NCBI RefSeq assembly: GCF_000428945.1
Contig: NZ_AUAX01000040.1
Location: 1 to 64,000, forward strand
Direction of reading: 5' to 3'
Length of the DNA stretch: 64,000 nucleotides
Source: Hamadaea tsunoensis DSM 44101
GTDB taxonomy: Bacteria > Actinomycetota > Actinomycetes > Mycobacteriales > Micromonosporaceae
Shown here: positions 1-64,000 of the stretch, in pieces
Layout: each line of letters begins with the position of its first letter
Position numbering within the stretch: position 1 is the first letter of the stretch
Notes under the pieces: generated by a model
Seen by the model: the letters and a program-made list of their open reading frames with translations, nothing else
Told to the model about the DNA's origin: nothing
Database searches by the model: none
Made by a program: the position numbers and the translations under genes

Positions 1-58
1 CCCTGACTCGGGTTTTAACGTGAAGTGCTGTTTGTCCTTCTTGTCGGGTAGTGACATA

Positions 59-126
59 GAAGTGGTCATCGCGGATCTTCGAGTAAAGGCCTGACAAACC
101 CTCTCGGAGGTCGCGATGACCACTTC
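59..126 (+). promoter_or_regulatory. 5' hairpin sequestering the transposase start
   Basis: Fifteen bases at 59-73 are the perfect reverse complement of 112-126. The right arm contains the ATG at 116 and lies just after the Shine-Dalgarno GGAGG at 106-110. Folding of a transcript that starts upstream of 59 would bury the start codon. Insertion sequences are known to use such structures to stop read-through transcripts from producing transposase. Confidence 0.6.
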
Positions 127-1525
127 CAGCAGTGTCGCGCATGAGTTGGCCGGCGCGCAGCAGGCGCTGCGAGAGTTCCGCCATCAGGTGTACGACTGCC
201 TGGACCGTTGGCCGGACGCATTGTTCGACCTGGTCGACGCGCAAGCGTCGGCGGTCGCGGTGGACGGCCTGGCGCATCTGACGCTCGCGCCGGGCGCACG
301 GCGCGGGCACGGCAGCGCCTACCGGGCGATCGCCGACGGAGCGATCGACACCGGCATGCTGCGCGAGACCCTGGCCGGGTTCCGGCCCGCCGAATGGGAA
401 CCGACGTTCGCCGTCGACACCACCCTGTGGGCACGTCCGGCCGCGCAATGCTCACCCGAACGTGGCCTGCACAAGTACAACCACGCCCAAGCACAGATCA
501 CCAACGGGAAACCGATCACCGCGGGATGGTCATACTCATGGCTGGTGAACCTGTCGACCGAACCCGGTAGCTGGGTCGCGCCCCTGGACGTCTCCCGGGT
601 GAACACCTCCCAGACCTGCACCGAAACCGCGATCGGGCAGATCCTCCTCCTGCTTCCCCTGCTCGAGCACCCCCGGTCGCAACCCCTGCCACTGTTCGTC
701 TGCGACGCCGGCTACGACGCGGTCACCCTGGGCGTCGAACTCGCCGACCAACCCGTGCAAACCCTGATCCGGCTGCGCAACGACCGGGTCATGTGGACCC
801 GCCCCCAACCACCGACCGGCAAACGCGGCCCCGGCACACCCCGCCGACACGGACGACGATTCCACTTCGCCCACCCCGAAAGCCACACCCCACCCGACCA
901 CGAACTCGCCCTGCACGACCCGGTCTACGGAAACGTCCACGTCACCGCATGGCACCAACTACACCCCGAAACCCAAACCCACTACCGCGACCCCGACGGG
1001 CGGCCCAGCATCATCGAAGCCACCATCCTCCGGCTCACCGTCGACAAGACACCCCGCCACCGCCAACCCGGCCCGATCTGGCTCTGGTTCAACGGCCCCG
1101 CCGACACCTTCGACCCCGACCGCTGCTGGCGCGCCTACCTACGCCGGTTCGACGTCGAACACTTCTTCCGCTTCGCCCGCCAAAACCTCGGCTGGGCCAC
1201 CCCACGACTACGCCACCCACAACAAGCCGACCGGTTCAGCCAACTCACCGCCATCACCGCCACCCAGCTACGCCTGGCCCGCCCCCTCGTCGCCGACCAC
1301 CGCCTGCCCTGGCAGAAACCCCTCACCAGCCAGCAAATGACCCCGGGCCGGGTCCGGCAAGGTTTCACCCACCTGCTAGCCACAATCGACACACCAGCTA
1401 GATGGCCAAAACCCACCAAACCCGGACCCGGACGACCCAAAGGCCGCACCAGCGAACCCGCACCCCGCTACGAACCCACCCGCACAACCAAAGTCAAGAT
1501 CCCCAAAGAACTAATCCGACCTTAA
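116..1525 (+). CDS. DDE transposase (NF041680-type)
   Basis: Transposase of 469 aa filling the whole insertion sequence. It resembles the actinobacterial family labelled NF041680 putative transposase. Candidate catalytic acids are Asp101 (in FAVDTT), Asp197 (in FVCDAGYD) and Glu348 (in RFDVEHFF), spaced as in RNase-H-fold DDE enzymes. The C-terminal 50 residues are Pro/Arg/Lys rich. The ATG at 116 has GGAGG five bases upstream and lies inside a hairpin arm. The frame is intact with no frameshift, so the element may be active. The family assignment is from memory of the sequence style; the DDE assignment is inferred. Confidence 0.85.
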   Translation: MTTSSSVAHELAGAQQALREFRHQVYDCLDRWPDALFDLVDAQASAVAVDGLAHLTLAPGARRGHGSAYRAIADGAIDTGMLRETLAGFRPAEWEPTFAVDTTLWARPAAQCSPERGLHKYNHAQAQITNGKPITAGWSYSWLVNLSTEPGSWVAPLDVSRVNTSQTCTETAIGQILLLLPLLEHPRSQPLPLFVCDAGYDAVTLGVELADQPVQTLIRLRNDRVMWTRPQPPTGKRGPGTPRRHGRRFHFAHPESHTPPDHELALHDPVYGNVHVTAWHQLHPETQTHYRDPDGRPSIIEATILRLTVDKTPRHRQPGPIWLWFNGPADTFDPDRCWRAYLRRFDVEHFFRFARQNLGWATPRLRHPQQADRFSQLTAITATQLRLARPLVADHRLPWQKPLTSQQMTPGRVRQGFTHLLATIDTPARWPKPTKPGPGRPKGRTSEPAPRYEPTRTTKVKIPKELIRP

Positions 1526-1534
1526 AACCCGAGA

Positions 1535-1557
1535 CCCTGATCCAAACGGGATCTTGG
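1535..1557 (+). repeat. Palindromic repeat, right arm (split by IS)
   Basis: The bases right of the insertion sequence match the right outer arm of the intergenic palindromes at 36990-37076 and 44381-44463. The left arm and centre should lie just upstream of position 1, outside the window. Confidence 0.6.
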
Positions 1558-1619
1558 AGGCGAGCGTCCCTGACCGGACCGACGGATCCCGTGCGCCTAT
1601 CGCCGGGCGCTCTTCACGT

Positions 1620-1661
1620 GATCATGTTCTTGTCACCCGCGATTATGTTCTTGTCACCCGC
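1620..1661. repeat. Two tandem 21-bp units
   Basis: Two adjacent 21-bp copies (1620-1640 and 1641-1661) differ at one base. Each contains ATGTTCTTGTCACCCGC. The second copy covers the stop codon of the patatin-like gene read on the minus strand, so the duplication arose at its 3' end. Confidence 0.75.
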
Positions 1662-2592
1662 GCCGCCAGAACTCGGCGAACCGCTCCGCGAGGGCTTGGC
1701 CCTGGGCGTAGCCGCCACGCGCGGCCGGCAGTCGCGTGGCCGGATCCAGCGCGTTCGCGTCGAAGACCTCACCCGCGCCGGCGTCCGGGAAGACGGTCTC
1801 GACCCGGCTGCCTCCGGCGCGCAGCTCTTCGACCTGGGTCGCGAGGTCCATGCCCCACTCCAGCGGCATCCGCGTACGCCCGCCGAACGGCGACAGCACC
1901 ACCACCCGGCCGTATCCGGCGGCGAGATCGGCGTTCTCGCTGCGCCGGTAGCCGCCGTTGATGTAGCGGTTCTCGCCGATGGGGTAGGGCGTCATGGCCG
2001 AGGTGCTGGCGGCGACGGCGTCCACGAGGTCGATGCCGCTGTGGCGATCGAACACCACCGGTTCCCCGGTACGCGCATCCACGGCAGAGATGAGTACGGG
2101 CTGCTCCGGCCAGTGCGGGCTCGGCAGCCGGGACGCGACGATGTCGCGCCAGCGCGTTTGCCTGGAATCGTCGGCGGCGGCCATGTCCAGCGCGGCGGCG
2201 CCCATCCGGCGGCGCATGTCGGCGGCGTCCGCGGCCGAGGCGATGATGCCGTCGGACCATTCCATGTAGTTCGGTCCCGAGGAGCGCGGAGCGAGCCCCC
2301 GGCCCGGTACGCCACCGCCGGCCGGTGGCGGGGGCGTCTCGGCGAGGATGGCGGCGTAGAGGTCGGCGGCCCGGGTCCCGCTGGTGATCTGGGCGGCCAC
2401 CGTCGATCCCGCCGACGTTCCGATGATGAGGTCGGCCTCGGTGAGATCGACACCGGCGTCGCCGAGGCCGGCGATGAGACCGAGTTCCCACGCGTTGCCG
2501 GCCGCGCCGCCGCCCGCGCACACCAGGGCGCGCCTGCCGTCGGGAGCGGCCGTCGGACCGCCGTGGGTCAAGGAGGATGAAGTCGTGCTCAT
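1654..2592 (-). CDS. Patatin-like phospholipase family protein
   Basis: A 312-residue patatin-fold protein. GGGAAGNAWELG at about residues 28-39 forms the glycine-rich oxyanion loop, and GTSAG at 58-62 holds the nucleophile Ser60. Patatins use a Ser-Asp dyad with Asp in a DG[GA] motif. Here the matching segment reads YINGGY, so Asn replaces the expected Asp; the family's acyl-hydrolase activity may be lost or altered. The ATG at 2592 is chosen because it gives a compact N-terminus before the glycine loop and has AAAGG about 9 bases upstream; an in-frame upstream ATG at 2676 has no family support. It is transcribed alone. Confidence 0.8.
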   Translation of the reverse strand: MSTTSSSLTHGGPTAAPDGRRALVCAGGGAAGNAWELGLIAGLGDAGVDLTEADLIIGTSAGSTVAAQITSGTRAADLYAAILAETPPPPAGGGVPGRGLAPRSSGPNYMEWSDGIIASAADAADMRRRMGAAALDMAAADDSRQTRWRDIVASRLPSPHWPEQPVLISAVDARTGEPVVFDRHSGIDLVDAVAASTSAMTPYPIGENRYINGGYRRSENADLAAGYGRVVVLSPFGGRTRMPLEWGMDLATQVEELRAGGSRVETVFPDAGAGEVFDANALDPATRLPAARGGYAQGQALAERFAEFWRRG

Positions 2593-2779
2593 GGGAGTCG
2601 CCTTTCGCGAGTCGCGTGGCGGGTGCTCCCGATGGCGACTACCTGAGTCGCGTGATCGTGGACAGCGGGGGAGCACCCAGTGCGGATACTGCGAACATGG
2701 GTCTCACCTCCAGCTGGTAGGTCACGATCGCCCGAAGGCTAGCAGGCTGCCCTCGGCGTACGCAATTCGGACAAACGGG

Positions 2780-2808
2780 CGTGGCCGCCCCGCGGAGGGA
2801 CGGCCACG
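2780..2808 (-). terminator. Hairpin after the MFS gene
   Basis: CGTGGCCG at 2780-2787 pairs with CGGCCACG at 2801-2808. It lies 13 bases beyond the stop codon of the minus-strand exporter gene. The rest of 2593-2779 holds no gene that I can support. Confidence 0.5.
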
Positions 2809-2820
2809 ATCGAGGAGGGC

Positions 2821-4284
2821 TCAGCTGCGGACGGGCTCGGCGATCTGATCGTCCACGTGGGACGCTTCGGCCGCCTCCTGCCGGCGCTTGCGGGCCGACG
2901 GCAGGGCGAGCGCGGCGACGACCGCGAGCGCGGCGACGAGCGCGCAGACCCAGAAGCCGGTCGTGAACGCGTGATCGGTCGGGATGCCCTGCGGCGTGGT
3001 GTCGGAGACGACGACCGCCGCGACGACCGCGCTGCCGATCGAGCCGCCCACCGTACGCACGATGCTGTTCACGCTCGTCGCCTCGCCGGTGTGGGTGGCG
3101 GGAACGGTCTCGATGATGGCGTTGGACATCGCGGCGAACACGAGGCCGATGCCCGCGCCGGTGAGGAAGCCCGAGGCCAGCAGCTGCCACAGCGCGCCGT
3201 GGGCGATCGCCGGCAGGCCGAACGCGGCCACGACCGCGAGCGCGCCGAGGGTCAGCGGCAGCTTCGGTCCGAACCGGCGCTCCAGCAGGCCCGACAGGGG
3301 GCCGAAGACGAGCATCATCAGCGTGGTCGGCAGCAGGAACAGGCCCGCCTCCGACACCGACTTGCCGAAGCCGTAGCCGGTCATCTTCGGCAGCTCCAGC
3401 AGGGTCGGGATCAGCAGGAACGTGCCGAACATCGCGAAGCCGAAGGTCAGGCCGACGATGTTGGTCGTCCACACCCCGCGCAGGGCCATCAGCCGCATCG
3501 AGATGAGCGGTTCCTTCACCCGCAGTTCGACGAGGACGAAGGCGATCAGGCCGACCACGCCGACGATGAGCATGGTCACCGTCTTGCCGTCCGACCAGCC
3601 CCACTCCCGGCCCTTGCTGATGCCCAGCAGCAGCGACACCAGCGACACCGACAGCACCAGCGCGCCGATCCAGTCGAGGCGTCCCGGCGTACGCACGTCG
3701 GACTCGGGTACGCCGGCGACGACGCCGATCAGCGCGACCGCGATGAGGACGAGCGGGAACCAGAACAGCCACTGCCACGACAGGTGGTCGACGATCGGTC
3801 CGGCGAGCACGATGCCGAGGCCGGCGCCGATGCCGAAGATCGCCGACAGCAGGCCGACGGTCACGCCGACCTTCTCGCGGGGCAGTTCGTCGCGGACGAT
3901 GCCGATCGACAGGGGCAGGATCGCGCCGGCGGCGCCCTGCAGCGCCCGGGCCGCGATCAGGACCTGCAGGTTCGGGGCGAGGGCGGCGAGCAGCGTACCG
4001 GCGGCCAGGATGACCAGGACGACGAGCAGCACCCGGCGCTTGCCGATCATGTCGCCGAGCCGGCCGAGGATCGGCGTGAGCACCGAGGCCGCCAGCAGGT
4101 ACGCGGTCAGCACCCAGCTGATGTCGCCGGTCGAGGCCTTGAGGTCGTGGGCGATGACCGGCAGCGCCGGTGCGACCAGGGACTGGAGGACGGCGAACGA
4201 GAGGCCGCCGAGGGAGAGGAAGAGCACGACGAGCGTGCTGTTGGCGTGCCGCCCGGTACGCGGTGCGCCGATGTCCTGCGTCAT
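2821..4284 (-). CDS. MFS drug/proton antiporter, DHA2 type
   Basis: Membrane exporter of 487 aa with about 14 predicted hydrophobic helices, as in the DHA2 (EmrB/QacA) family. Conserved landmarks are the A-motif-like GRLGDMIGKRR between helices 2 and 3 and the WVLTAYLLAAS segment of helix 2. The cytoplasmic tail is charged. It probably expels a hydrophobic toxic compound from the cell membrane using the proton gradient. The start ATG at 4284 lies 19 bases from an operator copy, and the gene diverges from a TetR regulator with the second operator copy abutting that gene's start, which indicates repression by TetR with release by the exported drug. Confidence 0.88.
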   Translation of the reverse strand: MTQDIGAPRTGRHANSTLVVLFLSLGGLSFAVLQSLVAPALPVIAHDLKASTGDISWVLTAYLLAASVLTPILGRLGDMIGKRRVLLVVLVILAAGTLLAALAPNLQVLIAARALQGAAGAILPLSIGIVRDELPREKVGVTVGLLSAIFGIGAGLGIVLAGPIVDHLSWQWLFWFPLVLIAVALIGVVAGVPESDVRTPGRLDWIGALVLSVSLVSLLLGISKGREWGWSDGKTVTMLIVGVVGLIAFVLVELRVKEPLISMRLMALRGVWTTNIVGLTFGFAMFGTFLLIPTLLELPKMTGYGFGKSVSEAGLFLLPTTLMMLVFGPLSGLLERRFGPKLPLTLGALAVVAAFGLPAIAHGALWQLLASGFLTGAGIGLVFAAMSNAIIETVPATHTGEATSVNSIVRTVGGSIGSAVVAAVVVSDTTPQGIPTDHAFTTGFWVCALVAALAVVAALALPSARKRRQEAAEASHVDDQIAEPVRS

Positions 4285-4302
4285 GGGGAACCCCGAAGCT
4301 AA

Positions 4303-4362
4303 GTAAACGTCTGTCGACTTGACCCTAGATCGCTGACCGACAGGTAGTCAACGGACGTTTAC
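4303..4362. promoter_or_regulatory. Paired TetR operators
   Basis: GTAAACGTCTGTCGACT (4303-4319) and the reverse complement of 4346-4362, GTAAACGTCCGTTGACT, agree at 15 of 17 positions and face each other across the divergent promoters. Each is itself an imperfect palindrome (GTAAACG versus GTCAACG), the typical form of a TetR-family site. The right copy directly abuts the tetR ATG at 4363. Confidence 0.75.
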
Positions 4363-4995
4363 ATGGCTTGGATCACAGGTACGCTGGACGGCGTGCCCGC
4401 CGAGACCGACACGCGCCGCCGCCGCGATGCCGCCGACACGCGCCGCCGCCTCCTCGAAGCCGCCCGCCACCGCTTCGCCGCCGCCGGGTACGCGGCCACC
4501 ACCGTCCGCGAGATCGCCGACGACGCCGGGGTCAACGTCGCCCTGATCAACCGGTACTTCTCGTCGAAGGAGGGCCTGTTCGAGCAGTGCCTGACCACGG
4601 CCGTCGACGAGCTGCGCCAGACCACCGGCGACGTCGCCCTCGACGACGTGCCGCTCGCGATCGCCCAGCAGCTGGCCGGGATGAGCATCAGCGGCCAGCC
4701 CTACCAGCTCGCGCTGATGCTGCGGTCCTCCGGCGACGAGCGGGCCGACGAGATCCGGATCGGCGTTCTGCGTACGTCGTCGGAACGGCTCGCCGCGGCG
4801 GCGGGCTGGCACCCGCGCCACCCGCAGGGCGATCAGCTGCTGCTGCGGGCGCAGATCGTGCTGTCGGCGGCCGTCGGCATGGCGCTGCTGCGCTCCTCGA
4901 CGAAGCTGGAACCGTTGGGAGAGGCGGGAATCGACGATCTCGTCGGGCCGCTGGCCGACCTCATCCGCGCGGTGCTCCCGGTCACGAAAGCCTGA
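4363..4995 (+). CDS. TetR family regulator
   Basis: Regulator of 210 aa. The N-terminal helix-turn-helix lies at about residues 27-72 and shows the family pattern LLEAARHRFAAAGYAATTVREIA followed further on by NRYFSSKEGLF; the C-terminal part is the ligand-binding and dimerisation domain. It diverges from the MFS exporter and almost certainly represses it and itself through the two operator copies. The start is uncertain: ATG 4363 touches the operator, whereas GTG 4393 would remove ten residues that precede the conserved domain. Confidence 0.85.
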   Translation: MAWITGTLDGVPAETDTRRRRDAADTRRRLLEAARHRFAAAGYAATTVREIADDAGVNVALINRYFSSKEGLFEQCLTTAVDELRQTTGDVALDDVPLAIAQQLAGMSISGQPYQLALMLRSSGDERADEIRIGVLRTSSERLAAAAGWHPRHPQGDQLLLRAQIVLSAAVGMALLRSSTKLEPLGEAGIDDLVGPLADLIRAVLPVTKA

Positions 4996-5061
4996 TCCGG
5001 GTTGACGCCGCCATCAGCATACCGTGGAGATCCTCTTCGGTCACTCCGCTGAAAAGCCCTG

Positions 5062-5088
5062 TTGACCTGCGGTTTACGCACCTAGTCT
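5062..5088 (+). promoter_or_regulatory. Putative promoter of the 5133 gene
   Basis: TTGACC at 5062-5067 and TAGTCT at 5083-5088 resemble -35 and -10 boxes, but the 15-bp spacer is short. They lie 45 bases before a well-placed Shine-Dalgarno and start codon. Confidence 0.35.
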
Positions 5089-5132
5089 GTCCCAGCGCCG
5101 CGATGGGCGCGACTCGACAGACAGGAGCGCGG

Positions 5133-5606
5133 ATGATCGTCCCCGGCCGGGACAAGCTGACCAACGAACTGCACGCGTGGGCGAGGGGGATCCTGGTCGG
5201 ATCCCGCGAGGCCCGCCTCCGGGACCGGGTGAAGGCCTACCGGGTCCTCGGGCACGCCGGGCGCCTCGCCAGGAGCCTGGCCGAACAGAGCGAGCACGCC
5301 CCCACCCCGCAAAGACGTCTGGAACTGCTGGCCGAAGCAGCCGACGTCGCCCGATCAGCCCCCGGGCACGCGGTCCTCACCGCCGTCGCCGTCCTCCACA
5401 TCCACCGCGCGGTCCTCGACCACCTGGGCCGGCCGGCCGAGGCCGACGCCGTCCACGCCGAGATGAAACTCCTCGCCCCGCGCGTAGCGGGGTCCGGACG
5501 TCCGCCTGCTCTCCGGGAGCGGGCCGAGCAGCTGATCGCCGGGGAGCGCTACCGCCGTCTCCTCGCCGACCGCAAACCCGGCTTCGACCTCCTCGAACTC
5601 CTCTAA
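5133..5606 (+). CDS. Small helical protein of unknown function
   Basis: A 157-residue soluble protein that I do not recognise. It is rich in Ala, Arg and Leu and is predicted to be almost wholly helical. Two repeated segments (about residues 45-85 and 85-130, with patterns such as RRLELLAEAADVARSAPG and HLGRPAEADAVHAEM) look like degenerate TPR-type hairpins. It has no signal peptide or membrane segment. AGGAG at 5123-5127 places the start at ATG 5133. It stands alone between the TetR gene and a repeat-rich intergenic island. Confidence 0.6.
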   Translation: MIVPGRDKLTNELHAWARGILVGSREARLRDRVKAYRVLGHAGRLARSLAEQSEHAPTPQRRLELLAEAADVARSAPGHAVLTAVAVLHIHRAVLDHLGRPAEADAVHAEMKLLAPRVAGSGRPPALRERAEQLIAGERYRRLLADRKPGFDLLELL

Positions 5607-5749
5607 CGTCTCTGGGCCCGACGCTCGGGCGAGGGCCGCGGATCGACACCTCCGCACACCGGCGATCGTTCGCGGCTGAGATGTAGTGGGTCCGGATCGC
5701 CCCTGGACCTCGATCCAGTGCCCGGATTCTGTAGTAGTGGATCTCCAAG

Positions 5750-5817
5750 GCATGATCAAGTTCCCTGGAGCTGCGGAATCGGCCCGTTTTCTGCAGGATC
5801 CGGGAACTTGATCATGC
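5750..5817. repeat. Perfect 16-bp inverted repeat
   Basis: GCATGATCAAGTTCCC at 5750-5765 is the exact reverse complement of 5802-5817, with a 36-base loop. It begins the gene-free stretch 5607-6091, which holds repeats and no supportable gene. Confidence 0.8.
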
Positions 5818-5905
5818 TTTCCCGCCGTGCTGGAGCGGTCCGCTGTTGAATGCCCCGCCGTGGAGTGATCATTTACCGCTATTACGGCAATCCATGGCGT
5901 GCCTC

Positions 5906-6013
5906 CTTGATCAAATACCGCCTATCCGGCAGGGGGGCGCGCTCCCGCCGTAATGACGGTATTTGATCAAGGGAATCGGCTTCCCGGTGCCGCAATAGCG
6001 GTATTTGATCAAG
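5906..6013. repeat. Three copies of a 15-bp TGATCA-type repeat
   Basis: CTTGATCAAATACCG at 5906-5920 recurs in inverted orientation at 5957-5971 and 5999-6013, all exact. A diverged relative with TGATCATTTACCG lies near 5868. The first and second copies form a cruciform; the second and third are direct repeats. Confidence 0.8.
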
Positions 6014-6091
6014 TTCTCCAACCCGCAGCGGGACTCCGGAGAGCCGGCACGGTAGCGGGCCCGTCCGACATTCCGGTGGCAGGATTCAGGG

Positions 6092-6745
6092 GTGCGTACG
6101 CTGCTGCTGGTGCATAGCCCGGTGCTGTCACCCGCCTGCTGGGGTCCCCTGGCCGAGCGGGCGGAACAGGACGGCTGGCGGGTGGCCGCACCGGATCTCC
6201 GCCCGTTGCTGAATGATCCGTCCTTTCACGACAGTGTGGTCGCCGCGGCGAAACGAACCGAGCCGGATCTCGTCGTGGCGCACAGCGGCGCGGGCGCGTA
6301 CCTGCCGGGGATCGCGTCGGCGGTCGGATGCGACGTCGTGTTCCTCGACGCCGTGTTGCCGCATCCCGGCCGGAGCTGGATCGACTCCCTGCCCGCCGAT
6401 TTCGCCGACGCCCTGCGGGGAATGGCGCGGGACGGCAGACTCCCTCCGTGGGACACCTGGTTCCCCCGGGAAGCGGTGGACGAACTCCTGCCGGACGCGC
6501 GGCAGCGGGAGCAGGTCCTGCGGGACCTTCCCGAGCTGCCGTGGCCGGTGGCGACCGAGGTCAAGCCGCGACCGGGGCCCGGCTGGGACGAGGCGGGCAA
6601 GACCTATGTCCGGCTGAGCGACGCGTACGCCGAGGAAGCCGCGCGGGCCGAGGCCGACCGGTACGCCGTCCGGAGCCTGGCCGCCGATCATCTCGCCATG
6701 GTGACCCGGCCGGCCGAGGTGTGGGACGTGGTCATCGGGCGGTGA
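6092..6745 (+). CDS. Alpha/beta hydrolase
   Basis: A 217-residue alpha/beta-hydrolase-fold protein. The N-terminal strand MRTLLLVHSPVLSPACW resembles the oxyanion region of small esterases. VVAHSGAGAY at about residues 62-71 holds the nucleophile Ser in an HSGAG elbow. ADHLAMVTRP near residue 199 holds the probable catalytic His. There is no signal peptide, so it is cytoplasmic. The substrate is unknown. The start is GTG 6092, with weak Shine-Dalgarno AGG upstream. Its last 14 bases overlap the 3' end of the convergent LuxR-type gene. Confidence 0.75.
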   Translation: MRTLLLVHSPVLSPACWGPLAERAEQDGWRVAAPDLRPLLNDPSFHDSVVAAAKRTEPDLVVAHSGAGAYLPGIASAVGCDVVFLDAVLPHPGRSWIDSLPADFADALRGMARDGRLPPWDTWFPREAVDELLPDARQREQVLRDLPELPWPVATEVKPRPGPGWDEAGKTYVRLSDAYAEEAARAEADRYAVRSLAADHLAMVTRPAEVWDVVIGR

Positions 6746-9236
6746 GCCGGGCCAGTTCGACCCGGGACCGGATGCCCAGGCGCTGGAAGATGTTGCGCAT
6801 GTGGTGGTCGACGGTACGCGTACTGAGGAAGAGGGTCGTCGCCACTTCGCGGTTGGTGGCGCCGTCGGCGACCAGGCGGGCTATCTGGCGCTGCTGCGGG
6901 GTGAGCGCGTCGGCGGGTGGGAGGGCGGCCGCCGGGGTCGGGTCGCCGGCGGCCCGGAGTTCGCCCCGGGACCGTTCCGTCCACAGTGGCAGGTCGAGCT
7001 GGGTGAACGCGTCGAGCGCGGCCCGCAGGTGCGTACGCGCGTCCCGGGGGTGGCGGCTGCGGCGGAGTTCCTGGCCGAGCAGCAGGTGCGTGCGGGCGCG
7101 CTCGAACTCGCCCTCGCCGTCCTGGTGCAGGGTCAGCGCGGTGAGGTAGCCGGACCGGGCCTCCTCGCTGCCGCGCGGGGCGAGCAGGGCGTGGCAGCGG
7201 GCGGACAGGGCCCGGCGTACCGGGTCGCCGGTGCCGAGCGCCCACTGGTCGAACGCGAACAGCGCGGCGATCGCGAGGTCCGGCCGGTCGGCGCGGGCGG
7301 CCGCCTCGACGAGCCAGGGGGTCGCCATGATCTGCGTGACGACGTGCCCGGTGCCGAGGGCGGGATCGGCGAGCGACAGGATCTTGTCCGCGGCCTCGGC
7401 CGGGCGGCCCTCGATGACGTCGAGCACCGCCTGCGCCCAGCGGGCCAGCGCGCGCGGCCGGGTGAACGCGCCGGCGTCGGCGGCCACGGTGATCTCGGCC
7501 AGCCGGTGCGCGCAGGTGTCGGCGTCGCCGCGGATCGCCGCGAGCACGGCCAGGAGGCCGAGATGGTCGCCGGCGTAGTTGTCCTGGCCGGCGTGCAGGG
7601 CCGCGCGTACGCCGTCCAGGCTGGCCCGTTCCGCGTGGGCGTAGCGGCCGAGCCAGAACTCCGCGTAGGCGAGCATCTCCAGGGCCAGCGGGAGCGTGGC
7701 GGGATCGGCCGCGTCGACCGCCCGCCGGGCCAGCGCGTACGCGGCGGCCGAGTCGGCCCGCAGGAGTTCCCCGGCGGCGGCGCAGGTCAGGGCGCCCGGG
7801 TCGGCGAGCGGCGTCGCCCACTCGGTCACCTGTCGCAGGTGGACGGTGGCCTCGGCGTGGCGGCCGGAGAAGGTGGCGGCGAAGCCGGCGATGTGCTCGC
7901 GGATGAGCCGCTCGGGCAGCGAGGCGTCCGGGCGCCGCAGAACCTCCGCCCGGCGGTCGAGGTCCTCGTAGCGCCGGTGCTCGCCGAGGAAACAGGCGGC
8001 CTCGCCCGCTCGCAGCAGCGCGTACGCGGTCGCCACCGGGCCGAGTCCGGCCGCGGCGTCGAGGATCTCGTCCACCGCGTGGTCCGCCGGCCGGCCGGAC
8101 AGCCAGGAGCGGTCCGGCCCGGGATCGGCCACGTCGGCCGGCTGGGTCTCGACCGCTGCCGCGGCGGCGAGGTGCCCCGCCCGGCGTACCCGATGGTGGT
8201 CCAGGACGCCGGCGAGCACGCGGTGGGCCGACTGCCGGTCCACGACGGGGGCCTCGGTGTAGAGCAGGTCGCGCAGCAGCGGCTGGGTGAGGCGCACGGT
8301 GGTCGCGGTGACGCGGATGAGGCCGTCGCGCTCCGCGGGCGCGAGCGCCGCGATCGGCACGCCGCTCGCCTGCGCCGCGCGCACCAGGATCTTCTGATCC
8401 AGTTCGGGGTCGGTCGCCGCGAGCAGCAGCAGCCACCGGGTGTCGCGCTCATAGGAATCCAGTCTCCGGATGTACGCCTCGCGCAGCGGGCTGTTCTCGG
8501 GCAGCCGATCGGGCGGCGGCGTGCCGCCGGCGCACTGCGCGGCGGTGAGGGCGGCGGCGATCTCGGCGAGGGCGGCGGGGTTGCCGTGTGCGAGGGCGGC
8601 GACCCGGGCGGCCACGCCGGGAGCGAGCGGGTGCGGCGCGAGATCGTGGACGAGGCTCAGGGAGTCCTCCAGGGACAGTGGGCCCAGCCCGACCTCGGCG
8701 ATGCCGTCCGCCCCCGCGCCGGCCCGCGTGGCCAGGAGCAGGGCGACGGGGTGGCGGCCGAGCCGGCGACCCGCGGCGGTGACCGTGTCGAGAGTGGACT
8801 CGTCCATCGCGTGCGCGTCGTCGAGGCAGGCGAGGACCGGGCGGTCCTGCGCGGCGAGCAGGTCGACGGTGGCCAGGGCGAGGGTGAGCCGGTCGGCGTC
8901 CGGGCAGCCGGCGCCGTCGAGCGCGGTGCCGAGGACGCGGGCGCGGCGCGCCGGCAGCGTCACGAGGCGGTCGGCGAGCGGCGCGAGCAGCCGTTGCAGG
9001 CCGGCATAGGGCAGGCGGCGCTCGGCCTCCAGGCCGCCGATGCGGGCGACCGTCCACTCGGTGGTGCCGGCCGCGGCGGCCGTGAGCAGGGCGCTCTTGC
9101 CGGTGCCGATCTCGCCGACGACGCGGAGCGCGCCCCCGTGGCCGCGCCCCGCGTCGGTGATCAGTGTCCGGACCGCGGCGAGCTGGCTCGACCGCCCGCG
9201 CAGCCGCTGTATCTGCATCGTCGGTGCAATAACCAT
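6732..9236 (-). CDS. LuxR family regulator of the LAL (ATPase) type
   Basis: Large 834-residue regulator. The N-terminal AAA-type ATPase has a Walker A GEIGTGKS at residues 41-48 and a Walker B VLACLDDAHAMD. The middle is a long helical TPR-like sensor region. The C-terminus is a LuxR helix-turn-helix of about 60 residues that begins LTPQQRQIARLVADGATNRE. Such LAL proteins usually activate sugar-use or antibiotic genes in response to a small ligand. The start is ATG 9236; ATG 9218 is an alternative. The adjacent secreted polyester hydrolase, read in the same direction and upstream, is a possible target. Confidence 0.88.
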   Translation of the reverse strand: MVIAPTMQIQRLRGRSSQLAAVRTLITDAGRGHGGALRVVGEIGTGKSALLTAAAAGTTEWTVARIGGLEAERRLPYAGLQRLLAPLADRLVTLPARRARVLGTALDGAGCPDADRLTLALATVDLLAAQDRPVLACLDDAHAMDESTLDTVTAAGRRLGRHPVALLLATRAGAGADGIAEVGLGPLSLEDSLSLVHDLAPHPLAPGVAARVAALAHGNPAALAEIAAALTAAQCAGGTPPPDRLPENSPLREAYIRRLDSYERDTRWLLLLAATDPELDQKILVRAAQASGVPIAALAPAERDGLIRVTATTVRLTQPLLRDLLYTEAPVVDRQSAHRVLAGVLDHHRVRRAGHLAAAAAVETQPADVADPGPDRSWLSGRPADHAVDEILDAAAGLGPVATAYALLRAGEAACFLGEHRRYEDLDRRAEVLRRPDASLPERLIREHIAGFAATFSGRHAEATVHLRQVTEWATPLADPGALTCAAAGELLRADSAAAYALARRAVDAADPATLPLALEMLAYAEFWLGRYAHAERASLDGVRAALHAGQDNYAGDHLGLLAVLAAIRGDADTCAHRLAEITVAADAGAFTRPRALARWAQAVLDVIEGRPAEAADKILSLADPALGTGHVVTQIMATPWLVEAAARADRPDLAIAALFAFDQWALGTGDPVRRALSARCHALLAPRGSEEARSGYLTALTLHQDGEGEFERARTHLLLGQELRRSRHPRDARTHLRAALDAFTQLDLPLWTERSRGELRAAGDPTPAAALPPADALTPQQRQIARLVADGATNREVATTLFLSTRTVDHHMRNIFQRLGIRSRVELARLTAR

Positions 9237-9286
9237 GCCAAGAGTGTTACTCCAAGGTAACCATCTTGCAAAGACCTGTCGATGCG

Positions 9287-10165
9287 TCAGGTGGTGTAGG
9301 GGCAGGTCCCGCGCGACTGGGAGATCGCGATACCGGTCGGGTTCGGACACAGGAACTGGTCGTAGCGGGTGTCGTTGTCGACGAAGCGCTTCAGCCACGA
9401 GATCGAGTACGCGGCCAGGGTGGTGTTCGGCGTCTGCGGGAAGAAGTGCGAGGCCCCGGCCAACTCGATGTACGCCTTCTCGGTCGAGGACGGCAGCGAG
9501 TTGTAGAACGGGATGGCGTGCGCGGCGACCGGCGCGATCGTGTCCGCCTGCCCGCCCCAGATCATCGTCGGGACGCGTACGCCCGACCAGTTGGTGGTCA
9601 GGTTCCACGGCGCGATCGGCACCGCGGCCTTGAGCGACGGCCGGCTGTTCGCGGCCTCCAGGGTGCCGCCACCGCCCATCGAGTGCCCCGCGACCGCCAG
9701 CCGGGAGGCGTCGACCCGGCCGCGTACGGACGAGCTGCCGGTCAGGTAGTCCAGGGCGGCCAGCAGCTCGCGTCCCCGGCTGGCGGGCTGGTCGTAGATC
9801 GTCAGCGTGTTGATGCCGAACACCACGAAGCCCTGCGAGGCCAGCCGCGGGCCCAGCCAGGACAGGCTGGACCAGGTGGCCGTGTAGCCGGGGGAGATCG
9901 CGATGCCGCCGAAGGTGCCGGCCGAGGTCGTCGTCGGGTAGTAGATCGTCCCGCCGCCGAACCCGCTCACCTGGGCGGCGGACACGGAGACGGAGGACGT
10001 GGCGAACGGTCCCTGGGCGGCCTGGATGCTCGCGAGGGTCGGGGCGGGCCCGCGCTCGTACGGGTTGTCGGCGACCGCCGGCGAACCGGCCGCCAGCACG
10101 CCGGTCAGCATGACCGCGAGCGCCGCCAGGACGCGCGCCGCACCGGCCTTGGTGGAAGTGTGCAC
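9287..10165 (-). CDS. Secreted cutinase/PETase-like polyester hydrolase
   Basis: A 292-residue secreted alpha/beta-hydrolase very close in pattern to the Thermobifida cutinases that cleave polyesters including PET. An N-terminal signal ends at about [10 protein letters not shown], the family's mature start. Catalytic residues are Ser162 in GHSMGGGG, Asp208 in QADTIAPV and His240 in GASHFFP. The oxyanion and substrate residues Tyr94, Trp187, His216 and Phe220 match the type I (cutinase) rather than the Ideonella PETase pattern. Cys273 and Cys288 should form the C-terminal disulfide. GTG 10165 has AGGAAGG seven bases upstream; the longer frame from 10234 would place 23 charged residues before the signal. 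Activity on PET is inferred. Confidence 0.9.
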
Positions 10166-10377
10166 GTCGGTACCTTCCTGCTCGGGCGGTCGGGGCCCCG
10201 GTACCGGGCAAGCGCCGGGATCCGCGAACCGCATCGATGCCCGTCATCATCTGAGGTGCGGCGCCGGGTCGGCATCGGCGAAATCACCGGTCCGCGGGTG
10301 CCTCCTCGCGGGCATGGACCCGCTCGCCGGACCGGCCCGGGACGGTAAAGATCGTGAACAACGGCTAACCTCTATAC

Positions 10378-10962
10378 GTGCGACACCTCACCGACGGGCT
10401 GGCGGAGTGGACCCTGAGCGAGGGGACGCCGATCGAGCAATTCCTCGGCCCGGCCCTCCACCAGGGACGACAAGGGGTCCGCTGGGCCGTGGTCGAACCC
10501 GTCGCGGACGGTTTCGCCATCGCGTACCACTTAGGACTGGACGACGGCGGCGCGGACCTCAGCGATCTCGCGGCGCTGCCGCCGCTGGACCCGCAGGCCG
10601 ACGACACCGGCGGCGTCGTGGCGCGGGCGAGCAAACCGGTCGAGGCGTTGTCGCTGGCCGCCGAGCTGTTCGGGGCGGGCCACGACGAGTGGGTGAACGT
10701 CGGCGAGGCCGTCGAGGAGTACCGCGACTACGTGCACTATGCGCGGCTGCCCTTTCCGCTCGGCCACGACGCGGCCGTGCACGTGGTGCAGCGCATCTTC
10801 GCCGCCGAGTCCGACGACCTGGTGCTCGGCTGGACCGTCGCCGGGCTCGAACAGCAGACCGGCTGCGCCCACCTGGGCGACCTGATCTTCCACGCGGCGC
10901 CCGAGCACACCGCGGAGGAGATCGTCGACCACGCGTGGAACTGCCGCCCGATCGAACTGTGA
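10378..10962 (+). CDS. Hypothetical protein
   Basis: A 194-residue acidic soluble protein that I do not recognise. It contains several His and Trp residues and no signal, membrane segment or obvious catalytic motif. The acidity and the compact alpha/beta character resemble immunity-type proteins, but this is only an impression. GTG 10378 starts the frame, with an A/T-rich TAACCTCTATAC just before it, so the message may be nearly leaderless. The 3' end lies three bases from the end of the convergent gene. Confidence 0.6.
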   Translation: MRHLTDGLAEWTLSEGTPIEQFLGPALHQGRQGVRWAVVEPVADGFAIAYHLGLDDGGADLSDLAALPPLDPQADDTGGVVARASKPVEALSLAAELFGAGHDEWVNVGEAVEEYRDYVHYARLPFPLGHDAAVHVVQRIFAAESDDLVLGWTVAGLEQQTGCAHLGDLIFHAAPEHTAEEIVDHAWNCRPIEL

Positions 10963-10965
10963 CGG

Positions 10966-11973
10966 CTACGGCGCGGGCGGCGACGCCGACGGGCTCGGCG
11001 TGGCGGAGGTCGTGGGCGTGGCGGACGGCTGCGGCTCGGGCACGATCCGCGGGAACACCAGCTGCCTCGTGACCGCCTGGCAGAGCGCGTCCGCGTTGAG
11101 CGGCGCCTCCTTCTCCGTCTTGGGCGCGTAGCGCGTACGCACCTGGACGGCGAGGACCCAGTCGGGGTGGACGGCCAGGCAGTCGACGTGCCAGTGGTAG
11201 TCCTTCCACAGCATCGTCCAGCCGTTCTTGATGCTGGTCTGCGGGATCACGTCGTCCGGCAGGGCGTCGATGATGCCCCAGTGCCCGCCGCCCGTCTTGC
11301 TCTGGATCTTGTTGTCGGTCACGTCGCCCTCGACGTGGCGCATCTCGTCCAGCACGTACTGCGTCCACAGCGGACCGGCCGCGCGGCCGTCGCCGATGCA
11401 CAGGCCCATGCGTACGGCGTCCTTGGCGGTCATGGTCGTGTAGGCCCAGGTCTCCTTGGGGTCCGCCGAGGTCTTCACGTGTTTGAGGCCGCACACGGTG
11501 ACCAGCCGCTTGAGCCCGGGCTTTCCCCCGTTGGCCTTGTAGAAGTAGTCCGCGTCGTTGTCGTTGCTGTCCCGGATCGCGCCGGTGACGTGCTTGCGCT
11601 CGGCGGCGGTGAGCTTCGTACGCTTGCGCAGGTAGTCCGAGACCATCCACGCCTTGATCATCGACTCGGTGCTGTTGACCCCCGAGTCGCTGTTGGCCGA
11701 ACCGCTCATCGTCGACGTACGCCGGTCGTAGAACGCCCACGCGAGGAAGCCGTCCTTCGGCGCGGTCACGGTCACCGGGCCCGCCTGAAGAGTGGGCGGC
11801 GGCGGTGGCGGCGGCTCCGGCGCGGCGGACGGGCTCGGGGACGCGCCTGTCGCGGTGGTGATCCCGGCGGTCCACCGGATCGGCTGGCCGTGCGGCATCG
11901 CGTACGCGGCCGCGCCGCCGCCGAGGACCGCCAGCAGGGACAGCGGCATCAGCCATCGGATCGTGCGGGACAT
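10966..11973 (-). CDS. Exported beta-lactamase-fold (serine hydrolase) protein
   Basis: A 335-residue protein with an N-terminal hydrophobic signal or anchor (residues 5-26), a Pro/Ser-rich linker (45-60) and a domain that resembles class A beta-lactamases and penicillin-binding folds. Ser104-Met-Ile-Lys107 fits the SxxK motif, RDSNDND near 136 fits the SDN loop, and SIKNGW fits the KTG strand with Asn for Thr. The acidic Glu of hydrolytic beta-lactamases is not identifiable, so antibiotic hydrolysis is doubtful. The C-terminal tail is a low-complexity Pro-Ser-Ala-Thr stretch, which suggests cell-wall passage. The ATG at 11973 follows GGAGGG. Confidence 0.7.
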   Translation of the reverse strand: MSRTIRWLMPLSLLAVLGGGAAAYAMPHGQPIRWTAGITTATGASPSPSAAPEPPPPPPPTLQAGPVTVTAPKDGFLAWAFYDRRTSTMSGSANSDSGVNSTESMIKAWMVSDYLRKRTKLTAAERKHVTGAIRDSNDNDADYFYKANGGKPGLKRLVTVCGLKHVKTSADPKETWAYTTMTAKDAVRMGLCIGDGRAAGPLWTQYVLDEMRHVEGDVTDNKIQSKTGGGHWGIIDALPDDVIPQTSIKNGWTMLWKDYHWHVDCLAVHPDWVLAVQVRTRYAPKTEKEAPLNADALCQAVTRQLVFPRIVPEPQPSATPTTSATPSPSASPPAP

Positions 11974-12100
11974 GGGGCCCTCCGCCGGGGGTGGGAAGCG
12001 GACAGGCCCGAGGGTAGACGAGGTCGATCGCGGCCGATGGCCCGGCCCGAGTCGCCGTCCCGACAGTCACGATCAACGACCTTGATACGTATGTCTCGGG

Positions 12101-12130
12101 AGGGGTTCGCGGGGTGAGCCGCGAACCCCT
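12101..12130 (-). terminator. Terminator of the P450-ferredoxin operon
   Basis: AGGGGTTCGCGG (12101-12112) pairs perfectly with CCGCGAACCCCT (12119-12130) around a 6-base loop, just beyond the ferredoxin stop codon. Confidence 0.7.
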
Positions 12131-12136
12131 TGGCCG

Positions 12137-12349
12137 TCAGAGTTCCTCGACCGTGATGGCTTCCGTCGGGCAGCACTCGGCGGCGTCGGAGATCTCCTCG
12201 TCGGGTTCCATCAGATCGCCGACCGCGGTCGCGTACGGCCCCTGAAGAGTGAAGTGCCTGGGTGCGGAGGCGGCGCACAGCCCCGAGCCGATGCACCGGC
12301 TCGGGTCGACCGTCACCCGCCACTGTGGACCTGACTGTGGACCTACCAT
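12137..12349 (-). CDS. [3Fe-4S]-type ferredoxin of the P450
   Basis: A 70-residue ferredoxin that passes electrons to the adjacent cytochrome P450. Cys19, Cys25 and a Cys in CCPTEAI (Cys59/60) match the three-cysteine [3Fe-4S] ferredoxins that accompany actinomycete P450s. The ATG at 12349 lies inside the last codons of the P450 gene (7-nt overlap through ATGGTAG), so the two are translationally coupled. A doubled CTGTGGACCT at the 5' end gives the repeated GPQ residues. No reductase gene is adjacent. Confidence 0.88.
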   Translation of the reverse strand: MVGPQSGPQWRVTVDPSRCIGSGLCAASAPRHFTLQGPYATAVGDLMEPDEEISDAAECCPTEAITVEEL

Positions 12350-13548
12350 CGGACCGGGAGCTCCTTCAGGCCGCGTACCAGCATGCCGGTCTTCCACGGT
12401 ACTTCGTCCGCCGGCACGGCCAGCTCCAGGTCCGGCAGGTTGCGCGTCAACGCGCCCAGCGCCACCTGCAACTCCAGCCGCGCGAGCTGCGCGCCGACGC
12501 AGTGGTGCGGCCCGTGCCCGAAACCGATGTGCGGGTTGGTCTCCCGGGTGAAGATCAGCGTGTCGGGATCCTTGAAGAACCGCTCGTCCCGGTTCGCCGA
12601 GCCCAGCGAGCCCAGCACCGGTTCGCCCGCCTTCACGAGCACGCCGCCCAGCTCGGTGTCCTCGCTCGCGTACCGGGCGAAGGCGGCCGCCGTGCCGAGC
12701 GGGACGTAGCGCATCAGCTCCTCGACGGCGTTCGGGATGAGCGTGGGATCCGCCACGAGCTCGCGCCACTTGCCGGGATTGGTCAGCAGCACGTAGACGA
12801 AGTTCGGGATCTGGGTGACCGTGGTCTCGTGGCCGGCCGCGAGCAGACCCGCCAGCAGTTCCACCATCTCCTGCTCGGTCAGCCGGTCGTTGTCCTCGTC
12901 GCGGGCGCGGACTAGGGCGCCGATGAGGTCGTCGGTCTCCTGCTCGCGCCGCTGCGCCACCAGCCCGGCCATGTACGCGTGCAGCGCGCCCATGTATTCC
13001 ATGATCGTCTCAAGCGGCAGCGAGGTCGTGGAGATGATCGCCTCGGACCAGACCTGGAAGTTGTGCCGGTCGGTGAACGGTACGCCGAGCAGCTCGCAGA
13101 TGACCATGATCGGCAGCGGTGTGGCGAACCCCTCGACGAGGTCGCCCCGGTCGCCCAGGTCCTTCATGTCGCGCAGCAGCCCGTCGGCGATCTCGGTGAC
13201 CCGCGGCCGCAGCGTCTCCACGCGCCGGTTGGTGAACGCCTTCGCCACCAGCTTGCGCAGCCGGGTGTGGTTCGGCGGATCCATCGTCAGCAGCCCGGAA
13301 TCCTGCTGCCGCGGATGCGTACGCGGCTCGTCCCGGCCGATCACTGCCGCCCGGCCGAACCGCGGATCGCCGAGGATGAACTTCACGTCCTCGTAGCGGG
13401 TGGCCAGCCAGGCCTCCTCGCCGTAGGGCAGCCGGACCCGCGACAGCGGCTCGGTGGCGCGCAGCTGTGCGTAGAGCGGATCGAGGTCGAGGCCCGCGGG
13501 ATTGTTGAACGGATAGGTGCGAGCCGAGGCTTCCGGCGGTGCGGTCAT
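12343..13548 (-). CDS. Cytochrome P450, bacterial class I
   Basis: A 401-residue soluble P450 resembling the CYP105/CYP107 type. The I-helix oxygen-binding motif is AGHETT at 238-243, the ExxR is Glu277-Arg280, and the haem loop GFGHGPHHCVG has the axial ligand Cys350. It oxidises a small organic substrate using electrons from the ferredoxin encoded by the overlapping downstream gene. The substrate cannot be read from the sequence, and no biosynthetic enzymes lie in this two-gene operon, so detoxification or tailoring are both possible. The ATG at 13548 is preceded by a GGGGAGG-like site. Confidence 0.93.
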   Translation of the reverse strand: MTAPPEASARTYPFNNPAGLDLDPLYAQLRATEPLSRVRLPYGEEAWLATRYEDVKFILGDPRFGRAAVIGRDEPRTHPRQQDSGLLTMDPPNHTRLRKLVAKAFTNRRVETLRPRVTEIADGLLRDMKDLGDRGDLVEGFATPLPIMVICELLGVPFTDRHNFQVWSEAIISTTSLPLETIMEYMGALHAYMAGLVAQRREQETDDLIGALVRARDEDNDRLTEQEMVELLAGLLAAGHETTVTQIPNFVYVLLTNPGKWRELVADPTLIPNAVEELMRYVPLGTAAAFARYASEDTELGGVLVKAGEPVLGSLGSANRDERFFKDPDTLIFTRETNPHIGFGHGPHHCVGAQLARLELQVALGALTRNLPDLELAVPADEVPWKTGMLVRGLKELPVRW

Positions 13549-13709
13549 GAGAACCTCCCCAGATAGTTCTAAGTAGATAAATATGCCACCGCCGGGGGTT
13601 CGGTCAAGGGCGAAGGGTGCCCCCGCCCGATCATGAAGACGTCCTGGCGGACGCCGGGTAGGCTCGCGGCGGCCGAGGAAACGATCTTGTCAGCGCCGAG
13701 GAGCATGTG

Positions 13710-14168
13710 ATGACATCCCCACCCGACACCGCGTCCAGCCGGACGAGCAACGCGCTGGAATGCGCCCTGGCGTTCCTGTCCACCTACTCGGGGGCGCCCC
13801 GGGCGGCGTCGTCGCTCAACTACGATCCGGCCGACCCGCTGAGCCCGCTGCTCGGGGAGCAGTCCGGCCGCGAGCGGGCCGAGGCGTACCTGGGCAGGCC
13901 GTTCGAGTACGTCGGACCCGACAGCACGGCGTTCGCGCTCATCGCCCGGCGGCTGAGCGACGGCGGGCACGGCACGGCCGCGCTGATCGTCAACGGCTGG
14001 CCGCCGCACCTCGGCACGGGTACGCACGCCTGGAACGGCTACAACCACGACGGCCGGATCGGCTGGGTGGACGCCAACACGGGAGCGCGCGGAGACCAGC
14101 CGCTGTATCCGGAGGCGTACGGGGTCTGGGCGATCATCGTCGACAACACGTGGAGGGCGCCGCAGTGA
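13710..14168 (+). CDS. Stand-alone toxin glutamine deamidase domain protein (Tox-PL-like)
   Basis: A 152-residue protein whose pattern matches the papain-fold toxin glutamine deamidase domain found at the C-termini of polymorphic toxins. Candidate triad residues are Cys18 (in ALECALAFLSTY), His106 (in GTHAWNGYN) and Asp121 (in GWVDANTG). It has no secretion domain, so it is either a detached toxin tip, an internal enzyme, or an effector exported in trans. AGGAG at 13699-13703 selects ATG 13710. The next gene overlaps by four bases (GTGA), which suggests a stoichiometric partner or immunity protein. Function is inferred from motif order. Confidence 0.65.
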   Translation: MTSPPDTASSRTSNALECALAFLSTYSGAPRAASSLNYDPADPLSPLLGEQSGRERAEAYLGRPFEYVGPDSTAFALIARRLSDGGHGTAALIVNGWPPHLGTGTHAWNGYNHDGRIGWVDANTGARGDQPLYPEAYGVWAIIVDNTWRAPQ

Positions 14169-14443
14169 ACACCGACCAGCTCGTGCAGGCCATCAGGAAC
14201 ATGCTCAACCAGTCCCGGTACGCCGGCCGGCCGATCGAGGTGGGCTCGTTCGCGTTCGACAATGCGGTGGTGGTGTGGCCGATCGAGCCGCCGATCACCG
14301 ACTGGTCCAAGCCGCCGTCGGTGATCGGCGGCAGCGTCTACGTGCACGACACCGACACCCGCCGGACGACGACCTGGCCACGGCTGGCCGCCCCGCACGT
14401 GATCGCGCTGTACCGGGCGGCCAAGGCTCGCGGCGAGGTCTGA
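14165..14443 (+). CDS. Small partner of the deamidase-like protein
   Basis: A 92-residue protein starting at GTG 14165 inside the stop region of the upstream gene (overlap GTGA), hence translated by coupling. The middle is rich in Pro and Trp (WPIEPPITDWSKPP), and the end GGSVYVHDTDTRRTTTW followed by a helix resembles the short beta-hairpin-plus-helix end of YrhB/Imm35-type proteins. I do not recognise the family with certainty. Its position fits an immunity protein or chaperone for the deamidase-like partner. Confidence 0.6.
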   Translation: MNTDQLVQAIRNMLNQSRYAGRPIEVGSFAFDNAVVVWPIEPPITDWSKPPSVIGGSVYVHDTDTRRTTTWPRLAAPHVIALYRAAKARGEV

Positions 14444-14446
14444 CCG

Positions 14447-15262
14447 CTAACGGACGACCCAGGACCGGGTCATCTTCTGGACGGCCCGGCCTTCCGGGTC
14501 GACGAGCTTGAGGGCCGCGTAGTCGCGTACCCAGTCGCTGGTCGGGATGCGGAACGGCGGGTCGGGTTCGGTGAGCGCCCGCACGATCACGTCGGCGACC
14601 TCGCCGGCCGGTTGCGCGCCGGGCCAGCCGGTCTCCTGCAGATACTCCAGATAGGACCGGAGGGCGTCGGCGTACGGGCCGGCGGCGGCCAGCAGCGAGT
14701 CGAAGGTGACCCCGGTGTTGGCGGCGAAGGACGTCTCCAGCACCGGACCCGCCTCGATCATCGCGACGGTCACGCCGACGGCCGCCGCGACCGGGGCGAG
14801 GGCCTCCATGAATCCCTCGACCGCGAACTTCGCCGCCGAGTAGGCCTCGTTGAACGGCTGGGCGATGAGGCCGCGGGTGCTGCCGACGGACAGGACCCGG
14901 CCGCCCGAGGCGCGCAGCAGCGGCATCGCCGCCCGGGTGACGGCGACGACGCCGAGGAAGTTGACCTCGATCCCGGCCCGGTAGCGATCCATGGACACGG
15001 TCTCGATGGTGGGGAAGTTGTTGCCGATCCCGGCGTTGTTGACGAGCGCGTCGAGCCGCTCGATCCCGCCGAAACAGTCCGCTATGGACGCTTCGGAGGT
15101 GACGTCGAGCGGCCGGATGTCGAAGCCGTCCAGCTCGGCGGGAGCCTTGGCGACGTCGCGCATCGTGGCGATCACGTGCCAGCCCGCCCGCTCGGCCGCG
15201 ATCGCCGTACGCAGGCCGATGCCGGAGGAGGTGCCGGTGATGAGCAGGACCGGTGCGCTCAT
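14447..15262 (-). CDS. Short-chain dehydrogenase/reductase
   Basis: A 271-residue classical SDR. The NAD(P)-binding TGTSSGIG lies at 10-17, NNAG at about 85-88, the catalytic Ser in SVGSTRG, and Tyr-x-x-x-Lys in YSAAKF. Its ATG overlaps the stop codon of the upstream MFS gene (ATGA, 15259-15262). It is the last gene of the ATP-grasp/MFS/SDR operon and would oxidise or reduce a small molecule made or moved by the other two. The pattern resembles SDRs annotated as oxidoreductases of unknown substrate. Confidence 0.85.
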   Translation of the reverse strand: MSAPVLLITGTSSGIGLRTAIAAERAGWHVIATMRDVAKAPAELDGFDIRPLDVTSEASIADCFGGIERLDALVNNAGIGNNFPTIETVSMDRYRAGIEVNFLGVVAVTRAAMPLLRASGGRVLSVGSTRGLIAQPFNEAYSAAKFAVEGFMEALAPVAAAVGVTVAMIEAGPVLETSFAANTGVTFDSLLAAAGPYADALRSYLEYLQETGWPGAQPAGEVADVIVRALTEPDPPFRIPTSDWVRDYAALKLVDPEGRAVQKMTRSWVVR

Positions 15263-16551
15263 GCCGTCGCCCCCACTTCGGCCGGCTCGGCGACGGGCGC
15301 GGCGGCCTTCTCCCGTTCCAGCATCCCGTGCACGGGCACGAGCGGCGGCCAGGCGAAGAACGTGCCGATGAGCGTACCGACGACCATGGTGATCCGGGTG
15401 GCGGCGAGGATGCTGACGTCGCGGTTGAACCACGACACCAGGACGCCGCCGACGAACACGCTCAGCGGGATGACGCCCCAGGTGATCGTCCGGAACGCCG
15501 CGTGGGACACCGCCTGGTCCGCGGCGGGCACGCGCGCCTGGCGTACGGCGGCGGTGCTCACGTTGTACCAGACCATGAAGAAGCCGTAGGCGCCCAGCGT
15601 CGCAGCCAGCACCACCGCGCTCGGCAGCCGCGGCGCGAGCAGGATCCCCAGGCCCACGAACGAGTGCAGGAAGATCGACAGCGGCATCATGCGCGCCGCG
15701 GTGATCGCCCGGCTCACCCGCTGCGCCAGGAACGTGCCGGCCACGGCCACCACGGCCGCCGCCGACATCACGACGCCCATCGTGCCCACGCTCAGACCCA
15801 GTCCCCGGTACGCGAGCATCGGCATCACGGTGACGTAGATCGGCCCGCCGACGTTGGCGAGCAGGGTGCCGATCAGAGTGGCCCGCAGGACCGGATCGGA
15901 CCAGTTGAGCACGACGCCGCGTTTGAGCCGGGCCCACATCGAGTGCAGCTTGCCGGCGCCCCCGCCGTAGGGCCGCATGGACCGGATCGTGCCCGCCGAG
16001 AACAGGAAGCTCGCCGCGTCCACGAGGAGGGACGCGACGCCGAGGCCGGCGTACAGGATGCTGCCGACGGCCGGTCCGACGACCTCGGAGGTCGTGCGGC
16101 TGGTCTCCAGGCGCGCGTACGCCTTGACCCGCCCCTCGGGCTCCACGATGGAGGCGATGGTGGCGGTGTAGCCGACGTTGAAGAAGACCGACGTGGCGTT
16201 GACGACGGCGACCACGGCGAACAGCAGCGGCACCGACAGGAACCCCGCCCAGTACGCGACCGGCACCAGGGCGATCGTCAAGCACCGGATGACGTCGCAG
16301 GCGATGAGCGTGCCGCGCAGGTCCCAGCGGTCGACGAGCATCCCGGCGACCAGGCTGAGCAGCGGGATCGCGAGATACTGGGCCATCGCGACGAGGCCGA
16401 CCTGGAACGCGGAGGCGTGCAGCAGCAGGATCATGACGGTCGGTACGACGAAGATGGTGACCTTGTCGCCGACGTTGCTGACCGACTGCCCGGTCCACAG
16501 CAGACCGAACTGCCGGCCCAGGACCGGCGAGCGGAGATTCTCGGTGGTCAT
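15259..16551 (-). CDS. MFS transporter
   Basis: A 430-residue MFS protein with about 12 hydrophobic segments, of the enterobactin-exporter-like (MFS_3) type: LWTGQSVSNVGDKVT in helix 1 and DRWDLRGTLIACD between helices 2 and 3. Its ATG overlaps the ATP-grasp stop and its stop overlaps the SDR start, each by four bases, so the three products are made together. It probably exports the product of the operon. Confidence 0.85.
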   Translation of the reverse strand: MTTENLRSPVLGRQFGLLWTGQSVSNVGDKVTIFVVPTVMILLLHASAFQVGLVAMAQYLAIPLLSLVAGMLVDRWDLRGTLIACDVIRCLTIALVPVAYWAGFLSVPLLFAVVAVVNATSVFFNVGYTATIASIVEPEGRVKAYARLETSRTTSEVVGPAVGSILYAGLGVASLLVDAASFLFSAGTIRSMRPYGGGAGKLHSMWARLKRGVVLNWSDPVLRATLIGTLLANVGGPIYVTVMPMLAYRGLGLSVGTMGVVMSAAAVVAVAGTFLAQRVSRAITAARMMPLSIFLHSFVGLGILLAPRLPSAVVLAATLGAYGFFMVWYNVSTAAVRQARVPAADQAVSHAAFRTITWGVIPLSVFVGGVLVSWFNRDVSILAATRITMVVGTLIGTFFAWPPLVPVHGMLEREKAAAPVAEPAEVGATA

Positions 16552-17531
16552 CGCGTCAGGAACCTCTCGTGTCCCCGCCGGTACGCCTCGAACCGGGCCC
16601 GGATGATGTCGCGCTGGCGCCGGACGGTCTCGGGCGCGGTGTCGGGCGCCTGGATCGTGCCGTCGAACTCGATCTCCGACAGCCAGAAGCGCTCGCCGTC
16701 GTGCAGGAAGTCGACGCACAGGAACGGCACCGGCAGCTTCTTGGCGAAGTACTCGACCGCCGGGGCGAGTTCGTCGGCGAGCGGCACGTAGCGCAGCGAT
16801 CCGCCGGTGCTGTACTGCGTGTAGGGCGCCCCGTCGCCGGGCTGGCGGACGAGGACGCCGAGCGGCTCGCCGTCGACGATGTAGACGCGGTGGTCGGCGG
16901 TCCGGCCGCCGAGGTAGGGCTGGAACACCAGCGCGGTGTCGCCGCCCTGGGCCAGGCTGAGCAGGCCGCGGACGTCGTGGCCGTCGCGGGCGATGTTGAT
17001 GCCGCGGGCCGCGCACCAGGCGGCGGGCTTGGCGATGGCCGGGTAGGTCAGGTGCCGGATCGTCGGCAGGTACTCGTCGTAGACGAGGTCGCGGCCCGAT
17101 CCGATGCGGACGGTCGGCACCGGCGGGATGGGGCAGTCGCGCAGGAACAGGATGGTCGCCAGCTTGTCGTTGCACAGCGTGGCCAGTTCCGGCGGGTGCG
17201 GCAGGTAGAAGCCGGCCTGTTCGAGGACCGAGTACAGGGCCAGCTGGTTGAAGACGTCCGCGGCCTGGTAGGGCAGCGAGTACAGGGAGGTGACGAACAA
17301 CGTGTCGGCCGGGGTGACCGGCTCGCCGTCGATGTAGACCTTGGGCTCGGCGAGGTCGAGCGCGTCGACGGTGACCGCCTCGGGGGCGACCCGCTCCCAG
17401 GTCAGGTCCGCTTCCTTGGCCACCTCCCCGTAGGTGTTCCAGAAGGCCGCGGACCATTTCGCGCTGGTACGCGAGGACTCGCGGTCGGGGAAGAGCCAGA
17501 TCATGCGCCGCAGCGCGCCCGCGTCAGACAT
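16548..17531 (-). CDS. ATP-grasp enzyme, RimK/graspetide-maturase-like
   Basis: A 327-residue ATP-grasp ligase. The N-terminal pre-ATP-grasp part (about 1-110) is followed by the ATP-binding lobes with YPAIAKPAAW (ATP-binding Lys) and the metal site EIEFDGTIQ near residue 285. Such enzymes form amide or ester bonds between a carboxylate and an amine or hydroxyl, on peptides or small molecules. It heads a three-gene operon with an exporter and an SDR, a layout seen in small natural-product clusters. No convincing precursor peptide is adjacent. The ATG at 17531 follows GGGAGTGGTGAGG. Confidence 0.75.
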   Translation of the reverse strand: MSDAGALRRMIWLFPDRESSRTSAKWSAAFWNTYGEVAKEADLTWERVAPEAVTVDALDLAEPKVYIDGEPVTPADTLFVTSLYSLPYQAADVFNQLALYSVLEQAGFYLPHPPELATLCNDKLATILFLRDCPIPPVPTVRIGSGRDLVYDEYLPTIRHLTYPAIAKPAAWCAARGINIARDGHDVRGLLSLAQGGDTALVFQPYLGGRTADHRVYIVDGEPLGVLVRQPGDGAPYTQYSTGGSLRYVPLADELAPAVEYFAKKLPVPFLCVDFLHDGERFWLSEIEFDGTIQAPDTAPETVRRQRDIIRARFEAYRRGHERFLTR

Positions 17532-17819
17532 CGCCTCACCACTCCCGGTCGGCCGCCGTCGCGTTGTTCGCGGCGGGGTGCGCCGAGCATGGCGAGGAGC
17601 GCTACGAATTCACTGCGAATCCGCTCCATGAGGCGGCGAAAACCGGTGGATCCGGGCCGGGGTACGCGGTTACGGTGCTGCTGGACCTGTCGCCGAGCCG
17701 AGGACGTTCCGTTGTACACCCTGTGAGACCGCCCCACTGCTGATCTGGTCGCGCGTCGCGCCTTCCTGCGCCGCGCATCTTTTTGCTGCGGACTTTCTCA
17801 CTGAAACCGGTGTATCTCT

Positions 17820-18368
17820 ATGTCCACCTCATGGGTGGTTGTTCCCACCTGCCTGCCCCTCGTCCGTCGCCGCTGCCACACCTGCGGGTCGGAGTTCTTC
17901 CGGCCGAGCGGCAAATTCCGCGTCAACGCCAACCACAAGCTCCTCGACGCCTGGCTTCTCGTGCTCTGCAACGGGTGCGGCGAGACCGCCAAGCTCACGC
18001 TCCTGGAGCGCACGAACGTCCGCGACATCCCGTCCACGCTGCTGGACCGGTTGCACGGCAACGATTCCGATCTGACGGCCGAACTGCTCCAGGATCCGCT
18101 CGTGCAGCGGCGCAGCCGGGTGACCCTCGACTGGGGCGACGCCTGGCGGCTGGACACCGGCGGCTGGGACCATCTGGACCGCGAGGTGATCGACGTGTCG
18201 GTCCGCTTCGCGGCGCGCATCCCCATCCGGCCGGCCCGGCTGATCGCCGAGGGCTGCGGCCTGTCGCGGGCCGGGGTCGAGCGGCTGATCACGGAGGGGA
18301 AGGTCGTCTCGATGGTCCGGCTGGGCAGCCCGCTGTCCGGGGACTTCACCTTCACGCTCAAGCGCTGA
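17820..18368 (+). CDS. DUF1062 protein
   Basis: A 182-residue protein of the DUF1062 family. Two CxxC pairs (Cys19/Cys22 and Cys50/Cys53) probably bind zinc in an N-terminal ribbon. The C-terminal half has an S4-like segment (ARLIAEGCGLSRAGVERLI) that could touch RNA. Function is unknown. It ends 11 bases inside the convergent DeoR-family gene. The interval 17532-17819 upstream holds no gene that I can support. Confidence 0.75.
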   Translation: MSTSWVVVPTCLPLVRRRCHTCGSEFFRPSGKFRVNANHKLLDAWLLVLCNGCGETAKLTLLERTNVRDIPSTLLDRLHGNDSDLTAELLQDPLVQRRSRVTLDWGDAWRLDTGGWDHLDREVIDVSVRFAARIPIRPARLIAEGCGLSRAGVERLITEGKVVSMVRLGSPLSGDFTFTLKR

Positions 18369-19137
18369 GCACCCCCGGCGAGCCCGGGCCCGCGGCGAGG
18401 ACCGTCGTGGCCCGGGCGAGCCGGCGCAGGAGTTCGTCGTCCGGCGCGTCGGTGATGATCCCGGCCACCGCCTCCACCCCGAGTACGCCGAACCGCGAGG
18501 CGGTGCCGATCTTCTCGGCGCTCGCCAGCACGTAGGTCTCGGCGGCCCGCTGCGCCAGCGCCCGCTTCATGGCCGCCTCGTCGGCGTCGCCCGTGGTCAG
18601 CCCGGCGTCCGGGTGTACGCCGGTGACGCCCAGGAAGAACATGTCCGCGCGTACGCCCTGGGCGGCCTCGACGGCAGCGGCGCCGCAGGTGACCACCGAG
18701 TGTTTGAAGAGGCGGCCGCCGAGCAGGTAGATCTCGACCGCCGGGTGCTCGGCGAGGGCGGCGGCGACGGTGGGGCTGTGGGTGACGATGGTCGCGCGCA
18801 GCGCGGGCGGGAGCGCCCGGGCCACCTCCAGGGCGGTCGTACCGCCGTCGAGCAGGACGGTGTGCTCGTCGGAGATCATCGCCGCCGCCGTACGCGCGAC
18901 CAGCTTCTTGCCGTCGGTCTGGATGGACTGGCGGGTCTGGTAGTCGGCAATCGCGGGCGACGACGGCAGGGCGCCCCCGTAGACGCGCTGGCACAGGCCG
19001 GCGGCGGCGAGGTCGCGCAGATCGCGGCGGATGGTGTCCTCGGGGGTCCCGAGTTCCCGGGCGACGTCGGCGGTGACCACCCGCCGGTCGGTGGCCAGGC
19101 GGGCGAGCAGGAATTCACGGCGCTGCGCGGCGAGCAT
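18358..19137 (-). CDS. DeoR/GlpR family regulator
   Basis: A 259-residue repressor. The N-terminal DeoR helix-turn-helix (RREFLLARLATDRRVVTADVA, given here only by its edges 5-25, then EDTIRRDLRDLAAAG) is followed by a sugar-phosphate sensor of the phosphosugar isomerase fold (DGGTTALEVARALP, TGVHPDAGLTT). Such proteins respond to phosphorylated sugars. No sugar operon is adjacent; the divergent gene at 19201 is the nearest candidate target. The ATG at 19137 has AGGAG eight bases upstream. Confidence 0.88.
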   Translation of the reverse strand: MLAAQRREFLLARLATDRRVVTADVARELGTPEDTIRRDLRDLAAAGLCQRVYGGALPSSPAIADYQTRQSIQTDGKKLVARTAAAMISDEHTVLLDGGTTALEVARALPPALRATIVTHSPTVAAALAEHPAVEIYLLGGRLFKHSVVTCGAAAVEAAQGVRADMFFLGVTGVHPDAGLTTGDADEAAMKRALAQRAAETYVLASAEKIGTASRFGVLGVEAVAGIITDAPDDELLRRLARATTVLAAGPGSPGVLSA

Positions 19138-19200
19138 GCACGATCTCCTATTGCGTGATTCTCCATGTTTTTCCTTGATGCTGCCGAGTCTAGCGCTAAC

Positions 19201-19602
19201 ATGGGGCACATGACTGCACGGAAACCCATGTTGATCCTCATTGCCGGGCCTTACCGGTCCGGAACCGGCGACAACCCGCAAGCACTGGCCGCCAATCTCG
19301 CCCGCCTGGAGGCGGCCGCGTGGCCGATCTTCCAGGCCGGGCACGTGCCGATGATCGGCGAGTGGGTGGCCCTTCCGGTCCTGCGCGGCGGCGGCGCCGA
19401 CTCGATCGCCCACCCGCTCGCCGCCGAGGTCCTCTATCCCACGGCGGAGCGGCTGCTGCAGCACTGCGACGCCGTCCTGCGCCTGCCGGGGGAGTCGAAG
19501 GGGGCCGACCAGGACGTGGCGATCGCCACGCAGCGGGGACTGCCGGTCTACTACTCGATCGACGAGATCCCGGCCCTCGGTCAGCTGCCCGCGACGGTCT
19601 GA
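19201..19602 (+). CDS. DUF4406 / nucleoside deoxyribosyltransferase-like protein
   Basis: A 133-residue Rossmann-like protein. ILIAGPYRSGT near the N-terminus, the central HVPMIGEW and the CDAVLRLPGESKGADQD segment fit DUF4406 and nucleoside 2-deoxyribosyltransferase-like folds. It probably acts on a nucleoside or nucleotide in the cytoplasm. Starts at ATG 19201 or ATG 19210; TAGCGCTAAC just upstream suggests a near-leaderless message. It diverges from the DeoR gene by 63 bases. Its end overlaps the convergent lipoprotein gene by 22 bases. Confidence 0.7.
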   Translation: MGHMTARKPMLILIAGPYRSGTGDNPQALAANLARLEAAAWPIFQAGHVPMIGEWVALPVLRGGGADSIAHPLAAEVLYPTAERLLQHCDAVLRLPGESKGADQDVAIATQRGLPVYYSIDEIPALGQLPATV

Positions 19603-20111
19603 TATTCGAGGTCCATCGTGTCGGTGCGGCCGGACCAGGCGAGGGTCAGCCGCCAGCAGCCGGCCTTCGGCAGGTCCACGATGGACGGACCCGGGCCGCC
19701 GGCGACCGTCTGGCGGACCGGGTCGCCGGTGCCGTCCAGCCGTGCGGTGATCACCAGGTCGGGGTCGCTGCCCGGTGTGCCGGACCCGTCCGGCGCCGAC
19801 ACCCAGAGGATCTTGTTGGTCCGGCCGTCCGCGGTGGTCGGCGGCTGGTGCAGCGGATAGCCGAACATCACCGCCACGATGCTCCCGGCCGCGCCGAGCG
19901 TGTGCGGCATGCTCGTGTCGCCGCTGAACCCGCCGCGCGCCCAGACCGGCAGCTCATCGGTACGCACATCGGGGCGACACGGCCCGGCGGCGGTGGGAGC
20001 GGCGGCGGTCGTGGGGGCGGCGGTGGGCGTCGGGGCGGCCGTGCAGGCGGTGGTCGTGAGGACGGCCGAAGCCAGGGCGGCGGTCACGGCGGCGGCGAAG
20101 ATCTTGTTCAT
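19581..20111 (-). CDS. Lipoprotein of unknown function
   Basis: A 176-residue exported lipoprotein. The signal MNKIFAAAVTAALASAVLTT leads to a lipobox TTAC, placing the lipidated Cys at residue 23, followed by a Thr/Ala/Pro linker. The mature domain has two further Cys residues (in GPCRPD and AGCWRL) that may pair, and a beta-rich pattern. I do not recognise the fold. Its 5' side faces the four-copy 16-bp repeat shared with the divergent DUF72 gene. Confidence 0.75.
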   Translation of the reverse strand: MNKIFAAAVTAALASAVLTTTACTAAPTPTAAPTTAAAPTAAGPCRPDVRTDELPVWARGGFSGDTSMPHTLGAAGSIVAVMFGYPLHQPPTTADGRTNKILWVSAPDGSGTPGSDPDLVITARLDGTGDPVRQTVAGGPGPSIVDLPKAGCWRLTLAWSGRTDTMDLEYQTVAGS

Positions 20112-20145
20112 GACCTGACGATGCGCCCCGGGCCGGAAAGGTTCC

Positions 20146-20209
20146 ATCCCTCGCGTACCGGATCCCTCGCGTAATGGATCCCTCGCGTACTGGATCCCTC
20201 GCGTACTGG
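20146..20209. repeat. Four tandem 16-bp units
   Basis: Four contiguous units of ATCCCTCGCGTACTGG: 20146-20161 (ending ACCGG), 20162-20177 (ending AATGG), 20178-20193 and 20194-20209 (exact). They fill the space between divergent genes, ending 13 bases before the DUF72 start. Confidence 0.9.
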
Positions 20210-20222
20210 ATATGGTGAGCCG

Positions 20223-21083
20223 ATGTCCCCGCCCCGTCTGGCCGTCGGCTGCGCCATGTGGCAGCACAAACCGTGGCAGGGCCGGTTCGTCCGGCACCCG
20301 CTCCCGGCGGCCGAGCGCCTGCGGGCGTACGCGGGCTGGTGCGACGCGGTCGAGGGGAACACGACGTTCTACGCGACCCCCGCCCGGGCCTCGGTCGAGT
20401 CGTGGGCCGCGCAGACCGGGCCGGACTTCCGCTTCGTGCTGAAGCTGCCGAAGCCGGTCACGCACGAGCACCGGCTGACCGGCGGCGAGCCGGAACTGCG
20501 TGCCTTCCTGGACGCGATCGAGCCGTTGGGGACGCGTACGCACGCGCTGTGGGTGCAGTTGCCGGGCTCGTTCGGGCCGGGCGACGTGCCCGCGCTGGCC
20601 GCATTCCTGCGCCGTCTGCCGGCCGCCCACCGGTACGCCGTCGAGGTACGCCACCGCGCCTTCTTCGAGGACGCGGCGGTGACCCGGGACCTGGAGGCCG
20701 TGCTGGCGGCGGCCGACGCCGAGTGGCTGCCCTTCGACACGGTGGCCCTGTTCGCGAAGCCGCCGACCAGCGACGCCGAGCGCGAGGCGTGGACGAAGAA
20801 GCCGCGGATGCCCCGCCGGGACCGCGCGCTCACCGCCCGGCCGATCGTCCGCTACATCGGCCGGGACTCGGTCGCCGAGACGGTCGAGGGCTGGCAGCCG
20901 TGGGTCGCCAGCGTCGCCGGGTGGCTGGCCGAGGGCCGCGAACCGACCGTCTTCATCCACACTCCCGACAACGCCGACGCGCCCGAACTGGCCCGCCGCT
21001 TCCACGCCGAGGTACGCGAGCGCGTACCGGGGCTGGCGGCGCTGCCGGAACCGGAGCCGGTGGAGCCCGACACCCTCTTCTAG
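20223..21083 (+). CDS. DUF72 (YecE-like) protein
   Basis: A 286-residue TIM-barrel-type protein of the DUF72/YecE family. Landmarks are VGCAMW at the first strand, VEGNTTFYATP, FRFVLKLPKPVTHE and VEVRHRAFF. The biochemical role of the family is not established. The ATG at 20223 lies 13 bases after the four-unit tandem repeat. The last four bases overlap the end of the convergent methyltransferase gene. Confidence 0.85.
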   Translation: MSPPRLAVGCAMWQHKPWQGRFVRHPLPAAERLRAYAGWCDAVEGNTTFYATPARASVESWAAQTGPDFRFVLKLPKPVTHEHRLTGGEPELRAFLDAIEPLGTRTHALWVQLPGSFGPGDVPALAAFLRRLPAAHRYAVEVRHRAFFEDAAVTRDLEAVLAAADAEWLPFDTVALFAKPPTSDAEREAWTKKPRMPRRDRALTARPIVRYIGRDSVAETVEGWQPWVASVAGWLAEGREPTVFIHTPDNADAPELARRFHAEVRERVPGLAALPEPEPVEPDTLF

Positions 21084-21871
21084 ATCCTGAGGGCGGTCAG
21101 GACGACCGTGGTGATCGGCATGACGAAGGAGCCGCCCACCGCGTCGACGGCTTCGCCCAGTCCGGCGAGCAGCGCGGCCGACTGGTCCGGCGGGATGAGG
21201 TTGTGCCCGCCGTGGGTCGGCACCACGTCCAGCCACTCGTCGCGGGTGAACGTCTGCTCCCAGTCGAACGACCACCGCTGCGGTACGCCGAATCCGCCCG
21301 CCTCGGCGAGGCCGCTGGTCGCGGTGTCCATCATGGGCGCGTAGGGGTCGGCCGCGCGTACGGGATAGGGATCGAAGGGGAGATCGGGCAGGACCCGGCG
21401 GTAGACGGCGGCGAAGGACCGGGCGAGCGGCTCGGGGGTGAGCAAGGCGTTCCAGAAGAGGGCGAGCCGGCCGGCGGGCCGCAGCACCTCGGCGGCCCGG
21501 GCGGCGCCGGCCACCGGGTCGATCCAGTGCCAGGTCTGCCCGGCGACGACGGCGTCGAAGGTACGCCCCGCGGCGTCCCAGTCCTCGAACCTGGCGACGT
21601 CGACGGTGAAGCCGTCGCGGCGGGCGAGGGCGGCCATCCGCTCGTCGACCTCGACGCCGTGCACGGTGCGGCCGGCGGCGCGGAACCGGCGGGCGGCGAT
21701 GCCGGTGCCGATCCCGACGTCGAGGAAGTCCGGGCCGGGCGCGGCGGCGACCACCGCGTCGACCATCGCGGCCGGATAGCTCGGGCGGGTGCGGTCGTAG
21801 CGCTCCGCGTCGGTGCCGAAGCCCTCGGCGATCCGGCGGGCCCGGTGCGGTTCGGAAGGAGTAGTGGGCAT
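21080..21871 (-). CDS. Class I SAM-dependent methyltransferase
   Basis: A 263-residue methyltransferase. Motif I is DVGIGTG at about 50-56, followed by VHGVEVDERM (acidic ribose-binding residue) and VVAGQTWHWIDP (motif IV region). The substrate is unknown; the pattern fits the UbiE/Trm9-like superfamily. Its ATG (21869-21871) sits inside the first palindromic operator, so the divergent TetR regulator should block its initiation directly. Confidence 0.82.
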   Translation of the reverse strand: MPTTPSEPHRARRIAEGFGTDAERYDRTRPSYPAAMVDAVVAAAPGPDFLDVGIGTGIAARRFRAAGRTVHGVEVDERMAALARRDGFTVDVARFEDWDAAGRTFDAVVAGQTWHWIDPVAGAARAAEVLRPAGRLALFWNALLTPEPLARSFAAVYRRVLPDLPFDPYPVRAADPYAPMMDTATSGLAEAGGFGVPQRWSFDWEQTFTRDEWLDVVPTHGGHNLIPPDQSAALLAGLGEAVDAVGGSFVMPITTVVLTALRI

Positions 21872-21901
21872 GCGCCCACTCTAAGTGGGCATGTGCCCAC
21901 T
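21863..21901. promoter_or_regulatory. Twin palindromic TetR operators
   Basis: Two near-identical 18-bp palindromes, AGTGGGCATGCGCCCACT (21863-21880) and AGTGGGCATGTGCCCACT (21884-21901), are 21 bp apart centre to centre, about two helical turns. The first contains the methyltransferase start codon; the second ends 22 bases before the tetR start. Confidence 0.88.
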
Positions 21902-21923
21902 CGGCAACCGGTACCCTGATCAC

Positions 21924-22499
21924 GTGCCGACTGGAGTGGCCATCCGCGACCCGCGCGAGCAGCTGTTCGACGCCGCCGAACGGATCCTGCTGCGGGCCGG
22001 CCCGAACGCGCTCACCAGCCGCGCGGTCACCGCCGAGGCGGGCGTGGCCAAAGGCGTACTGCACAAGCATTTCGCGGACTTCGACGCCTTCCTGGCCGAC
22101 CTCGTGCACAGCCGGATGGCGCGGCTGGAGATCCAGGACGCCCTGCTGCGGGGCTCCGCCGGCACGGCGACCGTCGTCGGCAACGTGGCGGACGCGCTCG
22201 CGGTCTACTTCGAGCCGGTCGCCGTGGCGATCGTCGGGCTGGTCATCGCGCGCGACGAGCTGCGGTCGCGGCTGCGGGAGACGACACCGGTCGGCGTACC
22301 GCTGATGACCGAGGCGGCCCAGTCGATCGCGGGCTACCTGTCGGACGAGCAGCGGCTCGGGCGGCTCGACCGGAAGGTGGACGCCGACGCGGTGGCCCGG
22401 ATGATCATCGGCTCGGCGCACCTGATGTACGCCGACCGCCACGCGCCGCCGCCGACCCCGGCGGACCTCCGCCACGTCGTCGCGCTGGCCCTCCCGTAA
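21924..22499 (+). CDS. TetR family regulator
   Basis: A 191-residue TetR regulator with the helix-turn-helix at about 10-57 (LFDAAERILLRAGPNALTSR, then KGVLHKHFADFDAFL). It diverges from the methyltransferase gene and is the obvious ligand-responsive repressor acting on the twin palindromes. The start GTG 21924 is chosen because it lies just before the conserved domain and beyond the operators. It is followed by a cruciform repeat. Confidence 0.85.
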   Translation: MPTGVAIRDPREQLFDAAERILLRAGPNALTSRAVTAEAGVAKGVLHKHFADFDAFLADLVHSRMARLEIQDALLRGSAGTATVVGNVADALAVYFEPVAVAIVGLVIARDELRSRLRETTPVGVPLMTEAAQSIAGYLSDEQRLGRLDRKVDADAVARMIIGSAHLMYADRHAPPPTPADLRHVVALALP

Positions 22500-22522
22500 C
22501 CCGTCCCGCCCTCCTCCTCTGG

Positions 22523-22611
22523 CCCCCAAGATCCCGCTTGGATCAGGGAAAACACCCGAATCTTGGGCCATGATTCGGGTGACATCCGTGATCCAAGCGG
22601 GATCTTGGGGG
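22523..22611. repeat. Dispersed palindromic repeat, copy 1
   Basis: Outer arms of 23 bp (22523-22545 and 22589-22611) are perfect reverse complements, and inner arms CACCCGAATC (22553-22562) and GATTCGGGTG (22572-22581) pair inside. Two partial extra units with GGATCTTGG follow up to about 22655. It lies between two same-strand genes. Confidence 0.9.
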
Positions 22612-22714
22612 CATCCGAGCAGGATCTTGGGGGCATTCAGGCGGGATCTTGGCGAGGCTGAGGAACTTCTTCCGGCGCGGCGGCGACCCTCTGCCGGAAG
22701 AGTCGCCCGATGAG

Positions 22715-23446
22715 ATGAGAATCCGCATGACGCGCACAGTGGTACGCCGCCTCGCAACCGTCGCCGCCGGTGCGGCCGCCGCGATCGCCCTGGTCGCCGG
22801 TCCCGCCGCCGCCCACGTCACCGTCAATCCGAGCACCGCCACGCAGGGCGGGTACGCGAAGCTGACGTTCCGCGTACCGAACGAGACGACGACGGCGGAC
22901 ACGACGAAGGTGGAGGTGGTGGTCCCCACCGATCACCCGATCCCGTCGATCTCGTTGCGGCCGGTGCCGGGCTGGACGGCCGCGGTCGAGCGGTCGAAGC
23001 TGGCCACGCCGCTGAAGGACGACGACGGCAACGAGGTCACCGACGCCATCTCGAAGATCACGTGGACGGCCGCGGCCGACGCGGTGATCAAGCCGGGGCA
23101 GTTCCAGGAGTTCGACGTCTCGGCCGGGCCGCTGCCGCAGGTCGACCAGATCGTGTTCAAGGCGCTGCAGACCTACTCGGACGGCAACGTCGTGCGCTGG
23201 ATCGAGGAGCCGAAGGCCGGCGAGGAGGCCGAGCACCCGGCGCCGGTGCTGAAGCTGACCCCGAAGGGGTCCACCAACACCGGCGCGGCCACGACCACCG
23301 CGGCCGGGGCCACCGTCACGGCGTCGGCCGACGACAAGGACAACGGCAGCCCGTGGCCGCTCGTCATCAGCATCGTCTCGCTGGTCGTCGCGCTCGCCGC
23401 GGTCGGTCTCGCCCTGCGCCGCCGGCCGTCCGGGTCACAGGCCTAG
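22715..23446 (+). CDS. ycnI: YcnI-type copper-binding exported protein
   Basis: A 243-residue YcnI (DUF1775) protein. The signal peptide ends at about GPAAA, so the mature chain begins HVTVNPSTAT with an N-terminal His, which in characterised YcnI proteins helps bind Cu(II). The extracellular beta-sandwich is followed by a Thr/Ala linker and one C-terminal membrane helix (about 217-236) ending in Arg residues, as in the family. It likely handles copper outside the membrane. Unlike many relatives, no CopC/CopD-type genes are adjacent. ATG 22715 or 22727 could start it. It overlaps the convergent LuxR gene by 12 bases. Confidence 0.85.
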   Translation: MRIRMTRTVVRRLATVAAGAAAAIALVAGPAAAHVTVNPSTATQGGYAKLTFRVPNETTTADTTKVEVVVPTDHPIPSISLRPVPGWTAAVERSKLATPLKDDDGNEVTDAISKITWTAAADAVIKPGQFQEFDVSAGPLPQVDQIVFKALQTYSDGNVVRWIEEPKAGEEAEHPAPVLKLTPKGSTNTGAATTTAAGATVTASADDKDNGSPWPLVISIVSLVVALAAVGLALRRRPSGSQA

Positions 23447-26011
23447 CGTCACCAGATCGCCCCGGCTCGCCACACCCAGTTTCGGGTACGCCTTGTACAG
23501 GTGGTACGCGACCGTCTTGGGGCTGAGGAACAGCTGCCCCGCGATGTCCTTGTTGGACAGTCCCTGGGCGGCGAGCCGGGCGATCTGCAGCTCCTGCGGC
23601 GTCAGCGCGGCGGCCGCCGCCGGAGCCGGCTGCGGTGCGCGCAGGCCGGTCGCTTCCAGCTCGGTACGCGTACGGGCGGCCCAGGGGTGGGCTTCGAGGC
23701 GGTCGAAGACCTCGACGGCCCGCTGCAGCACGGTACGCGCGTCGGCCTTGCGGCGGCCCCGGCGCAGCCATTCGCCGTAGAGCAGCTCGGTGCGCGCCTG
23801 CTCGAACGGCCGGCTCGGCAGCTTCAGCGCGGCCAGGTAGTCGCTCTCGTCGCCGGACAGCAGCGCCCGGCACCGGTACACCAGCGACTGCGCCCACGGC
23901 CGGCCGGTGCGCTCCGCGAAGGCGACGAGCCGGTCGAGCGCCGGTCCGGCCGCCGCGGGGACGGACGCGCGGACGGCCGCCTCGACGAGATCCGGGATGC
24001 ACCGGTACGCCGCGACGTGGTGCGCGTACGGATTGTCCTGAAGGGACAGCAGCCGGGGCAGGGCCGCCTCGACCCGGCCCTGGCCGAGGTCGAGCAGGCC
24101 GAGCGCCCAGTGCGCCCAGGTGTGCCCGGCCGGGGCGGCACCCGGCGCGGTGGCGGCCAGCGCCTCGGCGACCGACGCGCGGCAGCGCTCCTCGTCCCCG
24201 GCGACGGCTGCGAGGACCGCGTCCATCGCGGACAGCTGGCTGATCCAGAGCGGCTGGCCGCCGTCGCGGGCGACGTGCAGCCCCTCGGCGCAGGCGACCG
24301 CGGCGTCCCGGTGCCCGCCGGTGAAGAACCGGGCCTCGGCGAGGAAGAACAGCAGCGTCGGCAGCAGGCCCACGAGTCCTTCGTGCCGGCAGCGGTCGGC
24401 CAGCCGGGCCGTCAGGTCGTACGCCTGCTCGTCCAGGCCCGCGACGAAGCCGAGCGCGCAGATCTGGACGAGGTCGGCCGGGGAGACGTCGAGGTCCGGC
24501 AGCCGGTCCGGCCCGCCGCGGAAGGCGTCGCCGAGGAAGCGGGCCACCGGATCGTCGAGCGTGGCGAGCCGGTCGAGGCAGGCGCCCAGCTGCGGCTCGC
24601 CGAGGTACCACGCGGGATGCACGGCCTGGACCCAGAACGGGGTCGGGTCGCCGGCCAGGCCGCCGGCCGCGGTCAGCAGGTCGTACGCGGTCTGGTGGTT
24701 GCCCTGCCAGAACCAGGCCAGGCCCTCGATCCAGCCGACCCGGGCCAGGAACGCCGGATCGTCCACAAGGGACGCGGCCCGTTCGGCGAGTTCGACGGCG
24801 GCGGCGGGGCGGCCGGCCGGCAGACCGCTCTCCGCCGCCAGCAGCAGCCGCCGGGCCTGCTCGGCCGGCGTACCGCTCAACTGCGCCGCCCGCTCGTACG
24901 CGACGGCCGCCGCGGCGTACCCGTTGCGGTCGCGGGCCTGCCGGGCGGTGTCCTCGAGGGCGGCGGCCACGTCGTCGTCGAATCCGGTCGCGGCGGCGGC
25001 CCGGTGCCACGCCCGGCGGTCGGCCGAGTCCGGAGCGGACAGCGCGTCGGCGATCGCCTGATGGGCCGCGATCCGTTGCGCGTACGCGGAATCGTGGTAG
25101 ATCGCCGCGCGGACCAGCGGGTGCCGGAAGCGCAGGGTGGCGCCCGCGACGTCGACGAGCCGGGCCTCCTCGGCCGGGCGGAGGTCGGCGGCGGTGGCCG
25201 GGGCGCCGGCGCGCAGGATGACGCCGAGATCGCCGGCGTCCTCGGCGGCGGCGACGAGCAGCAGCGCCCGGGTGGCGGCGGGCAGGCCGGCGACCTGGCC
25301 GCTGAAGGCCGCGCGCAGCCGGTCGGTCAGCGGCACCGCCGGAGCGTCGGCCGCTTTCGTGATCTTCGGCAGCTCGATGAGCGCGAGCGGATTGCCCTGG
25401 GCCTCGGCGAGGACGCGGTAGCGGACGGCCGGATCGAGATCGGGACCGAGCAGCCGGGCGGCGGCCGCGGCGGCCAGCCCGTCGAGCGGCAGTTCGGGCA
25501 GGCCGGCGGCGGGGAACGCGTCCTCGCGCGCGGCGGCGATGAGGGCCACGCCCTCGCCGCCGAGCCGGCGCGCGACGAACAGCAGGGCGTCCCCGGAGAC
25601 CGCGTCGAGCCATTGCGCGTCGTCGATGAGGCAGACGACCGGGCCGTCGTCGGCGGCCTCGGCCAGCAGGGACAGCACTCCGAACCCGATGAGCAGCCGG
25701 TCCGCCGCCGTCCCCGGGGCGAGGCCGAAGGCGCCCTCCAGCGCGGCCCGCTGCGGCGCGGGCAGCCGGTCGCGGCGGTCGAGGACCGGCCACAGCAGCT
25801 GGCTCAGGCCGGCGAAGGGCAACTCGGCCTCGAATTCCACGCCGCTCGCCCGCAGGACCCGGCCCGCGGGCAGAGTGGCGGCCCAGTCGAGCAGCGCGCT
25901 CTTGCCGATGCCGGGGCCGCCGCGCAGGACCAGCGCGCCGCCGGAGCCGTCGCGGGCCGCGGCGACCAGCGCCTCGATCCGGTCCTGCTCGCGCTCGCGG
26001 CCGTGCAACAT
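23435..26011 (-). CDS. LuxR family regulator of the LAL (ATPase) type
   Basis: A second LAL regulator, 858 residues. Walker A GPGIGKS lies at 32-38, Walker B VVCLIDDAQWLD near 112, a long helical TPR-like middle, and a C-terminal LuxR helix-turn-helix (LTPQELQIARLAAQGLSNKD, then VAYHLYKAYPKLG). It is a diverged relative of the protein at 6732-9236. It is transcribed away from the NTF2-MFS gene pair, its most likely target. The ATG at 26011 begins directly with the conserved HGRERE segment that opens many LAL proteins. Confidence 0.9.
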   Translation of the reverse strand: MLHGREREQDRIEALVAAARDGSGGALVLRGGPGIGKSALLDWAATLPAGRVLRASGVEFEAELPFAGLSQLLWPVLDRRDRLPAPQRAALEGAFGLAPGTAADRLLIGFGVLSLLAEAADDGPVVCLIDDAQWLDAVSGDALLFVARRLGGEGVALIAAAREDAFPAAGLPELPLDGLAAAAAARLLGPDLDPAVRYRVLAEAQGNPLALIELPKITKAADAPAVPLTDRLRAAFSGQVAGLPAATRALLLVAAAEDAGDLGVILRAGAPATAADLRPAEEARLVDVAGATLRFRHPLVRAAIYHDSAYAQRIAAHQAIADALSAPDSADRRAWHRAAAATGFDDDVAAALEDTARQARDRNGYAAAAVAYERAAQLSGTPAEQARRLLLAAESGLPAGRPAAAVELAERAASLVDDPAFLARVGWIEGLAWFWQGNHQTAYDLLTAAGGLAGDPTPFWVQAVHPAWYLGEPQLGACLDRLATLDDPVARFLGDAFRGGPDRLPDLDVSPADLVQICALGFVAGLDEQAYDLTARLADRCRHEGLVGLLPTLLFFLAEARFFTGGHRDAAVACAEGLHVARDGGQPLWISQLSAMDAVLAAVAGDEERCRASVAEALAATAPGAAPAGHTWAHWALGLLDLGQGRVEAALPRLLSLQDNPYAHHVAAYRCIPDLVEAAVRASVPAAAGPALDRLVAFAERTGRPWAQSLVYRCRALLSGDESDYLAALKLPSRPFEQARTELLYGEWLRRGRRKADARTVLQRAVEVFDRLEAHPWAARTRTELEATGLRAPQPAPAAAAALTPQELQIARLAAQGLSNKDIAGQLFLSPKTVAYHLYKAYPKLGVASRGDLVTLGL

Positions 26012-26132
26012 GCGTTCCAACCTACACACCGGTACGCCGGTGCCCGCATTACCTAAGCGATACCGATTCCGCGGTTCCCGCGCCTCCGTAGGTTCGAGAT
26101 CGACACCGAACGGACCAGTGAGGAGCACGAAG

Positions 26133-26480
26133 ATGCAGCTCATCGAGAAGTACATCGCCGCGTGGAACGAGACCGACGCCGGCGCCCGGGCCGCGCTCGT
26201 CGCGGACGTCTTCACCGCCGACGCGACGTACACCGACCCGCTGGCCGCCGTGGCCGGGCACGACCGGATCGACGGCCTGCTCGGCGCGGTCCAGGGCCAG
26301 TTCCCCGGCCTGGAGTTCCGGCTGGCCGGTCCGGTCGACGCCCACCACGACGTGTGCCGGTTCACCTGGCACCTCGGCCCGGCCGGCGGCGAGGCGGTCG
26401 TCATCGGGTTCGACGTCGCGGTGCTCGACGGGGACCGGATCGCGAGCGTCGCCGGCTTCCTGGACAAGGTGCCCGCCTGA
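26133..26480 (+). CDS. NTF2/SnoaL-like protein
   Basis: A 115-residue protein of the NTF2-like (SnoaL) cone fold: YIAAWNETDAGARAALVADVF, given by its edges, at the start, YTDPLAAVAGHDRI, and a C-terminal strand SVAGFLDKVPA. Members bind or isomerise small hydrophobic compounds. AGGAG at 26121-26125 places the start. It lies 60 bases before an MFS exporter on the same strand and divergent from a LAL regulator, so it may process or bind the exporter's substrate. Confidence 0.8.
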   Translation: MQLIEKYIAAWNETDAGARAALVADVFTADATYTDPLAAVAGHDRIDGLLGAVQGQFPGLEFRLAGPVDAHHDVCRFTWHLGPAGGEAVVIGFDVAVLDGDRIASVAGFLDKVPA

Positions 26481-26540
26481 TTTCCCCGGGGCCGGGCGAC
26501 CGTCCGGCCCCCATTCCCTTCCACCCCAAGGAGACTTCCC

Positions 26541-27920
26541 ATGACCACGACCGCCGTCGCCGCCACCCCCGCCACCGCGACCGCCGCCGACCGCGCGCCG
26601 CGAGGCGTACTGCCGGTGCTGCTGACCGCCACCTTCATGACCGCGCTGGACTTCTTCATCGTCAACGTCGCCCTGCCCGCCGTCCACACCGACCTGCGAG
26701 CCGGTCCCGCCGCGCTGCAATGGGTGGTCGCCGGATTCGGGCTGGCGCTCGCGGCCGGGCTGATCACCGGCGGGCGGCTCGGCGACCTCTACGGCCGCCG
26801 CCGGATCTTCGGTGTCGGCGTCGCGGTGTTCACCGTCGCCTCGGTGCTGTGCGGGATCGCGCCGACCGCCGGGTTCCTCGTCGGCTCGCGGGTCCTGCAG
26901 GGCCTGGGTGCCGCGCTGATGATGCCCCAGACGCTGGCCCTGCTGCGCGGCTCGGTGCCGCCGGCCGCGCAGCCCAAGGCCTTCGCCCGCTACGGCCTCG
27001 CTCTCGGCCTCGGGGCCGTGTTCGGCCAGGTCATCGGCGGCCTGCTGATCAAGGCGAACCTGTTCGGGCTCGACTGGCGGACGTGCTTCTTGATCAACCT
27101 GCCGATCGGGATCGCCGTCCTCGCCGCGCTGCGGTTCCTGCCCGAGTCGCGCAACGCCGCCAGCCGGCTCGACCTGACCGGCGTCGTGCTGGTCACCGCC
27201 GCGCTCGTCACCCTCGTCCTGCCCCTCATCCAGGGCCCCGAACAGCACTGGCCACTGTGGACGTGGGTCAGCCTCGCCGGCGCCGCCGCGCTGTTCGCGG
27301 TGTTCGCGCTCCACCAGAGCCGGCGTACGCATCCGCTGGTGAACCTGCGGCTGTTCCGGGAGCGCACGTTCTCGACCGGGCTGCTGGCCGTGCAGGTGTT
27401 CTGGATGGGGCAGGCGTCGTTCTTCGTGATCCTGGCCCTGTACCTGCAGTTCGGGCAGCACCTGTCGGCGCTGCGTTCGGGCGCGGTGTTCATGGCGATC
27501 GGCGCGGGCTACCTGCTCACCTCGATGAACGCGCACCGGATCGCCGCCCGGCTGGGCCGGCACGCGGTCACCGCCGGCGCGCTCATCATGGTCGCCGGGC
27601 TGGCCGGGATGGCGGCCGCCGCCGGGCACGGCGTCGGCTGGCTGCTGCCGGGTCTCGCGGTCGACGGTCTGGGCATGGGCATGGCGCTGGCCCCGCTGAC
27701 CACGATCGCCCTGTCCCGGGTGGCGGCCGAGCACACGGGCGCGGCGGCGGGCGTCCTGGCCACGGTGAACCAGACCGGCAACGCGCTGGGCGTGGCGCTC
27801 ATCGGGATCGTCTTCTACCAGGCCTCGGGGTACACCGCCGGGTTCGAGGCGGGGCTGATCGTGCTGATCGGCCTGGAGGCGCTGCTCGCGCTGCTGATCC
27901 AGTTGCTGCCGCGCCGCTGA
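26541..27920 (+). CDS. MFS drug transporter, DHA2 type
   Basis: A 459-residue exporter with about 14 hydrophobic segments. Typical landmarks are LDFFIVNVALPAV in helix 1, GRLGDLYGRRR between helices 2 and 3, and LGAALMMPQTLALL (motif C-like) in helix 5. It sits in an apparent operon with the NTF2-like gene. GGAG at about 26530 serves as Shine-Dalgarno. A palindromic repeat follows its stop. Confidence 0.88.
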   Translation: MTTTAVAATPATATAADRAPRGVLPVLLTATFMTALDFFIVNVALPAVHTDLRAGPAALQWVVAGFGLALAAGLITGGRLGDLYGRRRIFGVGVAVFTVASVLCGIAPTAGFLVGSRVLQGLGAALMMPQTLALLRGSVPPAAQPKAFARYGLALGLGAVFGQVIGGLLIKANLFGLDWRTCFLINLPIGIAVLAALRFLPESRNAASRLDLTGVVLVTAALVTLVLPLIQGPEQHWPLWTWVSLAGAAALFAVFALHQSRRTHPLVNLRLFRERTFSTGLLAVQVFWMGQASFFVILALYLQFGQHLSALRSGAVFMAIGAGYLLTSMNAHRIAARLGRHAVTAGALIMVAGLAGMAAAAGHGVGWLLPGLAVDGLGMGMALAPLTTIALSRVAAEHTGAAAGVLATVNQTGNALGVALIGIVFYQASGYTAGFEAGLIVLIGLEALLALLIQLLPRR

Positions 27921-27943
27921 CCCGGCTGCTCCCGGCGGCCCGT

Positions 27944-28026
27944 CCAAGCTCCCGTTCGGATCAGGGTTTCGCACGTAATCTTGGGCCAAGATTCGGGTGA
28001 TTTCCCTGATCCAAGCGGGGTCTTGG
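27944..28026. repeat. Dispersed palindromic repeat, copy 2
   Basis: Same family as the element at 22523, with arms imperfect at a few positions, inner segment CCAAGATTCGGGTGA at about 27986-28000. It lies between two convergent gene ends (27920 and 28038), where it can terminate both transcripts. Confidence 0.85.
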
Positions 28027-28037
28027 CGTCGGTGAGG

Positions 28038-28652
28038 TCACTCAGGGTGGCGGAACACGTGTGCGGTGAGCGTCGCCGAAATGACGAGGACGGCGGCACC
28101 GGCGACGCCGAGCAGGGGCAGCCAGACCTGGCCCGCGTCGATCGTCAGGTGCAGCTTGTAGGCGGCCAGCATGATCAGTGCGATCGGCAGGATCGTCGCA
28201 AGGACGTTGACGCGGGTGTACCCGAACCGGATGAGCAGCGGGAACTGCACCGCGACGTTGACGGCGAACAGTGCCCACGACATCGTCAGCAGGGTGGTGA
28301 GCTGCCCGCCGCCGAAGGCGTCGCCCTCGACCCGCGCGGCGACGTAGGACAGCGCGGTTCCCACGATCAGCGCGCCGAGATAGACGACCACGGCCCAGGC
28401 GTAGTACGCGAGCAGCACCGCGCGGCGGGTGACGGGCAGGACGGCGTACAGGGTGGTGAGGTCGGCCTTGTCGGCGATCTGGAACGGCTGGACGGCGAGG
28501 TACGGGGCGAGGATCACCGCCGTGGCCACCATCAGGCCGGTCGGGCTGCGCAGGTCGAGCACCACCATCAGGGCGAGCACCAGGAGGAACTGGGTCCGGT
28601 ACGGCGCGACGCTACGCATGTGCAGCACGGTCGCGCGGAAGACGGCGTTCAT
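28038..28652 (-). CDS. ABC-2 type permease subunit
   Basis: A 204-residue membrane protein with about six hydrophobic segments and no soluble domain. Its ATG overlaps the stop of the ABC ATPase gene (ATGA, 28649-28652), which makes it the translationally coupled permease. With the GntR regulator upstream the three genes form a YtrA-type stress-responsive exporter operon. The substrate is unknown; the related Bacillus systems respond to cell-wall antibiotics. Confidence 0.8.
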   Translation of the reverse strand: MNAVFRATVLHMRSVAPYRTQFLLVLALMVVLDLRSPTGLMVATAVILAPYLAVQPFQIADKADLTTLYAVLPVTRRAVLLAYYAWAVVVYLGALIVGTALSYVAARVEGDAFGGGQLTTLLTMSWALFAVNVAVQFPLLIRFGYTRVNVLATILPIALIMLAAYKLHLTIDAGQVWLPLLGVAGAAVLVISATLTAHVFRHPE

Positions 28653-29548
28653 GCGGCGGCTCCACGCGTACGGGTGCGGAGGGCGGGGCGGGCGGAGGAT
28701 AGTCCGATGTGGATGGCGATCTCCTCCAGGGTGGGTGCCTCGACCAGGACGCGGCCGTCGAGGAGGCCGGCTTCGTCGGTGCGGACCAGGGCCTCGACGC
28801 CGGCCGGTGACCGCCGGGCGCCGATCAGCTCCACGCCGATCAGGTCGGTCAGCTCGTCGGGGCCGCCGCGGACCACGCGGTAGGCGTCCAGGATCTCGTC
28901 CTTGGGCCCGGTGTCCACGACCCGGCCGTCGTGGATGAGCGTCACGAAGTCGCCGATGCGGTCCAGGTCGGCGGTGATGTGCGTGGAGAACAGGACGCTG
29001 TGGCCCTCGTCGAGGAGGAAGTCGCCGATGATGCCGACGAGTTCGGCCCGGGCCACCGGGTCCAGGCCGCTGGTCGGCTCGTCGAAGACCAGCAGCCGCG
29101 CCCGGTGCGACAGCGCGACGGCGATCATCAGCTTCATCGCCATGCCGCGGGACAGGTTCTTGACCCTGGCCTTCGGGTCGAGGCCGAACTCGTCGAGCAG
29201 CTGCCGGTACCGCGCGCCGTCCCAGCGGTCGTAGAAGGGCCGCAGCGTCCGCTCGACCTCCGCCAGCCGCCACTCGCCCACGAAATAGGTGTGGTCGAGC
29301 ACCACGCCGACGTCCTGGCGAAGGCTGACCGAGCCGGGGACCCGGCGGCCGAGCAGCTCGATCTCGCCGGAGTCGATGCCGCGCATGCCGAGCAGGCACC
29401 GGATCGTGGTGGTCTTGCCGGCTCCGTTGGCGCCGATCAGGCCCATGACGTAGCCGGTCGGCAGTTCGAAGCCGACATCCCGCAGAGCGAAACCGTTGCC
29501 GACCGCGCAGTTCACGCCGCGCAGGGCGAAGGCCGGCGTCTCAGGCAT
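28649..29548 (-). CDS. ABC transporter ATPase
   Basis: A 299-residue ABC ATPase. Walker A GANGAGKT at about 40-47, signature LSRGMAMKL (a variant of LSGGQ seen in this subgroup), Walker B LLVFDEPTSGLDP and the H-loop STHITADLD. The C-terminal extension of about 70 residues is typical of YtrB-like exporters. It powers the permease encoded downstream. It overlaps the GntR gene by eight bases. Confidence 0.9.
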   Translation of the reverse strand: MPETPAFALRGVNCAVGNGFALRDVGFELPTGYVMGLIGANGAGKTTTIRCLLGMRGIDSGEIELLGRRVPGSVSLRQDVGVVLDHTYFVGEWRLAEVERTLRPFYDRWDGARYRQLLDEFGLDPKARVKNLSRGMAMKLMIAVALSHRARLLVFDEPTSGLDPVARAELVGIIGDFLLDEGHSVLFSTHITADLDRIGDFVTLIHDGRVVDTGPKDEILDAYRVVRGGPDELTDLIGVELIGARRSPAGVEALVRTDEAGLLDGRVLVEAPTLEEIAIHIGLSSARPALRTRTRGAAA

Positions 29549-29927
29549 GCTCGTACTCCGAATCCAGCAGGCCGTCCAGGATCCGGACGACGTCGTCGCG
29601 GCCGAGGCCGGCCCGCCGGGCGGCGTCCAGCGCGGTCTGCAATCCCTCCTCGACCTGGCGCAGCAGCTGCTCGCGGACCAGCGCCGAGTCCAGCGGCAGG
29701 ACGTACGCGCCCTTGCCGGGGACGGTCGAGATGAATCCCTCGGCGGCCAGCTCGGCGTACGCGCGGGTGGTGGTGATGATGCTGATACGCAGGTCGCGGG
29801 CGAGCGCCCGGACGGACGGCAGCGCCTCGCCCTCGGCCAGTTCCCCGGTCAGCACGGCCGCGCCGACCTGTTCCTTGATCTGCTGATAGAGCGGTATGCC
29901 GGAGCTGTTGGACAGCACGACCCGCAC
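29541..29927 (-). CDS. GntR family regulator, YtrA subfamily
   Basis: A 128-residue repressor with an N-terminal winged helix (IPLYQQIKEQVGAAVLTGEL, then LPSVRALARDLRIS and VPGKGAYVL) and a short C-terminal two-helix tail, the YtrA type. It is first in the operon, ahead of the ABC ATPase and permease, and should bind the 8-bp-arm palindrome at 29951-29973. The start GTG 29927 has GGGGAGG six bases upstream. Confidence 0.9.
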   Translation of the reverse strand: MRVVLSNSSGIPLYQQIKEQVGAAVLTGELAEGEALPSVRALARDLRISIITTTRAYAELAAEGFISTVPGKGAYVLPLDSALVREQLLRQVEEGLQTALDAARRAGLGRDDVVRILDGLLDSEYEHA

Positions 29928-29950
29928 GACGACCTCCCCAGACGGCCCAA

Positions 29951-29973
29951 CTGTATATGCACACTATATACAG
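29951..29973. promoter_or_regulatory. GntR/YtrA operator with promoter
   Basis: CTGTATAT (29951-29958) and ATATACAG (29966-29973) form a perfect inverted repeat with a 7-base centre. TATA-rich arms stand out from the GC-rich surroundings and probably overlap the -10 box. The site lies 24 bases before the GntR start. Confidence 0.8.
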
Positions 29974-29998
29974 TCGTGACGGTAAGGGCGCAAGTGCG

Positions 29999-31564
29999 CT
30001 ACAGGCGCTCGGGCAGCTTCCGCGTGAACGGCACGCTCGCCAGCACGAACAGGGCCGCCGTCAGGAACGCCAGCTTCAGGCCGACGAGCTGCGCACTGGC
30101 GTACGCGGACACGATCGCGGCCTGCTCGTTCGGCGGCACCTGGGTCGTGGCGAGGGCGGCGGTCGCGTCGGCGGTCGAGATGAACGGGACTCCGCCGGCG
30201 ATGCGTACGGCGGCCTGGTCGGCGACCGCGTTGGAGATCTCGGGGTGGTCGGCGACGTGGTTGCCGAAGCTCACCGCCAGCGTCGCCAGCAGGACCGCGC
30301 CGACCAGGGCGGTGCCGAGCGACGAGCCGAGGTTCTGGGCGGTGTACTGCAGGCCGCCGACCTCGCCGCGCTCGGCCTCGCCGACGCTGGACTGGACGAT
30401 GTTGCCCAGCTGCGAGGCGAGCAGTCCCATGCCGACACCGAGCAGGGCCATCGCGAAGCCGAACGAGCGCTCGTTCAGCTCCGGGTCCACGCTGGCCACC
30501 AGCCAGATGACGGCGACGAACAGCACGGCCAGGCCGATGCGCACGATGCGCCGCGGTCCGGCGTACCGGCCGATGACGGGACCGCTGAGCGCCGTGACGA
30601 GCATCGTGATCGAGACCGGCAGCAGGCGTACGCCGGTCTGGAAGGCGTCGAGTCCCTGCGAGAGCTGCAGGTAGAGCGGGATGGCGAAGAAGAGGCCGAG
30701 CAGCACCAGGTTCTGGGCGAGCAGCATGGCCAGGCCCGACCGCAGGGAGGGCAGCGTGAACAGCGTCATCCGGACCAGCGGGTCGTGGCCCGCCGCGTCG
30801 CGGCGGCGTTCCCAGACGGCGAAGAGGTACAGCACGACGAGGCCGGCCGTGACGACGAACATCGTCGGGGCGAAACCGAAGATCGTGAACGGCGGGTTCT
30901 TCGGGTTCACCCAGCCCCATGCGCTGCTCTGCAGGACGCCGAGCACGATGAGGGCCATGCCGACCGCGGACAGGGCGGCGCCGATCCAGTCCAGCCGCGG
31001 GCGACGCTCGATCGGCACGTCGGCGACCCAGCGCAGCGTGAGCAGCATGGCGATGACCAGCACGACCTCGCCGGCGAAGACCAGCCGCCAGGTCAGGTAG
31101 GTGGTCACCCAGCCGCCGAGCAACGGCCCGACCGCGATGCCGGCCCCGGCGACCCCGCCGATCACCCCGTACGCCATCGCCCGGTCCCGCCCGGCGGCGT
31201 AGTTGCCGCCGACGAGGGCCGCGAGGGCGGGCAGGACGAGCGCGGCGCCGAGTCCCTCGATCACCGACCAGCCGACGGTCAGTACCCACAGCTGGGGCGC
31301 GATCGCGGTGACGCCCGAGCCGATGCCGTAGATCACCAGCCCGATCGCGAACGCGCGGCGCCGGCCGAGCAGGTCGCCGAGCTTCCCGCCAGTGATCATG
31401 AAAGCGGCCATGACCAGCGTGTACAGCGTGATGACGGCCTGGATCGCGGTGACGGTCGTGTCGAAGTCGGCGACGAGCTGGCTGACGGACACGTTCATCA
31501 CGGAGGTGTCGAGCACCATGAGGAACTGAGCCGTTCCCAGCACGGCCAACGGCTTCCATGCCAC
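29999..31564 (-). CDS. MFS drug transporter, DHA2 type
   Basis: A 521-residue exporter with about 14 helices: VLDTSVMNVSVSQL in helix 1, GGKLGDLLGRRR in loop 2-3, and GLGAALVLPALAAL in helix 5. A large extracytoplasmic segment rich in Ala, Thr and Val precedes the last helix. The start is GTG 31564. No regulator is adjacent on the 5' side; the GntR operator at its 3' end belongs to the neighbouring operon. Confidence 0.88.
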   Translation of the reverse strand: MAWKPLAVLGTAQFLMVLDTSVMNVSVSQLVADFDTTVTAIQAVITLYTLVMAAFMITGGKLGDLLGRRRAFAIGLVIYGIGSGVTAIAPQLWVLTVGWSVIEGLGAALVLPALAALVGGNYAAGRDRAMAYGVIGGVAGAGIAVGPLLGGWVTTYLTWRLVFAGEVVLVIAMLLTLRWVADVPIERRPRLDWIGAALSAVGMALIVLGVLQSSAWGWVNPKNPPFTIFGFAPTMFVVTAGLVVLYLFAVWERRRDAAGHDPLVRMTLFTLPSLRSGLAMLLAQNLVLLGLFFAIPLYLQLSQGLDAFQTGVRLLPVSITMLVTALSGPVIGRYAGPRRIVRIGLAVLFVAVIWLVASVDPELNERSFGFAMALLGVGMGLLASQLGNIVQSSVGEAERGEVGGLQYTAQNLGSSLGTALVGAVLLATLAVSFGNHVADHPEISNAVADQAAVRIAGGVPFISTADATAALATTQVPPNEQAAIVSAYASAQLVGLKLAFLTAALFVLASVPFTRKLPERL

Positions 31565-31604
31565 GTCGTCAGCCTAGGAGCAGTTGGGCGGGGGTGCGGG
31601 CGGT

Positions 31605-32426
31605 TCAGCGCAGCCAGAAGTCGTACGGGTGGCGGCCGGGCCGGAAGCCCTGCGCCTGCGCCCGGGCGGCCGCGTCCGCGAGCCCGTCGCCGACCGCGTG
31701 CGGCATGTGCGCGTCGCTGCCGAAGCTGACCGCCTCGCCGCCCTCCTCCCACCACCAGCGCAGCAGGGTCGCGTGGAAGAACGGCAGCCGCGTGTTGAGT
31801 TCCAGGGCGCGGCCGGTCCCGGCCAGCGTACGCAAGGCGTGGCGGTAGCCGTCCTCGAACGGGGCCGGGTCGAACTCGCCGGGCCAGTAGCGTACGGGGT
31901 AGTCGATGTGGGCCAGGACGGCGAACACCGACGAGCCCTCGATCAACTTGGGGATCTCGGCCAGGTAGTCGTGCAGCACCTCGGCGGCCGGCCGGGCGGC
32001 GAACTGGCCGGGCGGTTCGGAGAAGCCGTCGCCGAGCGGCAGGCAGTGCAGCGAGCCCAGCAGGCGGTCGAGGGGAGCCGCGGTCAGCTTCGCCACCGCC
32101 TCCGGGTGCCAGTGCGGCTCGCCGAGCTCCAGTCCGGACAGGATCCGCAACTGCGGGAACAGGTCGCGGCAGCGTTCGATGCTCGCCAGGTAGCCGTCGA
32201 GGTCCATCGGCGGCGGGGTCAGGAGACCGTCGACGCTGATCCGCGACAGGTGCGCGTCATAGCCGTGGACCAGCCACGGCGTGTGGTCGGCGTGCTCGGT
32301 GAAGGCCACCGCGGGCAGCCCCCGGCGCACGGCCTCCGCGCAGGTCCGCTCCATCGAGCCGTTCGCGGCGTCCCAGGAGAACTCGCTGTGTACGTGACTG
32401 TCGGCGGGCAGGATCGGTTCGCGCAC
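31605..32426 (-). CDS. PHP-domain phosphoesterase (histidinol-phosphatase-like)
   Basis: A 273-residue PHP-family metallo-phosphoesterase. The metal-binding motif DSHVHSEFSWD (H-x-H) opens the protein, with FTEHADH, GLELGEPHWH, the AHIDYP segment and FGSDAHMP (D-x-H) following in the order of the family. The likely product class is histidinol-phosphatase (HisJ/HisK type) or a related phosphoesterase. GTG 32426 is preferred over GTG 32432 because AAGGGG lies five bases before it. It follows the glycosyltransferase gene by 22 bases and may be cotranscribed. Confidence 0.82.
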   Translation of the reverse strand: MREPILPADSHVHSEFSWDAANGSMERTCAEAVRRGLPAVAFTEHADHTPWLVHGYDAHLSRISVDGLLTPPPMDLDGYLASIERCRDLFPQLRILSGLELGEPHWHPEAVAKLTAAPLDRLLGSLHCLPLGDGFSEPPGQFAARPAAEVLHDYLAEIPKLIEGSSVFAVLAHIDYPVRYWPGEFDPAPFEDGYRHALRTLAGTGRALELNTRLPFFHATLLRWWWEEGGEAVSFGSDAHMPHAVGDGLADAAARAQAQGFRPGRHPYDFWLR

Positions 32427-32448
32427 GGCCACCCCTTCGGCGAAGCTG

Positions 32449-33396
32449 TCAGCTCACATCATCGGCCAGGCGCTCGGCGACCCGCGCCGGGGCCGGCATC
32501 TCGGCGATCTCCCGGGCCAGCGCGGCGGCCGCCGGACGGCAGCCGTCGAGCTGGGCGGCGTACTCCCGGATCGTGCCGGCGTCGAACGCGGTGAGCCGCA
32601 GCGCGGCGCCGGCGGTGAACACGGCCTCGGCGTTGGCGAACTGATCGGCGCCCTGCGGCAGGACGAGCTGCGGTACGCCGGCCGCGAGCGCGCCGAGGGT
32701 GGTGCCGCTGCCGCCGTGGTGGACGACGGCGGCGGCGCGGGCGAGGACGGCGTCCTGATCGACCCACGTCTCCACGGTGACGTTGGCGGGCAGGGGCCCG
32801 AGCGCCGCCGGCGTCACGCGTCCCGCCGCGACCACGACCCGGCGGTAGGCGGGCGCGAGCCCGGCGATGGCCGTGCGCAGCAGGTCCGGGCTGCCGAACG
32901 CGGTGCCGAGGGTGAGGTAGACCAGCCCGGGGTCCGGTGTGGACGGTGTACGGGTGCCGGGACGCATCGGGATCGTCGCCTCGGTGGCCAGGAAATCCTT
33001 GTCCTGCAACGACGGCGGGCAGATGTCCAGATGCGGCCGGCCGGTGCCGGTGGGCCGCACGAGCCCGATGCCGTCGGGGAAGAGCCGCCCGAAGCCGTGC
33101 CAGACCCCGCGGATCCCGACCTGCTGAGCCGCCTCCGCCGCGCCGGGTACGCCCCAGCCGTGCACGACGAGGTCGGGCCGGCGGTTTTCGAGGTCCGGCC
33201 GGAGATCCTCGGCGTAGATCTCGTAGAACACGTCGGCGGGCCGGAACGCCGCCAGCCCGAACGTACGCAGCCGCGGGTGCACCGCCTCGCCGACGGCGAA
33301 CTCCACGTCGTGCCCAGCCGCCTGGACGGCGAGGGCGAGCGGAACCATGGGCAGGGTGTGGCCGGGGGAGGCGAGGGCGGCGAACAGGACGCGCAT
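32449..33396 (-). CDS. Glycosyltransferase, MGT/UGT (GT1) type
   Basis: A 315-residue GT1-family enzyme, shorter than the usual 380-420 because the central part is compact. FAALASPGHTLPMVPLA opens the acceptor domain. HHGGSGTTLGALAAGVPQLV and PQGADQFANA form the nucleotide-sugar binding signature. Such enzymes attach sugars to natural products such as macrolides and polyketides. No polyketide or peptide genes are nearby, so self-resistance or detoxification by glycosylation is an alternative. The ATG at 33396 is used. Confidence 0.82.
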   Translation of the reverse strand: MRVLFAALASPGHTLPMVPLALAVQAAGHDVEFAVGEAVHPRLRTFGLAAFRPADVFYEIYAEDLRPDLENRRPDLVVHGWGVPGAAEAAQQVGIRGVWHGFGRLFPDGIGLVRPTGTGRPHLDICPPSLQDKDFLATEATIPMRPGTRTPSTPDPGLVYLTLGTAFGSPDLLRTAIAGLAPAYRRVVVAAGRVTPAALGPLPANVTVETWVDQDAVLARAAAVVHHGGSGTTLGALAAGVPQLVLPQGADQFANAEAVFTAGAALRLTAFDAGTIREYAAQLDGCRPAAAALAREIAEMPAPARVAERLADDVS

Positions 33397-33468
33397 CGTG
33401 CGACGGTACCCCGAACCTGGACGGCGTCCACTACGCTGCGGCGGCACACCGACGATACGGGGATGATC

Positions 33469-35184
33469 ATGACGGCGGTTCCGGGGCGGACACCACCTCG
33501 CTGGCGCGCGGCATTCGTGGCGGCGGCGCCGCCGATCGCCGCGGGCTGGCTCGCCAGTACCCTGCTGACCGACCTCACCCCCGAGTACACCGCCGTGTCC
33601 AACGGTGTCCACATCGGTGGGTCGAGCGCCGTGGCGCCGGTGGTCCTGGTGCTTGCCTGGCTGGTCGCGCTGTGCGCCGCCGTCGTGGCCGCGCTCGGCG
33701 GCGCCGCGTACCGGCGGCTGGCCCGGCGGCTGCTGCCGGTGGCGGTCGTCGCCGGCACCCTGGGCGCGCTGAGCGCCGCCGGCGTCGGCATCGCGGTCGT
33801 CCTGTCCGGCGGCTCGGTGCCGTGGTTCGCGGCGATCGTCGTGGCGACGGTGTTCGTCGTGGCGCGGTTGCTCGGCGCGCTGCCGCGGGTCCTCGCCGGT
33901 AGCGACATCGATGCCGCCCTCGTCGGCGCCTGGCGGGCCACGAGCCGGGCCCGGTGGGTGTCGTTCGGGCTGGGCCTGTGGATCCTGATCGGCCTCCCGG
34001 TGCTGGCCGTTCTCACCGTCGGTCTGGTCGGCGCGGTGGACGCCGGATCGCCGTGGGGCGGGTCGGACCTGGGGGTCGTCCGCTCCGCGGTGCTCGGGAC
34101 GGTCGCCGTCCTCGTGGGCACGGCGTGCGTCGCCTTGCAAGCCGTCGCCCTGGTGCCCGGCGCGCAGCCCGCGTACGCGCCGCCGGTGCGGATGTGGCCC
34201 GCGTTCGCCGTGGCCGTCGCCGCGCCGCTGGTGCTCGCCGCCGTCACCATCGCCGACCCCGAGCAGGCTCCGGTGATCACGGCCGCGCCCGCCCCGGCGC
34301 CGCTCGGGTTCGAGCGCACCAACTACCGCTTCATCTCCCTGCCCGACGGCTCGCACCTGTCCGTCTCCACCAGCGAAAGCCGTCCCCAGCTGCTGAAATG
34401 CAACGCCGAGGCCACCGAGTGCACGCGTACCGACGTCGCGCTCACCGGCCTGGCCCACCCTTCGATCATGGACATGGCGCGTACGCGTACCGGCCTCATC
34501 GTCGCCGCGGCGATGATGAACGACGACGGCAGTCACACGCTGCGGCTGTGGCGGTGCGACGACCTCGTGTGCGGCTCGGTGCACGTGCTGCCGGGCATCC
34601 GGCTGCCCGACGACCCGGCGGTCAGGGCGGCCGGCGACACGTCGTTCGATCCGCTCGCGGACCAGCTGAGCACCGGGCGGCAGGACACCGAACCGAAGAC
34701 GCTGCGTTGGGAGAACGCCAAGTTCATCGTCGGCGTCGACGAGACCGACCGGCCCGTGCTGGCGGTCAGCCGCAGCACGCGAGCCGAAGTCGAGCTGTAC
34801 CGGTGCGCCGATCGCGACTGCGGCGGGCTCGACGTGACCACCCGCCGGCTCGACCTGTTCCAGGCGACCGGAGCGGCCCCGTCCACCATCGAAGCGCTCG
34901 CGCTGGATCAGCTGGGCCGGCCGGTCGTCGCCGTGCGCGCGTACGCCCCGCCCCGGAAGCCGGGATTCTCGATCCGGTGGGGTACGCCGCCCAGGGACTG
35001 GCTGCTGGTCATCCACTGTGGACCAGGCTGCGACACGTGGGGGACAGGCCTGTGGCGGACGCCCGAACCGAACCACCAGGACCGGTGGCAGATCGAGGTG
35101 CGGCCGGAGGGAACGGTCCTGACGACCTGGGAGTGGGGCGACGATGTCCAGCTCACCTGCACCCGCAACTGCGACCCGCGATGA
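33469..35184 (+). CDS. Membrane protein with Cys-paired ectodomain, paralog A
   Basis: A 571-residue protein that I do not recognise. The N-terminal 250 residues contain about six membrane helices. The remaining 310 form an extracytoplasmic domain with repeated Cys-x(4-6)-Cys pairs (KCNAEATEC, RCDDLVC, RCADRDC, HCGPGC, CTRNC), each probably one disulfide in a beta-propeller-like blade. It overlaps its paralog by four bases (ATGA at 35181). GGGGA before ATG 33469 supports this start; ATG 33463 is possible. Confidence 0.7.
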   Translation: MTAVPGRTPPRWRAAFVAAAPPIAAGWLASTLLTDLTPEYTAVSNGVHIGGSSAVAPVVLVLAWLVALCAAVVAALGGAAYRRLARRLLPVAVVAGTLGALSAAGVGIAVVLSGGSVPWFAAIVVATVFVVARLLGALPRVLAGSDIDAALVGAWRATSRARWVSFGLGLWILIGLPVLAVLTVGLVGAVDAGSPWGGSDLGVVRSAVLGTVAVLVGTACVALQAVALVPGAQPAYAPPVRMWPAFAVAVAAPLVLAAVTIADPEQAPVITAAPAPAPLGFERTNYRFISLPDGSHLSVSTSESRPQLLKCNAEATECTRTDVALTGLAHPSIMDMARTRTGLIVAAAMMNDDGSHTLRLWRCDDLVCGSVHVLPGIRLPDDPAVRAAGDTSFDPLADQLSTGRQDTEPKTLRWENAKFIVGVDETDRPVLAVSRSTRAEVELYRCADRDCGGLDVTTRRLDLFQATGAAPSTIEALALDQLGRPVVAVRAYAPPRKPGFSIRWGTPPRDWLLVIHCGPGCDTWGTGLWRTPEPNHQDRWQIEVRPEGTVLTTWEWGDDVQLTCTRNCDPR

Positions 35185-36932
35185 CCGGGGACGCCTTCAC
35201 CGCGCCGGACGCGGACCGCCGGCGGGCCGTGCTCACGGTGGTGGCCCCGCCGCTCGCGCTGGTCTGGCTGCTGACGGCGCTCCTGCCGGTGTTCGGTGAC
35301 CGGACGTCGACCTCCATCATCGACGGCGCGTACGCGGGCGGCTCGTCGTCGACCCTCGCCGGGATCGGCTGGGTGGCGGGCTGGGCGTTCGCGCTCTGTG
35401 CCGGAGCCGCAGCCGGTTCCGGCGGGTACGCGTACCGCCGGGTGATCCGGCGGCTGCTCCCGGCGGCGGGAATTCTTGCCGTGCTCGCCGTGCTGGGCTT
35501 CGGCGGTCTCGCGGGCGCTGCCGTGGTCTCCGGCGGATCGCTCGCCGTCCTCGCGATCGCGGCCGTCCTGCCGTTGTTCGCCGTCACCCAGCTGCTCGGC
35601 GCGCTGCCGCGGGTGCTCGCCGGGGCCTCGATCGGCAGGGCGCTCGCCGATGCCTGGCGGGGATCGGCCGGGCAACGGTGGCGGGAGTTCCTGCGCGGCG
35701 TGTGGATCCTGGTCGCCGTGCCGGTCGTCACCGCCCTCCTGCTCCAGCTGCGCTTCATGTCGCTTGGCGACAGTACGGCCGCCGGGTTCGCCCGGTCCGC
35801 GGTCGGCGCCGTGATCACCGTGGCCGTCCTCGTCGCGTGTGTGACGCTCCAAGCCGTCGCGCTTCCATCCGTTCCCGGTGCAGAGAAGGGCGCGCTTCCA
35901 CTCGCTCCTGTTGCAGAGGAGGGCGAACCGCGACCAGGACGGCGCCCAACCAGGCTGGGGGCCGCGTTCGCCCTCGTCATCGCCGCGCCGCTGGCGCTGA
36001 CCGCCGTGGCCGTCGCCGACCCCGGCGGCCTACCGGTGATCACGTCGGGCACCGAACGGCCGCGGCAGGGCGTGGACGCCATCGGCCTGGGGTTCCTCCC
36101 GCTGCCGGACGGCTCCCAGGTGGCCGTCGACCCGGGCGACCGCAAGCCCGAGCTGGTGAAGTGCGACATCCAGGCCACCGAATGCACGCGTACCGAGGTC
36201 GCGCTGACGGGGATCGACACGGCGATGCGCATCGACATGACGCGTACGCCGACGGGGCTGCTCATCGCAGCGGTGACCCACGAGGCCGGCGACTCGGTCC
36301 TGCTGCGCCTGTGGCGCTGCGACGATCCGGCCTGCGGCACCGTGCACGTCCTGACACCGATCCCGCTGCCGGCCGACCCGCCCCGCGAGAAGCCGCACAG
36401 CGCGTTCCCGGGAATGTTCGGCGATCAAGCCGGCCAGGCGGCCGAGCCGGAGCCGGTCAGCTGGTACGACGCGAAGTTCGCGCTCGGCGTCGACACCGCC
36501 GGCCGGCCGGTCATGGCGACGAACCGGAGCCGCCGGCCCGAGATCGAGTTCTACCACTGCGCCGATCCGGACTGCCGGGCCGTCGACTCGACCACCCGTT
36601 CCCTGGACGTGCCCGGGCAACCCGGCGGGGACCCGGCCCGCATCGAGGCGCTCGCGATGGACCGGCAGGGCCGTCCGGTCGCCGCCGTCCGGGCGTACGC
36701 GCCGCGGCAGCCGTCCGGGTTCACGGTCCGCCTCGGCGGGCAGCCCCAGGACGGGCTGTATGTCGTCCACTGTGGAGACTGGTGCGACGGGTACGGCGTA
36801 CGGCTCTGGCAGACGATCGAGCCGGGGAAGGAACGGTGGTGGCGGTTCACGAGGACCGCGGCGGGCGATGTCCGGCTGGCCACCAACGACCCGGAGACGG
36901 CCCTGATCACCTGCTCGCGCTTCTGCGCCTGA
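35181..36932 (+). CDS. Membrane protein with Cys-paired ectodomain, paralog B
   Basis: A 583-residue paralog of the preceding gene, aligned along its whole length: about six N-terminal helices, then an ectodomain with KCDIQATEC, RCDDPAC, HCADPDC, HCGDWC and CSRFC. Shared segments include ATECTRT, ALTG, RPVAAVRAYAP. It arose by tandem duplication and is translationally coupled. A sensor, anti-sigma or surface-binding role is conceivable, but nothing in the sequence decides it. A palindromic repeat follows. Confidence 0.7.
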   Translation: MTGDAFTAPDADRRRAVLTVVAPPLALVWLLTALLPVFGDRTSTSIIDGAYAGGSSSTLAGIGWVAGWAFALCAGAAAGSGGYAYRRVIRRLLPAAGILAVLAVLGFGGLAGAAVVSGGSLAVLAIAAVLPLFAVTQLLGALPRVLAGASIGRALADAWRGSAGQRWREFLRGVWILVAVPVVTALLLQLRFMSLGDSTAAGFARSAVGAVITVAVLVACVTLQAVALPSVPGAEKGALPLAPVAEEGEPRPGRRPTRLGAAFALVIAAPLALTAVAVADPGGLPVITSGTERPRQGVDAIGLGFLPLPDGSQVAVDPGDRKPELVKCDIQATECTRTEVALTGIDTAMRIDMTRTPTGLLIAAVTHEAGDSVLLRLWRCDDPACGTVHVLTPIPLPADPPREKPHSAFPGMFGDQAGQAAEPEPVSWYDAKFALGVDTAGRPVMATNRSRRPEIEFYHCADPDCRAVDSTTRSLDVPGQPGGDPARIEALAMDRQGRPVAAVRAYAPRQPSGFTVRLGGQPQDGLYVVHCGDWCDGYGVRLWQTIEPGKERWWRFTRTAAGDVRLATNDPETALITCSRFCA

Positions 36933-36989
36933 TCCTGCCCGCCCCGCTCCCCGGCGCGACCCGCTCCCCGGCCCGCTCGCGTGACCCGG

Positions 36990-37076
36990 CTCCATGATCC
37001 CGTTTGGATCAGGGATGTCCACGTAATCTTGGTCCAAGATTCGGGTGATTTCCCTGATCCAAACGGGATCATGGAG
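36990..37076. repeat. Dispersed palindromic repeat, copy 3
   Basis: The most regular copy: outer arms of 26 bp (36990-37015 and 37051-37076) are perfect reverse complements. It lies between convergent gene ends at 36932 and 37105. Confidence 0.92.
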
Positions 37077-37104
37077 CGGTCTGAGCGGGACAGCGAAAGG
37101 GCTG

Positions 37105-37848
37105 TCAGCCGGCCAGCGGGTAGTACGGCTGGCTCCAGCCGCGGTAGCTGCTGTGGTAGAGGTAGTCGTCGACGCCGACCTGGCCGCCCACCGACGTACC
37201 GATGATCTTGCCTTCGCCGAGGCTGATCACGACGTGCCCGGTGCCGGAGGAGTTGTGGTACCAGACGAGCGCCCCGCGCGGCGGGATCCCGCTGGTGTGC
37301 ATGTAGCCGTGGTTCACCATGTAGTCCCCGCCGACCTCGGCGGTCGCCCAGTTGGTGTAGCTCCAGCCGTAGGACAGGCCGGTGAACTTCAGGCAGAGAT
37401 TCTCGTACGCGCTGGAGCCGAGATGGCTGAACGCCCACGAGATGGCGGCGTTGATGCCCCGCGGGTTGGCCCGGGGCGGCGCGCCGACGTAGTCGCATTT
37501 GCCGGTGACGTAGCCGTCGCCGCCGGTGTAGACGTACGCGTCCGAGACGAAACCGCCCCGGGCGAGCATGTCCCAGATGGTGCTGGTGCCGTAGGTCCCG
37601 CTGACCTGGGAGCCTTCGGTCTGGCACAGGATCGTGACCTTCGAACCGTCCGCGACCGTGTCCCACGCGTCGAAGCCGGTGCCCGGGGCCGCCCGGACGG
37701 TCAGGGCCGTGCCGGCGGTGTTGACCGTGCCCGACGCGGAGGCGTTGGCCGCGCTGGGCAAGGCGAACAGCATGACGCCCGCCACCGTCGCACTGAGCGC
37801 GGCGAACCGGGCCGGCCGGCGCCGCAGAACACTGAAGAGTGTCGACAT
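37105..37848 (-). CDS. Secreted SH3 and NlpC/CHAP-like protein
   Basis: A 247-residue secreted protein. The signal peptide ends near ANA/SASG. An SH3b-like domain (about 40-115, LTVRAAPGTGFDAWDTV) is followed by a papain-like domain with a candidate nucleophile Cys in ENLCLKFTG and His in GTGHVVISLGEG, the order found in NlpC/P60 and CHAP peptidoglycan hydrolases. WSYTNWATAEVGG lies between them. It probably cleaves or binds peptidoglycan. The ATG at 37848 starts the signal. Confidence 0.75.
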   Translation of the reverse strand: MSTLFSVLRRRPARFAALSATVAGVMLFALPSAANASASGTVNTAGTALTVRAAPGTGFDAWDTVADGSKVTILCQTEGSQVSGTYGTSTIWDMLARGGFVSDAYVYTGGDGYVTGKCDYVGAPPRANPRGINAAISWAFSHLGSSAYENLCLKFTGLSYGWSYTNWATAEVGGDYMVNHGYMHTSGIPPRGALVWYHNSSGTGHVVISLGEGKIIGTSVGGQVGVDDYLYHSSYRGWSQPYYPLAG

Positions 37849-37929
37849 GGGCGCAGCGTACGCAGCGGTTCTACAGAAACCGGTCTCGACGATGTACAGG
37901 AAAAGGCTCTTGCATGTATGGAAAAGGAT

Positions 37930-38478
37930 CTATTTGATGCGAGCGGCCCAGTCCTCGATCGTGACGACGTCGGCCTGGGCCGGGAACACCTTCTCCGTCA
38001 GGACGCGGTGCACCTCCGGGTCGTGGTCGAGGCAGCCGTCGGCCAGCACCGTGATCTCGTAGTCGAGGTCGGCGGCCTGGCGGAGCGTGGACAGGACGAC
38101 GCCGCTGGTGGCGATGCCGGTCAGGACCAGGTGCCCGATGCCGCTCGAGCGCAGCAGCAGTTCGAGGTCGCTGCCCGCGAAGGCGGACACCCGCTTCTTG
38201 GTGACGGTGATGTCGCCGGGTTCGGGCGCGACGTCCGGGTGGATCTCCATCGCGTCGGGTCCGGCCGCGCCGAACCGGCCGGCGAGCCCGCCGAAGATCT
38301 TGTTGCGCGGGTTCGCCTCGGGGTAGCCGGGCCGGAACCCGACCACGACGTATATCACCGGCAGCGCGGCCGCGCGGGCCGCCGCGATCGCCGTACGCAG
38401 CCGTGGCAGGTAGCCCGGCTCGGCGATGCGGGCCACGACGGAGTTCTGTACGTCCATCACGAGCAGTGCGGTAGTCAT
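37930..38478 (-). CDS. Isochorismatase-fold protein lacking the nucleophile Cys
   Basis: A 182-residue protein of the isochorismatase/nicotinamidase fold. Asp9 (in VMDVQN) and a Lys in TVTKKRVSAF match the catalytic Asp and Lys. At the position of the nucleophile Cys the sequence reads GIATSGVVLST, so Val127 stands where Cys is expected. The cysteine-hydrolase reaction is therefore unlikely; isochorismatases of the EntB/PhzD type also work without this Cys. The ATG at 38478 starts it. Confidence 0.8.
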   Translation of the reverse strand: MTTALLVMDVQNSVVARIAEPGYLPRLRTAIAAARAAALPVIYVVVGFRPGYPEANPRNKIFGGLAGRFGAAGPDAMEIHPDVAPEPGDITVTKKRVSAFAGSDLELLLRSSGIGHLVLTGIATSGVVLSTLRQAADLDYEITVLADGCLDHDPEVHRVLTEKVFPAQADVVTIEDWAARIK

Positions 38479-38493
38479 GTCTGGCAGGATCCC

Positions 38494-39063
38494 CTATCGA
38501 CGTACGCGATAGCGCAGGTGGGTCGCGGACGGGGAGGCGTCGGCCGCGATCGGTTCGAGGTCGAGCTCGCCGACCGAGGGGAACATCGGCGTACCGGCGC
38601 CGAGCGTGATCGAGACGAGTTCGACCCACACCTCGTCGGCGAGCCCCGCCCGCAGGACCGCGCCGACCGTGCTGCCGCCGCCCATCACGAGGACGTCGCC
38701 CGGCGAGGCGGCCAGCGCGCCGGCGACCGCCTCCTCCACAGTGGAGACGAAGCGGAACGTGCCGCTGGGCTGAGCGAGATCCGGTCCCGGCGTCCGCGTG
38801 ACCACGAAGCAGGGCGCGGGAAAGGGCACGTCGCCCCAGATCTCCAGACCGAGCGAGAACGTACGCGCGCCCAGCACCACGGCGCCCGCGGCCGCCCGCA
38901 TCCGGTTGCCCGCCTCGACATCGGCCGGATGCGCGGCCTCGGCGAACAGCCACGTGTGCAGCCGCTCGCCGCCCACGCCCATCGGGTGCTCGGCACTGGG
39001 GTCGGGACCGCACCCGAACCCGTCCAGGGACATGCTTCCCGTGACGATGACCTTGCCCAACAC
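38494..39063 (-). CDS. RibD C-terminal / DHFR-fold reductase
   Basis: A 189-residue member of the dihydrofolate-reductase-like RibD C-terminal family. SMSLDGF opens the fold, VVLGARTF and VMGGGSTVGAVL are the cofactor-loop segments, and LGAGTPMFP is the typical end motif. It probably reduces a small substrate with NADPH. GAGGAGG lies just before GTG 39063; TTG 39060 would give better spacing. It is 15 bases upstream of the isochorismatase-like gene and likely cotranscribed. Confidence 0.8.
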   Translation of the reverse strand: MLGKVIVTGSMSLDGFGCGPDPSAEHPMGVGGERLHTWLFAEAAHPADVEAGNRMRAAAGAVVLGARTFSLGLEIWGDVPFPAPCFVVTRTPGPDLAQPSGTFRFVSTVEEAVAGALAASPGDVLVMGGGSTVGAVLRAGLADEVWVELVSITLGAGTPMFPSVGELDLEPIAADASPSATHLRYRVRR

Positions 39064-39104
39064 GGTCCTCCTCGCGTACGCGGCCGGCGGTAGAGTCGGC
39101 GACC

Positions 39105-40142
39105 GTGACGAACGACGACTTCGGCGCCCCCGGCTGGGAGGCCATCGACGCGGCCCTGGAACCGATCTACTCCGGTGTGGAGCCCCGGCACTACGGCACC
39201 GTGATCGGCTGGCGGCTCGGCGGCCCCGACCCGCTGGACGGCGTGAGCGCCTACCCGCGCGACGGACACTGGCACTTCGTCACGTACGGCCTCTCGGAAC
39301 TGTACGCCAAGGAGTCGGACAACCCGGACCGATCCGGCTGGGGTTTCGAACTGACCTTCCGCCTGGCCCGCGAAGCGGCCGAGGCCGAGCCGCCGATGTG
39401 GGCGGTGAGCTTCCTGCAGAACCTGGCCCGCTACGTCTACCAGAGCGGCAACGTGTTCGCGGCCGGGCACCACCTCGACCTCAACGGCCCGATCGCGTTG
39501 AGCGCGGAGGACACCGTGATCCGGGCGGTGACCTTCACCGACGACCCCGAACTCGCCACGATCGACACCTCGAACGGGCGGCTCACGTTCCTGCAGGTCG
39601 TCGGCATCACCCTGGCCGAGTACGCGGCGATCGAGAGCTGGGACGCGCCCGGACTGCTCGCGGCGCTGGCCCCGAAGCTGCCGCTGTTCGTCACCGACCT
39701 GGCCCGCCCGGACCTCGCGGAGGACCCGGACGTGGCGGCCGCGATCGAGGCCGGCGTACGCCGGGACGGCTCGTCGACGGGCGGTCTCTACGTGCAGGAA
39801 GCCACCTTCGCGGCCGACGACGCGGGCGTACGCCTCACGTTCGGGGCGAACGCGGCCCCCCGCATCGGGCGCATCCTGACCGCCCGGCTCCCGTTCGGCC
39901 GCGGGCTGCTCGTGGAATCGTCGACCGGCGCGGTGGGGCTGCAACCGGGGGACGCGTTCGCCGTCACGCCCGGCGACGACGGATTCCTCGAACTGACGGT
40001 GCCGCCGCGCGTACTCGATGATCTGGTCGGGGCTCTGCGGCCGCGGGCGGGCGTCTACGCGGTGAGTGACGCGCTGACTGTGGAGATCGTGAAGTCGCAG
40101 ATCCGCGACCAGGACGGCGAGGTCGTCGAAGAGATCGGCTGA
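39105..40142 (+). CDS. Suppressor-of-fused (SUFU) domain protein
   Basis: A 345-residue protein with an N-terminal SUFU domain: HYGTVIGWRLGGPDPLDGVS, then HWHFVTYGLSELYAKE and SGWGFELTFRL are the signature strands. Bacterial SUFU proteins are often immunity proteins against contact-dependent toxins. The C-terminal 130 residues form a second alpha/beta part. No toxin lies beside it. It starts at GTG 39105, 42 bases from the divergent RibD-type gene. Confidence 0.85.
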   Translation: MTNDDFGAPGWEAIDAALEPIYSGVEPRHYGTVIGWRLGGPDPLDGVSAYPRDGHWHFVTYGLSELYAKESDNPDRSGWGFELTFRLAREAAEAEPPMWAVSFLQNLARYVYQSGNVFAAGHHLDLNGPIALSAEDTVIRAVTFTDDPELATIDTSNGRLTFLQVVGITLAEYAAIESWDAPGLLAALAPKLPLFVTDLARPDLAEDPDVAAAIEAGVRRDGSSTGGLYVQEATFAADDAGVRLTFGANAAPRIGRILTARLPFGRGLLVESSTGAVGLQPGDAFAVTPGDDGFLELTVPPRVLDDLVGALRPRAGVYAVSDALTVEIVKSQIRDQDGEVVEEIG

Positions 40143-40205
40143 CCTTGGTGATTCAGCAGGTGACCTGCGATGGCGACCGGCGGCACCGCAGACCCCCAAG
40201 ACGGC

Positions 40206-41111
40206 CTACGGGGCGGCGTTCTTGCGCTCCTGCGTCCAGAACCTGGTCGCCCGACGGCCGCCGAACCGGGCGAGCGCGTCACGGAGATCCTTACGCTGGC
40301 GGTCGTTCATTGGACCGTAGACGCAGATGGGCACCCAGCGTCCCGTCAGAGCTCCCCGGAGACCAAGGTAGAAGCCGGGATAGACCGGCCCAGGCCACCC
40401 TACGGCGAACACCTCGGCGGGGCGTATGGCGACAGGATCGAACTCGATGTGCAGGACCCGCAACCGCCGCCATGCGAGCGACAGCACCTTGGCCTCGGTG
40501 ACCTGGAGAATTTCGGTCCATTCGATGATCCACTCCTGGTCTTGCGCGCCGATCGTGATGGCGTCCGCATCGACACGCAGAGACCAGGGCGTCAGCTGCG
40601 GTGAGACGGTACGATCGCCGACCACCTTGGAGATCCACAAAACGATCGCCAACAGGCCGCACCCGACCGCGAGAAACAGGAACGGCCCTGCCGGATTGGC
40701 ACGGTCATCCAGGATGGCCCGGTCAAGACTCCCGTTCACCTGCCATGCGAGCCCGGCCAGCATGATCGCGCTCACGGTGAAGAAGCCGGCCGGTGGAGCA
40801 TCCGCGAAGGAGTCCAGTGGATCGGTGCCGCTCCAGGCGACCTCGAACGGCGTACCCGGCCGAGGATGAGGGTCGGGGTCGGTCGGCACCGGCCCTCTAC
40901 GGCGGTCGGCGGACCTGCTCAGCAGTAGTTCGACAGCCACGCCGGCGGCGACGACGACAGCGAGGGCCGGCCACGGATGACGTCTGATCACGTTCATCAG
41001 GCCGGGCCAGCGGTCGGTGGCGGAGGCGGCGTTCACGGCCAGGTCCCCTACGGCAGCGGCCAGGGCGAGAACGAGCAGTCGGACAAGTGTCCTATGTGGT
41101 TTCTCCGGCAC
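40206..41111 (-). CDS. Four-helix membrane protein of unknown function
   Basis: A 301-residue membrane protein: helices at about 10-28, 47-63, 111-127 and 143-161, then a soluble beta-rich cytoplasmic domain of about 130 residues (SLRVDADAITIGAQDQEWII, then WRRLRVLHIEFDP), which resembles the PH-like region of bacterial membrane proteins. The start is GTG 41111. I do not recognise the family. Confidence 0.6.
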   Translation of the reverse strand: MPEKPHRTLVRLLVLALAAAVGDLAVNAASATDRWPGLMNVIRRHPWPALAVVVAAGVAVELLLSRSADRRRGPVPTDPDPHPRPGTPFEVAWSGTDPLDSFADAPPAGFFTVSAIMLAGLAWQVNGSLDRAILDDRANPAGPFLFLAVGCGLLAIVLWISKVVGDRTVSPQLTPWSLRVDADAITIGAQDQEWIIEWTEILQVTEAKVLSLAWRRLRVLHIEFDPVAIRPAEVFAVGWPGPVYPGFYLGLRGALTGRWVPICVYGPMNDRQRKDLRDALARFGGRRATRFWTQERKNAAP

Positions 41112-41154
41112 GCCGGCATCCTAACGTCCGGTATCAATGGATGGGTGCGCCAGC

Positions 41155-41574
41155 CTAGCTGCCCGTCAGGTTCAGGGTCTTCATGATGACGATCGCGGCG
41201 ATGATCATCGCCAGCATCCCCGCTGCCGCCACCCACGGCGACACTTTGGGTAGGTCGCCGAGGGCCAGCCAGGCTTGGCCGCCGGGTACGAGTACCAGCA
41301 GAACGAACGCCACGGCCAACCAGAAACGCGTACCTTGGCTCAGCTCCGGCGCGACCACCAGCAGTGCCTGGTACGTGACGATGGCCAGGGCCTCCAGCGC
41401 CAGCGCGGCCGCCGCAAGGCCGAAACCGATGGCCGTGGAGTCGTCGTCGCTGGTTCCCTGTCCCTGACGGCGGGCCAGGTCGCAGAGGAACCTGATCTCG
41501 ATGACGACGCCCAGGGCGAGAGTGGCGGTGACCTGAGCGACCGTTCCCGCGGCGTCAGGAGTCAAAGACGGCAT
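41155..41574 (-). CDS. Small membrane protein of unknown function
   Basis: A 139-residue protein with four hydrophobic helices (about 12-30, 48-66, 81-100 and 113-131). The loop after helix 1 is polar (RRQGQGTSDDDST). There is no recognisable motif. It lies 43 bases upstream of the 41111 gene on the same strand, so both may be one unit. The ATG at 41574 starts it. Confidence 0.55.
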   Translation of the reverse strand: MPSLTPDAAGTVAQVTATLALGVVIEIRFLCDLARRQGQGTSDDDSTAIGFGLAAAALALEALAIVTYQALLVVAPELSQGTRFWLAVAFVLLVLVPGGQAWLALGDLPKVSPWVAAAGMLAMIIAAIVIMKTLNLTGS

Positions 41575-41683
41575 GGCTCGATCATCGTGCGGGGGTCAAG
41601 AGTCGTGAATGGAGCGTCGAGCATCGGGTACCGGGTGGGCCGGCCCGGTACCCGGCGAGGGGGGCGCCGGCCGGCAAGGTGGC

Positions 41684-41974
41684 TTATCGACTCTTCGCCG
41701 CCGGGCGGGCCACCAGCGCCGCGGTGTGTCCGAAGCCGAAGACCCAGGTGCAGGCCGCGACGAAGGCGGTCAGCCGGATCAGCGGACTGGACTCGGCGTA
41801 CGCGGTGACGAGCAACTGACCGCCGGTCGACAGGCCGACAGCCAGCACGAGCAGGGCGAACGTCAGCCGGCCGAGCCGCGTACGCATCCGGGTGGCCACG
41901 AAGTCCCGGACCACCTCGGCGTAGGTGGACCTCATGGCCTGCAGAACGGTGAGGACGAGGCGCAGTTGGTGCAT
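41684..41974 (-). CDS. Small two-helix membrane protein
   Basis: A short protein with two hydrophobic helices (LTFALLVLAVGLSTGGQLLV, and LTAFVAACTWVFGFGHTAAL) after a basic N-terminal part. The start could be ATG 41974 (96 aa) or ATG 41935 (83 aa); neither has a strong Shine-Dalgarno. It has no recognised family. I give it low confidence, but the hydrophobic pattern is not what an out-of-frame reading usually shows. Confidence 0.4.
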   Translation of the reverse strand: MHQLRLVLTVLQAMRSTYAEVVRDFVATRMRTRLGRLTFALLVLAVGLSTGGQLLVTAYAESSPLIRLTAFVAACTWVFGFGHTAALVARPAAKSR

Positions 41975-42183
41975 GTGGGCACGATGCCCGAGAACGCCCG
42001 ACCGTGTCCACCCCCCTACGGTCCCGACCGAAATCCGTTCGGACCGGCTCAACCAGGTCAACCACAGACCTCCAAGATCCCGCTTGGATCCCGGTTACCT
42101 CCGAGGCGGCCGAATTCACACCTGAGCTGTAAACGATCATCCTGTCCGGCGAACAGGCAGGCGCCCGCTGGGCCGCCGGCATC

Positions 42184-42258
42184 GATCCCGTTTGGATCAG
42201 GGATCTCCACGTAATCAAGGCCCAAGATTCGGGTGATTTCCCTGATCCAAGCGGGATC
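42184..42258. repeat. Dispersed palindromic repeat, copy 4
   Basis: GATCCCGTTTGGATCAGGGA (42184-42203) pairs with 42239-42258 with one mismatch. A lone half unit (CCAAGATCCCGCTTGGATC) lies at about 42070-42088, and a TAAACGATCA motif like those near 63021 lies at about 42130. This copy is between divergent genes, unlike most others. Confidence 0.85.
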
Positions 42259-42260
42259 TT

Positions 42261-42300
42261 GGGGGCGGGGTGGGGCGGGAGTGGGTGCCGGGGGGCGGGG
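42261..42300 (+). other. G-quadruplex motif upstream of the tetracycline resistance gene
   Basis: Seven runs of three or more G on the plus strand, separated by one to six bases, fit a strong quadruplex pattern. It lies 80-120 bases before the leader ORF and may be in the promoter or 5' untranslated region. Confidence 0.55.
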
Positions 42301-42381
42301 TGGGTGGAAAAGGCGTCGCGGGTGGGAGGCGGGTGTGGTTATCTGGGAGGCGTCTCTGACCCCGGCTTGAGGAGCCCACTG

Positions 42382-42492
42382 ATGCGAGGAACGTCGATCT
42401 CTTCCGCGGACCTGTCACTCGTCTCGAAGGAATCGGCGCTTGTCTCGACCCATCCTCAACCTCGGCATTCTGGCGCACGTCGACGCCGGTAA
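42382..42492 (+). CDS. Leader ORF overlapping the resistance gene start
   Basis: A 36-codon frame beginning ATG 42382 (MRGTSISSADLSLV) with an excellent Shine-Dalgarno AGGAG seven bases upstream (42370-42374). It runs through the Shine-Dalgarno and TTG start of the resistance gene in another frame and ends 53 bases inside it. This layout fits a leader peptide controlling ribosomal-protection resistance by attenuation or coupling. The C-terminal half is Arg/His-rich and probably not a functional domain. Confidence 0.5.
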   Translation: MRGTSISSADLSLVSKESALVSTHPQPRHSGARRRR

Positions 42493-44353
42493 GACAACTC
42501 TCACCGAGCGTCTCCTGTACGCTGCCGGCGTCATCGGCCGCATCGGCAGTGTGGACGCCGGCACCACGCAGACGGACTCGCTCGACCTCGAACGGCGGCG
42601 CGGCATCACGATCCGGTCGGCCGTCGTGGCGTTGGAGATCGAGGGCGTCGCCGTCAACCTCATCGACACTCCCGGCCACCCGGACTTCATCGCCGAGGTG
42701 GACCGGGTGCTCGGCGTCCTCGACGGCGCCGTTCTCGTCGTCTCGGCCGTCGAGGGCGTACAGCCGCAGACCCGTGTCCTGATGCGGGCGTTGCGGCGGC
42801 TCGGCGTACCGACGCTGGTGTTCATCAACAAGATCGACCGGCGGGGTGCCGATCCCGACCGGGTACGCGCGGACCTCACCCGCCGGCTCGGTGTCGCCGT
42901 CGTGGACGCGGGTACGCCGCCGGGGGAGTGGCTCGACGTGCTGTCCACGCATGACGACGGGCTCGTTTCCGCGTACGTCCGGGGTGAAATGAGCGACGAC
43001 CGGCTGCGGGCGGCGCTGGCCGGGCAGACGCGGGCCGGGCTCGTGCATCCGGTGTTCACGGGGTCGGCGGCGAACGGGACGGGCGTCGCGGAATTGATGT
43101 CGGGGATCGCGGCGCTGCTGCCGGCGGCGAGCGGCGACCCGAACGCGCCGGTGGCCGGACGGATCTTCAAAGTGGAGCGGGGCGCGGCCGGCGAGAAGGT
43201 GGCCTACCTGCGCATGTTCGAAGGTCGCCTGCATCTGCGGGACCGGCTCGGCGACGGCCGCGACAAGGCGACGGCGATCAGCGTGTTCGAGCACGGCACC
43301 TGGGTACGCCGTGACGCCGTCGGGCCGGGCGAGATCGGCAAGCTGTGGGGCGCGGGCTCGTTCCAGGTCGGCGACCCGATCGGCCGCCCGGTACGCGCGG
43401 TCGGCGGCAACTTCGCCCGGCCGATGATGGAGGCGGTGGTCGACGCGCGCGACCCGGCCCGGCGGCCGGCCCTGCTGGTGGCGCTGCAGCAGCTCGCGGA
43501 GCAGGATCCGCTGATCGCGGTGCGGTCGGACGACACGTATCACGAGATCACGGTGTCGCTCTACGGCGAGGTGCAGAAGGAGGTCATCGAGTCCACGCTC
43601 GCCGACGCGTACGGCATCGAGGTCGTGTTCCGGGAGGCCACGCCGCTGTGCGTCGAGCGTCCACTGCGGACCGGGTACGCGGTCGAGATCCTCAACGCGC
43701 CGGACAACCCGTTCCGGGCCACGATCGGGTTGCGGATCGAGCCCGCCGCACCGGACAGCGGGGTGCGTTTCGTGTCCGATGTGGACCACCGGTCGATCCC
43801 CCTGTACGCGTTCCGCAACCGCGACGAGTTCACGGCGAGCATGGAAACCTATGTACGCCAGGCGTTGGAGGAGGGTCTGCGGGCGTGGCCGGTGCACGAC
43901 TGCGTGATCACGTTGGCCGACTGCAACTACAGCTCGCCCGACGGTTCGCCGGCGACCCGGGGGCCGCTCAGCACCCCGGCGGACTTCCGCAAGCTCACGC
44001 CGCTGGTGCTCATGGCCGCCCTGGAAGCGGCCGGTACGGCGGTCTGCGAACCGCTCGCCCAGGTCAGCCTGGACGTGCCGGTCGAGTCGCTGGGTCCGGT
44101 GCTCTCCCTGCTGAGCCGGTTGGAGGCGACCGTCGAAGGGCAACGCGTACGCGGGACGGAGGTGGTGATCGACGCGGAGCTGACGGCGACGCACAGCCAG
44201 GAACTGCACCGGCGACTGCCCGGGATCACCAGCGGCGAGGGAACGGTGGAGGCCGTGCTGTCCGGCTACCGGGCTGTCCGGGGAACCGGTCCGCAACGGC
44301 GACGCCTGACGCCCGACCCCCGCAACCGCGAGGCCTACCTGGCCGCCGTCTGA
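42440..44353 (+). CDS. Tetracycline resistance ribosomal protection protein (Otr(A)/Tet(M) type)
   Basis: A 637-residue translation GTPase of the Tet(M)/Otr(A) class, which removes tetracycline from the ribosome. G1 AHVDAGKT, G2 region QTDSLDLERRRGITIRSA, G3 DTPGHPDF, G4 NKIDRRG. The domain IV tip reads GPLSTPADFRKLTP, the segment that distinguishes protection proteins from EF-G. The start is TTG 42440 with AAGGA at 42427-42431, an uncommon start that implies low basal translation. A leader ORF overlaps the start. Palindromic repeats and G-rich runs lie on both sides. Whether it gives resistance or serves another ribosome-rescue role needs a phenotype. Confidence 0.9.
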   Translation: MSRPILNLGILAHVDAGKTTLTERLLYAAGVIGRIGSVDAGTTQTDSLDLERRRGITIRSAVVALEIEGVAVNLIDTPGHPDFIAEVDRVLGVLDGAVLVVSAVEGVQPQTRVLMRALRRLGVPTLVFINKIDRRGADPDRVRADLTRRLGVAVVDAGTPPGEWLDVLSTHDDGLVSAYVRGEMSDDRLRAALAGQTRAGLVHPVFTGSAANGTGVAELMSGIAALLPAASGDPNAPVAGRIFKVERGAAGEKVAYLRMFEGRLHLRDRLGDGRDKATAISVFEHGTWVRRDAVGPGEIGKLWGAGSFQVGDPIGRPVRAVGGNFARPMMEAVVDARDPARRPALLVALQQLAEQDPLIAVRSDDTYHEITVSLYGEVQKEVIESTLADAYGIEVVFREATPLCVERPLRTGYAVEILNAPDNPFRATIGLRIEPAAPDSGVRFVSDVDHRSIPLYAFRNRDEFTASMETYVRQALEEGLRAWPVHDCVITLADCNYSSPDGSPATRGPLSTPADFRKLTPLVLMAALEAAGTAVCEPLAQVSLDVPVESLGPVLSLLSRLEATVEGQRVRGTEVVIDAELTATHSQELHRRLPGITSGEGTVEAVLSGYRAVRGTGPQRRRLTPDPRNREAYLAAV

Positions 44354-44380
44354 CCCGCCCGGCCCGCCGTCCGCGAGCGT

Positions 44381-44463
44381 CAAGATCCTGTTTGGATCAG
44401 GGAAATCACCCGAATCATGGCCCAAGATTCGGGTGAAAACCGTGATCCAAACGCGATCTTGGG
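44381..44463. repeat. Dispersed palindromic repeat, copy 5
   Basis: Same family, with outer arms CAAGATC...GATCTTG and inner CACCCGAATC/GATTCGGGTG arms. It lies between convergent ends at 44353 and 44513. Confidence 0.88.
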
Positions 44464-44483
44464 CCCGGCGGCCGGCGGCCGGC

Positions 44484-44510
44484 GGGGTGGGGAGGGGAGC
44501 GGTGGGGGGG
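44484..44510 (+). other. G-quadruplex motif downstream of the resistance gene
   Basis: Runs of G at 44484-44487, 44489-44492, 44494-44497 and 44504-44510 fit a quadruplex. It directly follows repeat copy 5 and mirrors the motif at 42261. Confidence 0.5.
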
Positions 44511-44512
44511 CC

Positions 44513-45847
44513 TCAGGGGATGCGGGTGAAGAGGCGGCCGGCCAGGTCGATGCCGGTGATGACCCCCTGGGCAGAGCGGGTGAAGTAGCCGCGCTGCCCC
44601 GCCAGCCCGCCGTCGGTGATCACGTACTCGTCGCCGTCGCCGTCGCTGGGCAGGAAGCCCATCGCCGCGGCCGGGTAGTCCGCCGGCATCTCGGTCTCCG
44701 ACGCCGCGCGGATCTCCGGCTTGATCCCGACCGCCAGGGTCATCCGCTCGCCGTCGGTCGCGACGTCCAGGTTCATCACGTCGATCTCGTAGCGGCCCGC
44801 CGCTTCCCGGGCCCGCGCCTCGTCGTACGCGACGGGCTGCGGGGGCTGCTCGACGACGCCCAGGTAGTGCTCCAGCGCCCATTGGGTGATCGCCTGGTTG
44901 AACAAGTAGCCGTCGGGGCCGCAGTTCGCCAGGGACACCACCGCGAAGCCACGTCCGGGGACGATCAGCAGGTCGCTGAACTGGCCGTTGCCGGAGCCGC
45001 CGTGGCCGATCGTGCGTACGCCGCCGATGTCCTTGATGAACCAGCAGATGCCCATGGCGTCGCCCAGGGTGCTCGCCCGCAGTTCGGCGGTCGGCTCCTG
45101 CATGCGCCGGACGGCCGGATCGTCGCCCAGCTGTACGCGCGCCCAGCGCAGCAGGTCGGCCGTGGTGGACGCGGCGCCGCCGCCGGGATGGTTGCCCCGG
45201 TCGCCCTTCCAGGAGGTGGCCGGCCGCGGTGTGCCGTCGTCGTCGCGGTTGTAGCCGGTCGCGTGCCTGCGGCGGGCGACGTCGTCCATCGCGAAGACGG
45301 TGTCGGCCAGTCCGGCGGGTCGCAGCACCAGCCGGCCGACGGATTCCTCATAGGACATTCCGGTGACCTTCTCGATCACGCGCCCGGCCAGGTTGTAGCC
45401 GGCCTGGCTGTAGGAGACCCGGGCGCCCACCGGCGCGATCGTCTTCAGCCCGGCCAGCTTGGCCACGAATGCGGCCAGGGTGTCCTCGACGGGGTCGGGG
45501 TCGATCAGGTTCCATTCCAGCCCGGCGGTGTGGTTCAACAGGTGCAGCACGGTCACCCGCTCGGTCGTGTCCGGGTCGGACAGTCGCAGCTCGGGGACGT
45601 AGGTGCGGACAGGGGCGTTCAGATCGACCTTGCCCTCGGCGGCCAGGCGCATCAGGGCGGTGGCGGTGAAGGACTTGGTCACCGAGGCGATCGGGAAAAG
45701 GGTGTGCTCGTCGATGGGCAGCGGGTTCTCGATGTCGGTGACCCCGGCGGCCGCGAAGTGCTCCCGCCCGTCCACCAGCACGCCGACCGCCGCGCCCGGG
45801 ATCCGGTGTTTCGCCGCGACGGCGGTGACGACCTCGTGCAGTTCCAT
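44513..45847 (-). CDS. Serine hydrolase, beta-lactamase/esterase family
   Basis: A 444-residue class C beta-lactamase-like hydrolase. SVTK in ASVTKSF is the SxxK motif, YSQAGYN provides the Tyr, and GHGGSGNG replaces the KTG box. A C-terminal beta-barrel-like part of about 100 residues follows. There is no clear signal peptide, so it is likely a cytoplasmic esterase or peptidase. It diverges from the MBL-fold gene with two palindromic operators between. The ATG at 45847 follows GGGGAGGAC. Confidence 0.85.
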   Translation of the reverse strand: MELHEVVTAVAAKHRIPGAAVGVLVDGREHFAAAGVTDIENPLPIDEHTLFPIASVTKSFTATALMRLAAEGKVDLNAPVRTYVPELRLSDPDTTERVTVLHLLNHTAGLEWNLIDPDPVEDTLAAFVAKLAGLKTIAPVGARVSYSQAGYNLAGRVIEKVTGMSYEESVGRLVLRPAGLADTVFAMDDVARRRHATGYNRDDDGTPRPATSWKGDRGNHPGGGAASTTADLLRWARVQLGDDPAVRRMQEPTAELRASTLGDAMGICWFIKDIGGVRTIGHGGSGNGQFSDLLIVPGRGFAVVSLANCGPDGYLFNQAITQWALEHYLGVVEQPPQPVAYDEARAREAAGRYEIDVMNLDVATDGERMTLAVGIKPEIRAASETEMPADYPAAAMGFLPSDGDGDEYVITDGGLAGQRGYFTRSAQGVITGIDLAGRLFTRIP

Positions 45848-45863
45848 GCTGTCCTCCCCATGA

Positions 45864-45915
45864 CTTGAACAACGTTCAAGTGGGACTGTAGACGAGTGCT
45901 TGAACACTGTGCAAG
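45864..45915. promoter_or_regulatory. Two TetR-type operators
   Basis: CTTGAACAACGTTCAAG (45864-45880) is a perfect 17-bp palindrome with 7-bp arms. CTTGAACACTGTGCAAG (45899-45915) is a weaker copy 35 bp downstream. They lie in the divergent promoter region and are of TetR size, but no TetR gene is next to them. Confidence 0.75.
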
Positions 45916-45973
45916 TGATCTTCCGAGCTATGTTTCGAGGGAGCAGAAGTTTCAAGATCCGTGAGGAAGTGCC

Positions 45974-46714
45974 ATGCAGACCCCCCGTGTCCTCGGCGGC
46001 CCGACCGTCCAGTTCGCACTCGGCGGCATCCGGTTCCTGACCGACCCCGCCTTCGACCAGCCCGGCGACTACCCGCGCCCGGGCGGCCACGTCCTCACCA
46101 AGACCGCCGCGCCCGCCGCCGGCCCCGAGGAGATCGGGCCCGTGGACGTGGTGCTGCTCTCGCACGACCAGCACCCTGACAACCTCGACACGGCCGGGCG
46201 GGCGTACCTGGGGCGGGTGCCGCTGGTGCTGACCACGCCGACCGGCACGCAGCGGCTCGGCGGCAGCGCCCGCGCCCTCGCGCCGTGGGAGTCCACCGCG
46301 CTGTCGCGTCCGGACGGTGGCACGCTCACCGTCACCGCGGTGCCCGCGCAGCACGGCCCCGACGGCTGCGAGCCCGTCACCGGCGAGGTCACCGGCTTCG
46401 TGCTCACCGGCGACGGCCTGCCCACCGTCTACGTCAGCGGCGACAACGCCTCGCTCGCCGTCGTCGAGGAGATCGCCGCGCGGTTCGGCCCCGTGGACAC
46501 CGCCATCCTGTACGCGGGCGCGGCGCGTACGGCTCTGTTCGACGGGGCGCTGCTGACCCTGGACAGCCCGGCGGCCGCCCGCGCGGCGCAGCTGCTGGGC
46601 GCGCGTACGGTCGTGGTGGCGCATGTGGACAGCTGGTCGCACTTCACCGAGGGGTACGCCGACGTCGAGGCGGCGTTCGCGGCGGCCGGGATCGCCGACC
46701 GGCTGATCCGTTGA
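45974..46714 (+). CDS. MBL-fold metallohydrolase
   Basis: A 246-residue metallo-beta-lactamase-fold protein of the UlaG-like type. The metal motif reads LSHDQHPDN rather than the usual HxHxDH, with further ligands in VYVSGDNA (Asp) and AHVDSWSHF (His). Substrate unknown. It shares the two TetR-type operators with the divergent serine hydrolase, so the two hydrolases probably act on one compound. The GAGG at about 45963 serves as Shine-Dalgarno. Confidence 0.82.
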   Translation: MQTPRVLGGPTVQFALGGIRFLTDPAFDQPGDYPRPGGHVLTKTAAPAAGPEEIGPVDVVLLSHDQHPDNLDTAGRAYLGRVPLVLTTPTGTQRLGGSARALAPWESTALSRPDGGTLTVTAVPAQHGPDGCEPVTGEVTGFVLTGDGLPTVYVSGDNASLAVVEEIAARFGPVDTAILYAGAARTALFDGALLTLDSPAAARAAQLLGARTVVVAHVDSWSHFTEGYADVEAAFAAAGIADRLIR

Positions 46715-46743
46715 CCCGCTGAACCGCTGAACCGCTGGTAGAG

Positions 46744-46782
46744 CCTGCGGCCGGCCCGGGGAATCGGCGGGCCGGCCGCAGG
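46744..46782. terminator. Bidirectional terminator hairpin
   Basis: CCTGCGGCCGGCCC (46744-46757) and GGGCCGGCCGCAGG (46769-46782) pair perfectly. It lies between the ends of the convergent genes at 46714 and 46795. Confidence 0.8.
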
Positions 46783-46794
46783 AGTTCGGGGGGA

Positions 46795-46914
46795 TCAGGG
46801 GCCGGTGGCGGCGGCGTACGCGCCGGGATGTCCGATCAGCGGCAGGGCGGTGGCGCTGAGGACGGCGGCGGCCGCGGCGATGACGAGCCGGGCGCGGAGG
46901 GACGGGCGGGGCAC
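46795..46914 (-). pseudogene. Signal-peptide stub of a secreted protein
   Basis: A 39-codon frame starting GTG 46914 with AAGGAG six bases upstream. It encodes RARLVIAAAAAVLSATALPL, a typical signal peptide, then ends after ATGP. A stop and a strong terminator follow. It is preceded by a CebR-like box and a LacI-type box. It looks like the 5' end of a secreted glycoside hydrolase whose body was deleted, or a very short exported peptide. Confidence 0.55.
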
Positions 46915-46940
46915 CGGGGACTCCTTCCGGCGGTGGTGAA

Positions 46941-46954
46941 TGTGAACGCTAACA
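46941..46954. promoter_or_regulatory. LacI-family operator, stub side
   Basis: TGTGAACGCTAACA has a central CG and differs by one base from the site at 47135-47148 on the other side of the divergent region. It lies 27 bases before the stub start. Confidence 0.6.
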
Positions 46955-46966
46955 AGGCGGGATCGA

Positions 46967-46980
46967 TGGGAACGCTCCCA
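46967..46980. promoter_or_regulatory. CebR-like operator
   Basis: TGGGAACGCTCCCA matches the published CebR cello-oligosaccharide operator TGGGAGCGCTCCCA at 13 of 14 bases. Which repressor of this organism binds it is unknown. Confidence 0.6.
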
Positions 46981-47120
46981 TCCACCCTGTCCGACGGTGC
47001 CACATCTGGCCGCACTGTTCAAGTGGGACGATGCCGTGCCTGGTGATGCTGCCTGGCTGGACTGGTTGTCGCGGTCACGGAAGGCGAGCCGTCGGGCCTG
47101 TCCCAGGTTGTCGCAAGACC

Positions 47121-47149
47121 TTGACGGCGGCCGATGTGAACGATAACAC
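47121..47149 (+). promoter_or_regulatory. Promoter and LacI-type operator of the GH127 gene
   Basis: TTGACG (47121-47126) and TAACAC (47144-47149) with a 17-bp spacer form a standard promoter. The operator TGTGAACGATAACA (47135-47148) covers the spacer and -10 box, so the repressor would block polymerase directly. Confidence 0.65.
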
Positions 47150-47208
47150 TGCGAGGTCTGACCCGCTCGTCCTCGGCGGGTCGCCACCGTCCCGTGAGGA
47201 GACTCGCG

Positions 47209-49977
47209 ATGCCCTCCCGTCCTGCGAACCCGCCCGCCGACCTCTCGTTGAGCCGGCGCGGGCTGCTGCGCGCCGCCGGCCTGTCGGCCGCCGCCCTGCC
47301 CGCGCTGGAACTCCTGCACCCGGACCCGGCAGCCGCCGCGGCCGTCCCGCCCGCCCGGTCCGACACCGGGGTCGGCGCGTACGCGTTCGACCTCGGCCAG
47401 GTCCAGCTGACGTCCAGCCGCTGGCTGGACAACCAGAACCGGACGCTCGCCTACCTGAAGTTCGTCGACGTCGACCGGCTGCTGTACAACTTCCGCGCCA
47501 ACCACAGGCTGTCCACCGCCGGCGCCACCGCCACCGGCGGCTGGGACGCGCCCAGCTTCCCGTTCCGCACCCATGTCCAGGGCCACTTCCTGACCGCCTG
47601 GGCGCAGGCGTACGCGGTCCTGGGCGACACCACCTGCCGCGACAAGGCGAACGCGATGGTCGCCGGGCTGGCCGCGTGCCAGGCGAACAACGGCACGGCC
47701 GGATTCGCCGCCGGCTACCTGTCCGGCTTCCCCGAGTCGGACTTCACCGCGCTGGAGGGCGGGACGCTGACCAACGGCAACGTCCCGTACTACTGCGTCC
47801 ACAAGACGATGGCCGGCCTGCTCGACGTCTGGCGGCTGCTCGGCAGCACGCAGGCCCGCGACGTGCTGCTCGCGCTGGCCGGATGGGTGGACACGCGTAC
47901 GGCGCGGCTGAGTTCGGGCACGATGCAGTCCGTGCTCAACACCGAGTTCGGCGGCATGAACGCGGTGCTGACCGACCTGTACCAGCAGACCGGCGACGCC
48001 CGCTGGCTGACCGCGGCCCAGCGGTTCGACCACGCCGCGGTGTTCACGCCGCTGGCCGCCAACACCGACAGCCTCAGCGGGCTGCACGCCAACACGCAGG
48101 TGCCCAAGTGGATCGGGGCGGCCCGGGAGTACAAGGCGACCGGGACCACGCGCTACCGCGACATCGCCACCAACGCGTGGAACATCTGCGTCAACGCCCA
48201 CACGTACGCGATCGGCGGCAACAGCCAGGCCGAGCACTTCCGGGCGCCGCAGGCGATCGCGGCGTACCTGACGCAGGACACCTGCGAGCACTGCAACAGC
48301 TACAACATGCTCAAACTGACCCGCGAGCTGTGGCTGCTCAACCCGGACCAGGCCGGCTACGTCGACTTCTACGAGCGGGCACTGCTCAACCACGTCATCG
48401 GCGCGCAGAACCCGGCCGACGCCCACGGGCACGTCACCTACTTCACCCCGCTCAACCCCGGCGGCCGCCGGGGCGTCGGCCCGGCCTGGGGCGGCGGCAC
48501 GTGGAGCACCGACTACGCCAGCTTCTGGTGCTGCCAGGGCACCGGCCTGGAGGCCAACACGAAGCTGATGGACTCGGTCTACTTCTACAACGGCACCACG
48601 CTGTACGTGAACCTGTTCACGCCGTCGGTGCTGACCTGGTCCCAGCGCGGCATCACCGTCACCCAGAGCACGACGTATCCCGCGAGCGACACCACGACCC
48701 TCACCGTCACCGGCAGTGTGAGCGGCTCCTGGTCGATGAAGATCCGCGTACCGGGGTGGGCCACCGGGGCGACGATCAGCGTCAACGGCACGGCCCAGAA
48801 CATCACCGCCACGCCCGGCACCTACGCGACCCTGACCAGGTCATGGACCTCCGGCGACGTCGTCACCGTACGCCTGCCGATGGCGGTCGTCGTCCGGCCC
48901 GCGAACGACAACGCGAACGTCGTGGCGCTGACCTACGGGCCGGCGGTCCTGGCCGGCAACTACGGCAGCACCAGCCTGTCGGCACCGCCGGTGCTGACCG
49001 CGTCGTCGGTCACGCGTACCAGCAGCACGGCGCTCGCGTTCACGGCGACCGCGAACGGCTCGACGGTCAACCTCGGTCCGTTCCACGACGCGCAGGGCTT
49101 CAACTACGCCGTCTACTGGAACACCGGCAGCGGCACCGGCACGACGGCACCCGGCTTCCGGCTCGTCAACGTCGCCAGCGGCCTGGTCCTCGGCGTCCAG
49201 AACATGTCCACCGCGGACGGCGGCCTCGCCGTACAGTGGGCCGACTCGGGCACCGCCGACCACAACTGGGAGATGATCGTCGACGGCACCGCCGTACGCC
49301 TGCGCAACATCAACAGCGCGAAGGTGCTCGGCGTACAGAACATGTCGACGGCCGACAACGCGATCGTCCTGCAGTGGACCGACAACGGCACCGCCGATCA
49401 CCGGTGGACGGTCGTCGACAACGGCGACGGCGGGCACAAGCTGCGCAACGTCAACAGTTCCAAGGTCCTCGGCATCTCCGGCAACTCCACGGCCTCCGGC
49501 GCCCAGGCCGTCCAGGCACCCGACGACGGCTCCGCCGACAACAACTGGCGCTTCCTGCCGGTCGGCACGTTCCGGCTGCTGAACGTCGGGACCGGGCGGC
49601 TGATGGGCGTACAGGACATGTCCCAGGCCGACGGCGGCCTGGTCGTGCAGTGGGAGGACAACGGCACGGCGGACCACCTGTGGAGCGCGGTCGTGGACAG
49701 CGGCGGCTACTTCAGACTGCGCAACGCCAACAGCGGCAAGGTGCTCGGCATCGAGAACGCGGCCACGGCCAACGGCTCGCGGGCCGTGCAGTGGTCGGAC
49801 AACGGCACGGCCGACCACCGCTGGCGCCTGCGGTACGGCAGCAACGGGGCGTTCCGCATCCAGTGCGCGAACGGAGGGCGGGTGCTGGGCGTCAGCGGGG
49901 CGTCGACGGCGCTCGGGGCGCAGGTGGTGCTCTGGGACGACAACGGCTCCGGCGACCATCTCTGGCGGCTCGTCTGA
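47209..49977 (+). CDS. Secreted GH127 beta-L-arabinofuranosidase with ricin-type lectin repeats
   Basis: A 922-residue exported enzyme. A twin-arginine signal (SLSRRGLLRAAG, then AAALPA) is followed by a GH127 catalytic domain. Glu360 and Cys362 (in CEHC) together with Cys441-Cys442 (in FWCCQG) match the zinc-bound cysteine active site of HypBA1, in which Cys is the nucleophile. From about residue 650 there are six repeats of about 45 residues (RLVNVASGLVLGVQ, VQWADSGTADHNW and variants), forming two ricin-type beta-trefoils for carbohydrate binding. It should release L-arabinofuranose from plant or arabinogalactan polymers. AGGAG at 47197-47201 selects ATG 47209. Regulation by a LacI repressor is indicated upstream. 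Confidence 0.9.
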   Translation: MPSRPANPPADLSLSRRGLLRAAGLSAAALPALELLHPDPAAAAAVPPARSDTGVGAYAFDLGQVQLTSSRWLDNQNRTLAYLKFVDVDRLLYNFRANHRLSTAGATATGGWDAPSFPFRTHVQGHFLTAWAQAYAVLGDTTCRDKANAMVAGLAACQANNGTAGFAAGYLSGFPESDFTALEGGTLTNGNVPYYCVHKTMAGLLDVWRLLGSTQARDVLLALAGWVDTRTARLSSGTMQSVLNTEFGGMNAVLTDLYQQTGDARWLTAAQRFDHAAVFTPLAANTDSLSGLHANTQVPKWIGAAREYKATGTTRYRDIATNAWNICVNAHTYAIGGNSQAEHFRAPQAIAAYLTQDTCEHCNSYNMLKLTRELWLLNPDQAGYVDFYERALLNHVIGAQNPADAHGHVTYFTPLNPGGRRGVGPAWGGGTWSTDYASFWCCQGTGLEANTKLMDSVYFYNGTTLYVNLFTPSVLTWSQRGITVTQSTTYPASDTTTLTVTGSVSGSWSMKIRVPGWATGATISVNGTAQNITATPGTYATLTRSWTSGDVVTVRLPMAVVVRPANDNANVVALTYGPAVLAGNYGSTSLSAPPVLTASSVTRTSSTALAFTATANGSTVNLGPFHDAQGFNYAVYWNTGSGTGTTAPGFRLVNVASGLVLGVQNMSTADGGLAVQWADSGTADHNWEMIVDGTAVRLRNINSAKVLGVQNMSTADNAIVLQWTDNGTADHRWTVVDNGDGGHKLRNVNSSKVLGISGNSTASGAQAVQAPDDGSADNNWRFLPVGTFRLLNVGTGRLMGVQDMSQADGGLVVQWEDNGTADHLWSAVVDSGGYFRLRNANSGKVLGIENAATANGSRAVQWSDNGTADHRWRLRYGSNGAFRIQCANGGRVLGVSGASTALGAQVVLWDDNGSGDHLWRLV

Positions 49978-49993
49978 TCGTAGGGTGCTCGAA

Positions 49994-50025
49994 GGCCGCT
50001 GCCACCGTTCGAGGTGGCAGCGGCC
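49994..50025. terminator. Terminator of the GH127 gene
   Basis: GGCCGCTGCCACC (49994-50006) pairs perfectly with GGTGGCAGCGGCC (50013-50025) around a six-base loop, 17 bases after the stop codon. Confidence 0.82.
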
Positions 50026-50079
50026 TGTTGCGTCCCACTGATACCGTCCAGTTTCGATCTTGTGGGTGACGGGGGAAGC

Positions 50080-51378
50080 ATGCGATCGTCGTGGCGCTGG
50101 GCGCGGTTCGCGTTGGTCTTGGCCATGCTGGCCGTCGCGCTGCCCAGCCCGGACGTGACCCGGGTGGTGCTGCCGGCGCTGGCCGAGGGCGAGTACTACT
50201 CCCTGATCGGCGACGGGTACGCCGCCCGCAGCTCCATCCACGACGATGCCGTCGGCGTGCTCGACCTGTACAACGGACGGGAGCTGTGGCGGCGCGATCC
50301 GGGCATCGGCCACCTGCAGTCGCTGCGCATCGTCGATGGCGTACTCATCATGAGCGCCCTCCAATACTCCGATGCGACGCGGGAGATCCTTAAATCCGGC
50401 ACCGATCAGACGATCGCCGTGGATCTCCGATCCGGTGGCGAGTTATGGCGCCGCAAGGGTGCCGTCCTGTCCAACACGATCGGCGCCATCGTGCCGATCT
50501 GGTGCAACGGGTGCTCCGATGATGCCGTCGGCGCCGACGCGCGTACCGGTCGGGAGATCTGGCGGTCCCCCTGGCTGAAATCGTCGAACTATTTCGACGG
50601 CCGCTCGCAGTGGTCGACCGCCCGCGATGGCACGGTGCGGGCAGTCGACCTGGCGACCGGACGTGCGCGCCTCGTCGGAACACTTCCCCAGGGCTACTGG
50701 ATCATCGGCGGGTCGGCGAGATACATCCTGGCCGTTCCACCCTCCGTTCCCGACTCCGGGCCGATCGTCTACCCGGGCGTAGGCGTCTTCGACAGCCATG
50801 ACCTGCGCCAGATCGCGCACTTGAACATCACGAACAGCGCGAGTTTCCCGCCCGACCTATGGCTCTGCGGAGATCTCATCTGCCAGCGCGGCGGAGTCGA
50901 GATGAAGGTCTACGACCTTCACGGCGAGATCCTCTATTCCAAAGCGCAGTTCCTGCTGCACACTGTCGTCGATCGCGGCGACCGGCAGTTCATCATCGGC
51001 GAGCAGCACCGATCCGGCGTCGTCACGCCGGGTGTGCCGATGGACACCAACCAGATCGTCGAGACCGCGACGGGACATGTCCTCGCCGACATCGGCGTCT
51101 GGCGGCTCGTCCGAGTGGACGCCGACCGGATCTGGGTGGCTCAGTTCGCCAGCCGCGGCACCGCCACGCTTGTCGTCGCGTCCCACGCGCGCGCTCAGCA
51201 CGAGACGATCTTCGGCTACATCGACCTGCGATCGGGTGTGCCGCTCGCCGTCACGACGCTCAGGCGGTTGGGTGGAGCGTACGAGGACTGCGACTTCAGC
51301 TACGGCTGGCTGCTGTGCAGCAACGATGTCACCGACATCCGCCCGGTCGCGATCCGCCTCGACGATCGACCCGTATGA
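50080..51378 (+). CDS. Exported PQQ-like beta-propeller protein
   Basis: A 432-residue protein with an N-terminal membrane anchor or signal (WARFALVLAMLAVALPSP) and a beta-propeller of PQQ-type blades: LDLYNGRELWRRD, VDLRSGGELWRRK, ADARTGREIWRSP, VDLATGRARLVG. Four Cys residues in pairs (WCNGC, DLICQ) may form disulfides. No enzymatic residues are evident. It is likely an extracytoplasmic scaffold or sensor. GGGGGAAG just before ATG 50080 supports the start. Confidence 0.75.
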   Translation: MRSSWRWARFALVLAMLAVALPSPDVTRVVLPALAEGEYYSLIGDGYAARSSIHDDAVGVLDLYNGRELWRRDPGIGHLQSLRIVDGVLIMSALQYSDATREILKSGTDQTIAVDLRSGGELWRRKGAVLSNTIGAIVPIWCNGCSDDAVGADARTGREIWRSPWLKSSNYFDGRSQWSTARDGTVRAVDLATGRARLVGTLPQGYWIIGGSARYILAVPPSVPDSGPIVYPGVGVFDSHDLRQIAHLNITNSASFPPDLWLCGDLICQRGGVEMKVYDLHGEILYSKAQFLLHTVVDRGDRQFIIGEQHRSGVVTPGVPMDTNQIVETATGHVLADIGVWRLVRVDADRIWVAQFASRGTATLVVASHARAQHETIFGYIDLRSGVPLAVTTLRRLGGAYEDCDFSYGWLLCSNDVTDIRPVAIRLDDRPV

Positions 51379-51479
51379 CATGCCCGTAGAGCCGCCCCAC
51401 GAAGGTGGAGCAGAAGATGATGGTTTTGGGGCTCACATCGCTCGCGGTGTGGTTGCCGGCGAAATACTCTCGCTTCCTG

Positions 51480-51554
51480 CCTGTCGTCCAGTGGCCCAGG
51501 ATCACGCACGCCTTCGGGGATGCGTAGACGCCGGTTCGAATCCGGCCGACGGTT
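51480..51554 (+). other. tRNA-Glu-like sequence with an aberrant anticodon arm
   Basis: The D-arm GTCCAGTGGCCCAGGAT (51486-51502) matches actinobacterial tRNA-Glu at 15 of 17 positions, and the T-arm GCCGGTTCGAATCCGGC (51530-51546) is canonical. CCTGTCG (51480-51486) pairs with CGACGGT (51547-51553) at 6 of 7 positions, one a wobble. The anticodon stem ACGCA/TGCGT holds a 12-base loop instead of 7, with TTC at its centre. The connector bases 8-9 are lost. It is either a decayed tRNA gene (perhaps an old attachment site) or an unusual tRNA-like RNA. Confidence 0.5.
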
Positions 51555-51619
51555 CACAAGCCCCGATGAGCGTGCACTGATCCGCTGGTAGCGGGCTCGC
51601 GCTCCGTTCGCCGCCGGGC

Positions 51620-52282
51620 TCAGTCGCGGATCCGGCCGATCCGGTGGGCCAGCTCCGCCACCGCCGAGTCCAGCGGCGGCCACGGGAAGCGCGGCACGAA
51701 TTGGCGCATCAGGACCGCACCGTGCATGGAGGTCCACAAGAGAGTCGCGTCGGAGAACGGGTCGGTGCTGTCGGACCGGCCCGCCGCCGCGCACGCGGCG
51801 ATCGCGTCGACGAGGGTCCGGAACGCGTCCAGCCGCCGCTGCCACACGTCCGGCAGACCCTCGATGGTCTCCAGCGGCGGCCCGGAGAGGCCGGGCGCCT
51901 CCGGTGCCCGCGACCGTCCGAACAGGACGCGGTAGCGGGCGGGGTCGGTCATGGCGAATTCGGCGTACGCGCGGGCCCCGGCCAGCAGCCGCGCGACGGG
52001 ATCCGGTTCGGCGGCCGTGACGTCGACGATCAGCATCCGCAGCCGCTCGTAGCCGATGTCGAGGACCGCGTCGATGATCGCGTCGCGGTCGGCGAAGTGG
52101 GAGTAGATCGATGGAGCGGCGATGTTGGCCTCGCGGGCCACCGACCGCAGCGTGATCGCGTCCTCGGCGCCCTCGCGTTCGAGAATGCGTTCGGCCGCGG
52201 CGACGATCTCGTCGCGGAGCAGGCCGCCCTCGCCCCGACGGTTGCGAGTGCGGCCCTTGGCCTCCGGAGACGTTTTCACCAC
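51620..52282 (-). CDS. TetR family regulator
   Basis: A 220-residue TetR regulator. The helix-turn-helix at about 23-70 reads LLRDEIVAAAERILEREGAED, given by edges, then SVAREANIAAPSIYSHFADRD. The C-terminal domain contains RYRVLFGR and resembles TetR_C_13-type ligand domains. The start GTG 52282 has GGAGAAGG 12 bases upstream and lies four bases after the stop of the MFS gene, so the pair is one operon with the regulator second. Its likely target is the operon promoter with repeats at 53862-53928. Confidence 0.85.
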   Translation of the reverse strand: MVKTSPEAKGRTRNRRGEGGLLRDEIVAAAERILEREGAEDAITLRSVAREANIAAPSIYSHFADRDAIIDAVLDIGYERLRMLIVDVTAAEPDPVARLLAGARAYAEFAMTDPARYRVLFGRSRAPEAPGLSGPPLETIEGLPDVWQRRLDAFRTLVDAIAACAAAGRSDSTDPFSDATLLWTSMHGAVLMRQFVPRFPWPPLDSAVAELAHRIGRIRD

Positions 52283-52286
52283 GTCA

Positions 52287-53834
52287 TCATGCCTTCTCCA
52301 ACGTCCGCTCCGGACCAGACACCACCGAGTCCGTCACCACGGCGACCCCTGGCCGCGGAGCACGGCGCGGCAGTGCGACGAACACGAGCAGCGCCGTGGC
52401 TGCCGCGATGATCGCGGCGATGACGGCCCCGCGGTCCATCGCGGCGGTGAACGCCTGGTTCGCGGCGTCGAGCAGCGGCGCGGCGGTGTCGGCGGGCAGG
52501 TGGGCCGCCACCGCGTGGGCGGACGGGAGGTCGTGGCCGGCGACGGTGGGCGAGTCCTGCATGGCGCTGCGGTACCCGGCCGCCACGATCGTGCCGATCA
52601 CCGCGATGCCCAGGACGCCGCCGAGTTCCCGGGTGACGCTGTTGAGGGCGCCGGCCATCGCCGCGTACCTGCCGGGCACCGATCCGGTGATCTCCAGGCT
52701 GGCGGGGGCCATCAACATGCCCATGCCCGCGCCGATCACGGCCGTCGAGGCGGCGATGGTGGCGAAAGGCGTACCCGTGGAGGTGGTGGAAAGGGCCGCG
52801 AGCCCCGCGGCGACGAGGAGCAGGCCGGTGATGACCGCGCCCCGGACGCCGAGGCGCTTGGTGGTCAGCGCGGAGGTGGCCGACGCGGTGGCCATGGTGA
52901 CGGCGAACGGCATGGCGCCGAGGCCCGCGACGAGCGGGCTGTAGCCGTGCACGAGCTGAAGGTACTGGGAGAGCTCGAACAGCGTGCCGAAGAGGGCGAA
53001 GAACGTGACCGCCAGGGCCAGGGCGGCGACGCCGAAGCGGCGGTTGGCGAACATCCGCAACTGCACGAGAGGCTGCTTCGCGCGCAGCTGCCAAGCGACG
53101 AAAGCGCCGCTGAGCACGGCCGCGACGGCAAACTCGCCCAAGGTGGCGCGAGCGAGCCAGCCGCGCTCGGGAGCCTCGATGATGGCGTCGACGAGCGCGG
53201 CCACCGCTGCGGTCGACAGCACCGCGCCGAGCAGGTCCAGCCGTCCGGTGGCTTGCGGCGCGACGGTGGGCACGACGGCGGCGATGGCGACCAGGGCGGC
53301 CGCGACCACCGGGGCGTTGATCCAGAAGACGCTGCTCCAGGAGAAATGTCCCAGCAACGCGCCGCCGGTGACCGGTCCGATCAGGATGCCGACGCCTGCG
53401 GCGGCCGACCAGGCGGCGAAAGCCTTGGGCCGCTCGGCGACCGGGAACATCTGGGTGATGATCGCGAGGGTGGCGGGCATGACGAACGCCGCGCCGAGGC
53501 CCATCAGTGCCCGCCAGCCGATGAGCTGGGCCGGGCTGTGCGACAACGCGGCGGCCGCCGATCCGCCGGCGAAGACGACCAGGCCGCCGATGAGCGCGCG
53601 GCGGGCGCCGAGCCGGGCACCGAGGCTGCCCGCCAGAATCAGCGCGGCGGCGAAGACCAGGGTGTACGCGTCGGTGATCCACTGGAGGTCCGACGTGGTG
53701 GCGTGCAGCCCCTTGGCCAGGGACGGCAGCGCCGTGTTGAGCACCGAATTGTCGAGCGTGACCGCGACCAGCGTCAGGCTGAGCACCGCCAGCGCGGGCC
53801 GCCGTCTCGGATGACCCGTGAGCTGCGTTTCCAT
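52287..53834 (-). CDS. MFS drug transporter, DHA2 type
   Basis: A 515-residue exporter with about 14 helices: TLDNSVLNTALPSL in helix 1, GSLGARLGARRAL in loop 2-3, LGAAFVMPATLAII in helix 5. Its ATG 53834 follows GGGAGAAG by five bases; the ATG at 53858 lacks such a site. It is cotranscribed with the TetR gene downstream and carries the repeated operator region upstream. Confidence 0.9.
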   Translation of the reverse strand: METQLTGHPRRRPALAVLSLTLVAVTLDNSVLNTALPSLAKGLHATTSDLQWITDAYTLVFAAALILAGSLGARLGARRALIGGLVVFAGGSAAAALSHSPAQLIGWRALMGLGAAFVMPATLAIITQMFPVAERPKAFAAWSAAAGVGILIGPVTGGALLGHFSWSSVFWINAPVVAAALVAIAAVVPTVAPQATGRLDLLGAVLSTAAVAALVDAIIEAPERGWLARATLGEFAVAAVLSGAFVAWQLRAKQPLVQLRMFANRRFGVAALALAVTFFALFGTLFELSQYLQLVHGYSPLVAGLGAMPFAVTMATASATSALTTKRLGVRGAVITGLLLVAAGLAALSTTSTGTPFATIAASTAVIGAGMGMLMAPASLEITGSVPGRYAAMAGALNSVTRELGGVLGIAVIGTIVAAGYRSAMQDSPTVAGHDLPSAHAVAAHLPADTAAPLLDAANQAFTAAMDRGAVIAAIIAAATALLVFVALPRRAPRPGVAVVTDSVVSGPERTLEKA

Positions 53835-53861
53835 GGCTTCTCCCTCATCCCACGGCATAGG

Positions 53862-53928
53862 ATTACGTCCGTAACCTTACGTATGTTAGGTGAGGTTAGC
53901 GTAACGACCGTAACCTTACAAGCGTTAG
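53862..53928. promoter_or_regulatory. Repeated operator region of the MFS-TetR operon
   Basis: Two 21-bp direct repeats sharing CCGTAACCTTAC and ending GTTAG (53869-53889 and 53908-53928) lie 39 bp apart. TTACGTCCGTAA (53863-53874) is a short palindrome. The A/T content is high for this genome, so the promoter is here too. The TetR protein at 51620 is the likely binder. Confidence 0.6.
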
Positions 53929-54086
53929 TTTGAAGATCGGGATGCTCGCCCACGGTGCCGGCTCGCCAGGCAGCGCGTCCCGTCATCTCGGGTCAAAGCT
54001 CAGTGACCGCGCAAGGCCGATCGTTACAGCGGTTCGGAAACCGGGTGCCCTGAGCCGATCTTGGTGGCATGCTCTGGCCGGTGGGC

Positions 54087-54722
54087 ATGGACATTGACGG
54101 ATTCATCGAAGTTCGGCCATGGGTGATCTGGCCGGATCTGCCGAGTGAGATCGAGTGGGAGACTGCGGTCCACTTGGACTGCTTGTATGCCACCCGAGAC
54201 TACGACGCGTTCGGATGTCTGTTCGGCGTGATGAACTACGCCGGGTTCCGGCCCATCGCCGGGGAACGGGGACTGCCTGCCGACGCGGCGGAACGCACTC
54301 GGCGGGCGTTCAACGACCTTCGCTCCGAATCTGGCCACGACGGCCTGTCGCCGACATGGATCGGGTGGGACGAGATCCAGCAGATCGACTGGAGCGAGCC
54401 GGCCGACCATGCCGATACGCGCCTGCACCGCTACGAACAAGACGATGCCGGCCAGTGGGTCTTCAAGGACAAGGCAGCCTGGTCACGCGAGGCTTTCGAG
54501 GCCCTGGGCGTGGCCGCCCCCGCTCCGGGCGAACCTCTCCAAGCCTGGCCGGATGGCAGCATCTGGACCATGGGCAACGTCCAGTACAGGGCGGAGCGGC
54601 TCACCCGGGGCGACGTCATCCCTCAAGACGGCGACTGGCGCCCGGTGTGGGAACTGATGGACGTGCTCGGCCGCCTCCACGGAACTGCGAACTGCCGCCT
54701 GGTCGTCTGGTTCAACCGCTGA
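54087..54722 (+). CDS. Hypothetical protein, possibly phage- or immunity-related
   Basis: A 211-residue acidic, Trp-rich soluble protein beginning MDIDGFIEVRPWVIWP. It contains CLFGVMNYAGFRPIAGERGLP, described by its edges, and a WIGWDEIQQIDW segment. I recall similar N-termini in uncharacterised actinobacterial and phage proteins but cannot name a family. The ATG at 54087 fits those better than ATG 54069, which lacks a clear Shine-Dalgarno. It stands alone between two regulator-transporter units. Confidence 0.55.
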   Translation: MDIDGFIEVRPWVIWPDLPSEIEWETAVHLDCLYATRDYDAFGCLFGVMNYAGFRPIAGERGLPADAAERTRRAFNDLRSESGHDGLSPTWIGWDEIQQIDWSEPADHADTRLHRYEQDDAGQWVFKDKAAWSREAFEALGVAAPAPGEPLQAWPDGSIWTMGNVQYRAERLTRGDVIPQDGDWRPVWELMDVLGRLHGTANCRLVVWFNR

Positions 54723-54803
54723 CATCGCCTGGAGGGCGTCGATGGCGCGGACGGCGTACACCTCGGGCATCTTGGCGCGGATCTCGTCACGGCCCTTGAC
54801 CTC

Positions 54804-54860
54804 GGTGGATGATGCTGAGATCGAACCAGTGACCTCTTCGGTGCGAACGAAGAGGCCACT
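54804..54860 (-). other. Hairpin and T-arm-like sequence
   Basis: Read on the minus strand, a 13-bp stem with one wobble pair (54860-54848 with 54840-54828) and a 7-base loop is followed by CTGGTTCGATC and CCACC, the order of a tRNA anticodon arm, T-arm and 3' end. The T-stem does not pair well. It may be a degraded tRNA 3' end; it also serves as a terminator candidate between the convergent genes at 54722 and 54886. Confidence 0.35.
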
Positions 54861-54885
54861 TCCTGGTATCGACGATTGATGATCT

Positions 54886-55608
54886 CTAGCTGGCGTTGGC
54901 GTACGCCGTCGGATCCTTCCTCTTCAGGACTGCGACCCCGACGGCCGCCAGCCAGATCGCCGCGTACCCGTTGAACATCGCGACCGATCCCCATCCGTTG
55001 GCGGCGTAGAACTCCGACGAGTTGTAGCCGAAGTACATCGACGGGACCGCCGCCAGGTGGAGCGCCGCGACGGCGTACGACGTCCAGCCGACCCACCGGG
55101 GCAGGGCGCGGGTACGCAGGACCGCGTACCCGAAGGCGAGGCCGAAGACGAGCAGCATCAGGTGGCTGATGGAGCCGTAGAGCAGGTAGGTCGGGACGGT
55201 ACGCGTCGGGTCGATCCACTCGGGGGTCTTGATGGCGGTGCCGCCTTCGAGTCCCTTGGCCACCATGTCGATGATCGCCCAGGCGACGCCGGCGGTACCG
55301 GCCACGGTGCCGAACCATTCGTACCGGGCGTCGGCGCGCGCGATCAGGTACCGGACACCGGTCATGAAGACCAGGAACAGTGTGAGCGCGAGGAAGTTGA
55401 ACAGCGAGCGGGTCAGGACCAGCGAGTCCGGCATGGGGCTGCCGGTGTCGACCCCGCACTTCGCCGCGTCGCAGGCGCGTACCACGAAGTAGAGGGGGAG
55501 TTCGGCCATCGCGGCGACGGCGCCGAGGAGCGCGGCCCAGCCGATCCAGCGTCGGGCGGTGCCGGGGAGCTGAAACTGTGTAAGGGATGAAGTGTTCACG
55601 CCATGCAC
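54886..55608 (-). CDS. DUF4386-like integral membrane protein
   Basis: A 240-residue membrane protein with six hydrophobic helices (about 22-45, 65-85, 98-115, 140-165, 172-190 and 210-228). The order of polar residues resembles DUF4386 proteins of unknown function. It diverges from a TetR-family gene with a shared operator at 55606-55624, so it is probably the regulator's target. The start is GTG 55608 or GTG 55599; neither has a clear Shine-Dalgarno, so it may be leaderless. Confidence 0.65.
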   Translation of the reverse strand: MHGVNTSSLTQFQLPGTARRWIGWAALLGAVAAMAELPLYFVVRACDAAKCGVDTGSPMPDSLVLTRSLFNFLALTLFLVFMTGVRYLIARADARYEWFGTVAGTAGVAWAIIDMVAKGLEGGTAIKTPEWIDPTRTVPTYLLYGSISHLMLLVFGLAFGYAVLRTRALPRWVGWTSYAVAALHLAAVPSMYFGYNSSEFYAANGWGSVAMFNGYAAIWLAAVGVAVLKRKDPTAYANAS

Positions 55609-55624
55609 AGTAACAACAACTGTG
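55606..55624. promoter_or_regulatory. Operator of the divergent TetR pair
   Basis: CACAG (55606-55610) and CTGTG (55620-55624) form an inverted repeat with a 9-base centre. AACTGTGTAAGG occurs twice (55574-55585 and 55618-55629), so a second weaker site lies within the first codons of the membrane protein gene. Confidence 0.5.
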
Positions 55625-55668
55625 TAAGGCGTCTACAATTTTGCGGAGAACTCCGAAGGGAAGCCGGC

Positions 55669-56490
55669 ATGACCCCACGTAAGAGCCCTGGCCGCGACGG
55701 CGTACCGGATCACGCGCCTGCGCAGGACGTGAACCTCGACGCGCTGCCGCCCGGGCTGGCGGCGGCCTGGGGGGCCGTCGACGTCGAGGGGCGGCGCGGG
55801 CCGAAGCCGGCGCACAGCGTCGAGGAGATCATCGCGGTCGCGACGGAACTGGCCGACGAGGAGGGCATCGCGGCGGCTTCGCTGCCGAAGGTGGCCGGCC
55901 GGATCGGCGTGACAGCCAATGCGCTGTACCGGTATGTGGCGTCCAAAGAGGAGCTTCTCGTCCTGCTGGCTGATCGGGCCTGGGGCGAACCGCCCGCGCT
56001 GCCGGCCGGCGACTGGCGGGCGGCGGCGACGCTGTGGTCACACCAGCTGTTCGAACGGTTCCTCGCCCGCCCGTGGCTGCTGGACGTGCCGACGACCGTC
56101 CCGCTGACCCCGCACAACGCGGCGTGGCTGGATGCCCTGATCACCGCGCTCAAGCCGACCGGCATGGCGGCGCGGCAGATGCTGACGTGCGCGTACCTGC
56201 TGGACAGCCATGCCCGGTACGGGGCCAACCTGCGGCGCAACACGCCGACCCCGGCCGCCTTGCGGCGCGCGAATCCCGAACGGCAGCAGGCGATGCGGGC
56301 CGTACGCGTCTTCCTGGACGGCCGGCTGCGGTCGCGCAACCTGCTCGCCGTCGCGGAGGTGCTGGAGGATCCGGCCTTCCTCGCGGAGGAACCGGCGCAC
56401 GACGGCTTCGACTTCGGCCTCGCGCGCATCCTCGACGGCATCGAGGTGTACGTGTCGCGTGAGGAGGGTCTTGACACACCGCAGGCGTAG
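55669..56490 (+). CDS. TetR/AcrR family regulator
   Basis: A 273-residue regulator with an extended N-terminus of about 45 residues before the helix-turn-helix (VEEIIAVATELADEEGIAAAS, given by edges, then ANALYRYVASKEELL) and a long C-terminal ligand domain (TetR_C type with RPWLLDVP). The ATG at 55669 follows GAAGGGAAG. It should control the divergent membrane protein gene. Its stop lies 27 bases before the SARP start, so read-through into the SARP gene is possible. Confidence 0.85.
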   Translation: MTPRKSPGRDGVPDHAPAQDVNLDALPPGLAAAWGAVDVEGRRGPKPAHSVEEIIAVATELADEEGIAAASLPKVAGRIGVTANALYRYVASKEELLVLLADRAWGEPPALPAGDWRAAATLWSHQLFERFLARPWLLDVPTTVPLTPHNAAWLDALITALKPTGMAARQMLTCAYLLDSHARYGANLRRNTPTPAALRRANPERQQAMRAVRVFLDGRLRSRNLLAVAEVLEDPAFLAEEPAHDGFDFGLARILDGIEVYVSREEGLDTPQA

Positions 56491-56517
56491 GCTGCCCCCG
56501 TGCGCGGAAGATCATCG

Positions 56518-59475
56518 ATGATCTGTGTCCTCGGCCCCGTCGAGGTCGTCTGCGGTGGTGCCCCGGTGCACCTGCCTCCGCTGGAACGCCGCGTCCTCGC
56601 CGTCCTCGCGGCCCATGTCGGCAAGCTTGTGACGATCGACCGGCTGGTCGACATCCTGTGGCCGGATGATCCGCCGCGGTCGGCGCGTAATCGCGTCCAG
56701 GGGGTGATCTCGTCGTTGCGGCGGTCGGTGGGGCGCACCAGTACCCGCGAGGAGCTGATCGTCACCCGGCCGCCGGGGTACCTGCTGCGGGCCGGCTGCG
56801 AGGAGTACGACGCCGCGAAGTTCGTCGCCGCCATCGAGCAGGCCCGCGACCGGGCCGCCGCCGGGGACGCCGCGCAGGCCCGGGAGCTGCTGACCGAGGC
56901 GCTCGCGTGGTGGCGGGGGGACGCCTTCCAGGATGTCCCGCTGCCGCCGGTCGCGGCCGAGGCGCAGCGGCTGGAGGAGTTGCGCCGCAGTGCCGCCGAG
57001 GACCTCGTCGACGTGCGGCTCGATCAGGGGGAGCACACGGAACTGGTCGGCGAGCTGGCGCGGATGATCGCCGACCACCCGTTGCGGGAGCGGCTGCGCG
57101 GTCAGCTCATGGTCGCGCTGCACCGGTCCGGGCGGCAGGCGGAGGCGCTGGAGGCGTACCGGGCGGGGGCGGCGCTGCTGGCCGAGGAGCACGGCCTCGA
57201 TCCCGGCGAGGACCTGCAGCGCCTGCATCGCGAGATTCTCGCCCAGCCGGTCGCCCCGCACCCGCATCAGCTGCCCGCGGTCACCGCGGACTTCGTGGGC
57301 CGCCCGGCCGAGCTCGCCGCCGTCCTGTCCGCCCTGCGCGCGCCGGCGGCGCCGGGGGCCTGCCGCATCGTCGCGGTCACCGGGCCGTCGGGCATCGGCA
57401 AGACCACTCTGGCGGTACGCGCGGCGCACGAAGCGCAGTCGTCGTTCCCCGACGGCTGCCTCTATGCCGATCTGCGGGCCGGTTCGGGTGACCCGGTGGC
57501 GGCGCCGGCGGTGGCCGGGGCGTTCCTGCGGTCGCTGGGCGTGGCCGCGGCGACCGTCCCGGCCGAGCCCGCCGAGCGGATCGCGCTCTACCGGTCGGTG
57601 CTGGCCGGCCGCCGGGTCCTCGTGGTGCTCGACGACGCGGCCGGCGAGGCCCAGGTACGCCCGCTCATCCCGACCGGTGACAGTGGACTGATCGTGACGG
57701 CCCGGCCGGCGCTGGGTGGGCTGGCCGGGGCGGTCGGCGTACCGGTGGGGTCGTTCGGGGACGCCGAGGCGGTCGATCTGCTCGGGCGGGTCGGCGGCGC
57801 GGCGCGTACGGCGGCCGAACCCGAGGCGGCATTGGCGGTCGTCCGCCGCTGTGCCGGGTTGCCGCTGGCGATCCGGGTGGCCGGCGTACGCCTGGCGCAG
57901 CGGGGTGACCTGTCGCTGGCCCGGCTGGCGGGGCGGCTCGACGACGAGCACCGGCGGCTGGACGAGCTGCGGGCCGGCGATCTGGACGTGCGGGCCGCGT
58001 TCGACGTCGGCTACCGGGCGCTGGGCGAGCCGGCCCGGCGACTCGGCGCGCTCTGGAGCGGCCTCGGGCTGCCGGTCTGTACGCCGTGGCTGGCCGCGGT
58101 CCTGCTGGAGACGTCCGAAGTGGACGCCGAGCGGCACCTGGAGGAGCTCGCCGACGCGCATTTCGCCGCCCCGGCCGGCCCCGACCGGTACGCGATGCAC
58201 GACCTCGTCCGGGCCTACGCGCGGACGCGTACCGGTGGGGCGGAGCCTGATCCGGGCCGGCTGCACGCGGCGCTGATCGAGACGGCCCTGCTGGCCGCGA
58301 CGGCGTTGCCGTGCCGGGTGGTCCCGCTGCCCGAACCGGACGGCCCGCGCCCCAGCCGGGAGGCCGCGCTGGCCTGGTTCGCCGCCCACGCCGACGCCGT
58401 GCTGGCCGCCGTTCCGCAGGCCGTGCGGCTGGGCCGGCTGGAGACGGCCGCCCGGCTCGCGACCAGCCTCGCCAATTATCTCCAGCTGCACGGCCTGGTG
58501 GACGAGTGGGAGACCAGCCACCAGGCGGTGCTCTCGGCGTACCCGATGGAGGTGACGAGCGCGAGTCTCGCGCTGCTGCGGCTGTCCTACGGGACCATGC
58601 TGCGGTGGCAGTCGCGGCACGGCGACGCTCTGCCGTACCTGCGGGCGGCGCGGCGGGCCGCGCGGGGTGCCGCGGACCCGCAGCTGCGCCGCTACGCCGC
58701 CATGGCCGGGCTGTCGCTGGCGATCGGCCTGCGCCGCACCGGGAACCTGCGGGCGGCCGACGCGGCGCTGCGGTCGTCGTTCGCGGCGCTGGACTGGGGG
58801 CGGGTCGACCGGACCGATCACGGCTACGCCCTGTCGGTGCTCGGCATGCGGTACGCGGCCTACCAGCCGGCGTCGCCGTACGCGGCGGACCTGCTGGAAC
58901 GGGCGCTGGTGATCTTCGAAACGCTGGACGAGCCGTGGGGGGTGCTGACCGTCCACAGCGCGCTCGGCAACATCCGGTCGACCCTCGGCGACCTCGATCG
59001 GGCGCGGGCGCACCTCAGCCGGGCGATCGCGCTGTCGGAGCGGCTGGCCGACCCGCTCAGCGCCGCGGTGGCCCGGCAGGAGCTGGCGAACCTGCTGATC
59101 ACGGCGGGTGATCTGGCGGGCGCGGAGGGTCTGCTCGGCGCGACGCTGAGCGCCTTCCGCCGGATGCGGTACGCGTGGGGCGAGGCGACGTCGTTGCGGC
59201 TGACCGGCCGGCTGCTGCGGGAGCAGGGCCGCCCGGCCGAGGCGGTGGCGGTGCTGTCGGACGCGGTCGGCCTGCTGCGCGCGGGGGAGGAGCCGTTCGC
59301 GCTGGCCCGGGGCCTGTCGACGCTCGCGGCGACGAGCCTTGCGGCGGGCGACGAGCCGGGCGCGCGGGCGTCGGCGGCCGAGGCGCTGTCGGTCTACCGG
59401 TCGCTGGGCGCGGCGGACGCCGAGGAGCTGGCCGCCTGGATGATCCACAATGGATGGCAACCCGAGCAGGGATGA
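56518..59475 (+). CDS. SARP-type pathway activator (AfsR-like, with NB-ARC and TPR)
   Basis: A 985-residue SARP regulator. The OmpR-type DNA-binding domain (about 1-90) opens MICVLGPVEV and contains LPPLERRVLAVLAAHVG and PRSARNRVQGVISSLRR. A bacterial transcriptional activator domain follows (about 95-240). The NB-ARC ATPase has P-loop GPSGIGKTT near 287 and LVVLDDA. The C-terminal 400 residues are TPR repeats. AfsR-like SARPs activate secondary-metabolite genes. It directly precedes the Cys-rich peptide operon, and SARP-type heptamer repeats lie just after its stop codon. ATG 56518 matches the usual N-terminus better than GTG 56500. GGAAG is eight bases upstream. Confidence 0.92.
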   Translation: MICVLGPVEVVCGGAPVHLPPLERRVLAVLAAHVGKLVTIDRLVDILWPDDPPRSARNRVQGVISSLRRSVGRTSTREELIVTRPPGYLLRAGCEEYDAAKFVAAIEQARDRAAAGDAAQARELLTEALAWWRGDAFQDVPLPPVAAEAQRLEELRRSAAEDLVDVRLDQGEHTELVGELARMIADHPLRERLRGQLMVALHRSGRQAEALEAYRAGAALLAEEHGLDPGEDLQRLHREILAQPVAPHPHQLPAVTADFVGRPAELAAVLSALRAPAAPGACRIVAVTGPSGIGKTTLAVRAAHEAQSSFPDGCLYADLRAGSGDPVAAPAVAGAFLRSLGVAAATVPAEPAERIALYRSVLAGRRVLVVLDDAAGEAQVRPLIPTGDSGLIVTARPALGGLAGAVGVPVGSFGDAEAVDLLGRVGGAARTAAEPEAALAVVRRCAGLPLAIRVAGVRLAQRGDLSLARLAGRLDDEHRRLDELRAGDLDVRAAFDVGYRALGEPARRLGALWSGLGLPVCTPWLAAVLLETSEVDAERHLEELADAHFAAPAGPDRYAMHDLVRAYARTRTGGAEPDPGRLHAALIETALLAATALPCRVVPLPEPDGPRPSREAALAWFAAHADAVLAAVPQAVRLGRLETAARLATSLANYLQLHGLVDEWETSHQAVLSAYPMEVTSASLALLRLSYGTMLRWQSRHGDALPYLRAARRAARGAADPQLRRYAAMAGLSLAIGLRRTGNLRAADAALRSSFAALDWGRVDRTDHGYALSVLGMRYAAYQPASPYAADLLERALVIFETLDEPWGVLTVHSALGNIRSTLGDLDRARAHLSRAIALSERLADPLSAAVARQELANLLITAGDLAGAEGLLGATLSAFRRMRYAWGEATSLRLTGRLLREQGRPAEAVAVLSDAVGLLRAGEEPFALARGLSTLAATSLAAGDEPGARASAAEALSVYRSLGAADAEELAAWMIHNGWQPEQG

Positions 59476-59479
59476 TCGT

Positions 59480-59518
59480 CCGCAGCCGAAGCGCAGCGTC
59501 TCCGCAACGGGATACGAC
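59480..59518 (+). promoter_or_regulatory. SARP-type heptamer repeats and promoter
   Basis: CCGCAGC (59480-59486), GCGCAGC (59491-59497) and CCGCAAC (59502-59508) are direct repeats with starts exactly 11 bp apart and 4-bp spacers. TACGAC (59513-59518) is a possible -10 box. SARP activators are known to bind heptamer repeats at 11-bp spacing near the -10 box. The site lies between the SARP stop and the peptide gene. Confidence 0.7.
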
Positions 59519-59558
59519 AGGGTACGCGTCGAAGTCCCCACGAGACATGGGAGGTTCG

Positions 59559-59801
59559 ATGACGAAACTCGCCCACCTCGGCGACCGGATGCTCGGCCTG
59601 CTGCTCCGCGAAGAGCGGGCCGGCGCGTGCGTACCGGAGAACGGCCAGGCGTGCAGCGTCTGCGTCAAGGTCGACGGCTACTGCTCCGGCGGCTACTGGT
59701 ACTGGCGTTACCGCAAGGCGCACTACAACTGCAACGGCGTCTGCGTCAGCGACTCCAGCAAGGCGCTGTGCTACTCGCAGCGCAGCCAGAACATCTGCTA
59801 G
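59559..59801 (+). CDS. Cys-rich secreted peptide precursor
   Basis: An 80-residue peptide that I do not recognise. Residues 1-23 form a leader with a short hydrophobic stretch (HLGDRMLGLLLREERAGA) ending in Ala-Gly-Ala, a signal-peptidase-type cleavage site. The remaining 57 residues begin with Cys24 and hold eight cysteines (24, 32, 35, 42, 58, 62, 71, 80), an even number suiting four disulfides, plus an aromatic patch GGYWYWRYRK. GGGAGG four bases before ATG 59559 is a strong Shine-Dalgarno. The downstream thioredoxin-like protein, exporter and signal peptidase fit its maturation. The Cys/Trp pattern faintly recalls the small subunit of methylamine dehydrogenase, but there is no dehydrogenase gene. 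Confidence 0.8.
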   Translation: MTKLAHLGDRMLGLLLREERAGACVPENGQACSVCVKVDGYCSGGYWYWRYRKAHYNCNGVCVSDSSKALCYSQRSQNIC

Positions 59802-59815
59802 CACCGAGGCACGCC

Positions 59816-59849
59816 GGGCCCGCCGCCGTCCGCCATCGGCGCCGGGCCC
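59816..59849 (+). terminator. Intercistronic hairpin after the peptide gene
   Basis: GGGCCCG (59816-59822) pairs with CGGGCCC (59843-59849), with further partial pairing of GCCG and CGGC inside. It lies between the peptide gene and the maturation genes. A partial terminator here would give more peptide than enzyme message. Confidence 0.5.
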
Positions 59850-59880
59850 CCTCATCCTCTCCGGGACCGGAAGGACCGAC

Positions 59881-60402
59881 ATGATCGCCCTACTCACCGC
59901 CGGCCTGATCCTCGTCGCCGCGGTCACCGCGCTCAACCTGCTGCTCAGCCTGGCGATCATCCGCAAGCTGCGGGTGTCGCCGCCGGCCCCGGCCGCCGAC
60001 ACCGGCGAGGCGCTGCCCGACGTCGGCAGCCGCGTCGGCCGCTTCGAGGTCGTCACGACCGAGGGGCAGACCGTCACCGACGCCACCTTCGCCACCGGCC
60101 ACCACCAGATCATCATCCTGTCGCCGAGCTGCTCGCCGTGCCGCGAGCTCGCCGACCGGCTGGCCGAGGACCCGACCCTGGCCGAGGGGGACGCGTTCAT
60201 CCTCGTCTCCGGCGACGCCGAGGCCGCCGGTCCGATGCTGACCGAGCTGTCGGGGGTGCGGCGGACCGCGTACGACATGCTCGACTCGGCCACCAGCGCC
60301 CTGTCGGTGAGCGGCTTCCCCGCCGTCGTGTCCATTCAGGATGGTGTCGTGGTCGCGGCCGAGCACCGGCTCACCCGCCGCCGGCCCGCCGTCGCGGTCT
60401 GA
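59881..60402 (+). CDS. Membrane-tethered thioredoxin-like protein
   Basis: A 173-residue protein with one N-terminal membrane helix (about 3-28), a short linker and a thioredoxin-fold domain of TlpA/MauD type. The active site is Cys84-Ser-Pro-Cys87 in LSPSCSPC, and the cis-Pro is Pro147 in GFPAVV. The domain faces outside the membrane, where it can oxidise or shuffle the disulfides of the eight-Cys peptide. AAGGA five bases before ATG 59881. The stop overlaps the exporter start by one base (TGATG). Confidence 0.88.
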   Translation: MIALLTAGLILVAAVTALNLLLSLAIIRKLRVSPPAPAADTGEALPDVGSRVGRFEVVTTEGQTVTDATFATGHHQIIILSPSCSPCRELADRLAEDPTLAEGDAFILVSGDAEAAGPMLTELSGVRRTAYDMLDSATSALSVSGFPAVVSIQDGVVVAAEHRLTRRRPAVAV

Positions 60403-62201
60403 TGGCCGCCGGTCGAAGGACGGTGGGCCTGGCGCTGCGGCTGGGCTGGCGGGCGCATCCGGCCGCCGCCGTGACGCTGGCACTGCTCACCGTCCTCACC
60501 GGACTCCTGCCGATCGGCGCCGCCTGGTGCACCAAAGTCGTCTTCGACGGCCTCGCGACCGGCGCCCCGGCGCCGCGGGTGATCGGCTTCGCGGTCGCCG
60601 GGGCCGTCCTCGGCGGCCTGTCGGTCGTGCTCGGCTACCTCGCCGCGCAGGTCAACGCGGTCGCGCAGGCGGCCGTCGCGCTCGCGGCGGGGGAGGAGCT
60701 GTACCGCCGGGTGGCCGGGTTCGTCGGCATCGCGCCCTTCGAGGAGCCCGCCTTCCGTGACCGGCTCGCCCTCGCCGAACAGGCCGCGCAGCAGGCGCCG
60801 CAGGTGATCGTCTCCTTCGCCGTCACCGCCGGGCAGAGCGTCCTGCGGGTGGCCGGGTTCGCCGCCGTGCTCGTCACGCTCAACCCGTCCATCGCCGCCC
60901 TGCTGCTCGCCGCCGCGGTCCCCGAGCTGTTCATCCAGCTCGCCCTGGCCCGCCGCCGGGCCGCCGCGGCCGAGGCCGCCAACCCCTCCTTCCGCGCGCG
61001 CACCCTCTTCCAGAGCCTCCTGACGGATGTACGCGCCGCGCGGGAGAGCCGCATCTTCGGCCTGGGCGACCTGTTCCGGGACCGGATGCTGGGCGCGCTG
61101 CGCCAGGCGTACGCGGTGGAGCTGCGCGCGGGACGCCAGGCGGCGCTGGTGCAGTCGGGACTCGCGCTGGCCAGCGCGGCGGTCCTGGCGGCCGGAACGG
61201 TGGTGGCGTTGCGCGGAGTGCTGCGCGGCGAGCTCGGCATCGGCGACCTGACCCTGTTCCTCGGCGCGCTCGCGAGCCTGCAGGGCGGCCTGTCCGCGGT
61301 CCTCGCCCAGCTCGGCGAGGTCGGGGCGACCGTACGCCTCTTCGGCCACTACGCCCGCCTCGTCGGCACCGATGCGTCGCTTGTGGACGGTGGACGGCCG
61401 GCGCCGCCGCTGCGGCTCGGGCTGACCTTCGAGGACGTCTGGTTCCGCTACCGCCCCGACGGCCCGTGGGTGCTGCGCGGCGTCACCCTGACCATCCCGG
61501 CACGGTCGCTGGTGGGCCTGGTCGGCGTCAACGGCGCGGGCAAGAGCACCCTGGTGAAGCTGGCCTGCCGGTTCTACGACCCCGAACGCGGGCGGATCCT
61601 GTGGGACGGCGAGGACGTCCGCGACCTGTCCGCCGCGAGCCTCCGCCGCCGGATCGGCGCGGTGTTCCAGGACTTCATGGCGTACGACCTGACGGCGGCG
61701 GAGAACATCGGCGTCGGCGAGCCCACCCGGCTGCACGACACGGACGCCATCCGAGGCGCGGCGCGTACCGCCCGGATCGACGAGACCCTGGCCGCCCTCC
61801 CGCGCGGGTACGCGACCATGCTCAGCCGCATCTTCGCCGGCGAGGACGGGGAGGAGGGCGCGGCCCTGTCCGGCGGCCAGTGGCAACGGGTGGCGCTGGC
61901 CCGCTCGCTCCTGCGCGACGACGCCGACCTGCTCATCCTCGACGAGCCGACGGCGGCCCTCGACCCGCAGGCGGCGCACGAACTGACCCGGGCACTGCGG
62001 CAGGCGCGTACCGGCCGGGCGGGGCTGCTCATCTCGCACCGGCTCAGCGCGCTGCGCGACGCCGGCCTCATCGTGGTCCTCGACGGCGGCGTGGTCGCCG
62101 AGATCGGAGACCACGACACGCTCATGGCCGCCGGGGGAGCGTACGCGCGGCTGTTCTCGTTGCAGGCGGCCGACTACCAGGACGAGCGGGTACGGGCATG
62201 A
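60402..62201 (+). CDS. ABC exporter (fused permease-ATPase)
   Basis: A 599-residue half-transporter: six membrane helices in about 1-310, then the ATPase with Walker A GVNGAGKS (375-382), signature LSGGQ (489-493), Walker B LLILDEP (510-516) and H-loop His546. It lacks the N-terminal C39 peptidase domain found on many bacteriocin exporters; the separate S26 peptidase encoded next replaces it. It probably exports the Cys-rich peptide as a homodimer. The ATG overlaps the upstream stop by one base, and its stop overlaps the peptidase ATG by four. Confidence 0.9.
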   Translation: MAAGRRTVGLALRLGWRAHPAAAVTLALLTVLTGLLPIGAAWCTKVVFDGLATGAPAPRVIGFAVAGAVLGGLSVVLGYLAAQVNAVAQAAVALAAGEELYRRVAGFVGIAPFEEPAFRDRLALAEQAAQQAPQVIVSFAVTAGQSVLRVAGFAAVLVTLNPSIAALLLAAAVPELFIQLALARRRAAAAEAANPSFRARTLFQSLLTDVRAARESRIFGLGDLFRDRMLGALRQAYAVELRAGRQAALVQSGLALASAAVLAAGTVVALRGVLRGELGIGDLTLFLGALASLQGGLSAVLAQLGEVGATVRLFGHYARLVGTDASLVDGGRPAPPLRLGLTFEDVWFRYRPDGPWVLRGVTLTIPARSLVGLVGVNGAGKSTLVKLACRFYDPERGRILWDGEDVRDLSAASLRRRIGAVFQDFMAYDLTAAENIGVGEPTRLHDTDAIRGAARTARIDETLAALPRGYATMLSRIFAGEDGEEGAALSGGQWQRVALARSLLRDDADLLILDEPTAALDPQAAHELTRALRQARTGRAGLLISHRLSALRDAGLIVVLDGGVVAEIGDHDTLMAAGGAYARLFSLQAADYQDERVRA

Positions 62202-62602
62202 TCCTCGTGTTCCCGACGGTGATCGTGTTGCTGCTCGGGCTGGCCCGGTGGCGGCTGCGCCTGATCACCGTGACCGGCCGGAGCATGACCCCGACCCTCG
62301 CCGACGGCCGACGGCTGCTGGTCGTGCGCCGTCGACGCGTACGCGCCGGGGACGTGGTGGTGTTCCGGATGCCGCCCTCGACGGGGCCGACGGATCTCGC
62401 GTGGCTGGTGAAGCGGGCGGTCGCCGTGCCGGGCGATCCCGTGCCGCCGGACCTGTCCGCCTGGGTCCCCGGCCCGACCGTCCCCTCAGGACAGATGCTG
62501 GTACGCGGCGACAACCCGCACAGCGCGGACTCGCGTACCTTCGGCCTGGTCCCGCTCGCCACCATCCTCGGCACCCCGCTCCGGCCCCTTCCACCGCCCT
62601 GA
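62198..62602 (+). CDS. S26 family signal peptidase
   Basis: A 134-residue type I signal peptidase with one membrane helix (about 2-17). The nucleophile is Ser29 in TGRSMTPTL and the general base Lys72 in VKRAVAVPGD. RGDNPHSADSR at 103-113 is box E. It is short for the family (lacking the second domain) and lies in a biosynthetic operon, not a secretion one. It is the obvious candidate to cut the peptide leader after Ala-Gly-Ala outside the membrane. ATGA overlap with the exporter gene. Confidence 0.9.
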   Translation: MILVFPTVIVLLLGLARWRLRLITVTGRSMTPTLADGRRLLVVRRRRVRAGDVVVFRMPPSTGPTDLAWLVKRAVAVPGDPVPPDLSAWVPGPTVPSGQMLVRGDNPHSADSRTFGLVPLATILGTPLRPLPPP

Positions 62603-62656
62603 CTCCCGGCGATCTTGCGCGAATGTGCGGCCCTCCGGTGGCTTGGGCGGGTCGCT

Positions 62657-62760
62657 TGATCATGTCGCGTGCATATGTCGGAGTGGATCGCCCGGCCGTG
62701 ATCATGTAACGCGTATATGTTGCGGCGGCCGGATTTCGACATATATCGGTGACATGATCA
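62657..62760. repeat. Inverted and direct TGATCATGT repeats in a gene-free stretch
   Basis: The segment 62657-62680 is an inverted partner of 62737-62760 (TGATCATGTC and ATATGTCG conserved, centre variable). A third direct copy lies at 62699-62724. CCGTAAACGATCA occurs at 63018-63030 and 63060-63072. The whole stretch 62603-63162 holds repeats of this kind and no supportable gene. Confidence 0.7.
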
Positions 62761-63162
62761 AGGCTGTCGAACGCCTCGCACAGGTGCTTCGGCGATTCGT
62801 CCGCGGTGCGGAGCGGCGACCCGTTGGGGAGCTGAGGATGGGATCATGTCTACGCCGCCGCGCCATGCATCGTGCTCGTGATGTGGAAACGATCTTCCGC
62901 CATGCGGACGCCGGGTTCAGGTTTCTTGATCGATTACGGCTGAGGTGTAATTCCGGCCCGATCTGCATGATCAATGACGCTTCAGGTGCAGCGAAAGCCG
63001 GTCAGTGCGCTCCAGAACCGTAAACGATCATGTATCGGGTGACCCTTTCCGCGCCTCAGCCGTAAACGATCACCCTGCTGGATGGGGCGTACGGGTCGGA
63101 GCGGTCTCCCGCGGGAGGAGCGGAGGTGAGGTCGGCGAGCCCGGGACAAGAAGATCTTGACC

Positions 63163-64000
63163 TTAATGATCTTTGTCCTGCCGGGGACTCAGTCGGTCGA
63201 CTACTTCCGTCGAGCGGCGCCACCAGTAGTCGTAGCGGCCCGAGAACTCCTCCTTCAGCGCCGTGAACCGTGCCAGCGCCTCCCGCGCGTACGCCAGGTC
63301 GTCCTCGGCGTCCCCGATGAGCAGGAAGACGTTCGCCAGTGAGCTCGCGACGAGCAGCGGGACTTCCTGCGCGTACTCCCGCATGATCGGTTCGGCGAGG
63401 CGCGCGGACCCGGCGGCCTCCGCGCGGCGGCCCTGGGCGAGCAGGATCTCGGCGCGGGTGGTGAGCGGGATGCCCCAGCGCCGCCGGTCGTTCTCGCCGG
63501 CCTCCTCCAGTACGCGCAGCGCCTCGTCCACAGCGGACAGTGCCTCGTCGAGCCGGCGTTGCCGGGTGAGGGTGGTGGCGTGGTTGCTGAGCGCCGCCAC
63601 GAGGAGGTTGCGGGTGGCGCGGCCGGAGCCGGTGCGGGCGATGGCGATCGCCTGGGCGTCGTCGTCGGCGGCTTCGTCGAACCGGCCGAGCAGGGTGAGC
63701 GAGGTGCTGCGCAGCACGAGCAGTTCAGTCTCGACGTCGCGCGGCCCGCCGCCGGCCCGGACGAGGTCGAGGGCGTCGGTGAGCGGGACGAGCGATTCGG
63801 CGGTCCGGCCGAGGTCGGCGAGCGCCGCGCCCTCGTTCAGCAGGATCGGTACGCGCCCCGCCTTCGACAGCATGCCGGGCGCGACCTGGTCGAGTTCGCC
63901 GAAGTAGGTCAGGGCGGCGCTGCTGGCGGCCAGGCTGTCGGCGGCCCGGCCGAGCTGGCGGAGCACGAAACTGCGCAGGGACATGAGCTCGGCGCCGAGC
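63163..64000 (-). CDS. TPR-repeat protein, C-terminal part
   Basis: The frame runs off the window edge, so the start is missing; an internal ATG at 63984 is not convincing as a start because the frame stays open beyond it. The visible 278 residues are nearly all helical hairpins of TPR type (ALADLGRTAESLVPLTDALD, LLGRFDEAADDDAQAIAIA, TRQRRLDEALSAVDEALRVL, LLAQGRRAEAAGSARLAEPI). It may be the C-terminal part of a large regulator or an ATPase-TPR protein. The end reads VVDRLSPRQDKDH. Confidence 0.75.
   Translation of the reverse strand, partial: LGAELMSLRSFVLRQLGRAADSLAASSAALTYFGELDQVAPGMLSKAGRVPILLNEGAALADLGRTAESLVPLTDALDLVRAGGGPRDVETELLVLRSTSLTLLGRFDEAADDDAQAIAIARTGSGRATRNLLVAALSNHATTLTRQRRLDEALSAVDEALRVLEEAGENDRRRWGIPLTTRAEILLAQGRRAEAAGSARLAEPIMREYAQEVPLLVASSLANVFLLIGDAEDDLAYAREALARFTALKEEFSGRYDYWWRRSTEVVDRLSPRQDKDH

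Follow-up and report, generated by a model that had tools for sequence, protein, structure and literature searches.

A putative dedicated system for the production and export of a leader-bearing, cysteine-rich peptide in Hamadaea tsunoensis and related actinomycetes

Within the window, which is the entire 64,000-nucleotide stretch of Hamadaea tsunoensis DSM 44101 DNA that was analysed (contig NZ_AUAX01000040.1), we found a compact gene cluster that probably constitutes a dedicated biosynthesis and export system for a ribosomally made, leader-bearing and disulfide-rich peptide. What the sequences show directly is the set of genes and how well it is conserved, the catalytic residues, the parity of the cysteines and a recurrent A-x-A pattern, and it is from these features that we infer every chemical step discussed below, including disulfide formation, cleavage, location and activity. 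Our search of the literature, conducted largely through listings, did not lead us to recognise any characterised system of such make-up.

The cluster is encoded on the forward strand and begins with the gene for a precursor of 80 amino acids (59559..59801). It continues with genes for a membrane-anchored thioredoxin-fold protein of 173 amino acids (TLP; 59881..60402), an ABC exporter of 599 amino acids (60402..62201) and a small S26 serine protease of 134 amino acids (62198..62602). The TLP and ABC genes overlap by 1 nt, and the ABC and S26 genes overlap by 4 nt. A preliminary description of this DNA had placed all four genes in a tightly overlapped row, but this term applies only to the last three, because a gap of 79 nt separates the precursor gene from the TLP gene.

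The complete four-gene set is present in 50 of the 55 non-redundant loci recovered by way of the peptide (the window counted, and the repeats L046, L048, L051, L053 and L057 removed), which supports the earlier proposal of a self-contained peptide system. The order precursor-TLP-ABC-S26, whose recurrence elsewhere had been suggested as a check, is found in 42 of the 55 loci, and the TLP gene is divergent in eight that have all four genes. Among the five incomplete loci, L004 and L082 have the peptide only, L036 lacks the TLP, neither ABC nor S26 was found in L080, and L044 meets a contig end. Counting L036 with the complete loci, the S26 gene is thus linked in 51 of the 55. The source genome carries four such clusters (the one in the window, C16, C18 and C7).

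With the window precursor as a tblastn query, 17 of 200 genomes of the same family gave a match, including its own genome and one false match (L037 in genome G170) that is only 26 amino acids long, has no cluster and is excluded from the parity and gene-set counts. A peptide-alignment search of 396 genomes of the phylum (with at most 14 candidates scored per listed genome) and a single-peptide search of 394 genomes of the class each returned only the own genome, and therefore a TLP profile was used instead; a contig scan of genomes with the window TLP sequence alone found no relative. Profile matches were present in 88 of 200 genomes from the window's family and in 17 of 296 from its class (own genome counted); gene neighbours were read at 75 of the loci with a match. 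Homologous operons lacking the peptide gene had been named beforehand as evidence that would count against the system; a precursor gene is present in 64 of the 75 loci, but none was found in the stretch read in the other 11. The neighbours that recur across lineages are SARP-type regulators and MauE, and other neighbour groups, which are restricted to close relatives, are antisense frames or are general proteins, were not annotated singly. No modifying enzyme was seen to recur beside the cluster, and for the window the preliminary description had noted no LanM, radical SAM or YcaO enzyme. No immunity gene was recognised.

The precursor has the features first attributed to it. All eight cysteines lie after residue 23, behind a cysteine-free leader (residues 1-23; 59559..59627) that begins with MTK and ends with ERAGA, as delimited by the AGAC alignment. 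The remaining 57 residues (59628..59798) form the predicted core peptide, on the basis of cysteine parity and an AlphaFold2 (AF2) model. In the A1 sequence set, the A-G-A-C motif is invariant (22 of 22), as are Cys1 and three further cysteines, and to this extent the anticipated conservation of Ala-Gly-Ala and of the cysteine positions is borne out. In the wider family, however, the number and spacing of the cysteines vary, and the leader ends with a varied A-x-A or V-x-A, which is what a signal-peptidase-type enzyme would require. This pattern occurs no more than 12 residues before the first cysteine in all 67 precursors that match a leader-only profile in the 75 TLP-anchored loci, with x (counted as the residue of the first A-x-A found) varied, although this count is partly circular because the leader profile itself contains the motif. 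The profile training set held 11 of the 67 leaders (nine typed in and two repeats), and 39 loci were found via the pattern AGACVPE.

The number of cysteines is even in 60 of 60 distinct AGAC-type precursors, and none of these residues is located in a leader. At the TLP-anchored loci it is even in 61 of the 67 precursors, or in 59 of 65 when L153 and L226, which repeat precursors of the first set, are subtracted. Odd counts are found in the other six, and in two of five precursors recovered by a looser search. Some precursors with odd counts are neighbours, with 11 and 9 cysteines in L169, and 9 and 7 in L198.

The AF2 model has a beta-rich core, with block means of 85-93 in pLDDT for residues 31-80. 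A Foldseek search with the full precursor model ranked laterosporulin, a small, disulfide-rich beta peptide from bacteria such as is predicted here, first, second and fifth (PDB 4ozk, 6lwy and 6lwz); the core-only model gave no stronger result. A sequence search of the PDB yielded one weak match (E 0.078), to a ripening-related protein. Both Sec-type secretion of the precursor and a lipoprotein reading of AGAC were rejected because leader stretches without any charged, N, Q or H residue are short (median longest run 6, maximum 13).

The identities of the remaining three proteins, as previously described, were confirmed by Pfam, NCBIfam and alignments. The window TLP has a single N-terminal hydrophobic segment, with CSPC at residues 84-87 (codons 60130-60141). 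It has no Pfam match and resembles MauD only weakly (18.8 bits with TIGR02661 of NCBIfam, far under the cut-off of 188.6), and four of 25 aligned TLPs match MauD at E <= 0.001. The CxxC and the Pro of FP are invariant in all 25, and a hydrophobic segment is present in 51 of 51 TLPs, such that the CxxC follows an N-terminal membrane segment as in MauD. A gene for MauE (PF07291, 74.8 bits) is the fifth gene in 35 of the 55 loci (38 of 60 counting duplicates), and at 11 loci of Lentzea and one of Actinosynnema it shares a single open frame with the TLP. No MauE was found within the 16 kb read at the window locus. The ABC protein consists of a transmembrane region and an ATPase (Pfam ABC_membrane and ABC_tran) and has no C39 family, and it is thus not classed as a PCAT. 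The S26 protein scores above the cut-offs for PF10502 (78.0 versus 22.9 bits) and for type I signal peptidase (TIGR02227; 69.7 versus 47 bits), and the Ser29/Lys72 dyad (codons 62282-62284 and 62411-62413) is invariant in 29 of 29 aligned S26 proteins. With the nickel superoxide dismutase maturation protease model TIGR02754 it scores 42.1 bits, under the cut-off of 63.25, and 28 of the 29 match that model at E <= 0.001, which is an E threshold and not the family cut-off.

In the scheme that we propose, a non-Sec, amphipathic leader (..GDRxLxxxL..AxA) would presumably tag the precursor for the machinery, and the membrane-anchored TLP would make the disulfides, with MauE as its likely electron partner in many loci. 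The small S26 protease would cut off the leader after A-x-A, in which case the mature window peptide would begin at Cys1, and the ABC protein would export the peptide. These comparisons support two ideas of the preliminary description, namely that the S26 enzyme probably removes the leader and that a dedicated thiol-redox protein is present.

The site of processing, as originally conceived, is more doubtful. The leader-bearing precursor might be exported first, and then be oxidised and cut outside by a MauD-like oxidase and a signal-peptidase-like S26 enzyme. The S26 score above the signal peptidase I cut-off agrees with this possibility, as does the hydrophobic N-terminal segment of the window S26 protein and of 44 of 46 in the broad set. 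In addition, A-x-A is the signal peptidase rule, and MauD is usually taken to work outside the cytoplasm. Nevertheless, we consider processing outside to be unlikely, because a membrane segment is absent from 26 of the 50 S26 proteins assessed in the closest loci (in 12 of the 26, an in-frame stop lies no more than 45 codons upstream of the Ser), and because the charge bias of the TLPs points inward. In two sets of TLP N-termini (51 of 51 and 58 of 58; 108 distinct proteins, with one shared), Lys and Arg are found only behind the membrane segment, which suggests that the TLP domain resides in the cytoplasm. They likewise lie behind rather than before the segment in 15 of 16 and 40 of 44 segment-bearing S26 proteins, suggesting an inside location for most of these catalytic domains; three exceptions in the broad set have more Lys and Arg before the segment than behind it. 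In the source genome, three further proteins of the S26 family are rich in Lys and Arg before their segments. The CxC loop of MauE is positively charged in all eight proteins inspected, which also argues against action outside. A plasmid search for methylotroph MauD and MauE as a topology control gave Streptomyces matches only. Provided that the proposed scheme holds, we somewhat favour the view that the precursor is oxidised and cut at the cytoplasmic face, either before it reaches the exporter or at the exporter itself.

It is very unlikely that the core instead binds a metal or is a cellular redox or structural peptide, kept reduced by the TLP while the ABC protein exports other cargo. In favour of this reading, CxC and CC pairs are frequent, the disulfides are predicted, and a thioredoxin fold can serve reduction and oxidation alike. 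However, the mostly even cysteine parity and the variable spacing are easier to reconcile with paired cysteines than with a fixed metal site, and a dedicated exporter co-occurs.

Pediocin-like bacteriocins also make use of a leader, ABC export and a thioredoxin-like disulfide helper, and a C39 domain cuts them at a double-glycine site, whereas the window system has no C39 and instead has an S26 enzyme with A-x-A. A double-glycine-type leader (GA at -2/-1) that a C39 peptidase from another locus would cut, with another role for S26, is the least probable alternative. The G-A end of the AGAC subfamily leaders does correspond to a known double-glycine variant (PMC10885120), but the position between the two Ala is variable in the wider family, a search of the window ABC protein found no C39 family, and the S26 gene is so regularly linked.

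The main text of that 2023 review contains neither 'S26' nor 'signal peptidase'. Actifensin and actinomycesin, defensin-like bacteriocins of Actinomyces with three disulfides, resemble the window peptide in bearing leaders and in their adjoining ABC transporter genes, but they differ in a G-x-E leader end and in a subtilisin-like protease in the cluster (PMC6989792, PMC8819291); the words 'thioredoxin' and 'peptidase' are absent from the text of PMC6989792. SodX, which matures nickel superoxide dismutase, is similarly a dedicated peptidase that is encoded beside its sole substrate and removes the N terminus of that protein, although the substrate, SodN, is an enzyme and not a cysteine-rich peptide (TIGR02754; PMC3919588). 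Streptomyces mauE/mauD clusters with cysteine-rich precursors have already been flagged by decRiPPter, whose candidate families include three with mauE, one of these also with mauD, and predicted precursors with at least eight cysteines (PMC7794033). Locus L223, from a genome of the window's class, is similar in having MauE, TLP, ABC, S26 and an eight-cysteine precursor. The decRiPPter families are predictions, compared here by description, and PMC7794033 mentions neither 'S26' nor 'signal peptidase' in its main text.

Upstream of the cluster, a SARP-family regulator gene (56500..59475, forward strand; Trans_reg_C, BTAD, NB-ARC and TPR by Pfam and NCBIfam) stops 83 nt short of the precursor gene, and SARP-type neighbours are present in 23 of the 55 loci. 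A SARP-controlled peptide with an antagonistic or signalling function is the most likely product. The gap between the precursor and TLP genes folds at -40 kcal/mol and contains a G+C-rich hairpin (59816..59849, forward strand), which is only modestly stable relative to shuffled sequences (z -1.82; equalled by 10 of 200 shuffles). Folds of -30 kcal/mol or better lie in the 75 nt downstream of 52 of 59 precursor genes, and the window hairpin is a possible attenuator between the precursor and machinery genes. A search of 59400-62800 for sigma-70-like promoters and T-tailed terminators found neither pattern. The hairpin, the SARP role, the MauE partner of relatives and the size of the family all go beyond the preliminary description.

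It is possible, although somewhat less likely than not, that these loci define a widespread class of actinomycete peptides that would be oxidised by inward-facing MauE and thioredoxin-fold proteins, trimmed at A-x-A by inward-facing or soluble S26 enzymes, and exported already folded and locked by disulfides; the odd-cysteine neighbours in L169 and L198 would then be covalent heterodimers. If this is true, oxidative folding would occur on the side that faces the cytoplasm, in a reducing cell, and peptide oxidation at the inner membrane face would become testable in bacteria. S26 enzymes would join the leader-removing proteases, and MauE/MauD-type proteins would gain a substrate beyond methylamine metabolism. 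A single module, for which the leader, A-x-A, even cysteine number and TLP-ABC-S26 set offer a search rule, would account for a large pool of small actinomycete peptides that are rich in disulfides.

The preliminary description placed four genes in a row, and all four are found there, on the forward strand: a precursor gene (59559-59801), the gene for a thioredoxin-fold protein (TLP, 59881-60402) with a CSPC motif and a single hydrophobic N-terminal segment, an ABC protein with a membrane region and an ATPase (60402-62201) and an S26 protein (62198-62602). The precursor has 80 residues and eight Cys, all from residue 24 onward, and its leader is Cys-free as described. The ABC protein gave no match to the C39 family in a Pfam search, in agreement with an exporter that carries no peptidase domain, and the S26 protein scores above both the Pfam and NCBIfam cut-offs as a type I signal peptidase. 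A SARP regulator gene (56500-59475, forward strand) lies directly 5' of the precursor gene. A TetR-family regulator (55603-56490; Pfam) is encoded directly upstream of the SARP gene, and a minus-strand open frame at 63163-63999, TPR-like by eye, continues past the window end.

The observation is correct, and the system is larger than was first known. In a sample of 200 genomes from the window's family, tblastn gave precursor matches in 17 (own genome counted) and revealed a second precursor copy in the own genome; the match in genome G170 (locus L037) was a false precursor and was dropped. Searching named genomes for the pattern AGACVPE[HNQ]G gave 39 loci, including ones in Micromonospora, Catellatospora, Paractinoplanes, Lentzea, Nonomuraea, Streptomyces, Embleya, Actinomadura, Kibdelosporangium and Amycolatopsis. 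With L037 and five duplicate loci removed, precursor, TLP, ABC and S26 genes occur together in 50 of 55 loci, window included. The gene order sought in other actinomycetes is that of the window in 42 of these 50; TLP is divergent in the other eight, five of which carry two tandem precursors.

A TLP-profile search, chosen to escape the AGAC-based selection of loci, matched 88 of 200 family genomes (E <= 1e-10) and 17 of 296 class genomes (E <= 1e-15), own genome counted in both. We fetched 75 TLP-anchored loci, all outside the own genome; TLP, ABC and S26 genes are together in 47 of the 59 from the family, and MauE is in 43. One assembly of 14.1 Mb with 10% contamination (G075) has 17 TLP matches; either the expansion is extreme or the assembly is mixed. 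The own genome holds two further clusters of this kind (L115 and L116, at G000:C18:17229-20340 and G000:C7:286860-289890), whose leaders end in ASA-C and AAA-SC; in the C7 cluster the precursor gene comes last, at the row's 3' end.

A-G-A-C is invariant in all 22 precursors found by similarity, and its presence in the 39 pattern-scanned loci is a consequence of the search pattern. The proposed conservation of Ala-Gly-Ala before the first Cys stands for the similarity-found set, but the middle residue varies in the wider family, and the two other clusters of the own genome have TASAC and TAAASC instead. All 67 wider-sample precursors have A-x-A or V-x-A among the 12 residues ahead of the first Cys, a count that is partly built in because the leader profile includes those columns. 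The informative point is that x is free (S, T, R, Q, A, E, D, K, V, N or G in the first A-x-A) while Ala is kept. Some leaders contain several consecutive A-x-A, giving more than one candidate scissile bond. Signal peptidases follow a small-residue -3/-1 rule, and the fit of A-x-A to this rule connects the leader with the S26 enzyme through a predicted cut. All 29 aligned S26 proteins retain Ser29 and Lys72 and match the signal peptidase I model; 28 also match that of the nickel SOD maturation protease (E <= 0.001 for each), for which the window protein is below the cut-off. At L058:10053-10451, beside a 4-Cys precursor that is the smallest of the set, the S26 match is split in two; either the gene is broken or the sequence contains an error.

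MauE, identified as PF07291 (74.8 bits versus a cut-off of 27), is present in 35 of the 55 loci (38 of 60 with duplicates) and absent from the 16 kb read at the window locus. A single stop-free reading frame encodes both MauE and TLP in 11 loci of Lentzea and one of Actinosynnema, which argues that the two act together. Such natural fusions are seen at L071:7224-8159, 10 other Lentzea loci and L076.

An even Cys count is shared by all 60 distinct precursors of the AGAC type (4 in one, 6 in 32, 8 in 23 and 10 in 4), none of which has a leader Cys. A Cys-free profile restricted to leaders detected 67 precursors, spread over 60 of the 75 TLP-anchored loci, with even counts in 61 and odd counts in six (11 and 9 in a pair at L169; 7, 7 and 7; 5). 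Eleven of these 67 leaders lie inside the profile training set, nine having been entered and two (L153 and L226) repeating first-set precursors; even counts number 59 of 65 once the two repeats are removed. A looser search of the 15 loci without a match yielded precursors in four (L164, 8 Cys; L185, 6; L198, 9 and 7; L223, 8), and with these five added the even count is 64 of 72. For an even count of 44 of 50 the binomial probability is 3e-8, which is a rough guide only, the precursors being related. Operons without the peptide gene were named in the preliminary description as evidence against it: a precursor accompanies TLP in 64 of the 75 loci, but neither the leader profile nor the looser search found one in the other 11. 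Adjoining precursors lie at L169:1592-2057 (11 and 9 Cys, opposite strands) and L198:2842-3364 (9 and 7 Cys), and these odd-Cys pairs would fit a covalent two-peptide product.

The preliminary description had the exporter move the precursor, S26 cut it and the thioredoxin-like protein form the disulfides, a scheme read here as export with the leader followed by oxidation and cleavage outside the cell. MauD is usually placed outside the cytoplasm. This scheme is right in outline, but the outside location is probably wrong, judging from K/R bias and from S26 proteins that have no membrane segment. Among 50 S26 proteins with a readable Ser motif (the frame of L058 lacks one), 26 show no hydrophobic stretch within 45 in-frame residues ahead of it; in 12 of the 26 an in-frame stop falls within those residues, so no anchor was overlooked there. 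The segment-free proteins come from Micromonospora, Paractinoplanes, Lentzea and relatives, and Nonomuraea. A membrane segment is the rule in the wider sample (44 of 46), which makes the soluble form a feature of particular lineages. S26 proteins that do have a segment carry more K/R after it than before in 15 of 16 and 40 of 44 cases, with the reverse in 3 of the 44; three other S26-family proteins of the own genome are K/R-rich ahead of theirs. TLP has the bias to after the segment in 51 of 51 and 58 of 58 proteins (one common to both sets), with no K/R before it in any of the 58. In eight MauE proteins inspected, segment detection being incomplete for L047 and L076, the CxC loop is net positive, as is the first loop; TLP in the fusions is predicted to continue on the same side as the CxC loop. 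By the positive-inside rule and simple scripts, the active sites of TLP, MauE and S26 are all probably cytoplasmic, and this placement is the chief difference from the preliminary description.

A G+C-rich hairpin is predicted in the gap between the window's precursor and TLP genes (-40 kcal/mol for 79 nt, z -1.82). Of 59 precursor genes, 52 are followed by 75 nt with a predicted fold of -30 kcal/mol or better; the z-scores (up to 60 simple shuffles) vary and are weak for some. Five of the seven weaker folds lie behind the leading gene of two tandem precursors (L003, L054, L056, L059 and L067), where the stable fold is behind the second gene only; a sixth pair, L082, has one behind both. A hairpin in this position would suit the making of much precursor and little enzyme.

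The decRiPPter study (PMC7794033) reports three Streptomyces candidate families that carry mauE, and in one case mauD as well, whose precursors have at least eight Cys, and it suggests a role in precursor modification; among the open papers searched, no other mentions both MauE and RiPP. These families may be identical with the present one, since sets of MauE, TLP, ABC, S26 and precursors occur in class genomes (L223, L224 and L225). Actifensin (PMC6989792) differs in its leader end and protease, and the main text of a leader-protease review (PMC10885120) names neither S26 nor signal peptidase. Searches of open-access papers gave no earlier description of this system. SARP-type genes are present in 23 of the 55 loci, and SARP control together with a variable core suggests that the product may be an antagonistic or signalling peptide.
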